From Bacteroidota bacterium (GTDB taxonomy: Bacteria; Bacteroidota; Bacteroidia; Bacteroidales; B18-G4), in the NCBI GenBank assembly GCA_018831055.1, contig JAHJRE010000150.1, forward strand, positions 1 to 34,320: a stretch of 34,320 nt of DNA. Direction: 5' to 3'. The notes under the pieces were generated by a model that was given only the letters and a program-made list of their open reading frames with translations, ran no database searches and was not told the origin of the DNA. The translations under genes were made by a program, and so were the position numbers. Below are positions 1 through 34,320 of this stretch, piece by piece. The first letter of the stretch is position 1. Each line of letters starts with the position of its first letter.

Positions 1-1023
1 CTATATTGTCCAACTCGTCATCCCAACATTTGTAAACTCATAGCGGTGCGAGACGCCACCATACTTCTGTAAGGCTTCAATGACGCGATAACGGGAATTG
101 TTCGGGCAATAAAAGATCATGAAGCCTCCTCCTCCTGCCCCGGAAATTTTTCCACCCAACGCTCCGTTATCCATGGCGGTTTTGTATATCTCATCAATCC
201 AGTCGTTTGAAATATCAGGAGCCATCCGCTTTTTGTGCTGCCATCCGAAATCCAGGATCTCTCCCATCTTATCCAGTTCTCCCTTAAGAATGGCTTCCTT
301 CATCATGATGGATTGTTCTTTCAGTTTATGTGTGGCCTCTATCGACGATTTGTCGTTGCTGAGGATATTTTGTGCTTGCTGCTCAATGATCCTGGAAGAC
401 AGCCTGCTCGTTTGTGTATTATAAAGAATAAGATTATGGGCAAGTTCGTTAAGGTATTGGTTGCGAATACGCAATGGATTCACGATGACCTTGTCACCGT
501 TATAAAACTCCATGAAGTTCACACCCCCGAATGTAGCAGCATACTGGTCCTGCTTGCCACCGGCCATCTGTAAGTCTATCCTTTCCACTTCATACGCTAC
601 CCTTGCAAGGTCATATTCTCCCAAAGGAAGGTTAAGCCATTCCGCGAATGCTCCCAAAACGGTAACCACCAATGTGGATGAGGTTCCCAGTCCTGACCCC
701 GGAGGTGCATCAACATAGGTCGACAATTCAAAAGACAGCGGTCGACCGGTGAACTGCCGGACGATACGGTTGTAAATTCCTTTAAGTAGGTTCAGATCAC
801 CGCTCAATGGCAGCTCTTCCATGATGTCAAACTCGTACATTAATCCTTTGTCCATAGATCGCAGGATGATCTTGCCATCGGTTCGGGGAACTATGCTGGC
901 ATAAGCATACATGCTTATGGTGGCGTTCAGGATGGCCCCCCCATAAATGTCAGAATAAGGAGGAACATCTGTACCTCCCCCGGCCAGGCCGATTCTTAGT
1001 GGTGCTTTGCTCCTGACAATCAT
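1..1023 (-). CDS. hddA: D-glycero-D-manno-heptose 7-phosphate kinase (GHMP kinase family)
   Basis: A 340-residue GHMP-family sugar kinase, complete: its TAG stop occupies the first three bases of the window. The N-terminal motif PLRIGLAGGGTD (residues 8-19), the phosphate-binding glycine/serine loop PPGSGLGTSST (107-117) and the C-terminal GGKISGAGGGGFM (290-302) are the three GHMP motifs in the expected order. The opening and the GGGTD signature are typical of HddA-like kinases, which phosphorylate heptose 7-phosphate at C1 on the way to GDP-heptose for LPS or S-layer glycans. It is the last visible gene of a minus-strand operon, 11 nt after a GT4 glycosyltransferase, which fits a role in surface glycan synthesis. 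Related GHMP kinases act on fucose or other sugars, so the exact substrate is inferred. Confidence 0.85.
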   Translation of the reverse strand: MIVRSKAPLRIGLAGGGTDVPPYSDIYGGAILNATISMYAYASIVPRTDGKIILRSMDKGLMYEFDIMEELPLSGDLNLLKGIYNRIVRQFTGRPLSFELSTYVDAPPGSGLGTSSTLVVTVLGAFAEWLNLPLGEYDLARVAYEVERIDLQMAGGKQDQYAATFGGVNFMEFYNGDKVIVNPLRIRNQYLNELAHNLILYNTQTSRLSSRIIEQQAQNILSNDKSSIEATHKLKEQSIMMKEAILKGELDKMGEILDFGWQHKKRMAPDISNDWIDEIYKTAMDNGALGGKISGAGGGGFMIFYCPNNSRYRVIEALQKYGGVSHRYEFTNVGMTSWTI

Positions 1024-1034
1024 ATAAATGGGTA

Positions 1035-2183
1035 TTAAGGAACTTGCTGAATTAACGAATCAACTGCCCTGATCATATTCTCCCAGGAAAACTTTTTCTT
1101 TTCCTCGTGAAGGTTGGCCACATATTCCGCTTCCCTCTTATTCCCGAAATAATCCAGGATGGAAGCAGCGATCTCCCTGTCATCCACTGAGGTAACATAT
1201 CCTGCGGTTCCATGAGAGACCATTTCCGGTAAAGCTCCCACATTGGTAACCACCATAGGTTTTTCAAAATGATAGGCAACCTGTGTAACCCCACTTTGAG
1301 TAGCGTGTTTATATGGCTGAACAACAAGATCACTGGCACAAAAATAATCCGCTACCCCTGAATTGGGTATGAATTCGTTTTTCATGATTACCTTGTCCTC
1401 GAGTCCTAGTTCCGAAACCATCCGGTAATACGGGGCGGGATCGCTGTAAAATTCGCCGGCAACCAATAATTTCAACGGAAACTTCCTCATTCTTTCATCG
1501 GCGAACGCCCGGATCAATATATCCAGCCCTTTGTAATCACGTATAAAACCAAAAAACAGAATATAGCGAAACGCCGGATCCAATCCCAGTTTGTTTATGG
1601 CCGTTGCCTTCTCCACCGGATCACCGAAATTATCATACAATGGATGCGGGCATAATTCCCTGGGTTTGTCCTTGTTGAACAGCGACAGATCACGAAGAAC
1701 GGATGCCGACATGGCAATATAACCATGCATCTGTTTCAGAAAATACCGTGTTAGCATTTTATCCCCAGGTCTTTTTTCATGCGGGATGACATTATCCGTT
1801 ATCGCGATGATACGGGTATATTCATTCCTCCGGATTTTCTTCGCAATGGTACCCAGGCATGGCGCCATAAAAGGTAACCAGTAACGCATTATTACCACAT
1901 CTGGTCCTAAAGCCCTGATTTCCTCACCCATGCGAAACCAGTTAAAAGGATTGACCGAGTTAACTTTGGTAAGAATAACCAGATCTTGGGGTGCTTCTTC
2001 GTCGGAATACTGTGTTTTTCCCGGGAAAAGAAAGCCCGGGTATTGAAGCTTAAAGTTATAAATAAGGACATGATCTCCATGGTCGAGGAAGGCTTTGGCC
2101 AGCCTTTCATTGAAGGTAGCGATGCCACCTCCTCTCAAGGGGTAGGCTGATCCGACAATAATGATCCTTCTTGGTTTAGGCAT
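1035..2183 (-). CDS. Glycosyltransferase family 4 (GT-B fold)
   Basis: A 382-residue protein with the layout of a GT4 retaining glycosyltransferase. The N-terminal Rossmann half opens with IIIVGSAYPLRGGGIATFNERLA (the glycine-rich acceptor-side loop). The C-terminal half has FFGFIRDYKGLDILIRAF, the usual start of the nucleotide-sugar domain, and a late VVTNVGALPEMV segment holding the glutamate region that contacts the donor. No signal peptide or membrane helix is seen, so it should act on the cytoplasmic face. It sits 16 nt after the GT2 gene and 11 nt before the heptose kinase, so all are probably co-transcribed. Donor and acceptor cannot be told from the sequence. Confidence 0.85.
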   Translation of the reverse strand: MPKPRRIIIVGSAYPLRGGGIATFNERLAKAFLDHGDHVLIYNFKLQYPGFLFPGKTQYSDEEAPQDLVILTKVNSVNPFNWFRMGEEIRALGPDVVIMRYWLPFMAPCLGTIAKKIRRNEYTRIIAITDNVIPHEKRPGDKMLTRYFLKQMHGYIAMSASVLRDLSLFNKDKPRELCPHPLYDNFGDPVEKATAINKLGLDPAFRYILFFGFIRDYKGLDILIRAFADERMRKFPLKLLVAGEFYSDPAPYYRMVSELGLEDKVIMKNEFIPNSGVADYFCASDLVVQPYKHATQSGVTQVAYHFEKPMVVTNVGALPEMVSHGTAGYVTSVDDREIAASILDYFGNKREAEYVANLHEEKKKFSWENMIRAVDSLIQQVP

Positions 2184-2199
2184 GTGAGGATCTCCTGGA

Positions 2200-3162
2200 T
2201 TAATCGGCTTCTATCTGTCCAAAGCCTGTCGTTTTTTCAATTGTGTAATGATTCCTGTCGGGGGAACTGCGTGAAATCATTTCAGCCAGGAAACCGGCAA
2301 GAAAAAGTTGAACGCCGATCACCATGGCCAGGAGGGCAAGATAAAATAACGGTTGTTCGGTAATCCCCCGATGAGCTCCCCATTTAAATATCTTTTCCAG
2401 GATGATATAGAGAGAAATCATTCCTCCACCCAGAAAAAACAAGGTCCCAATTGTGCCGAAGAAGTGCATGGGGCGTTTACCGAAGCGGCTGACAAAAGAT
2501 ATCGACATCAGATCAAGAAATCCGTTGATAAACCGTTCAAACCCAAATTTCGTAACTCCGTATTTTCTTTCCTGGTGTTGTACTACCTTTTCCCCTATCT
2601 TTTTAAAACCCGCCCATTTGGCAATCACCGGTATATAGCGGTGCATTTCGCCATATACTTCAATGCTTTTCACAACATTGCTACGGTATGCCTTTAATCC
2701 GCAATTAAAGTCGTGCAGGCGGATTCCGGAAACCATCCGGGTTGTGCCGTTAAAAAACCTGGAAGGCAGGGTTTTGCTGATAGGATCGTGCCTTTTCTTC
2801 TTCCATCCCGATACCAGGTCAAACCCATCTTTTGTGATCATGTTATACAAAGCGGGAATCTCATCGGGACTGTCCTGAAGATCGGCATCCATGGTAATGA
2901 CCACATCGCCGGAAGCCTGATGGAATCCGGTGTTCAGAGCGGCTGATTTGCCGTAGTTTCTTCTGAACTTAACACCACGAATGCGGCTATCGGTTGCTGA
3001 TAGTTTTTCCACTTCCCCCCAGGTCCCGTCACTGCTACCGTCATCAACCACAATGATTTCCCAGGAAAAACCCTGCGACTGCATCACCCTGGTGATCCAG
3101 CCGCAGAGCTCGGGTATGGACTCTTCCTCGTTGTAAGCAGGTATGATTACGCTGATGTCCAT
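2200..3162 (-). CDS. Membrane-anchored glycosyltransferase family 2 (DPM1/GtrB/ArnC-like)
   Basis: A 320-residue GT2 enzyme. The GT-A domain starts with VIIPAYNEEESIPEL, has the nucleotide-binding VVDDGSSDGT (about 38-47) and the metal-binding DADLQD (92-97). Two hydrophobic helices follow at about 232-256 and 268-295, the pattern of polyprenyl-phosphate sugar transferases such as GtrB, ArnC and DPM synthase, which load a sugar onto undecaprenyl phosphate at the inner membrane. It lies 11 nt downstream of the DUF4199 gene, a pairing I recall as common in this phylum, and 16 nt upstream of a GT4 gene. The sugar transferred is unknown. Confidence 0.88.
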   Translation of the reverse strand: MDISVIIPAYNEEESIPELCGWITRVMQSQGFSWEIIVVDDGSSDGTWGEVEKLSATDSRIRGVKFRRNYGKSAALNTGFHQASGDVVITMDADLQDSPDEIPALYNMITKDGFDLVSGWKKKRHDPISKTLPSRFFNGTTRMVSGIRLHDFNCGLKAYRSNVVKSIEVYGEMHRYIPVIAKWAGFKKIGEKVVQHQERKYGVTKFGFERFINGFLDLMSISFVSRFGKRPMHFFGTIGTLFFLGGGMISLYIILEKIFKWGAHRGITEQPLFYLALLAMVIGVQLFLAGFLAEMISRSSPDRNHYTIEKTTGFGQIEAD

Positions 3163-3173
3163 TCAGTCCTTTC

Positions 3174-3710
3174 TTAAGCTGCAGTTTCTGCAGGAGTTTC
3201 CTTTTTTACCATGAAAAGTGATACAATCAGAGACAGGAGAAGACCGACAATAGCATTTACAACTAATCCCCAAATTGTCATCCACAAAGGACTTGTAAAT
3301 TTCTTTGTCATTGCAAGAGCTGTTTCCAAGTCGGCATCAGTAAGGTTGGGATTGGTTTCCATCATCTGTTCTTCGGCCATTAACAAAATTTCCTCAACAA
3401 TACCGGGGTTGATCACGGTAAAGTAAATGTAATTGTAAATAGCCAGGATAATGAATGCATAAAGCGAAATCAGGAAGCCCAAACCAAAAGCTTTACCATA
3501 GGTCAGGAACCCGGTTTTATCCCGGTAAGCTTTCATTCCCAGGAACATGCCTGCAATTATGAAAACATAGGAAACATATCCCCATGTACGCATGTCTTTG
3601 ATCCCTACATCCAGAATAAAAAGGATCAGACTGAAAATAATGAGAATAACGCCAAAAATAAGCCCGTAATTCAGAGCGATTTTGCCCGATGAAACTTGTT
3701 GTTTTTCCAT
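3174..3710 (-). CDS. DUF4199 family membrane protein
   Basis: A 178-residue protein with four predicted membrane helices: two close together near the N-terminus (GLIFGVILIIFSLILFIL and the following VSYVFIIAGMFLGM), one around AFGLGFLISLYAFIILAIY, and one near the C-terminus (WGLVVNAIVGLLLSLIVSLF). An acidic loop separates the last two. This matches the DUF4199 family of Bacteroidota; no biochemical role is established to my knowledge. The open frame runs 80 codons further upstream, but that part lies across the SRP RNA gene on the other strand, so the ATG at 3710 is chosen; it gives a normal N-terminus and leaves a -7 promoter element about 27 nt upstream. It heads the GT2-GT4-kinase operon. 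Confidence 0.8.
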   Translation of the reverse strand: MEKQQVSSGKIALNYGLIFGVILIIFSLILFILDVGIKDMRTWGYVSYVFIIAGMFLGMKAYRDKTGFLTYGKAFGLGFLISLYAFIILAIYNYIYFTVINPGIVEEILLMAEEQMMETNPNLTDADLETALAMTKKFTSPLWMTIWGLVVNAIVGLLLSLIVSLFMVKKETPAETAA

Positions 3711-3736
3711 GAATATTCTTTTAATGGGTTTATATG

Positions 3737-3744
3737 CAAACATA
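3737..3744 (-). promoter_or_regulatory. Candidate -7 promoter element for the DUF4199-glycosyltransferase operon
   Basis: On the minus strand this reads TATGTTTG, a perfect match to the Bacteroidota -7 consensus TAnnTTTG, about 27 nt upstream of the ATG at 3710. No clear TTTG -33 element is seen at the right distance. It is back to back with the ffs promoter on the plus strand. Confidence 0.45.
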
Positions 3745-3769
3745 GGAAAAAAATTAATAGGAATCAGTG

Positions 3770-3800
3770 TTTGCCCGTTTGTTGAAAAAATGTATCTTTG
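3770..3800 (+). promoter_or_regulatory. Promoter of the SRP RNA gene (TTTG -33, TATCTTTG -7)
   Basis: TTTG at 3770-3773 and TATCTTTG at 3793-3800 are separated by exactly 19 nt, matching the Bacteroidota primary sigma-factor consensus (TTTG, 19-21 nt, TAnnTTTG). The predicted RNA 5' end, GGGAAAG at 3805, begins four nt after the -7 box, where transcription would be expected to start. Confidence 0.85.
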
Positions 3801-3804
3801 CAGC

Positions 3805-3909
3805 GGGAAAGTCTTATACGACCAGCTCCCGCTGAACTCCCCCAGGGTCGGAAGGCAGCAAGGGTAAGCGGTTGTAGCGGTGCGATATAAGGTTCTTTCC
3901 CTTTTTTTT
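3805..3909 (+). ncRNA. ffs: Signal recognition particle RNA (4.5S type)
   Basis: A small bacterial SRP RNA of about 100 nt. It binds Ffh and takes part in co-translational targeting to the inner membrane. The conserved tip is visible at about 3839-3867: CCCCAGG, then a GGAA tetraloop closed by GUC/GGC, then GCAGCAAGGG. Outside it, the two ends pair: GGGAAAG (3805-3811) with CTTTCCC (3895-3901), and CTTATA (3813-3818) with TATAAG (3886-3891), with CG/CG just inside. This gives one long hairpin. A run of eight T follows. No Alu domain is present, as usual outside Firmicutes-like lineages. The long open frame on the minus strand across this region is a shadow. Confidence 0.93.
3895..3909 (+). 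terminator. Intrinsic terminator of ffs
   Basis: The 3' strand of the terminal SRP RNA helix (CTTTCCC) is followed directly by eight T residues (3902-3909), so the closing helix of the RNA probably doubles as the terminator stem. Confidence 0.7.
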
Positions 3910-3922
3910 AAAATGCCCCGAC

Positions 3923-4531
3923 ATGTTACTCCGCATACATCCCGAAACACCGAGTGAAAGACAGATCCAAATTGTGACGCAATGCCTCCGTGATGGCGGT
4001 GTGATCATTTGCCCTACAGACACTATTTATGCCCTAGCCTGTGATATATATCAGACGAAAGCTGTGGAAAACATTGCCCGCATCAAGGGAATAAAAAAGG
4101 AAAAAGCCAACTTTTCCTTTATTTGCCATGATCTCAGCCACCTGTCCGATTTTACCCGGCCTCTCGACAATCCCGTATTCAAGCTGATGAAAAGCTATCT
4201 TCCCGGACCCTATACTTTCATCCTGAATGCCAACAACAACGTACCTAAGATCTTTCAAAGCAAAAAGAAAACCGTGGGCATCCGTGTGCCCTCCAATAAT
4301 ATTCCCCTTGAAATCGTCCGGGAACTTGGAAATCCCATCATGTCCACATCTATACATGATGAAGACGACCTGATAGAATATACTACCGATCCCGAGCTGA
4401 TCTATGAAAAATATAAAGACCTTGTCGATATTGTGATCGATGGCGGATATGGCGATAATGTACCGTCAACTATTATTGACTGCACAGAGGGTATTCCCGA
4501 AGTGATCCGCGAAGGTAAAGGACCTGTGTAA
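3923..4531 (+). CDS. Sua5/YciO/YrdC family protein (L-threonylcarbamoyladenylate synthase-like, YciO type)
   Basis: A 202-residue single-domain member of the family that makes threonylcarbamoyl-AMP for the t6A modification of tRNA at A37. The family signatures are the early GGVIICPTDTIYALACD, the central PGPYTFIL, the IRVPSNNIP strand and PIMSTSIHDEDD near the end of the fold. The opening IHPETPSERQ and the segment around KANFSFICHDLSHLSDF resemble the YciO branch as I remember it more than canonical TsaC, which keeps a KxR...SxN signature. YciO proteins may not be the main t6A enzyme. The C-terminal domain of long Sua5 is absent. The start codon lies 14 nt after the ffs T-run, leaving no room for its own promoter. 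It converges with the TonB receptor gene, 3 nt apart. Confidence 0.85.
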   Translation: MLLRIHPETPSERQIQIVTQCLRDGGVIICPTDTIYALACDIYQTKAVENIARIKGIKKEKANFSFICHDLSHLSDFTRPLDNPVFKLMKSYLPGPYTFILNANNNVPKIFQSKKKTVGIRVPSNNIPLEIVRELGNPIMSTSIHDEDDLIEYTTDPELIYEKYKDLVDIVIDGGYGDNVPSTIIDCTEGIPEVIREGKGPV

Positions 4532-4534
4532 ATC

Positions 4535-6880
4535 TTAAAACTCTATCTTATAACTGAAATTGGGGATCACAAGGCTATCCTCCCTCTTTTCTATCTTTCC
4601 CCCCTTGGTCTCATCGTAATGGTAACCATCGTACTCCGATTCACCTAATGCGTTCAACATGGAAAAGGTCCATACGGAAGCATGCTTTTTCCGGTTTAAT
4701 CTGTATGAAACATTGAAATTGAGCACCTGAGCATGGGGCTCCTGCTCTTCAAACGCCCTTGTATCATCATAAATAATGCGCCCTGCATCCATTGATACAT
4801 CATATAATAAGGGGTCGTACCTCTCCCCTCCCATCAATGTGAATTTGGCATTAACTCCCAGGACATTGTTTTTCATTTTGCCCATCATCCATTCTTTCCC
4901 TCCAAGAAAATTGATTACATAGTTTCGATTATACCTTGAACTACGCCAAATCCCATCTCCACCACAATATCTTGAATCAAATAAAGTGGCTGTGATAAGG
5001 TAATAATACCCTTTCGAAAGAAATCTCTCCAGTGTCAGGTCTATCCCGAAATTGATCCCCTTGCCTTCGTTCAGCAATGTATCGGTAATGATCCACTCCT
5101 TCTCCAGGTTCTGCACCGACCATGATGAGCCCAGTTTCACAGGAATATCATATAAATACTGATAAAATGGTTCTACTTTAAACCGGGTATTTTCATTGAT
5201 TGAAAAATCATAGGATAAAACGAAATGATGTGCCCTTGAAAAATCAAGATCCTCGTTAGGTCTGAGTATCAGTCCTTCCCGGGGTATTTCAGTAAGGTAA
5301 AATGTTATCATCTCAAGCTGACTGTGCATACCGTATGCTAAACCTACAGAATGCCGCGGATGGAACCTCCATAGTATACCCGCCCTTGGTTCAATGCTGT
5401 AGTGACCATTTAATGCAAAATATTGCCCGGAAAGGCCAAGATTAATTGTTAATTTCTCTGACGGCCTGATCATTGATTGGGAATAAGCCTGAAAAAGATA
5501 GCTATGCCCGCGGTCATCGGCTACTTTTATCAGAGGATCCTTATAGGTTTCAGCATGAAGGACTGTTGCATCATAATGCAACCTGTTCAGCTTAATGCCG
5601 CTTTTATTTGTGTGCCCTGCAGAAAATTTATGGTTCAGGGATGTGGAAAGGGTATAATTCCAGGTGTTAACATTCACATCCTCTTTGGTAACAAAATCAA
5701 GGCATGAATCAAGTCTTTGCTGGGTCCATTTCATTCCGTTTCCACTGACGGCCAGGGAGGTCTCCAGGAAGGAGTTTTTACCAGCTATCAGCTTATGAGT
5801 AATCCCACCAACACCCATAAAAAGATTGGCCCTGAGTTTTTCCCGGTCATCATCGGATTTCCATTCCTCAGGATCTGTCTGGGCATCGCGCCCCTGATAG
5901 TCCAGGGCACCCAAACCCCAGGCAGAAAAGGTGCCGGCACGGGAGGTGGGAAAATTAATTTTAAACGAAATATCCTGATATTCAATTATCCCGGCTTGAG
6001 GAGGAAGAATGGGAGCAATGAGGGCAAACGTTGAATACCGGTAATTAAAGAGGTAGGTTGCGGCTTTGCCTTTACGGAAGGGCCCCTCGGAAGCAAAATC
6101 AAGACCCGTTAATCCGGCCTGTGCTGTGTACTCCCTTTTGTCTCTGTTGCCCGTCCTCATTTCCAGGTCAAAAACCCCCGATAATGCATTCCCGTATTCA
6201 GCAGGAAAGGCACCGGTGATAAAATCGGATCCGGATAATACCTGACTGCTAAGTGCAGTGATCCCTCCGGCCCCGAAAGCAATATAATTGGCAAAATGAG
6301 TAGGGTTGGCAATCTGTATGCCTTCCATCTGCCAAAGCAAACCCTTGGGTGCATTCCCTCTGATCACAATCCCGTTGTTCCCCAGATTCTGAGCCACACC
6401 CGCAAAAGACGATGCCAGACGGGATGGGTCATCAAAGCCTCCGGCATATCGGGATGATTCTTCCACCGTCAACTGCCGGGCGCTAAGCAATGCCATCTCG
6501 TTGACAGGCTTGTCTTTCGATGTCCGGGCACGGATCACAACCTCCCCGAGTTTGACCGACATTTCCTGCAATCCTACCTCCAGCATCACCTCCTTACCCG
6601 TACTGACCATAACTTCATTCAGGATCACGGGTTCATAACCGATATAGCTTACACGAAAATCACAACGCCCCACCGGTACTCCCTCAATCCTGAAACTTCC
6701 GTCGTCTCCGGTGATGGCTCCAAGTACAGGCTCCGATCCTATTACCATTATATTGGCCCCAAACAATGGGATTCTGGTTTCCCTGTCAAAAATCTGTCCT
6801 TTAACAACCTGTGTCAATTCCTGGGTATTTGCCTGAAAAGTAAACATCACCAGTAACATTATGCATATTTTAGTCTTCAT
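4535..6880 (-). CDS. TonB-dependent outer-membrane receptor with carboxypeptidase-regulatory-like N-terminus
   Basis: A 781-residue outer-membrane transporter. A signal peptide (MKTKICIMLLVMFTFQANTQ) is followed by a CarboxypepD_reg-like beta-sandwich (about 25-105: VKGQIFDRETRIPLFGANI, GSFRIEGVPVG), a plug domain (about 120-230: NNGIVIRGNAP, GAFPAEYGNALSGVFDLEMRTGN) and a C-terminal beta-barrel ending in a terminal phenylalanine. It is shorter than SusC proteins and no SusD partner is next to it, so a glycan substrate is not implied; siderophores, vitamins or peptides are equally possible. The frame extends 17 codons upstream, but the ATG at 6880 places the signal peptide correctly. It stands alone: convergent with the YciO-like gene and divergent from the LuxR regulator. 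Confidence 0.9.
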   Translation of the reverse strand: MKTKICIMLLVMFTFQANTQELTQVVKGQIFDRETRIPLFGANIMVIGSEPVLGAITGDDGSFRIEGVPVGRCDFRVSYIGYEPVILNEVMVSTGKEVMLEVGLQEMSVKLGEVVIRARTSKDKPVNEMALLSARQLTVEESSRYAGGFDDPSRLASSFAGVAQNLGNNGIVIRGNAPKGLLWQMEGIQIANPTHFANYIAFGAGGITALSSQVLSGSDFITGAFPAEYGNALSGVFDLEMRTGNRDKREYTAQAGLTGLDFASEGPFRKGKAATYLFNYRYSTFALIAPILPPQAGIIEYQDISFKINFPTSRAGTFSAWGLGALDYQGRDAQTDPEEWKSDDDREKLRANLFMGVGGITHKLIAGKNSFLETSLAVSGNGMKWTQQRLDSCLDFVTKEDVNVNTWNYTLSTSLNHKFSAGHTNKSGIKLNRLHYDATVLHAETYKDPLIKVADDRGHSYLFQAYSQSMIRPSEKLTINLGLSGQYFALNGHYSIEPRAGILWRFHPRHSVGLAYGMHSQLEMITFYLTEIPREGLILRPNEDLDFSRAHHFVLSYDFSINENTRFKVEPFYQYLYDIPVKLGSSWSVQNLEKEWIITDTLLNEGKGINFGIDLTLERFLSKGYYYLITATLFDSRYCGGDGIWRSSRYNRNYVINFLGGKEWMMGKMKNNVLGVNAKFTLMGGERYDPLLYDVSMDAGRIIYDDTRAFEEQEPHAQVLNFNVSYRLNRKKHASVWTFSMLNALGESEYDGYHYDETKGGKIEKREDSLVIPNFSYKIEF

Positions 6881-6955
6881 GGAAATAAATGATTTGTACC
6901 TTCGTTTAACCCAAGTCATGCGTAAGAGCAAAAAAGCCTTACATTTTTTGGGTTA

Positions 6956-6963
6956 TATTTTTG
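6956..6963 (+). promoter_or_regulatory. Candidate -7 promoter element for the LuxR-MutS-HD operon
   Basis: TATTTTTG matches TAnnTTTG, 55 nt upstream of the ATG at 7019. No -33 TTTG stands at the expected 19-21 nt, so support is weak. Confidence 0.3.
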
Positions 6964-7018
6964 ACTGCAAAGTTTTGATAATCCCTTGCACTGATCAATA
7001 CTGAAAAATCATTATTTC

Positions 7019-7822
7019 ATGGGAGAAGACCTTTATAAACTATTCCAGGAATACGAGGAAGTATTGTTTTCCCAGGAATTCGATCCCCAACTGCTGGATT
7101 ACTCCATCCTGGAAAGCCATATAAAGCAACTTGAGCGAATAAATGTAATGCGGAACAGCTCCATCTCTATCTTCGATCTTTACCGTAAGACACATGTCTA
7201 TATTTCTTCCCGCTATGAATCCATCCTGGGATATGAACATGACGAATTTGAAAGAGACGATGCCATGCACCTTATGGAAAGGATACACCCTGAAGACCTG
7301 AAAGATTTAACCCGCAACGGAATTGGATTTTTCCGTATCGGGATATCCTGGCCCCGTGAAAGCCGTCATAAACTAAAGGAATATAAATATGTATCCGATT
7401 ACCGCCTGATGAAAAAGAACGGGCAATACGCCAGGGTTATAGAACAGCATATAGTATTGGAATTGGATACTCTCGGTAATGTTTGGCTGGCTTTGGGTAT
7501 ACTGGATTTGTCACCCGACCAGGATATTATCACTCCCTGTCGTTCAAGGCTTATCAATTCATCTACCGGCGAACTCTTCGAATTACCCCAAATACCCGGC
7601 AAAGATGAACCCCATGGACTCAGCCGGCGCGAGCAGGAAATTTTGGGGTTAATTGCAAAAGGACTTGTAAGCAAGGAAATCGCAGATCAGTTATTCATCA
7701 GCGTGAATACGGTAAATACACACAGGCAAAACATAATCGAAAAATTGGGCGTTAAAAATTCTGCTGAAGCCGTTAATTATGCTTCACGTATAGGTATCTT
7801 GCAACAAATTTCGAAGATATGA
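7019..7822 (+). CDS. PAS-like sensor with C-terminal LuxR/GerE DNA-binding domain
   Basis: A 267-residue transcription regulator. Residues about 48-165 look like a PAS_3-type fold (ISSRYESILGYEHDEF, the RIHPEDL turn, then YRLMKKNGQYARV). Residues 200-260 are a LuxR-type helix-turn-helix: LSRREQEILGLIAKGLVSKEIADQLFISVNTV, with the conserved RExE, glycine, KEIA and TV positions. There is no receiver domain with a phosphorylatable Asp, so the signal is probably sensed by the PAS fold. The stop overlaps the next start in ATGA, so it is translationally coupled to the MutS-like gene. Its targets are unknown; autoregulation of the operon is possible. Confidence 0.85.
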   Translation: MGEDLYKLFQEYEEVLFSQEFDPQLLDYSILESHIKQLERINVMRNSSISIFDLYRKTHVYISSRYESILGYEHDEFERDDAMHLMERIHPEDLKDLTRNGIGFFRIGISWPRESRHKLKEYKYVSDYRLMKKNGQYARVIEQHIVLELDTLGNVWLALGILDLSPDQDIITPCRSRLINSSTGELFELPQIPGKDEPHGLSRREQEILGLIAKGLVSKEIADQLFISVNTVNTHRQNIIEKLGVKNSAEAVNYASRIGILQQISKI

Positions 7823-9576
7823 ATCCGGCGCATGAATATGAAATACAGCTAAATCTGCACCAAGGCAGATTGAAAAGACTACGGCGGGTTCTCTCCTGGT
7901 TCAGCCTGGCAAGGATTGCAACCTTTCTGATGATATTCATTTCCATCTACCTCTGGGCAAGCAGCAGGCAATTGGGATGGATGATTGCATCACTGATTTT
8001 TCTGGCATTATTTATCTATTTCATCAGACTTTATCTTGAATTCAGGAAAAAAAGTGTGCATACCTCTTTCCTGGTAGATATAAATAAAAATGAACTGGAT
8101 TGCCTCCGGGGAGAAAACTCCCGTTGGGAAAACGGCTCCGGATATTCTGAACACAGCAGCTATGCAGAAGACCTTGATATATTTGGGAAAGGTTCCCTTT
8201 TTCATCTGATCAACCGCACAGGCACTCCGATGGGTGAAAAAATGCTGGCTTCCACTCTTAAAAAGCCTTGTCTGAATCCTGAAAACATACTCCTTTTTCA
8301 GAAGGCGATTTCGGAATTATCGGAGAAGCTGCCATTGCGGCAGGAACTTCACGCTTATGCTTTAGAGGGCCATGAGGAAGAACGCTTACAAGAACAGGGT
8401 GAGAATATTGTCAGGATTGAAGGGTTCCCTTTGTGGATGCGCTGGCTGGCACCGGCTCTCATCGTATCCTCTTCATTGTTTTACGCTTTCACGGGAGCTT
8501 ATGGGTTAATCATTCTTTCGGTGCTGTTCAATCTTTATTTTTCAGGACATTATTTCAGAAAAGTGCAGAAAATACACAAACGGATCTCCGGCAAGCAAAC
8601 CCGCTTAGCTTCCTATGCTGCAATTTTTAAACTGATCCTATCAGGGGATTTCAGAGCCTTGAAACTGAAAGAATTACAAATGCAGGCATTAGAAGCACAC
8701 AAAGGTTTCCATCGTCTCTCTGGAATAGCTGAAATGTTCGACCGCCGGATGAACCTCCTGATTTACTTCTTTCTGAATGCATTATACCTTTACGACTTTT
8801 TCTGCGTAAGTGCATTAAAAAAGTGGCAGTTAACATACGGAAAAAAGGAAACTTCCTGGTATACGCTTATAGGACAGGCAGAATACTTTTCCTCCATGGC
8901 AACCTATAAGCACAATCATCCCGGTTTTACCTTTCCTGTTCCCATCAATGGATCCATGGCCATCCATGCCCGGGATATGGGGCATCCTCTGATTCCTGCC
9001 GAAAAAAGGACCAGTAACGATATTGATATCGGAAAAGACTCAAAAATCCTGATCATTACAGGGTCCAATATGTCAGGTAAAAGTACTTTCCTGAGAACAC
9101 TGGGCATTAATATGGTGCTGGCCCGGTGCGGAGCGCCCGTCTGCGCAACTTCCTTTGAATTTAAGCCTCTTAAAGTCCTGACTTCTATCCACTTGTCCGA
9201 TTCTCTCAAGGAGAATAAATCGCTTTTCTTTACAGAACTGGAAAGGTTGTCCTTTATCATCAACCTGTTGATAAACGGGGAAACAGCTCTTGTTCTGATT
9301 GATGAGATGCTCAAGGGTACCAATTCCGATGACAAGACCCAGGGGTCCATTGATTTCATCCGCCGGCTGGCCGGGACCAAATGCCTTGCCCTCCTTGCTA
9401 CCCACGACATTCAGCTTGGCACACTGGAAAAGGAACTGCCCGGATCCGTCAGAAACTATTGCTTTGAAAGCAATATCAGTAATGGAGAACTCAGTTTCGA
9501 TTATAAAATAAGACCGGGGATTTCCAAAAACCGCAATGCGACTTTCCTGATGAAAAAAATGGGAATCATTGAATAA
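7819..9576 (+). CDS. Membrane-anchored MutS-like ATPase
   Basis: A 585-residue protein with the MutS ATPase domain at the C-terminus: Walker A GSNMSGKST (415-423), Walker B LVLIDEMLKGTN (D495, E496) and the LLATHD signature about 37 residues later. The mismatch-binding domain I of true MutS is absent. The N-terminal part instead carries two hydrophobic helices (about 28-73) and two more (about 207-245), with a further hydrophobic stretch near 312-332, so the protein should sit in the inner membrane with the ATPase in the cytoplasm. Such MutS-like membrane ATPases are found in Bacteroidota, but I know no established function; mismatch repair should not be assumed from the name. It overlaps the LuxR gene by 4 nt and ends next to the HD-domain gene. 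Confidence 0.85.
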   Translation: MNPAHEYEIQLNLHQGRLKRLRRVLSWFSLARIATFLMIFISIYLWASSRQLGWMIASLIFLALFIYFIRLYLEFRKKSVHTSFLVDINKNELDCLRGENSRWENGSGYSEHSSYAEDLDIFGKGSLFHLINRTGTPMGEKMLASTLKKPCLNPENILLFQKAISELSEKLPLRQELHAYALEGHEEERLQEQGENIVRIEGFPLWMRWLAPALIVSSSLFYAFTGAYGLIILSVLFNLYFSGHYFRKVQKIHKRISGKQTRLASYAAIFKLILSGDFRALKLKELQMQALEAHKGFHRLSGIAEMFDRRMNLLIYFFLNALYLYDFFCVSALKKWQLTYGKKETSWYTLIGQAEYFSSMATYKHNHPGFTFPVPINGSMAIHARDMGHPLIPAEKRTSNDIDIGKDSKILIITGSNMSGKSTFLRTLGINMVLARCGAPVCATSFEFKPLKVLTSIHLSDSLKENKSLFFTELERLSFIINLLINGETALVLIDEMLKGTNSDDKTQGSIDFIRRLAGTKCLALLATHDIQLGTLEKELPGSVRNYCFESNISNGELSFDYKIRPGISKNRNATFLMKKMGIIE

Positions 9577-9577
9577 C

Positions 9578-10144
9578 ATGCATACCAAGGCTGAAAATAT
9601 CCTGCGTAAATATTACTCCGGTCACGAAGAGGCATACTCCTACCTTCATACCCACAGCCTTTCCGTTGCACGCCTTGCATTGAAAGTGGCCGAACACAAT
9701 CCCCTGATTATTGTCGATAAGGAACAACTGCTCCTTGCCGCCATGTTACACGATATCGGGATTATCATGACTGATGCACCTGGAATAGGTTGCTATGGCA
9801 AATACCCTTACCTCGCCCATGGTTACCTCGGCCGGGAAATCCTCGAAAAAGAAGGTCTCTTCGACCTGGCTCCGGTATGCGAGAGACATGTCGGAGTGGG
9901 AATAACCTTGCAGGACATCCTGGAAAACAACCTGCCCCTTCCGGCAAGGGAAATGGTGCCGGAAACGCCCATAGAACGAATTGTTTGTTACGCCGATAAG
10001 TTTTACTCCAAGAAACCGAAATACCTTACCCAGCCTAAACCGGTTGAGAAAATACTTAACAGCCTGCTTAAACATGGTCCCTCCAAACCTGCTATTTTCC
10101 GTGATATGATGAATACCTTTGGCTGGGAATATATCTACGAATAA
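9578..10144 (+). CDS. HD-domain phosphohydrolase
   Basis: A 188-residue HD-superfamily protein. The metal-ligand pattern is visible: H26 in HTHSLSVARLA, H58-D59 in AAMLHDIGI, and later histidines H81 (LAHGYLG) and H104 (CERHVGVG). The length and layout fit the small HD proteins that act on nucleotides or other phosphate esters. The frame can start at a TTG (9569) inside the previous gene, but the ATG at 9578, directly after the MutS-like stop, is preferred. It closes the LuxR-MutS-HD operon. Substrate unknown. Confidence 0.85.
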   Translation: MHTKAENILRKYYSGHEEAYSYLHTHSLSVARLALKVAEHNPLIIVDKEQLLLAAMLHDIGIIMTDAPGIGCYGKYPYLAHGYLGREILEKEGLFDLAPVCERHVGVGITLQDILENNLPLPAREMVPETPIERIVCYADKFYSKKPKYLTQPKPVEKILNSLLKHGPSKPAIFRDMMNTFGWEYIYE

Positions 10145-10172
10145 ACCCAAAAGCAACATCCGTTAACTGATA

Positions 10173-10203
10173 TTGCATTGAATTCCAGATTGTATTACTT
10201 TCG
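10173..10203 (+). promoter_or_regulatory. Candidate promoter of the S46 peptidase
   Basis: TTG at 10173-10175 is followed after 20 nt by TACTTTCG at 10196-10203, one mismatch from the TAnnTTTG -7 consensus. The predicted leader would be about 45 nt and contains the Shine-Dalgarno sequence. Confidence 0.35.
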
Positions 10204-10241
10204 CATAAGCATCAGTTGCATAAATATTTACTATCAAAATC

Positions 10242-10248
10242 AAGGAGG
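10242..10248 (+). promoter_or_regulatory. Strong Shine-Dalgarno sequence of the S46 peptidase
   Basis: AAGGAGG lies 5 nt before the ATG at 10254. A full Shine-Dalgarno match is unusual in this phylum, where most genes, including nearly all others in this window, lack one. It supports the chosen start. Confidence 0.7.
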
Positions 10249-10253
10249 TTATT

Positions 10254-12401
10254 ATGAAAAAAATGTTATTATTCCTGATACTGCCATTGCTTTTCGCAGG
10301 TCAGCTTCTGGCGCAGGAAGGTATGTGGCTCTTAAGCCAGATCGATGATCTGGATCTGGAAAACAAAGGCCTGAAGATCAAAACAGAAGAGATCTTCACA
10401 CCTGGCCAGCCTTGCCTGGCCGATGCTATTATACAGCTTGGGGGCGGCACCGCTTCTTTTGTTTCCCCCAATGGGCTCATCCTGACAAACCACCATGTCG
10501 CTTTTGGTGCATTGCAAAGAGCTTCGGAAGTCCAGAGCAATTATCTTGAAGAAGGTTTCCTGGCAACCAAACTTTCGGATGAGATCAGCGCTCCAGGCTA
10601 TACAGCATTGCTCATGACAGATATGAAGGATGTTACGGAAGAGATCGAAAAAGCCGTGAAAAAGATCACAGATCCGGAAGCCAGAGACAGAGCCATTAAT
10701 GAAAAAATAGTGGAGATGACCGAAAAGATAGAAAAAGGCAAGGATGATGTTGTGGCCATCGTCTCCGAGTTATACTACGGCGGGAAGTATATCCAGTATA
10801 CCTATAAACAGTTTAAGGACATACGAATTGTATATGCTCCTCCTCTTGCCATTGGCAATTACGGAGGCGAAATCGATAACTGGATGTGGCCAAGGCACAC
10901 CGGCGACTTTTCATTCCTGAGGGTGTACGTGTCCCCTGACGGAACAGGAGCCGAATACAGCAAGGACAATGTTCCCTATCAACCCCGCGTATGGCTGAAG
11001 ATGGCCAGCGGCGACCTTGACCCAGGAGATTTGACCTTTATCATAGGCTATCCGGGGTTTACAACCCGTTACCGGACTTCCAATTCCGCCGCCTGGAACC
11101 TGAAATACAATTACCCTTTTAGCATCCAAAACTTCAGTGAGATCATTGAACTCATGGATGAAATGACGGAAAATGATCCTGAAGGAAAACTTAAGGTAGC
11201 AAACCTTAACAAAGGTCTGGCCAATGTTTTAAAAAATTATCAGGGTAAGGTAGACGGCATGAACAAAGTGGACTTTGTGCAGAAAAAACTGGACTTTGAA
11301 AAGGAGTTTACTGTCTGGGTTAATGCCGATCCCGAAAGAAAGAAAAAGTATGGTCACATCCTGGATGGAATCAAAGAGCAATATAAACTGCTGGCCAAAA
11401 CCAGAGAAAGAGATGACGTCTTTGGAATATTTCAGGGATTGGCCGGAACACAACTGGGTGTTGCAGCTCAGATTTACCTGACTTCCAAGGAACTGGAGAA
11501 ACCTGACGACGAGAGAAGGCCCGGCTTCACCAGAGAGTCGGTCATGCAAAATGCAGATCAATTGCAATACACCTATATGGGTTATTATAAACCTGTTGAT
11601 AAAGCTTTACTCGCCAGGGCATTAAAACTTGCAGCTGAACTTCCTGAAGATCAGAGGATAGAGCAGTTGGCTTATATTCTTGACAATCCTTCCGTCAATA
11701 TTGACCAGTATGTCGAGGATGCCTATGCAAATTCTCGCCTGAATGACCTCGAATACGCAAAAAGCTTATTTGGTAAGTCAACTTCAGAACTGGAAGCATT
11801 AAATGATCCATTTATTGACCTTACCATTAAACTTAATCCTCTGAACGATGAGATCAACGAGGTCGCCCAACAGTTTAACCTTGGAGTAACGGATTTGAGG
11901 AAGCAATACGTTCAGGCCCTTTACGAATGGAAAGGTTCAAGCCTTTATCCCGACGCTGATGGAACCATTCGGTTTACCTCAGGAGTTGTGAAAGGCTACC
12001 GTCCGCGTGATGCCGTCAATTATGATCCGTTCACTACCTTAGCGGGAATGGCAGAGAAAAACACGGGAAAAGAGCCTTTCAATGCTCCTGAGAAGCTTGT
12101 TAAACTGGAAGCCGCCGGAGATTTTGGTAAGTGGGCAGATCCGGATCTTAAAGACGTGCCGGTTGCTTTCACACATGTGGGTGACATCACCGGAGGTAAC
12201 AGCGGCAGCCCTGTAATGAATGGGAAAGGAGAACTCATCGGTGTAGCATTTGATGGCAACTATGAGGCTATGATCGGGGACTGGCAATACGATGTGGATA
12301 TTCAACGAGTGATTTCCGTTGATGCCCGTTATGTCATGTTCATAACCGAAAAATTCGGAAATGCAGGTTATCTTCTGAAAGAGATGGGAATCAATCCATA
12401 G
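10254..12401 (+). CDS. S46 family dipeptidyl-peptidase, DPP7-like
   Basis: A 715-residue secreted serine peptidase, the usual length for S46. The signal peptide is MKKMLLFLILPLLFAGQLLA. The chymotrypsin-like triad is seen as TNHH (78-81), the Asp of RHTGDFSF (D218) and the Ser of GGNSGSP (S650). S46 enzymes remove dipeptides from the N-terminus of peptides in the periplasm. Eighteen residues after the catalytic Ser, at the position that is Arg in DPP11 (acidic specificity) and Gly in DPP7 (hydrophobic specificity), this protein has Gly668 in the segment AFDGNYE, so DPP7-type specificity is inferred. The 3' end overlaps the convergent amidohydrolase by 11 bp. It probably feeds amino acid uptake in a peptide-using organism. 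Confidence 0.93.
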   Translation: MKKMLLFLILPLLFAGQLLAQEGMWLLSQIDDLDLENKGLKIKTEEIFTPGQPCLADAIIQLGGGTASFVSPNGLILTNHHVAFGALQRASEVQSNYLEEGFLATKLSDEISAPGYTALLMTDMKDVTEEIEKAVKKITDPEARDRAINEKIVEMTEKIEKGKDDVVAIVSELYYGGKYIQYTYKQFKDIRIVYAPPLAIGNYGGEIDNWMWPRHTGDFSFLRVYVSPDGTGAEYSKDNVPYQPRVWLKMASGDLDPGDLTFIIGYPGFTTRYRTSNSAAWNLKYNYPFSIQNFSEIIELMDEMTENDPEGKLKVANLNKGLANVLKNYQGKVDGMNKVDFVQKKLDFEKEFTVWVNADPERKKKYGHILDGIKEQYKLLAKTRERDDVFGIFQGLAGTQLGVAAQIYLTSKELEKPDDERRPGFTRESVMQNADQLQYTYMGYYKPVDKALLARALKLAAELPEDQRIEQLAYILDNPSVNIDQYVEDAYANSRLNDLEYAKSLFGKSTSELEALNDPFIDLTIKLNPLNDEINEVAQQFNLGVTDLRKQYVQALYEWKGSSLYPDADGTIRFTSGVVKGYRPRDAVNYDPFTTLAGMAEKNTGKEPFNAPEKLVKLEAAGDFGKWADPDLKDVPVAFTHVGDITGGNSGSPVMNGKGELIGVAFDGNYEAMIGDWQYDVDIQRVISVDARYVMFITEKFGNAGYLLKEMGINP

Positions 12402-14040
12402 AGGAAAAGACTTTCTCTCCTGCGATAAAAGTATACAGGATGCGGATTTCGGGAAGTTCCTTTTCAGGAACTTCCATCAAATCCTGATCAAGGACAACGA
12501 AGTCCGCCTGCTTGCCGGGTTCGAGGCTGCCTGTTTCAGGCTCCGCGAATCCGGCTTTTGCTGCCCATATGGTGATGGATTTCAGAGCCTGCTCCCTGCT
12601 AAGGGCATTTTCCATCTGGAAGCCCCCTTCAGGCCATCCATCCAGATCTTTCCTGGCAACAGAAGCATAAAAGGTAAGCAAGGGTTCTATCCTTTCAATG
12701 GGAAAATCCGTTCCATTGGGCAACCATCCGTTTTGTTTCAACAACTCCTGATATGCATAGGAGTGTTTAAGACGTTCACTCCCCAGCCTCTCCCCTGCCC
12801 AGTACATGTCGGAAGTAGCGTGAGTAGCTTGAATGGAAGGTATTATACTGTATTTCCCAAACATCCCGAAATCATCCGGATGAACAACCTGAGCATGCTC
12901 AACCCTCCAGCGGCGATCATTTTTCCCTTCCAGATACTTTGAATAGATTTCCAGGATGAAGCGGTTACCTCTATCACCGATAGCGTGTGTATTTACCTGA
13001 AACCCTTCATCATAAGCCCGTTTGCAGATATCATGATAGTATTCTTCCGGATGCAGGATCAATCCGGTATTGCCGGGATCATCACTGTAAGGTTCCAGCA
13101 AGGCGGCACCACGCGAACCAAGTGCACCATCGGAATAAAGCTTCACCGAATTAACCTTAAGCCTTTCTTTGGATATCTTTCCTGCGGCAAAGGCAGCTTC
13201 AAAATCCGGATCGTAGGGTGTGAGCATGGCTTGCACTCTCATCTTCAGCTTTCCGCTTTGCTGCAGGGAATCAATTAGTCTGATGTTTGCCAGATAAGTA
13301 CCGGCATCATAAAGACCGGTAAGGCCGGCTGCATGAGCATGCTCAGCTGCAGAGAGAAGAGCCTCGGTTTTTGTCTTCGTATCAGGATCGGGTATGACGG
13401 CCGTTACCAGGTTAATCGCGTTATCGATAAGAATACCGGTGGGCTCGCCATCCTTCAGTAAGACCTCCCCGCCCGTAACCCTGGTTGAGGCCGAAATGCC
13501 TGCCCTGCGCAGTGCTTCTGAATTTACCAGGGCTGCATGACCATCGATCCGGGTTAAAATAACAGGTACATCTGGAAATAATTCATCAAGTCTGCCTTTA
13601 TCCGGAAAATCTTTGATTTCCCAGTCATTTTGATCCCATCCCCTGCCTTCAACCCAGAGCCTGGGATTATTTTGATGATGCAACGATACTCTTTCCAGCA
13701 CTTCTTCAAATGAACCTGTACCCCTCAAATCGGCACGTTGTATCAAACCCAGTCCGTAACTAAGAAAATGGCAGTGTGCATCGATAAAACCAGGGTAAAC
13801 AATAGCGCCTCCCAGGTCAATTACCTCAGTAGCATCAAAAGCTCCGAGAATATCCTCATCACTACCGAGGGCTTCTATCTTCCCTGATTTGATGGCCATT
13901 GCACTGGCCATTGTCCAGGACGAATCTACCGCATAGATTCTTGCATTATGAACAATAATATCCACTTTACTGTTTTTTAATTTGCATGTTGTCATTAAGA
14001 TCAGCAGTGCAGGAAGCAATACCACGATGAATTTTCGCAT
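12391..14040 (-). CDS. Amidohydrolase lipoprotein (YtcJ-like, amidohydrolase family 3)
   Basis: A 549-residue protein with a lipoprotein signal ending in the lipobox LMTTC (Cys19), so probably anchored in the envelope. The metallo-hydrolase barrel shows GFIDAHCHF with the HxH metal ligands H89 and H91, a DGHAALVNSEALR segment, YSDGALGSRGAALLEPY, the HAIGD and VEHAQVVHPDD ligand regions and the final NGTDFPIE. A beta-sandwich is made by both ends (IIVHNARIYAVD, KQADFVVLDQDLMEVP). YtcJ-like family members hydrolyse N-acyl or amide bonds, but the substrate here is unknown. The frame continues 21 codons upstream; the ATG at 14040 gives the correct signal peptide. It is divergent from the DUF6580 gene. 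Confidence 0.88.
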   Translation of the reverse strand: MRKFIVVLLPALLILMTTCKLKNSKVDIIVHNARIYAVDSSWTMASAMAIKSGKIEALGSDEDILGAFDATEVIDLGGAIVYPGFIDAHCHFLSYGLGLIQRADLRGTGSFEEVLERVSLHHQNNPRLWVEGRGWDQNDWEIKDFPDKGRLDELFPDVPVILTRIDGHAALVNSEALRRAGISASTRVTGGEVLLKDGEPTGILIDNAINLVTAVIPDPDTKTKTEALLSAAEHAHAAGLTGLYDAGTYLANIRLIDSLQQSGKLKMRVQAMLTPYDPDFEAAFAAGKISKERLKVNSVKLYSDGALGSRGAALLEPYSDDPGNTGLILHPEEYYHDICKRAYDEGFQVNTHAIGDRGNRFILEIYSKYLEGKNDRRWRVEHAQVVHPDDFGMFGKYSIIPSIQATHATSDMYWAGERLGSERLKHSYAYQELLKQNGWLPNGTDFPIERIEPLLTFYASVARKDLDGWPEGGFQMENALSREQALKSITIWAAKAGFAEPETGSLEPGKQADFVVLDQDLMEVPEKELPEIRILYTFIAGEKVFSSMD

Positions 14041-14065
14041 ATACCAAACTTTAAGGTTTGATTTG

Positions 14066-14096
14066 CAAAAATAATCAAATAGAATTTTTAAATTTG
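14066..14096. promoter_or_regulatory. Divergent pair of candidate -7 elements
   Basis: CAAAAATA at 14066-14073 is TATTTTTG on the minus strand, 25 nt before the amidohydrolase ATG at 14040. TAAATTTG at 14089-14096 on the plus strand lies 27 nt before the DUF6580 ATG at 14124, with a TTTG 23 nt upstream at 14062-14065. Both match TAnnTTTG; the spacing to -33 is imperfect. Confidence 0.4.
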
Positions 14097-14123
14097 CACG
14101 CATAACAAGTTAAATACACAATC

Positions 14124-14681
14124 ATGAGCGAGAAGATATTTACTACGAGGTTCTTTGTAATTGTCTCTATAATCTTTGCAGGGGCATTTATGCGAATCAT
14201 TCCGCATTGGCCGAATTTCACTCCTATTGCTGCTATTGCACTTTTTGGGGGTGCACTTCTTGGCAAAAGGGTATTGGCTTTCATCATCCCTTTGGCAGCC
14301 ATGATCCTGGCCGACCTCATCCTTGGATTTCACGCCGACATGATTGCCGTATACGCCGGGTTTGCGCTTACCGTACTGTTGGGTTGGTCGATACGAAATA
14401 AAGTAAGCTTTGGATCTGTCATCACCCGCTCCCTGGCAGCTTCCGTCATCTTCTTCCTGCTCACAAACTTCTCTTCCTGGTTGACTATGGGCCTTTATCC
14501 GGCCAACTTTACAGGATTGACGGAAGCATATATTGCAGGACTGGCTTTCTTTAATAACGGAAGTTATGGAATATCTTTCTTCCTGAATGAAGTTATGGGA
14601 GGTTTGTTCTTCAACGGTTTATTTTTTGGTGCTTTTTACCTTGCCAGGCTCGGATTCCCTTCTCTGGCCAAAGCTGCATAA
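14124..14681 (+). CDS. DUF6580 family membrane protein (putative ECF-type transport component)
   Basis: A 185-residue integral membrane protein with about five to six hydrophobic helices and an N-terminal MRIIPHWPNFTPIAAIALFGGALLG stretch that is characteristic of the DUF6580 family. The overall size and helix layout resemble substrate-binding S components of ECF transporters, so a vitamin or small-molecule uptake role is possible but not shown. No A or T component genes are adjacent. It converges with the GroES-like gene, with 2 nt between the stops. Confidence 0.8.
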   Translation: MSEKIFTTRFFVIVSIIFAGAFMRIIPHWPNFTPIAAIALFGGALLGKRVLAFIIPLAAMILADLILGFHADMIAVYAGFALTVLLGWSIRNKVSFGSVITRSLAASVIFFLLTNFSSWLTMGLYPANFTGLTEAYIAGLAFFNNGSYGISFFLNEVMGGLFFNGLFFGAFYLARLGFPSLAKAA

Positions 14682-14683
14682 TA

Positions 14684-15049
14684 TTACTCAAACAGGGATT
14701 CATCCCGTTCCAGTAACAATATTGAGTGTTGGGGGACAATAAAGTACTTCTCCTCCTCATAAACAATTTCTATGGCTCCTTTCTGTAAAAAGATGGCAAG
14801 GTCGCCGGTTTTAGCCTGAAGGGGCATATACCGCAATTTCTCCTCCGATTTTTTCCAGGATTCATCCTCATCCGTTGGCAGGGGGATTGGGTAACCCGGC
14901 CCAACTTTAACAACATATCCAGAGCGGATATCATCCTTTTCCTTATACCCAGGCGGCAAATACAATCCTCCCTTGCTTTTCTTGCTTTCCGTAAGAGGCT
15001 TGATCAATACCCTGTCACCCACAACGATCAGTTTATCCAATGAAATCAT
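14684..15049 (-). CDS. Stand-alone GroES/Cpn10 family co-chaperone homologue
   Basis: A 121-residue protein of the Cpn10 fold: VGDRVLIKPLTESKKSKGGLYLPP contains the start of the barrel and a mobile loop with the GG-hydrophobic-hydrophobic-P pattern used to bind GroEL; GYVVKVGPG matches the roof region. It is about 25 residues longer than standard GroES, because of a charged insertion (PTDEDESWKKSEEKLRY) and an acidic tail. No groEL is adjacent, so it is likely a paralogue of the groESL-encoded GroES. The start at 15049 is preferred over the frame's first ATG because the extra 15 residues are not part of the fold and would overlap the -7 element. Confidence 0.82.
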   Translation of the reverse strand: MISLDKLIVVGDRVLIKPLTESKKSKGGLYLPPGYKEKDDIRSGYVVKVGPGYPIPLPTDEDESWKKSEEKLRYMPLQAKTGDLAIFLQKGAIEIVYEEEKYFIVPQHSILLLERDESLFE

Positions 15050-15064
15050 AAAAATGCTTTTGTG

Positions 15065-15072
15065 CAAAAGTA
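15065..15072 (-). promoter_or_regulatory. Candidate -7 element of the GroES-like gene
   Basis: The minus strand reads TACTTTTG, a perfect TAnnTTTG, 15 nt upstream of the ATG at 15049. No -33 TTTG is seen. Confidence 0.45.
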
Positions 15073-15114
15073 CAACTATTAAGAGAAAACTCACATCTAC
15101 ACAACCACACTCCT

Positions 15115-15199
15115 AACCCACACCTGTAACCTGTGACCTGTGACTTGCAACCTGATACAGTTACAGGTTTCATGTTGCAGGTTACAGGTGTGGGTTTTC
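15115..15199. repeat. Heptad-periodic inverted repeat element (copy 1)
   Basis: A perfect 19-bp inverted repeat: AACCCACACCTGTAACCTG at 15115-15133 and its reverse complement at 15178-15196. The whole element is built of 7-nt units in one register: CCTGTAA, CCTGTGA, CCTGTGA, CTTGCAA and CCTGATA on the left (15123-15157), then units such as AGGTTTC, AGGTTAC and AGGTGTG on the right (15165-15192). A transcript would fold into a long imperfect hairpin. The element lies between the divergent GroES-like and 15234 genes, ending 10 nt before the latter's -7 box. A related element is at 31808-31996. It is not a CRISPR array or a tRNA. Confidence 0.8.
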
Positions 15200-15209
15200 C
15201 ATTTTTCCC

Positions 15210-15217
15210 TACCTTTG
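15210..15217 (+). promoter_or_regulatory. Candidate -7 element for the mutL-rhomboid cluster
   Basis: TACCTTTG, a perfect TAnnTTTG, 16 nt upstream of the ATG at 15234. The position of the -33 element is taken up by the right arm of the heptad repeat. Confidence 0.45.
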
Positions 15218-15233
15218 TCCTAAACAACGTACC

Positions 15234-15551
15234 ATGAAAATCACATTTTTTCGCAGGATAAAACCCAGGCAGTTTGATTACAAACCCATATACTGGGATC
15301 CTGAAAAGGAAGAAGATGAGGAAAGAAAACAGCGCATACGGCGAGCATCGGGTGAAGGTGGGTCAACGGAAGATTTGAAATCAGACCTTCGATATAATAT
15401 AGACAGACAATGGAGAAGGGGAAAGCACCAGGAAAAGAAGGGAGTTGACAGCATCCGCTTTATTATTTACCTCTTTTTTGCCTTTTTCATAATCTACATG
15501 ATATTTTTTACCGACCTTCTCAGTAATTTTCTATCCTTTTTCGTGAAATAA
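15234..15551 (+). CDS. Small membrane protein of unknown function upstream of mutL
   Basis: A 105-residue protein. The first 70 residues are highly charged (basic N-terminus FFRRIKPRQFDYKPIYWDP, then a Lys/Arg/Glu-rich stretch), and residues about 75-98 form one membrane helix (FIIYLFFAFFIIYMIFF). Its stop overlaps the mutL start by one base (TAATG), so the two are translationally coupled. I recall similar small proteins next to mutL in Bacteroidota but know no function. Confidence 0.75.
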   Translation: MKITFFRRIKPRQFDYKPIYWDPEKEEDEERKQRIRRASGEGGSTEDLKSDLRYNIDRQWRRGKHQEKKGVDSIRFIIYLFFAFFIIYMIFFTDLLSNFLSFFVK

Positions 15552-17377
15552 TGTCAGACATCATTCACAGGCTTCCGGAATCTGTTGCAAATCAAATTGC
15601 TGCCGGTGAGGTGATCCAGCGGCCTGCATCGGCATTGAAGGAATTGCTGGAAAATGCTGTAGATGCAGGAGCATCCGACATCCGGGTCATCATCAAGGAT
15701 GCCGGTAAGACACTGATTCAGGTTACAGACAATGGATGTGGAATGACGGAATCGGATGCAATGAACTGCTTTGAGCGGCATGCAACGTCAAAAATCCGGG
15801 AATCCCGCGATTTGTTTGCCATACGCACATTGGGTTTCCGGGGTGAAGCCCTGGCCAGCATTGCAGCCATAGCGCAGGTAGAATTAAAGACACGCCTTAC
15901 CGGAGAGGAAATGGGAACCTGTGTGAACATAGAAGGCTCCAAAATCATCCGGCAGGCGCCATGCCAATGTTCCGAAGGGACTTCCATCGCGGTTAAGAAT
16001 CTTTTCTTTAATGTCCCGGCCCGAAGAAATTTCCTGAAATCAAACACGGCAGAGATCAGGCACCTTATGGACGAGTTCCAGCGCGTTGCTTTGGTAAATC
16101 CGCAAATCGCCATGCACCTCTTCCATAACAACAAACCGCTTTTCCAGCTTTCCCCCGCCAACCGGAAAGAGAGAATAATCGCTATTCTTGGGTCGCAATA
16201 CAAGGAAAGACTGCTCCCGGTCGAACAGGTAACCCAGGAAGTGTCTATCCAGGGATATATCGGTAAGCCGGAGTTTGCCAAGAAAACACGCGGAGACCAG
16301 TTCTTCTTTACCAACGGCAGGTTCATTCGCCATCCATACCTCCATCATGCCGTCGAAAGCGCAATGTCGGATGTATTGCCCAGGGATACTTTTCCCACCT
16401 ATTTCCTTTACATTGACATAGACCCTTCAATGATCGATGTCAATATTCATCCAACCAAAACAGAAGTAAACTTCCAGGATAACCAGCTCATTTATGCCGT
16501 ATTGAGATCCGCAGTAAAACAAACCCTGGGGAAGTTCAGTATTACTCCTACTCTTGACTTTGAGGTGGAACAAAGTTTTGATATCGGAAAAACCAGGGAA
16601 GGTCAACCTATTGTCAATCCTTTTGAAAGAAAACCATCGGATTATAATCCTTTTTCCACTCCTTCACACTCATCGGCTTCACATACAGGGAGGACAGACT
16701 CCCGTGGATGGGAAAAAATCTACGAAGGAATACGTAGCTTTCCGGAAGACACAGCCCCAAAGGAATTGTCAGGAAGTCAGGAAGAAGAAGAAGAAGCAAA
16801 CACAGACTCCGAAAGCCAGCGTTTTATAGCCCAGTTCAGGGGAAGATACATCGTTACCCATGTAAAATCAGGATTGGTGCTCATTAACCAGCAAAAAGCT
16901 CATCAACGGGTTTTATATGAAAAGTTCCTTAAAAGGCTGGAAGGCAACAGCGAAGCTTCACAGCAGGAGCTTTTCCCACAAAATGTCAGTTTTAACAGCA
17001 ACGACAGTGAGCTTATCCAGGAACTGACTCCATATCTGCGAAAAGCAGGGTTCAATATAAACCAATTGGGCAGAAATACGTTTATTATAAACGGTACCCC
17101 ATCAGGTTCCGAAAAACAGGACATGCAAAGCATCCTGGAAGGAATCCTGGAAACCTATAAAAACAACATGAACGACCCCGGCCTTGATCAAAGAATGAAC
17201 CTGGCGCGGGCCATGGCGATGAGACTTTCCATGAAACCCGGTAAATTCCTGGAAAAACAGGAGATGGAAAACCTGATCAATGAATTGTTTTCCTGTAATG
17301 TGACCGGAATAGCCCCGGATGGAGAAAAAATCCTCGTACTTTTGTCGATGTCAGATCTTGAAAAAATGTTTAAATAA
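15551..17377 (+). CDS. mutL: DNA mismatch repair protein MutL
   Basis: A 608-residue MutL. The N-terminal GHKL ATPase has all its motifs: ELLENAVDAGA with the catalytic Glu, VTDNGCGM, and GFRGEALASIAA; the following domain has the PARRNFLKS and VDVNIHPTKTEV signatures. After a poorly conserved linker (about 330-425) comes the dimerisation domain. The endonuclease motif DQHAx2Ex4E of MutH-less bacteria reads NQQKAHQRVLYE at 446-457, with the key Asp, His and first Glu replaced, and the C-terminal CPHGRP motif is replaced by CNVTGIAPDGE, so nicking activity is doubtful. It is coupled to the small membrane protein upstream and lies 18 nt before the first rhomboid gene. Confidence 0.96.
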   Translation: MSDIIHRLPESVANQIAAGEVIQRPASALKELLENAVDAGASDIRVIIKDAGKTLIQVTDNGCGMTESDAMNCFERHATSKIRESRDLFAIRTLGFRGEALASIAAIAQVELKTRLTGEEMGTCVNIEGSKIIRQAPCQCSEGTSIAVKNLFFNVPARRNFLKSNTAEIRHLMDEFQRVALVNPQIAMHLFHNNKPLFQLSPANRKERIIAILGSQYKERLLPVEQVTQEVSIQGYIGKPEFAKKTRGDQFFFTNGRFIRHPYLHHAVESAMSDVLPRDTFPTYFLYIDIDPSMIDVNIHPTKTEVNFQDNQLIYAVLRSAVKQTLGKFSITPTLDFEVEQSFDIGKTREGQPIVNPFERKPSDYNPFSTPSHSSASHTGRTDSRGWEKIYEGIRSFPEDTAPKELSGSQEEEEEANTDSESQRFIAQFRGRYIVTHVKSGLVLINQQKAHQRVLYEKFLKRLEGNSEASQQELFPQNVSFNSNDSELIQELTPYLRKAGFNINQLGRNTFIINGTPSGSEKQDMQSILEGILETYKNNMNDPGLDQRMNLARAMAMRLSMKPGKFLEKQEMENLINELFSCNVTGIAPDGEKILVLLSMSDLEKMFK

Positions 17378-17395
17378 AATAAATCGGTTATTTAA

Positions 17396-18232
17396 ATGAA
17401 TGGTGATAATCAATACAGACCCAGAGGATTCATGCTTTTGCCTCCGGTAGTTAAAAACCTGTTAATCCTTAACGGACTGTTCTTCCTGGCAACAATTGCT
17501 TTCAGCAGCCGTGTTGACCTGCAAAATATCCTGGGACTGCATTATTTCTTCTCGGATGCCTTCCGCCCTTACCAGCTGCTGAGCTACATGTTCATGCATG
17601 GTAATTTTACTCACTTGTTTTTCAATATGTTTGCCCTTTGGATGTTTGGGAATGTACTGGAGAATATCTGGGGACCAAAGCGATTTGTTATTTATTTTCT
17701 GGTGACAGGGGTTGGAGCGGCAATTGTTCATTATGCGGTGTTCTATTTTGTAGATGCCCGCCCAATGCTCAAAGCCATTGATGCTGTTTTGGCAGATCCA
17801 TCGGTAGGTTCTGTTACATCCTTCTTCAATGAATCAGGAAAGTTTGTCAACTTCCGTGAAATCAGCGGGGAGTATTCGCGCTTTGCTACAACATTCAACG
17901 ATTTAAGGATTAGTGATCCACAACTTGCTGTGCAGAGAGGGATAGATTTTCTCACATATTACAAAAGCGCCTTTCTCAGTGCTCCGGTTGTGATTGGAGC
18001 ATCAGGCGCAGTATTCGGGATATTGCTCGCTTTCGGTATGATGTTCCCGAACTCATTGATATACCTGTATTTCTTTTTCCCAATCAAAGCCAAGTGGTTT
18101 GTGATAATCTACGGGGCCATCGAACTATACCTGGGTTTCTCACAATCTGACTCCAACGTAGCTCATTTCGCCCATCTGGGCGGCATGGTTTTTGGCTTTT
18201 TCCTGATACGTTACTGGAAAAAACAAATATAA
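17396..18232 (+). CDS. Rhomboid family intramembrane serine protease (first of a tandem pair)
   Basis: A 278-residue polytopic protein. The catalytic Ser203 is in GASGAVFGI (the GxSG motif) and His260 is in HFAHLGGMVFG, giving the Ser-His dyad of rhomboids. The HGNFTHLFFNMFALWMFG stretch is the usual TM2 signature. A soluble insertion of about 75 residues (DARPMLKAIDAV to LTYYKSAFL) separates the third and fourth helices, which is unusual against GlpG but not rare in this phylum. It is 18 nt after mutL and 21 nt before the second rhomboid, so they are probably co-transcribed. Substrates are unknown. Confidence 0.92.
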   Translation: MNGDNQYRPRGFMLLPPVVKNLLILNGLFFLATIAFSSRVDLQNILGLHYFFSDAFRPYQLLSYMFMHGNFTHLFFNMFALWMFGNVLENIWGPKRFVIYFLVTGVGAAIVHYAVFYFVDARPMLKAIDAVLADPSVGSVTSFFNESGKFVNFREISGEYSRFATTFNDLRISDPQLAVQRGIDFLTYYKSAFLSAPVVIGASGAVFGILLAFGMMFPNSLIYLYFFFPIKAKWFVIIYGAIELYLGFSQSDSNVAHFAHLGGMVFGFFLIRYWKKQI

Positions 18233-18253
18233 GAATAAGCACGCCAATGCATT

Positions 18254-19171
18254 ATGAATTATTATCAGCATAACCGGCCCTCACCTTTCGGCAACCTGAA
18301 ACAGTTTTTTTCTTCAGGATCGACACTCAGCATCCTGATCATCATAAATGCGGGAATATGGTTGCTCATTTCAACAATGGGTGTGATAGCATACCTTTTC
18401 AGGGTACCTGAAGCTGCATATCAGTCATTTATTGTAGACTATTTTGCTCTTCCTGCCGACTTACCACAAATTTTTGTGCATCCCTGGACTCTGATAACCT
18501 ATATGTTTTTACACATCAACTTCTTCCATATCCTGTTTAATTTGTTATGGTTATACTGGTTCGGACTGATCTTTCGGCAATACCTCAGTTCTCGGCAATT
18601 ATTGTCGGTATATTTCTGGGGGGGGCTTGCCGGGGGCATTTTATATGTTGTAACGTATAATATTTTCCCTGTTTTTGCTGATGATCTTAGCATGGCCAGG
18701 GCTCTGGGCGCTTCCGCCTCGGTGATGGCTATAGTAACCGCCATTTCGTTTTTCGTACCCAATTATTCCATACAATTACTGTTTATAGGTCGCGTGAAAC
18801 TTTTGTACCTGGCTATTGTGCTGTTCGTAGTCGACTTCTTTATGATACGCTCCTCCAACAGCGGAGGGCATATTGCTCACATAGGTGGCTTTCTCTACGG
18901 TTTTTTGTGGGTCTTTCTAACCAAAAGAAACATATTTTCAGGATGGCCTCTGAAAATGAGTTTTAGAAATCCTTTCCGTAGAAAATCTGGTTTTAAGGCC
19001 AGAACGTACCAAACAGAAAGGCCTGTCAGCGATGATGATTACAATACAGCCAGGAAAAAACAGCAGGAAAGGATAGACGAGATCCTGGAAAAAATTTCGA
19101 AATTTGGTTACGAACGCCTGACAAAAGAAGAAAAGGATCTGCTTTTTCGTTCGGGCAATAAAAATTCCTGA
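18254..19171 (+). CDS. Rhomboid family intramembrane protease with C-terminal cytoplasmic domain (second of the pair)
   Basis: A 305-residue rhomboid. Ser154 is in GASASVMA, so the glycine after the catalytic Ser is replaced by Ala (GxSA instead of GxSG), and His209 is in GGHIAHIGGF. The HINFFHILFNLLWLYWFG segment is the TM2 signature. From about residue 230 a basic linker leads to a soluble tail with a coiled-coil-like segment ending KISKFGYERLTKEEKDLLFRSG, which matches the DUF6576 tail seen on Bacteroidota rhomboids. The end lies 2 nt before the T9SS gene. Confidence 0.9.
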   Translation: MNYYQHNRPSPFGNLKQFFSSGSTLSILIIINAGIWLLISTMGVIAYLFRVPEAAYQSFIVDYFALPADLPQIFVHPWTLITYMFLHINFFHILFNLLWLYWFGLIFRQYLSSRQLLSVYFWGGLAGGILYVVTYNIFPVFADDLSMARALGASASVMAIVTAISFFVPNYSIQLLFIGRVKLLYLAIVLFVVDFFMIRSSNSGGHIAHIGGFLYGFLWVFLTKRNIFSGWPLKMSFRNPFRRKSGFKARTYQTERPVSDDDYNTARKKQQERIDEILEKISKFGYERLTKEEKDLLFRSGNKNS

Positions 19172-19173
19172 AT

Positions 19174-20802
19174 ATGAAGAGACTATTTACATTTACGGTA
19201 TTGATCATGCTTCTGACTGCCTTGTCAGCCCAGGAAAGCGACAATGAACTGCATGCCTTTTACAAAGAGCGCAATCATACAGTCATCCCACAGTGGAATA
19301 CGTGGAATGCAGAATATGGATCACTATTTGATAACTATAACATCACCAATGAGGAGGCACCTCAAAACGAACCATCTGTAAGAATAAGCCGCGTAAACCC
19401 GGACATCATCGTTGCAGCGTGGCGCGATTTCCGGGAAGGCTGGCAATCCCCGGATATTGTCCGGCGTATAGGCTACTCCTATTCCCACGACGGTGGTTTA
19501 ACATGGTCAGAATCAAAGCTTCTCCCCGACCCTGAACCAAATCATTTGTCGCAGAGCGATCCCGTTGTCATGAGCGACTCTCAGGGCTTCTTTTACATTT
19601 CCAGCACGTCACGGCAACCCGTAACAAACTACAACCGTGAGATGCTGATCTACCGTTCAGCCGATAACGGGGAAAATTTCGAACTGTATTCTGTTGCCGT
19701 TCCTGGAAGCGGACTGCAAGGCGAAGATAAAGAATGGATTTTTGTTGATCCTGTTGAAACAAACCCAACCTATGACAATATGTTTATCATCTGGCGTAGT
19801 TTCGGGCCCAGCAATGGCATTAAATTCAGGAAATCCGCAGATCATGGACTAACATGGTCATCAACTGTCAATGTCAGCGATGTCAGTACAGGCCAGGGTG
19901 CAAATGTGGCGTCCGGAGTGAATGGGGAGATCTTTGCCGTATGGTTGAATATAGGGATCATGTTTGATGTGTCGAACAACGGGGGGCAGAGTTTCGGGCA
20001 AGATCACATGTTAGCGAACCTCAACGTGAATGAGTATTATTCCTTCCCTTATATTGCCGTGGATTACTCCAACCTTGAATCACGGGGGAATGTCTATGTG
20101 GTGTGGGCCGATAACCGGACAGGAACCGAAGACATATGGTTTCAGCGCTCCGAAGATAACGGCCAGAGCTGGCTTCCCAATCCCATTAGAGTCAACGATG
20201 TGGCTACCAACGATCAATACTGGCCAATGATCATGTGCGATACCAATGGCATGATCGCAGTTATCTATTATGATGACAGAACCCAGGCCGGCCTCCTGGG
20301 AACTTATCTTGCCGTCTCTGAAGATGAAGGCAATACCTGGACAAACATCAAGCTGAATTCAGCACCGTTTTTCGGATTTACTCCCAATAGCGATGTGAGA
20401 TTCGGAGATTATATCGGTGTCGATATGCTGGGCGGAAAGGTGATACCCGTCTGGACCGATGACCGGACATTCGATGACAACCAGGAGATCTACACCGCCG
20501 TCATGGATATTCATACAGGAATACCCAAAGTTACGAATAAACCTTTGGCTGATATCGGAATATATCCCCAGCCGGTGAAGGATCAGGCCAGGATAGATGT
20601 CACCCTCCTGGAAACAGGTCATGTTCGCCTGGAAATCAGGGATCCATTGGGAAAAGTTGTGGATGTCATCAATGAAGAAAACCTGACCGCCGGAACTCAC
20701 TCATACCAATGGCATGCAAACCGTTTTCCTCCAGGAATGTACTTCCTGACCCTGAAGACGAAAGAACAACTCATTTCCCGGAAAATGATGGTCGTTCACT
20801 AA
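19174..20802 (+). CDS. T9SS-exported protein with sialidase/BNR-like beta-propeller
   Basis: A 542-residue secreted protein. It has a signal peptide (MKRLFTFTVLIMLLTALSAQ) and a body with repeated BNR/Asp-box-like motifs: YSHDGGLTWSES, SADNGENFE, SADHGLTWSS, SEDNGQSWLP and SEDEGNTWTN, the pattern of a six-bladed sialidase-type propeller. The catalytic arginine triad of true sialidases was not identified, so enzyme activity is not claimed. The C-terminal 80 residues (IGIYPQPVKDQARIDVTLL to ISRKMMVVH) are a type A T9SS sorting domain, so it should cross the outer membrane by type IX secretion. It starts 2 nt after the second rhomboid. Confidence 0.88.
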   Translation: MKRLFTFTVLIMLLTALSAQESDNELHAFYKERNHTVIPQWNTWNAEYGSLFDNYNITNEEAPQNEPSVRISRVNPDIIVAAWRDFREGWQSPDIVRRIGYSYSHDGGLTWSESKLLPDPEPNHLSQSDPVVMSDSQGFFYISSTSRQPVTNYNREMLIYRSADNGENFELYSVAVPGSGLQGEDKEWIFVDPVETNPTYDNMFIIWRSFGPSNGIKFRKSADHGLTWSSTVNVSDVSTGQGANVASGVNGEIFAVWLNIGIMFDVSNNGGQSFGQDHMLANLNVNEYYSFPYIAVDYSNLESRGNVYVVWADNRTGTEDIWFQRSEDNGQSWLPNPIRVNDVATNDQYWPMIMCDTNGMIAVIYYDDRTQAGLLGTYLAVSEDEGNTWTNIKLNSAPFFGFTPNSDVRFGDYIGVDMLGGKVIPVWTDDRTFDDNQEIYTAVMDIHTGIPKVTNKPLADIGIYPQPVKDQARIDVTLLETGHVRLEIRDPLGKVVDVINEENLTAGTHSYQWHANRFPPGMYFLTLKTKEQLISRKMMVVH

Positions 20803-20814
20803 TGAAGATCGCAA

Positions 20815-21936
20815 TTGAAGAATAAAACCACAAAAAGGAAACCGTCCTTCGTGACAAGGATACTTATCCTGGTCAACATCCTCATTAGCCTTGCTCTTAT
20901 TCCGGCTTACCTCGCACCTTACGCCGACCCCGGAAAATCATCCATATTGGCTTTCTGGGGCCTCGCATATCCTATTATTCTGTTCATAAATTTACTTTTC
21001 CTTCTCTTCTGGCTGGTGCTCTGGAAAAGATATTTTCTTATCTCTTTGATCTTTATTCTTATAGGATGGAATTATTTTCAGAAACATTTCAACGTCAATC
21101 TGGGTACTCAGGAAGAAACAGTTGGTAAAGGGATAAAAATTATCTCCTATAATGTACAAAACCTGGCAAAAAACAACCTCCACATCCAGGATAAGGAACA
21201 CCGGATGGAGATCTTCCGGTTCCTTCTTTCGGAATCACCGGATATTCTCTGCATGCAGGAGTTTTACTATTATGGCAAGGATACTGTACCCCTGCTAAAC
21301 GATCTTAAAGACCAATTGCATTTACATTACATATCCAGGAAGAATTATTACCCATGGCATCATAAGATTCATGCACTGGTTACGCTTTCTGCATACCCCA
21401 TCCTGGAATCAGGTTATCTTACCGGAGAAAAGGAAAGGGTATTTGCATTGTTTTCGGATCTTCTGATCGGGAAAGATACAGTCAGGCTTTATAACGTACA
21501 TCTGGAGTCTATCCGTTTCGGGGAAGAAGACTTCCGTTTTGTATCGGAATTAACGAAACAGGCACCGGAAAACACAGAATTACGGGAAGGATCACGGAGC
21601 ATTTTTGACAAACTCGGGCAGGCATTTGCCAGGCGTGCATTCCAGGCAAGAAAGCTTTCAGAACATATCCGCCAATCAAGGTATCCTGTCATTGTTTGTG
21701 GTGATTTCAATGATACACCGGGCTCCTTCTCATATAATAAGGTTGCGGGTGAATTAACAGATGCCTTTTGTGAAACAGGCCGCGGATATGGCAACACCTA
21801 TGGGGGCAATCTTCCACCCATCCGCATCGACTATATCCTGCTGGATCCTGAATTTGATATTCAAAGTTTTAAAGTACATAAAGTGATAGACCTGTCGGAT
21901 CATTTTCCGGTAAGCGCGATTATTTCGCTTCCATAA
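20815..21936 (+). CDS. Endonuclease/exonuclease/phosphatase (EEP) family membrane protein
   Basis: A 373-residue protein with three hydrophobic helices in the first 95 residues and then an EEP-fold domain: IISYNVQNL, the metal-ligand Glu in CMQEF, NVHLES, GDFNDTPGSF, IDYILLD and the final SDHFPV catalytic Asp-His. The fold covers DNases, phosphoinositide phosphatases and sphingomyelinases; the membrane anchor puts the domain probably in the periplasm, where a DNase or phosphatase role is possible. There is no ATG at the start: the frame opens with TTG at 20815, and an out-of-frame ATG at 20802 makes only a seven-codon peptide. It is part of the mutL-rhomboid cluster. Confidence 0.85.
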   Translation: MKNKTTKRKPSFVTRILILVNILISLALIPAYLAPYADPGKSSILAFWGLAYPIILFINLLFLLFWLVLWKRYFLISLIFILIGWNYFQKHFNVNLGTQEETVGKGIKIISYNVQNLAKNNLHIQDKEHRMEIFRFLLSESPDILCMQEFYYYGKDTVPLLNDLKDQLHLHYISRKNYYPWHHKIHALVTLSAYPILESGYLTGEKERVFALFSDLLIGKDTVRLYNVHLESIRFGEEDFRFVSELTKQAPENTELREGSRSIFDKLGQAFARRAFQARKLSEHIRQSRYPVIVCGDFNDTPGSFSYNKVAGELTDAFCETGRGYGNTYGGNLPPIRIDYILLDPEFDIQSFKVHKVIDLSDHFPVSAIISLP

Positions 21937-21947
21937 AAAGGTATTGC

Positions 21948-21955
21948 TATTTTTG
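21948..21955 (+). promoter_or_regulatory. Candidate -7 element directly before uvrB
   Basis: TATTTTTG (perfect TAnnTTTG) ends 6 nt before the ATG at 21962; a TTCG, one mismatch from TTTG, stands at 21924-21927 with a 20-nt spacer. If used, the uvrB mRNA would be almost leaderless. Confidence 0.4.
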
Positions 21956-21961
21956 CACTAT

Positions 21962-23995
21962 ATGGATTTCAGACTCACATCCGATTATAAGCCTACCGGG
22001 GATCAACCGGAAGCCATTCGGCAGCTGGTGGAGGGACTGGAGCGTGGGGACCCCGCTCAGACACTTCTAGGTGTAACCGGTTCAGGAAAAACCTTTACGA
22101 TAGCCAATGTGCTTGAAAAAGTGAAGAGACCTGCTCTGATCCTAAGTCACAATAAAACTTTGGCAGCTCAGCTCTATGGTGAGTTCAAGCAGTTTTTTCC
22201 CGAAAACAAGGTTGAGTATTTTGTTTCTTACTATGATTATTATCAACCGGAAGCGTATCTTCCTGTTACCAACACATACATAGAAAAAGACCTTTCCATC
22301 AATGACGAAATCGAAAAACTGAGACTAAGCACATCTTCCGGCCTTTTAAGCGGAAGGCGGGATATAGTTGTAGTATCCTCTGTTTCCTGCATTTACGGCA
22401 TTGGTAACCCGGATGATTTCACACGGAATGTAGTCAGGATAAAACGCGGGGACCTTCTTCCAAGAAACCAGTTACTTCACCAGCTTGTGGATGGTTTGTA
22501 CTCCCGCTCGGAAATTGAGTTCACACGTGGTAAATTCCGGGTGCGCGGGGATACGGTTGATGTTTTTCCCGCTTATGCAGATATCGCGTTCAGGATAGTC
22601 TTCTTCGGAGATGAGGTGGAAGAAATTGAAAGCTTCAATCCTGTGAACGGACATTCAATTGAGGTTTTGAACTCTGTTAGCATCTACCCTGCCAATGTCT
22701 TTGTCACTTCCAAGGATAAGATGAACCAGGCAATAGTGGAAATACAGAAAGACATGATACGGCAGGTTGCCTTTTTCAGGGATAATGGCAAATACACCGA
22801 AGCGAAAAGGCTGCAGGACCGTGTTTCTTATGATCTGGAGATGCTGAAAGAACTGGGATATTGTTCGGGGATCGAAAACTATTCCAGGTATTTCGATGGC
22901 AGGAAGTCCGGTACACGCCCCTTTTGCCTGCTTGATTATTTCCCTGACGATTACATCACCATCATCGACGAAAGTCATGTAACCCTTCCCCAGGTCCGTG
23001 CCATGTTCGGAGGAGACCGGTCGCGGAAGCAAAACCTTGTCGAATATGGCTTCCGTTTGCCATCGGCCCTGGATAACCGCCCTCTGAAGTTTGACGAATT
23101 CGAGGCTTTATCCGGTCAGACCATCTACGTCAGCGCTACCCCGGGAGATTATGAAATACAGAAATCCGAAGGCGTGATCGTGGAACAACTGATAAGGCCT
23201 ACAGGACTGCTGGATCCGGAAATAGAGGTAAGACCAAGCAAGAACCAGATCGACGACCTTCTGGAAGAAATACAAAAAGTTACCGACAGGAAAGAGCGGG
23301 TATTGGTAACCACCCTCACCAAAAGGATGGCCGAAGAACTTAACAAATACCTCATAAACCTGGGAATACAATCAAAATATATCCACTCTGAAGTAGATAC
23401 ACTCGACCGTGTTGAGATACTGCGTGACCTCCGGCTTGGCAATTTTGATGTATTGGTCGGGGTTAACCTGCTCCGGGAAGGCCTGGACCTGCCTGAAGTG
23501 AGTATGGTGGCCATCCTTGATGCCGACAAGGAAGGCTTTCTGCGGTCAGATCGATCCCTGACACAAACAGCAGGAAGGGCTGCCCGTAACCTGAACAGTA
23601 AAGTGATTATGTATGCGGATACCATAACGGAATCAATGAAGAAAACTATCGAGGAAACCAAGCGCAAAAGAGAAAAACAAATGCTTTACAACCTCGAAAA
23701 CAATATCACTCCTACCCCGATTGTAAAATCTATTGAAGAAATCATGGGGCAAACTGCGGTTGCGGATCGTAAACCCAAAGAGCCGGTTGCCTACATCGAA
23801 AAAGCTTCCATTAACCTTGCCGCCGATCCCGTAATTGCTTACATGAAAAAGGACGAACTTGAAAAAACCATTTCTTCCTTGAAGCAGGAAATTGAAAAAG
23901 CGGCGAAAAGCCTGGATTTTATCGAGGCTGCGAGATTAAGAGACGAAATGTACGAATTGCAAAGAATATTGAAAGAAAAGGATTATGCCGGATAA
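21962..23995 (+). CDS. uvrB: Excinuclease ABC subunit UvrB
   Basis: A 677-residue UvrB, the damage-verifying helicase-like subunit of nucleotide excision repair. Walker A GVTGSGKT is at 37-44, the beta-hairpin that clamps the DNA is YYDYYQPEAYLP (about 94-105), the helicase II motif is IDESHVTLPQV, and motifs V-VI are LLREGLDLPEVS and QTAGRAARN. The C-terminal UVR domain that binds UvrC is KSLDFIEAARLRDEMYEL. The frame can begin at a TTG six codons earlier, but that TTG lies inside the poly-T -7 element; the ATG at 21962 gives the standard N-terminus. The 3' end overlaps cysQ by 11 nt. Confidence 0.97.
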   Translation: MDFRLTSDYKPTGDQPEAIRQLVEGLERGDPAQTLLGVTGSGKTFTIANVLEKVKRPALILSHNKTLAAQLYGEFKQFFPENKVEYFVSYYDYYQPEAYLPVTNTYIEKDLSINDEIEKLRLSTSSGLLSGRRDIVVVSSVSCIYGIGNPDDFTRNVVRIKRGDLLPRNQLLHQLVDGLYSRSEIEFTRGKFRVRGDTVDVFPAYADIAFRIVFFGDEVEEIESFNPVNGHSIEVLNSVSIYPANVFVTSKDKMNQAIVEIQKDMIRQVAFFRDNGKYTEAKRLQDRVSYDLEMLKELGYCSGIENYSRYFDGRKSGTRPFCLLDYFPDDYITIIDESHVTLPQVRAMFGGDRSRKQNLVEYGFRLPSALDNRPLKFDEFEALSGQTIYVSATPGDYEIQKSEGVIVEQLIRPTGLLDPEIEVRPSKNQIDDLLEEIQKVTDRKERVLVTTLTKRMAEELNKYLINLGIQSKYIHSEVDTLDRVEILRDLRLGNFDVLVGVNLLREGLDLPEVSMVAILDADKEGFLRSDRSLTQTAGRAARNLNSKVIMYADTITESMKKTIEETKRKREKQMLYNLENNITPTPIVKSIEEIMGQTAVADRKPKEPVAYIEKASINLAADPVIAYMKKDELEKTISSLKQEIEKAAKSLDFIEAARLRDEMYELQRILKEKDYAG

Positions 23996-24809
23996 TAAAT
24001 ATCTTTCGAATGAAGGACTACTCAGCTTAGCCATACAGGCCGCGATGGATGCAGCCATTCCTATCCTGGAAATATACCGTCAGGAATTTACTGTGGAAAT
24101 GAAAGCTGACAACAGTCCGCTAACCCTGGCAGACAAGGCTTCCCATCATACAATAATGGAACGGTTGGCCTCATCCGGTATCCCTGTTCTTAGCGAAGAA
24201 GGAAGGGCTATGCCCTATGAAGAAAGAAAGGATTGGGAATATCTCTGGATTGTGGACCCTCTGGACGGAACCAAGGAATTCATCAAGAAAAATGATGAAT
24301 TTACAGTAAATATCGCTTTGGTAAGGAACGGAAAACCGGAATTGGGGGTCATTTATGTCCCCGTATTAAAAGAATTGTATTTCGCCGCTCCCGAATTCGG
24401 GTCATGGAAAGTTATTAGCATTCAGGCTGAAATAAAAACAATTGATATACACGCACTTATTCAAAGTGGAAAACGCCTTCCTGTAGCTCAGTCGGCAAGA
24501 CCATTCACCATTGTTGCCAGCCGTTCGCATCTAAACCAGGAAACACAAAGCTATATTGATGAAATCCTTCAGAAATTTCCTGATGCAGTCATGATCTCCC
24601 GGGGCAGCTCCCTTAAGCTATGTCAAATTGCTGAAGGTGCTGCAGATATATATCCTCGCTTTGCCCCTACCATGGAATGGGATACGGCGGCCGGACAAGC
24701 CATCATCACTCACTCGGGAGGATTTGTTAACAACATGGAATCAGGCGAAGAAATGACTTACAACAAGGAAAACCTGCTGAATCCCTGGTTTATTGCCGGG
24801 AGAAAATAA
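23985..24809 (+). CDS. cysQ: 3'(2'),5'-bisphosphate nucleotidase CysQ
   Basis: A 274-residue member of the Mg-dependent, Li-sensitive phosphatase family (inositol monophosphatase superfamily). The signature DPLDGTKEFI (91-100) carries the metal-binding Asp residues; VLSEEG upstream supplies another ligand and WDTAAGQAI near the C-terminus closes the site. CysQ removes the 3'-phosphate from pAp (and pApS), products of sulfate assimilation and phosphopantetheine transfer. It overlaps uvrB by 11 nt, so it is translationally coupled to it. A second probable pAp hydrolase, the NrnA-like gene, is encoded 2 kb away on the opposite strand. Confidence 0.93.
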   Translation: MPDNKYLSNEGLLSLAIQAAMDAAIPILEIYRQEFTVEMKADNSPLTLADKASHHTIMERLASSGIPVLSEEGRAMPYEERKDWEYLWIVDPLDGTKEFIKKNDEFTVNIALVRNGKPELGVIYVPVLKELYFAAPEFGSWKVISIQAEIKTIDIHALIQSGKRLPVAQSARPFTIVASRSHLNQETQSYIDEILQKFPDAVMISRGSSLKLCQIAEGAADIYPRFAPTMEWDTAAGQAIITHSGGFVNNMESGEEMTYNKENLLNPWFIAGRK

Positions 24810-24833
24810 AAAGGCATCCCGGTGGGATGCCTT
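24805..24833 (-). terminator. Intrinsic terminator between convergent cysQ and FKBP operon
   Basis: A perfect 10-bp stem, AAGGCATCCC (24811-24820) and GGGATGCCTT (24824-24833), with a three-base loop. On the minus strand the stem is followed by TTTTTATTTT-like sequence, giving a classical terminator for the FKBP operon; on the plus strand there is no T-run, so cysQ is probably terminated less efficiently. The hairpin begins directly after the cysQ stop codon. Confidence 0.8.
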
Positions 24834-24860
24834 GAATGCTATTAGGCTAATATTCTGATT

Positions 24861-26195
24861 CTATTCAACAGCAATCAATTCCACATCAAATACCAATGGA
24901 GAGAAAGGGGGAATCCTGTCTCCGGCACCTCTTTCACCATAGGCAAGTTTGGAGGGAATAATGAGGGTAGCTTTACCACCCTGGCGCATAAGTGCAATGC
25001 CTTCATCCCAACCCTGGATCACACGACCTTGTCCGAGCGGGAAAGAAAAAGGGTCACCCCTTTCAACAGAAGAATCAAATACAGTGCCATTGAGAAGTTT
25101 CCCCGTATAATGGACTTTAACATTTGCACCCGGGACGGCCTGGGGACCCGATCCTTTTTCACGTTCAATATAAATCAGTCCGCTTTCTCTTGGTTTTTCT
25201 GTAATTCCGTTATCCTTCAAATACTTGCTCAGAATAGCAGATTCTTCATTTTTGTTTTTCTGCTGAGAAACTTCCCGTTGTTTGCGTTTGTTTTCCTGAT
25301 CCTTATCGTAAGCGGCCTTGCTACGGATATCGACCAGTTCCACCTCATACAAAAGTGTTGAATACGGCTCGATCACCTGTCCGCGTTGCTGCGCCCCAAA
25401 AGCAATATTTGATGGAACGATCAGATGCGCTTTCCCACCTTTTTTAAGCATTCCGACAGCCTCATCCAATCCATCGGTATCAAACTTCTTACCATACTCA
25501 TATTCAATGGGATCCCCACGGTCAAGTGTGGAAAATATCTTGTTGCCATCAATCAGACTAACAGTCATGTGGATCTTAACCATCTCCCCTTTAACGGGCT
25601 TTCTTCCAACACCTTCCTTTTCAGGAATAAAATACAAACCGCTGCTTGTAGGTTCAACCGTAATATTGTTTTCTGTAAGATAGTTTTGAAGGTCAATCTG
25701 TTCCTGCTCTCTTCTCTGATCTAACCTCTCCTGCTCCTGGCGGGCTTTTTCTTCACGCGTCATAAGGTTCTTCAGACCTATCTCGAAAGTCATGAAGCTA
25801 CCACTGTCGACGAAATCAGGAAGCTGAGGGGCACGGGCGGTGATCAGATAAAACGAATCGGCACTGATCAGGAAGGTTGCACTGTCGCCTTTCGACATAA
25901 GCAAAAGTCCTTCGTACAAATCTCCTTTGAATTGTGCCGGTTCTACAGGAAATTCAAGTTCCTGACCAATCCTTTTACTGTCGAACATCACGGAATCTCC
26001 CAGTTTATAAAGCATATTTACCGTAACAATGTCACCTATCTTAGCCTGGATGGTATCGTTACTTTGGTTATGGAATTTATAATAAAGGCCGGTTTCCGTC
26101 TGGTCAAAACCTCTGAACTGAGGGTCTCCGCATGAAGTTATTACCACTGCAGTAAAGGATAGCAAAATGATGAATGATAAAAAATTCCTTTTCAT
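24861..26195 (-). CDS. Triple-domain FKBP-type peptidyl-prolyl isomerase lipoprotein
   Basis: A 444-residue lipoprotein (signal ending VVITSC, Cys22) with three FKBP-like domains in a row: about 42-148 (divergent; QAKIGDIVTVNMLYKLGDS), about 200-293 (VKGEMVKIHMTVSLIDG, AVGMLKKGGKAHLIVPSNIAFG) and about 350-444 (VKVHYTGKLLNGTVFDSS, GWDEGIALMRQGGKATLIIPSKLAYGERGAG), joined by charged coiled-coil-like linkers. Only the last has the full active-site set, including the VFD and IPP positions; the first lacks most of it and may be a chaperone module. It likely assists folding in the periplasm. It is 13 nt after a second FKBP lipoprotein gene. Confidence 0.9.
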   Translation of the reverse strand: MKRNFLSFIILLSFTAVVITSCGDPQFRGFDQTETGLYYKFHNQSNDTIQAKIGDIVTVNMLYKLGDSVMFDSKRIGQELEFPVEPAQFKGDLYEGLLLMSKGDSATFLISADSFYLITARAPQLPDFVDSGSFMTFEIGLKNLMTREEKARQEQERLDQRREQEQIDLQNYLTENNITVEPTSSGLYFIPEKEGVGRKPVKGEMVKIHMTVSLIDGNKIFSTLDRGDPIEYEYGKKFDTDGLDEAVGMLKKGGKAHLIVPSNIAFGAQQRGQVIEPYSTLLYEVELVDIRSKAAYDKDQENKRKQREVSQQKNKNEESAILSKYLKDNGITEKPRESGLIYIEREKGSGPQAVPGANVKVHYTGKLLNGTVFDSSVERGDPFSFPLGQGRVIQGWDEGIALMRQGGKATLIIPSKLAYGERGAGDRIPPFSPLVFDVELIAVE

Positions 26196-26208
26196 AACAA
26201 ACTGATTA

Positions 26209-26778
26209 TTAATTTTTATTTTGAATGGCGATGTTTTTTAACTCTAAATCATAAATAAGTGTTGCTTTGGGAGGGATGTTCTTTTTAAGGTCTCCCAACA
26301 GTCCGTAACCAAGGTGCGAAGGTATAATAATTTTTGCTTTATCTCCTTCGGATAGATATAAAATTCCTTCTTCCAGACCACTGATCACTTCACCTTTGCC
26401 GGCAGTGAATCTGACCGGGCTTGATACCGTTGCAGAATCAACCCTTGTTCCATTAATGAGATGCACTGAATATACAAGAACAATGGCATCACCAGGCTGA
26501 ACATTTTTTCCTGGTTTATCATCATAGATATAAATCTTTAGCCCACTTCCCGTTTCCATCGCAGGCCATTGGTAACGAGCCAGAAAATCTTCAATATGCT
26601 GTGCTTCAGTCTTTACAACATGCTTATTGGCTTCAATAAGAGGTTCTTTAAGATCTTTACTCCTTAACGTTTTTTTCTTTTGTTCCCCGTTATTGCAAGA
26701 GGAAGCAATAAATAGAATCAACATACATGAAAACAAGTAATTGATAAATACTCTAACAGAAAAACAATGAAAACGCAT
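26209..26778 (-). CDS. FKBP-type peptidyl-prolyl isomerase lipoprotein, GldI-like
   Basis: A 189-residue lipoprotein (lipobox IASSC, Cys28) with one FKBP domain at about 90-185: VQPGDAIVLVYSVHLINGTRVDS, GLEEGILYLSEGDKAKIIIPSHLGYG and IPPKATLIYDLEL. The preceding helix-rich stretch (EANKHVVKTEAQHIEDFLARYQW) resembles GldI, the PPIase lipoprotein linked to gliding and type IX secretion in Flavobacteriia, and similar proteins in non-gliding Bacteroidales. It lies 6 nt after the NrnA-like gene and 13 nt before the triple FKBP, so the three form an operon. Confidence 0.85.
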   Translation of the reverse strand: MRFHCFSVRVFINYLFSCMLILFIASSCNNGEQKKKTLRSKDLKEPLIEANKHVVKTEAQHIEDFLARYQWPAMETGSGLKIYIYDDKPGKNVQPGDAIVLVYSVHLINGTRVDSATVSSPVRFTAGKGEVISGLEEGILYLSEGDKAKIIIPSHLGYGLLGDLKKNIPPKATLIYDLELKNIAIQNKN

Positions 26779-26784
26779 GGCTTA

Positions 26785-27786
26785 TTATAGAAGTTGATGT
26801 ATATAATCCTGCAATAAATCAGAAAATCTTTGCAAGGTATGCTCCATGGTATCATAGGAGTCTCCCCCGGCAGCATTGCGGTGTCCACCACCCAGGAAAT
26901 GCTTCCTGGCAAACTCATTAACGGAAAAGTCACCGGTTGACCGGAAGGAAATCCTGATCTTATCATCTCTTTCAATGAACATAGCGGCAAAGCGGATACC
27001 TTTTATGGAAAGGGCATAATTGACAATACCCTCAGTATCACCGGGTTGAAAATTAAACATATTCAGTTCATCACGTGTCAGCCACATGTAGGCAGTAGCA
27101 AAATCCTGCAGCACAGTAAGTTTCTCACGTAAACAAAATCCAAGCAAACGAAGCCGTGATTCGGAAAATGTATCATAAATTAGCCGGTGTATCTTTTCTG
27201 CATCAATCTTCCATTTCATCAGGTCTGCCACAATTCTGAAGGTATTCTCATAATTGCAGGCATAACTGAAAGATCCTGTATCGGTCATTATTCCTGTATA
27301 AAAACACACGGCAATATCATGATCAATTTCTTTCAGCAAACCGGAATTGTAGATGAACTCATAAACAAGCTCAGCAGTTGAAGAGGTTTCTAGGCGGGAA
27401 AATACATGGTTGAAAAAAGCCAGATCAGGTTCCAGGTGGTGGTCAATCAGTATCTTTACTCCCCTGGAAGAACGGAGCGTATCTTCCATTCCGCCTACCC
27501 TTTTAGGCGAATTATAATCCAGGCAAAAAATCACATCAGCTTGGCTGAGAACTTCCTTCACTTTTTCTGCTTCCTTTTCATAAATCAATACACTTTCATT
27601 GCCCGGAAGCCAATGCAGGAATTCAGGATACTCATTGGGAACAATTACAGAGGCATTCAGGCCTGCTTTCCGCAAAGACAATCCAAGCCCCAAAGAAGAT
27701 CCTATCGCATCACCATCGGGATTAAAATGGCTTGTAATGGCAATCTTGTGACCAGGAACAAGTAATTTGATTATTTCATCTGACAT
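26785..27786 (-). CDS. NrnA-like DHH phosphodiesterase (nanoRNase / pAp phosphatase)
   Basis: A 333-residue DHH-DHHA1 protein. The N-terminal DHH domain has HFNPDGDAIGS (20-30), the Asp of CLDYNS (D90) and DHH (115-117); the C-terminal DHHA1 domain has GGGHRNAAGG (299-308). Proteins of this layout are NrnA-type enzymes that degrade 2-5 nt oligoribonucleotides and dephosphorylate pAp. It starts the minus-strand operon with two FKBP lipoproteins, a combination whose logic is not obvious. It is divergent from ndk. Confidence 0.9.
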   Translation of the reverse strand: MSDEIIKLLVPGHKIAITSHFNPDGDAIGSSLGLGLSLRKAGLNASVIVPNEYPEFLHWLPGNESVLIYEKEAEKVKEVLSQADVIFCLDYNSPKRVGGMEDTLRSSRGVKILIDHHLEPDLAFFNHVFSRLETSSTAELVYEFIYNSGLLKEIDHDIAVCFYTGIMTDTGSFSYACNYENTFRIVADLMKWKIDAEKIHRLIYDTFSESRLRLLGFCLREKLTVLQDFATAYMWLTRDELNMFNFQPGDTEGIVNYALSIKGIRFAAMFIERDDKIRISFRSTGDFSVNEFARKHFLGGGHRNAAGGDSYDTMEHTLQRFSDLLQDYIHQLL

Positions 27787-27862
27787 ACCTGCAAAAATTT
27801 ACTTCCCGGAATACTTAACATAAGATTAAAGGGTTAAGCGGTAAACGGGGAATATATTTCCT

Positions 27863-27870
27863 TATTTTTG
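27863..27870 (+). promoter_or_regulatory. Candidate -7 element of ndk
   Basis: TATTTTTG, a perfect TAnnTTTG, 45 nt before the ndk ATG; no -33 TTTG at the expected distance. The TTG inside it opens the long frame but is not a plausible start. Confidence 0.45.
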
Positions 27871-27915
27871 CCCAAATTAAACAAATTAAGCGGAAATAAT
27901 AATAAAAAATTACAA

Positions 27916-28335
27916 ATGAAAGGAAACGTAACCCTTACGATGATCAAGCCAACTGCGGTCAGAAAAGGATATATCGGCCCCATCCTCGCAAAAATCAATG
28001 AAGCTGGTTTCAGGATACGCGCCATGAAATTCACGAAACTATCGGTCAAACAAGCACAATTATTCTACGAAGTGCATAAAGAGAGACCTTTTTACAACGA
28101 TCTCGTCGATTTTATGTCTTCCGGACCTATTGTCGCCGCAATACTGGAAAAAGATAATGCAGTGGACGCATACAGAACTGTTATAGGGGCTACAGACCCT
28201 TCCAAATCTGAAGAAGGAACGATCAGAAAGCTTTATGGAACCAATATCCAGGAAAATGCGGTTCATGGTTCTGACAGCGATGAGAACGCCATAAAGGAGA
28301 GCAATTTCTTCTTTTCAGCTTTGGAACGCTTTTAA
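27916..28335 (+). CDS. ndk: Nucleoside diphosphate kinase
   Basis: A 139-residue NDK, the normal bacterial length. [11 protein letters not shown] opens the fold, and the phosphate-accepting histidine is His117 in [12 protein letters not shown]; the preceding RKLYGTNIQ and following FF near the end are also conserved. It balances the NTP and dNTP pools by moving the gamma-phosphate between nucleotides. The frame continues 16 codons upstream to a TTG inside the -7 element, so the ATG at 27916 is used. It is a single gene between the divergent NrnA-like operon and the convergent XRE gene. Confidence 0.96.
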
Positions 28336-28386
28336 AACAACCGGTTTTAGAACAATTCCATTGTATACAATGCAAAAGCAGTAGGT

Positions 28387-28791
28387 TTAGTCATTCGATA
28401 ACCTGTATTCTTCAACAGAATAATCAGAATAAAGTATTAATACTTTAACAACCTTCTTTCCTTTTTCTTTCTGAACCTTAAACTCAGGAAGAACAGGTTT
28501 TTCCTTTTCCTCTGCCTTTTCCTTTTCCTCTGCCTTCTTCTCAGGTTGCTTGTCCTCCTTTCGTGTTGTAAAAAGATCAGGAATTTCTTCCTTTCGGGTC
28601 TTACCGGTTAGTAACCATTCAATATCAACATCCGGATACCGGTGAAGGATTTTCTGTATAAAATCGAGACTGGGTTTGTTTCGCCCCGATAGGATATGAG
28701 ATAAACCAGATCTCTGTATTCCGATCTCATCCGCAAATCGTGAGGGTGTTAAATTTTTGGACCGGATTATTTGTTCAATTCTGTTTTGCAT
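28387..28791 (-). CDS. XRE-family helix-turn-helix regulator with charged linker
   Basis: A 134-residue DNA-binding protein. Residues 1-62 are a Cro/CI-type HTH (IEQIIRSKNLTPSRFADEIGIQRSGLSHILSGRNKPS), then a Lys/Glu-rich linker that is a DNA-level tandem of an 18-bp unit (about 86-101), and a short C-terminal hydrophobic strand VVKVLILYSDYSVEEYRL that may serve dimerisation. The ATG at 28791 is chosen because the upstream 20 codons cross the operator region. Five copies of TTACAnnTGTAA lie upstream, the nearest 14 nt before the start, so autorepression is likely. The ligand and other targets are unknown. Confidence 0.85.
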   Translation of the reverse strand: MQNRIEQIIRSKNLTPSRFADEIGIQRSGLSHILSGRNKPSLDFIQKILHRYPDVDIEWLLTGKTRKEEIPDLFTTRKEDKQPEKKAEEKEKAEEKEKPVLPEFKVQKEKGKKVVKVLILYSDYSVEEYRLSND

Positions 28792-28804
28792 GAAGAAAAA
28801 TATA

Positions 28805-28816
28805 TTACAAATGTAA
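28805..28816 (-). promoter_or_regulatory. Operator-like box 1, overlapping the XRE gene -7 element
   Basis: TTACAAATGTAA on the plus strand (TTACATTTGTAA on the minus strand). Its minus-strand part TACATTTG (28808-28815) is a perfect TAnnTTTG -7 element, 16 nt before the XRE ATG. A repressor bound here would block that promoter. Confidence 0.65.
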
Positions 28817-28828
28817 TCAAATCGTAGT

Positions 28829-28840
28829 TTACATTTGTAA
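28829..28840 (+). promoter_or_regulatory. Operator-like box 2
   Basis: TTACATTTGTAA, 24 nt centre-to-centre from box 1, so it covers the -33 region of the minus-strand promoter. Arms TTACA/TGTAA are perfect around a TT centre. It also contains TACATTTG on the plus strand. Confidence 0.65.
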
Positions 28841-28871
28841 CCTTTTCGCAAATTCTTTACGATAAGTTTGT

Positions 28872-28883
28872 TTACATTTGTAA
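28872..28883 (+). promoter_or_regulatory. Operator-like box 3
   Basis: TTACATTTGTAA, identical to box 2 and 43 nt further on. The flanks also agree: both are preceded by GT and followed by CC. Confidence 0.6.
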
Positions 28884-28960
28884 CCTCAGGGAAGTGTTCT
28901 TTATTATACTGATATTAAATTAAATACACTTATAGTGATTTATTCCTGATAACTTTACTG

Positions 28961-28983
28961 TATCTAAATTATAACTTTAGATA
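28961..28983. other. AT-rich hairpin in the XRE upstream region
   Basis: TATCTAAA (28961-28968) and TTTAGATA (28976-28983) form an 8-bp stem with a 7-nt loop, followed by TAATTTTTATAA. It could be a weak terminator for plus-strand transcripts started at boxes 2 or 3. The rest of 28884-29078 is AT-rich and I see no gene in it. Confidence 0.35.
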
Positions 28984-29078
28984 TAATTTTTATAAAACTG
29001 ATTATAAGCTATATAAACTTGCTTAATGCTGAACTGATTTACGAATAGTGAAGTCATCCGGAATGCAGGATAAATAAA

Positions 29079-29090
29079 TTACATTTGTAA
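29079..29090 (+). promoter_or_regulatory. Operator-like box 4
   Basis: TTACATTTGTAA, identical to boxes 2 and 3, about 145 nt before the chosen start of the outer-membrane protein gene. Confidence 0.6.
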
Positions 29091-29151
29091 ACTTAGTTGA
29101 TCTCGTTTCCTTTCTATTTATAAGGATTTTGATTAATGCGTATTGAATAAT

Positions 29152-29163
29152 TCACATTTGTAA
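29152..29163 (+). promoter_or_regulatory. Operator-like box 5 (one mismatch)
   Basis: TCACATTTGTAA, one change from the other boxes, which also destroys the -7 match. It ends 35 nt before the candidate -7 element of the outer-membrane protein gene, an upstream position suited to regulation of that promoter. Confidence 0.5.
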
Positions 29164-29198
29164 ACTGTATTGATTACAAAAATCTGGCTTTTGTTTCT

Positions 29199-29206
29199 TA
29201 GTTTTG
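29199..29206 (+). promoter_or_regulatory. Candidate -7 element of the POTRA/barrel gene
   Basis: TAGTTTTG, a perfect TAnnTTTG. It overlaps the first TTG of the open frame, so a start downstream (TTG at 29225) is more likely. No -33 TTTG at standard spacing. Confidence 0.45.
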
Positions 29207-29224
29207 TGTGATAATCTTCATTCT

Positions 29225-31180
29225 TTGGTCCGTCGAAAAAATATCCTGGTAAGCATTTTATACTCCGGTCTAATAATATCCGGACTAATAATTATACATG
29301 GCTATACCCATGCTTCCATAACTTGTCACTCCCCTATCCCGCAGGTACCGGATACATTACATCGGCAAACAAAGGACACTTTAGTATTTCAGGGCAGCGA
29401 CAGTATTTTCAATTGGTATGGGAATCAGGCTTTGAAATCCCGAAAATTTTATGATTCCATAAAGTCGGTGGCTTATAAGAGGAAAATCACTTCCGTTCTT
29501 TATCAAATGGCTTTTAAAAACCCTTCTTCTCAGGCACAAAAAGTAGAACCTGTTATAACTTCCAGGGAAATGCCTTATGTTCAATATTCCGGTAAGATTG
29601 TCCACAAGATTGAGATCATAAGGCTTCTGCCTTTTACCCCGGACAGTACCAAGAATCTACAGGGCTTTCTAAACCGGTTTGGAAACAGCCTCCATACTTT
29701 GACAAAACAATCTGTTATACGGAAGGAAATGTTTTTTAAGCCGGGGGATGAGTTGGATCCGCTGGTATTGGCCGATAATGAAAGAATACTAAGGGCCCTT
29801 CCGTTTATTGATGAAGCCAATATACAGGTTATTGAGACTTCTCCGGGATCAGACTCTGTAGACTTGATTGTTGTGACTAAAGATAAATTCTCCTATGCCT
29901 TCAGCGGTACCATTAAAAATGCCCGGAAATTTTCAGTCAGAGTTTGGAGTGTGAATGTCATGGGATTAGGGCATCGTTTCGACAATAAGATTTCAGTGAA
30001 TACGGAACGGACACCTGTAGTACTATATGAAGAAGGTAAGTACGAAATAAGTAACATCGGTGGCTCATTTATTAAAGGTCTATTGAAATATACCCGGGAT
30101 GATGATGACCGAAGAGACATTACCGCAGGGATTTCCAGGGATCTGATCCCCCCGTCATTCGATGACGCTTTCGGAATTAAAGTGGGTGTAACAACTTATC
30201 CTGCCTCTGTAAATGATCCGGACGGCAATAACAATGAAATCCAGATTGGTTCTTACCAGACTGATCTTTATTATACCAATGGAATTGCCTTGAAGAAAAA
30301 TATCAGAGCAAAGGTAAAACACCCATCATACCTTTTGTTATCTGCCCGTTCCATCAGTCTTGATTACTTTTCCAGGCCATTTGTCAGTGCAGATAGCAAC
30401 CTTGGTTTCAGAAGCCGCCTGACAGTTATAGGGGGAATAGGTATTGCCAGGAATAACTATTTTATCACCAACTATGTATATAGTTTCGGAAAAACCGAGG
30501 ACATACCCTATGGATACACTTTCCAGCTTATCGGTGGATATGAATTGGGAGAATTTTACAACCGGCCTTACACAGGCTTACTTTTAGGTTATGGAAATTA
30601 CTTCAACAATGCCGGGTATGTCTATAGCATAATGGAAATTGGCACTTATTATAAAGATGGGCAATACCAACAGGGACTATTTCAATGTAATGCCAGTTAT
30701 GCTACTCCCGCTTTTAAAATGAAAAATGCCCGCATCAGAAACTATCTGAATATTAACTATACCCAGGGATTTCACCGGATTTCGGGGGAAGTGATACGGA
30801 TGGACGACCGAAATGGATTTGAAGGTTTGGGAATCAATGACCTTCTGGGGCAGAAACGCCTGGTAGCGGGAACAGAAAGTGTGGTTTTTACCCCATGGTT
30901 TTTCTATGGATTTTCTACAGCCGTATATGGATTCGTTAATTGTGGAATATTATCCACAGAAAATAAGCCTCTATTCGATAATCCTGTATATGTTGGATTG
31001 GGAGTTGGGCTTAGAATCAGAAACGAAAACCTTGTATTTAACACGTTACAAATCCAGATCTCTTATTTCCCGGTTGCGCCACCTGGAGCTTCAGAAACTG
31101 ATTTTTCCCTATCCGGTATCCCGGAGAAAAGCATACATGGGTTTTATTCCAATGCTCCTTCCATACCCTCGTTCTACTAA
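29225..31180 (+). CDS. POTRA-containing outer-membrane beta-barrel protein (Omp85/BamA-like)
   Basis: About 651 residues. A basic start and hydrophobic core (VRRKNILVSILYSGLIISGLIIIHGYTHA) form a signal peptide. A POTRA-like module follows at about 120-215 (HKIEIIRLLPF, VIRKEMFFKPGDELDPLVLADNERILRALPFIDEANIQV), then a long barrel with alternating aromatic strands to the C-terminal FY. The POTRA wording FKPGD, NERILRALPFI is that of the BamA/TamA superfamily, so it may help insert or move proteins at the outer membrane. No ATG begins the frame: TTG at 29204 lies inside the -7 element, so TTG at 29225 is chosen. It is divergent from the XRE regulator and shares its box-rich upstream region. Confidence 0.78.
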   Translation: MVRRKNILVSILYSGLIISGLIIIHGYTHASITCHSPIPQVPDTLHRQTKDTLVFQGSDSIFNWYGNQALKSRKFYDSIKSVAYKRKITSVLYQMAFKNPSSQAQKVEPVITSREMPYVQYSGKIVHKIEIIRLLPFTPDSTKNLQGFLNRFGNSLHTLTKQSVIRKEMFFKPGDELDPLVLADNERILRALPFIDEANIQVIETSPGSDSVDLIVVTKDKFSYAFSGTIKNARKFSVRVWSVNVMGLGHRFDNKISVNTERTPVVLYEEGKYEISNIGGSFIKGLLKYTRDDDDRRDITAGISRDLIPPSFDDAFGIKVGVTTYPASVNDPDGNNNEIQIGSYQTDLYYTNGIALKKNIRAKVKHPSYLLLSARSISLDYFSRPFVSADSNLGFRSRLTVIGGIGIARNNYFITNYVYSFGKTEDIPYGYTFQLIGGYELGEFYNRPYTGLLLGYGNYFNNAGYVYSIMEIGTYYKDGQYQQGLFQCNASYATPAFKMKNARIRNYLNINYTQGFHRISGEVIRMDDRNGFEGLGINDLLGQKRLVAGTESVVFTPWFFYGFSTAVYGFVNCGILSTENKPLFDNPVYVGLGVGLRIRNENLVFNTLQIQISYFPVAPPGASETDFSLSGIPEKSIHGFYSNAPSIPSFY

Positions 31181-31252
31181 ACCATGTGAACATCTTGGGT
31201 GAAGGCTTCTTGTCTGAAAGGAAAATATCGATCTTTGCAAAAAAAAACCATC

Positions 31253-31780
31253 ATGGAAAGAAATATGGAAGACTTGACCCAGGACCCTATATTTAATCGG
31301 ACCGTTATTGAATTCCTCACAGTAGCAAACGATTACTGTTTGTTCGTTGAAAAAGCTCATAAATACAAATTGGACGATATCCTGGAATATCTTCAAAAGA
31401 TTGCACCTCTGATTTATCTGAAAGGAGCTCTGCTCCCTGAAGTGGAACCCGAAAACCCCGATGCCGATGAAAGATTTGTTACCGAAGAAAACTGGGAAAT
31501 TATTTTCAACGATATGCGGGACAAATTTGTTGATAAAGACTTCTTCTGGTTTATAGATGATTCAACCTTCATTGATACGGAAATAACCAAGGGATCCATC
31601 CCTGAACTCCTTGCCGATATCTACCAGGATCTGAAAGATTTCGTGATGCTATATCAAAAAAATACCCTTAACGCAAAACAAAATGCTGTAAAGAGCTGTA
31701 AAGAACTCTTTGCCAGAAACTGGGGCTATAAATCCATCCTGCTGCAGAAAGCGATACACAAAATTTTATTTATCGATTGA
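31253..31780 (+). CDS. DUF5063 domain protein
   Basis: A 175-residue soluble, largely helical, acidic protein without signal peptide. It matches what I recall of DUF5063 (an N-terminal VIEFLTVANDYCLFVEKA helix, then YLQKIAPLIYLKGALLP and a C-terminal helical bundle with FVMLYQKN and CKELFARNWGYKSILLQKAIHKI). No function is known to me. The frame opens 18 codons earlier at 31199, but the ATG at 31253 after an A-rich stretch is more likely. It follows the barrel gene by 72 nt and may be co-transcribed with it. Confidence 0.72.
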   Translation: MERNMEDLTQDPIFNRTVIEFLTVANDYCLFVEKAHKYKLDDILEYLQKIAPLIYLKGALLPEVEPENPDADERFVTEENWEIIFNDMRDKFVDKDFFWFIDDSTFIDTEITKGSIPELLADIYQDLKDFVMLYQKNTLNAKQNAVKSCKELFARNWGYKSILLQKAIHKILFID

Positions 31781-31807
31781 ACCGATAAGAGGCAGATAAT
31801 GTGATTG

Positions 31808-31996
31808 TTACAGGTTACAGGTTTCAGGTATCAGGATTCAGGCCTCAAGTAGCCAACCGTAACCTTGGACCCTCACCTTGCTCCCTGCACTTTGCCCCCT
31901 GGAACCTGCAACTTGTAACCCCCTCCCTTCTCCCCTCTCCCCTCTCCCCTCTCCCTTCTCCCTTCTCCCCTCTTTATTCTTTCTTCTCACTTTTTC
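31808..31996. repeat. Heptad-periodic repeat element (copy 2) with pyrimidine tract
   Basis: About 27 consecutive 7-nt units without a slip in register. The first five are TTACAGG, TTACAGG, TTTCAGG, TATCAGG and ATTCAGG (31808-31842). Later units are reverse-complement forms such as CTGGAAC, CTGCAAC and TTGTAAC (31899-31919), so the two ends form an imperfect inverted repeat like copy 1 at 15115-15199. From 31920 the units become pyrimidine-only (CCTCTCC and CTTCTCC, 31927-31968). The element fills most of the 286 bp between the DUF5063 gene and feoAB. No coding potential is supported. Confidence 0.8.
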
Positions 31997-32028
31997 CCCT
32001 GCGAATTCAAAACTTAACAAAAGATTCA

Positions 32029-32036
32029 TAAATTTG
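32029..32036 (+). promoter_or_regulatory. Candidate -7 element of the feoAB gene
   Basis: TAAATTTG, a perfect TAnnTTTG, 30 nt before the ATG at 32067. No Fur-type operator was recognised nearby by eye. Confidence 0.45.
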
Positions 32037-32066
32037 TAACGCTTATTTAATCTAAATAACAACTAA

Positions 32067-34320
32067 ATGACCACTCTCCGTGAGCTGAAAGAAGGCGAAA
32101 AAGGCATCATTACCAAAGTCAGAGGTAGAGGCGCCTTTCGGAGGAGGATCATGGAAATGGGCTTTGTCAAAGGAAAGGAAGTAACCGTCATTAAGTCCGC
32201 TCCACTCAAGGACCCCGTGGAATACAGGCTAATGAATTATGAAGTATCCCTCCGTAGAAGTGAAGCTGCACTCATTGAAGTTGTTACCAGCGATGATTCA
32301 ATAAAGGAAGATAAAACCGGCTTATTCAATGGTATCCTACTTTCCAATGGTCTCAGGAAAAAAGTAAGGGAAAAAGAAAAAACCATTGATATAGCTCTGG
32401 TTGGCAATCCGAATTCGGGAAAAACTACACTATTCAACCTGGTTTCAAAATCCAGGGAACATGTCGGCAATTATGGTGGAGTTACAGTAGATGCCAAGAT
32501 GGCCCGGTTTAAAATGGATGGTTACACATTCAATATTACCGATTTACCGGGAACCTATTCTCTTACGGACTACTCTCCGGAAGAGCTCTATGTCAGAAAA
32601 CACATTTTCAGTGAAATACCAGATATCGTCGTTAATGTTATAGATGCATCCAACCTTGAAAGAAACCTTTTCCTCACTACGCAGTTGATCGACATGGACA
32701 TTCGGGTTGTTATCGCCCTTAACATGTATGATGAACTTGAAAAAAAGGGGGATGACTTTGATTTTGTTTCGTTGGGCAAAATGCTCGGAATTCCAATTAT
32801 CCCTACCATCAGCAATAAGAGTAAAGGATACAGGGAATTGTTCCGTAAAGTCATTCAAGTATATGAAGATCAGGATCCCGATGTCAGGCATATCCATATC
32901 AATTATGGCTTTGATATGGAAAATTCCCTTAGAAAGATCCAGGATGCATTATGGAAAAGTCATGCTTTTACCGATAGAGTTTCCTCGCGTTATTACGCCA
33001 TTAAGCTGCTTGAAGAAGATAAGTCAACCAATTTCAGCCTCTCCAAATTTGAAAATTACCCTGAAATAAACAGCATTGTTAAAAATGAAATACGCAAGCT
33101 TGAGCAACAATATAATGAAGAAACATCAACATTGATTGCTGATGCCAAATACGGCTTTATTTCGGGTGCATTAAAAGAAACCTATACCCCGAACAAACAG
33201 GAGATTAAGACAAGGGAGCAACGTTTTGACAGATTTCTTACCAGCAAATGGCTCAGTTACCCTATCTTTCTGTTTTTTATGTGGTTGATGTTTGAAACAA
33301 CATTTATTGTCGGGCAGTATCCTATGGACTGGATTGAAAGTTTTGTAGGCTTCCTGGGGGCATTCATTTCAGCAAACCTTGCAGATGGGGTTGTCAAGGA
33401 TCTTCTTGTAGATGGGATTGTAGGCGGGGTAGGTGGTGTGATAGTCTTTCTTCCTAACATACTCATATTGTTTCTGTTCATTTCCCTTATGGAGGATACG
33501 GGATACATGGCCAGGGTAGCTTTCATTTTAGACAAGTTAATGCACAATATCGGGCTTCATGGTAAATCTTTCATTCCCTTACTGATGGGATTCGGTTGTA
33601 ATGTTCCGGCTATTTTGGCTACCCGCACCATTGAGAGTAGAAATGACCGGCTTGTGACTATGCTGATCAATCCGTTCATGTCATGCAGTGCACGGTATCC
33701 GGTTTATATATTACTTATTAGTGCTTTCTTCGAAAAACAACAGGGACTTATTCTTTTCGGCATTTATCTGTTCGGTATTGCCATGGCAGCTTTCATGGCT
33801 TTGGTTTTCAAACGGACCATGTTCCGTGCCAAAGAAATGCCTTTTGTTATGGAATTGCCTCCGTATAGGATGCCTACCCTGAAAACAACCATCAGACATA
33901 CATGGTTTCGTGGAGAGCAGTATCTGAAAAAAATGGGAGGTGTAATTCTTTTTGCATCTATTATTATCTGGGCACTGGGCTATTTCCCCAGAAATAATTC
34001 TTTGCGGGAGTCTTATGACAATCAGGTCACAGAGGTCAGAAATTATTATGAATCACAAATAGGTAAATCCCAGCAATATTCATATTTAGGGCTTGATTTG
34101 TCCGTCGAAATGAACCAAAAAATTGACAGCATCATGTCTGAAAAGGTTTCAAGGCTTCAGGAATCATCTTTCATCGGAAGGATTGGAAAAGCGTTGGATC
34201 CTGTTTTGTCTCCATTGGGATTCAACTGGAAAATGAATGTGAGCCTTGTTGCAGGAATAGCTGCCAAAGAAGTTGTTGTGAGTACCCTTGGAGTTCTTTA
34301 TCACGAAGATACAGGAAATA
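32067..34320 (+). CDS. feoB: Ferrous iron transporter, FeoA-FeoB fusion (3' end outside the window)
   Basis: 751 codons are visible and the frame runs off the edge. Residues 1-75 are a FeoA-type SH3-like domain (LRELKEGEKGIITKVRG, RIMEMGFVKGKEVTVIKSAPL). The FeoB G-domain follows: G1 GNPNSGKT (113-120), G2 Thr140, G3 DLPG (159-162) and G4 NMYD (219-222). Then come the membrane channel segments, including MEDTGYMARVAF, the first gate region GFGCNVPAILATRTI, INPFMSCSARYPVY, and GIAAKEVVVSTLG near the edge. It imports Fe2+ across the inner membrane. The fusion of FeoA to FeoB is common in Bacteroidota. It follows the heptad repeat element and has its own -7 box. Confidence 0.95.
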   Translation, partial: MTTLRELKEGEKGIITKVRGRGAFRRRIMEMGFVKGKEVTVIKSAPLKDPVEYRLMNYEVSLRRSEAALIEVVTSDDSIKEDKTGLFNGILLSNGLRKKVREKEKTIDIALVGNPNSGKTTLFNLVSKSREHVGNYGGVTVDAKMARFKMDGYTFNITDLPGTYSLTDYSPEELYVRKHIFSEIPDIVVNVIDASNLERNLFLTTQLIDMDIRVVIALNMYDELEKKGDDFDFVSLGKMLGIPIIPTISNKSKGYRELFRKVIQVYEDQDPDVRHIHINYGFDMENSLRKIQDALWKSHAFTDRVSSRYYAIKLLEEDKSTNFSLSKFENYPEINSIVKNEIRKLEQQYNEETSTLIADAKYGFISGALKETYTPNKQEIKTREQRFDRFLTSKWLSYPIFLFFMWLMFETTFIVGQYPMDWIESFVGFLGAFISANLADGVVKDLLVDGIVGGVGGVIVFLPNILILFLFISLMEDTGYMARVAFILDKLMHNIGLHGKSFIPLLMGFGCNVPAILATRTIESRNDRLVTMLINPFMSCSARYPVYILLISAFFEKQQGLILFGIYLFGIAMAAFMALVFKRTMFRAKEMPFVMELPPYRMPTLKTTIRHTWFRGEQYLKKMGGVILFASIIIWALGYFPRNNSLRESYDNQVTEVRNYYESQIGKSQQYSYLGLDLSVEMNQKIDSIMSEKVSRLQESSFIGRIGKALDPVLSPLGFNWKMNVSLVAGIAAKEVVVSTLGVLYHEDTGN

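Follow-up and report, generated by a model that had tools for sequence, protein, structure and literature searches.

SinR, the 434 repressor and Cro, and the C proteins of restriction-modification systems bind palindromic operators with a five-helix HTH domain. Several of these operators are located in each promoter region, and autoregulation is achieved by their overlap with the promoter. Repressors of the XRE family that regulate their own genes are an established type. The locus described here is located in a window of 34,320 nucleotides, the whole stretch of DNA analysed, and comprises an XRE-family gene, a divergent outer-membrane protein gene and an array of palindromic boxes in the spacer between them:

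27919-28335, + strand, ndk (nucleoside diphosphate kinase), convergent with the XRE gene; PF00334, E = 5.7e-51
28390-28791, - strand, XRE-family regulator of 134 amino acids; HTH_3, E = 1.6e-9
28805-28816, - strand, box 1; perfect, TTACAAATGTAA on the + strand, which is TTACATTTGTAA in the XRE orientation
28829-28840, no strand assigned, box 2; perfect, TTACATTTGTAA on the + strand, 24 bp upstream of box 1
28872-28883, no strand assigned, box 3; perfect, TTACATTTGTAA on the + strand, 43 bp from box 2
29079-29090, + strand, box 4; perfect, TTACATTTGTAA on the + strand, distal
29152-29163, + strand, box 5; single mismatch, TCACATTTGTAA
29204-31180, + strand, outer-membrane protein gene, divergent; BamA-like by a weak match, true start may be the TTG at 29225
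31199-31780, same strand as the outer-membrane gene and after it, DUF5063 protein gene

The preliminary description had claimed five TTACAWWTGTAA boxes within 360 bp, four of them perfect and one with a single mismatch, and all five were recovered at 28805-29163. Box 5 precedes the listed TTG start of the outer-membrane gene by 40 bp. When the 412-bp spacer was shuffled 20,000 times with dinucleotides preserved, no shuffle contained at least four perfect TTACANNTGTAA sites (mean 0.003). The AA/TT-centred palindrome occurs four times in the whole 4.19-Mb genome, and all four copies are in this spacer. Four more TTACANNTGTAA sites elsewhere in the genome have other centres; two are within reading frames and one is just ahead of one. 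A TTACATCTGTAA site was observed 24 bp ahead of an ORF resembling a cation P-type ATPase (L123:1753-1764; G000:C295), and as a single site it may have arisen by chance. A scan of the whole window allowing two mismatches was uninformative (26 matches vs 17 expected).

The XRE protein scores 38.1 bits against PF01381 (HTH_3; cut-off 23), which places it in the XRE/HTH_3 family. In the AlphaFold2 model, an N-terminal five-helix HTH (pLDDT of about 98 over residues 1-60) is followed by a disordered linker and a C-terminal β hairpin (strands 116-120 and 126-130), which is encoded at 28390-28446 of the window. The DNA-binding domains of SinR and the 434 repressor are among the structural neighbours. 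Over 99 orthologues, Arg4, His32, Arg37 and Trp59 never vary, and the recognition region (QRS-x-x-SH-x-x-SGRNKPSLDF) is near-invariant; the operator is constant too. Some orthologues with altered recognition helices still have the same box, which weakens any assignment of specificity residues. Across the family, a highly variable linker precedes a conserved hairpin (roughly KIxKIVxFYxDGTFxEY), which is a candidate for a role in dimerisation or sensing. A domain search gave no S24 peptidase match in the 134-residue protein, so autocleavage is not expected and a LexA-like S24 repressor was ruled out. A phage CI/RstR repressor was also rejected, given an RstR score of 26.3 bits against a cut-off of 80 and the chromosomal ndk context.

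Homologues of the XRE protein were found in 48 of 60 genomes of relatives and in at least 80 other named records, most of them from Bacteroidales and Flavobacteriales. In a phylum-spread sample, at E<=1e-15, just 24 of 198 genomes have one, so the family is widespread without being universal. The 500-bp regions preceding 102 non-redundant orthologues (Bacteroidales and Flavobacteriales) contain 192 TACANNTGTA cores in total, against an expectation of 3.3 and a maximum of 10 in 200 shuffles of the same regions, although shared descent of the orthologues means that shuffle probabilities overstate independence. A perfect core is located in this interval in 85 of the 102, the next-best 4+4 palindrome upstream of these orthologues occurs 46 times, and the other flanks of the loci (473 kb) contain 70 cores. 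A core or single-mismatch box was observed at 102 of 104 loci, and two or more boxes at 93; no recognisable box was found at the other two orthologues, L043 and L073, of which L043 is possibly misaligned. A second sample was fetched from the phylum sample by protein only. Most of it comes from a single family (f56) that belongs to another order, and some members may be closely related to the first set; in this sample 19 of 20 orthologues have the core, with 48 cores in 10 kb. These counts very strongly bear out the prediction that the box is located beside the regulator in relatives.

The boxes also coincide with promoter elements. TACATTTG at 28815-28808, inside box 1, is the only TAnnTTTG in the spacer that faces the XRE gene, in agreement with the earlier claim that box 1 contains the only good -7 element of this gene. 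With the -7 element placed at -12 to -5 (PMC9723704), the XRE transcription start is predicted at ~28803, 12 nt ahead of the ATG. Relative to this start, box 1 would span about -13 to -2, and box 2 would span about -37 to -26, over the -33 region as had been proposed. Boxes 2, 3 and 4 also hold TACATTTG on the + strand, facing the outer-membrane gene (29080-29087 in box 4). The + strand of the spacer also carries TAAGTTTG at 28863-28870, and another TAGTTTTG is located at 29199-29206, just beyond the scanned spacer. The promoter of the outer-membrane gene is uncertain, with the -7 element of box 4 and the TAGTTTTG at 29199-29206 as candidates.

A consistent orientation relative to the promoter was observed among the orthologues. 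Boxes located 30-60 bp ahead of the XRE start have a TT centre in 44 cases and an AA centre in 6 (binomial p=3e-8), and in these 44 of 50 boxes the TT centre gives a -7 element TACATTTG facing the XRE gene. This bias backs the proposal that operator and promoter are the same sequence. Alignment on the proximal boxes gave no clear conserved -33 TTTG and only a weak TTG ~20 bp upstream, which agrees with the reported failure to identify a -33 element in F. johnsoniae (PMC7366714).

Box spacings in the orthologues peak at 24, 34-35 and 46 bp, of which 24 bp is the commonest. For 50 pairs from 63 divergent representatives (HTH identity below 72%), the best spacing period is 10.7 bp, a result reached by none of 2000 uniform nulls. 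Because these steps approximate one helical turn, the simplest reading is that neighbouring dimers would bind the same face of the DNA, and the phasing backs the cooperativity suggested earlier.

We consider it highly probable that dimers of the XRE protein occupy the boxes cooperatively on one DNA face and repress the protein's own promoter, with the distal boxes likely controlling the divergent gene where there is one. One dimer would bind each TTACAnnTGTAA palindrome. With box 1 over the -7 element and box 2 over the -33 region, the bound protein would exclude RNA polymerase, and the XRE gene would thereby limit its own expression. Neighbouring dimers would cooperate by contact or short looping, and the distal boxes would put the divergent gene, where present, under the same control. 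The orthologues share a conserved palindrome that overlaps the regulator's own promoter, which is characteristic of an autoregulated XRE repressor. The autorepression claimed at the outset is supported, and from the geometry of the boxes over the promoter we infer that the control is repression rather than activation.

The boxes might instead be operators of a BlaI/MecI/CopY-type repressor (PF03965), with the XRE gene simply a target. The classical operator core of these repressors is the identical 10 bp, TACANNTGTA (PMC7253601), and this genome, like 46 of 60 relatives, has PF03965 genes. However, the core box was found at 0 of nine PF03965 loci (the genome's own strong L119 and L111-L118), and membership in the CopY/BlaI/MecI systems, which places the operator beside a PF03965 gene, was rejected. 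BlaI, MecI and CopY repressors usually regulate their own operons, which also counts against this reading. In addition, genomes without a PF03965 match, such as G035, G056 and G014, have the XRE gene and the boxes, although at a draft completeness of 97-98% a gene could, with low probability, have been missed. We regard control by a PF03965 protein as extremely improbable, and hardly less so the reading of the boxes as nothing more than sigma-factor -7 elements (TAnnTTTG), which would form several promoters and have no operator function. The perfect TACATTTG sequences in boxes 1-4, correctly oriented near starts, would be explained by such elements, but conservation extends beyond TAnnTTTG to both half-sites and to the outer T and A, and many boxes are AT- or TA-centred and hence lack a -7 element. 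The helical phasing of the boxes and their concentration at one gene per genome also argue against pure -7 elements.

An XRE protein that binds the boxes but mainly activates, with the distal boxes as activating sites for the divergent gene and autoregulation secondary, is somewhat easier to accommodate and nevertheless very unlikely. Distal boxes are commoner at loci with a divergent upstream gene (1.92 per locus, compared with 1.05 for codirectional genes), which favours activation. In contrast, the proximal boxes lie over the -7 to -33 interval and are equally common with divergent (44 of 48 loci) and codirectional (39 of 43) upstream genes, which is the geometry of autorepression. The same distal counts lend moderate support to the proposed control of the divergent gene, against which stands the variation of the upstream gene between clades.

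The upstream neighbour of the XRE gene is a BamA-like gene in relatives of the window (L007, L011 and L086), a gene for a TPR protein with a signal-like N-terminus at L023, L035 and L054, and an M14 peptidase gene in Flavobacteriaceae. In the latter, a 24-bp-spaced box pair is often located about 15 and 39 bp ahead of the peptidase start. With an upstream neighbour that changes from clade to clade, control of the divergent gene is likely but clade-specific, and would be at best clade-specific for the outer-membrane gene; autoregulation would be the constant part. The product of the outer-membrane gene had been called Omp85-like, a name that the analysis backs with a sub-threshold BamA match (TIGR03303, E=1e-6, far below the cut-off; POTRA, E=0.075). 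On the other side of the XRE gene, ndk is convergent in about 34 Bacteroidales loci, and pyrD or pyrK is located downstream on the same strand in about 14 loci (including L017, L021, L022, L029, L034 and L071; pyrK then pyrD in L022), several within 100 bp. Pfam confirmed one pyrD and one pyrK. This neighbourhood suggests a possible link between the XRE regulator and pyrimidine nucleotides.

Confinement to the regulator locus was observed for tandem pairs, defined as perfect 12-bp boxes 20-50 bp apart, start to start, in 60 genomes. Seven of the eight such pairs are at the XRE gene, and the reversed-pattern control gave none. Pairs of the 10-bp core number 24, of which 17 are at the XRE gene (16 upstream and 1 inside), compared with 4 for the reversed control. 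At one locus (L170:725-769; G045:C14), the XRE frame itself contains two core boxes with a spacing of 33 bp, and a further box is upstream of the start. An exception was observed in G011, in which three boxes lie between two divergent genes (L166:1490-1533; G011:C6), one of which resembles an alpha-L-fucosidase by eye. The region upstream of the XRE gene of G011 has boxes of single-mismatch quality at best, and the L166 boxes are possibly a moved target. A genome-wide regulon was rejected, as the 12-bp pattern count of most genomes is not much above the reversed control. The excess in G024 (32 vs 8 in the control) was likewise not accepted as a regulon, being in considerable part due to copies of a MITE-like repeat that are dispersed in the genome and contain the box. 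This repeat of roughly 60 bp, with a perfect TTACATTTGTAA box, is present in many intergenic places (L143, L146, L148, L151-L153 and L155-L161); it resembles a MITE, and its spread may create decoys or new operators.

No description of the XRE-box pair was found in the open papers searched, which miss most subscription journals, and no relevant paper on the box sequence or on XRE proteins of Bacteroidetes was found in the open literature. Few regulator-operator pairs are known in Bacteroidota, whose promoters are unusual. The pair described here combines a precise operator with a defined protein family that has many orthologues, among them those of cultured Flavobacterium, Tenacibaculum and Marinifilum, in which binding, regulated genes and signal are directly testable. 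The exchange of targets around a constant autoregulatory core would illustrate how local regulators gain new targets. A more elaborate arrangement, in which one constant operator serves divergent targets exchanged between clades and the phased array over both promoters forms a looped or extended multi-dimer complex, is conceivable but rather doubtful.

Compared with the known systems, the locus resembles those of SinR and the 434 repressor in its XRE five-helix HTH, to which the predicted fold matches, and in its several palindromic boxes overlapping its own promoter. It differs from these and from the C proteins in its operator and in the C-terminal β hairpin that follows a variable linker, and a SinI-like partner, an S24 peptidase domain and restriction genes were not recognised. 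Unlike the phage systems, the XRE gene is located in a conserved chromosomal context beside ndk. The non-canonical LexA of Bacteroidetes is an S24 protein with a phage-like HTH (PMC8565304), and the XRE protein is similar in its HTH_3-type N-terminal domain and as a Bacteroidota-specific repressor family. The TACANNTGTA core and the paired operators over the promoter are shared with the cop box of CopR-CopY/BlaI/MecI (PMC7253601), whereas the regulator at this locus is an XRE protein rather than a PF03965 protein.
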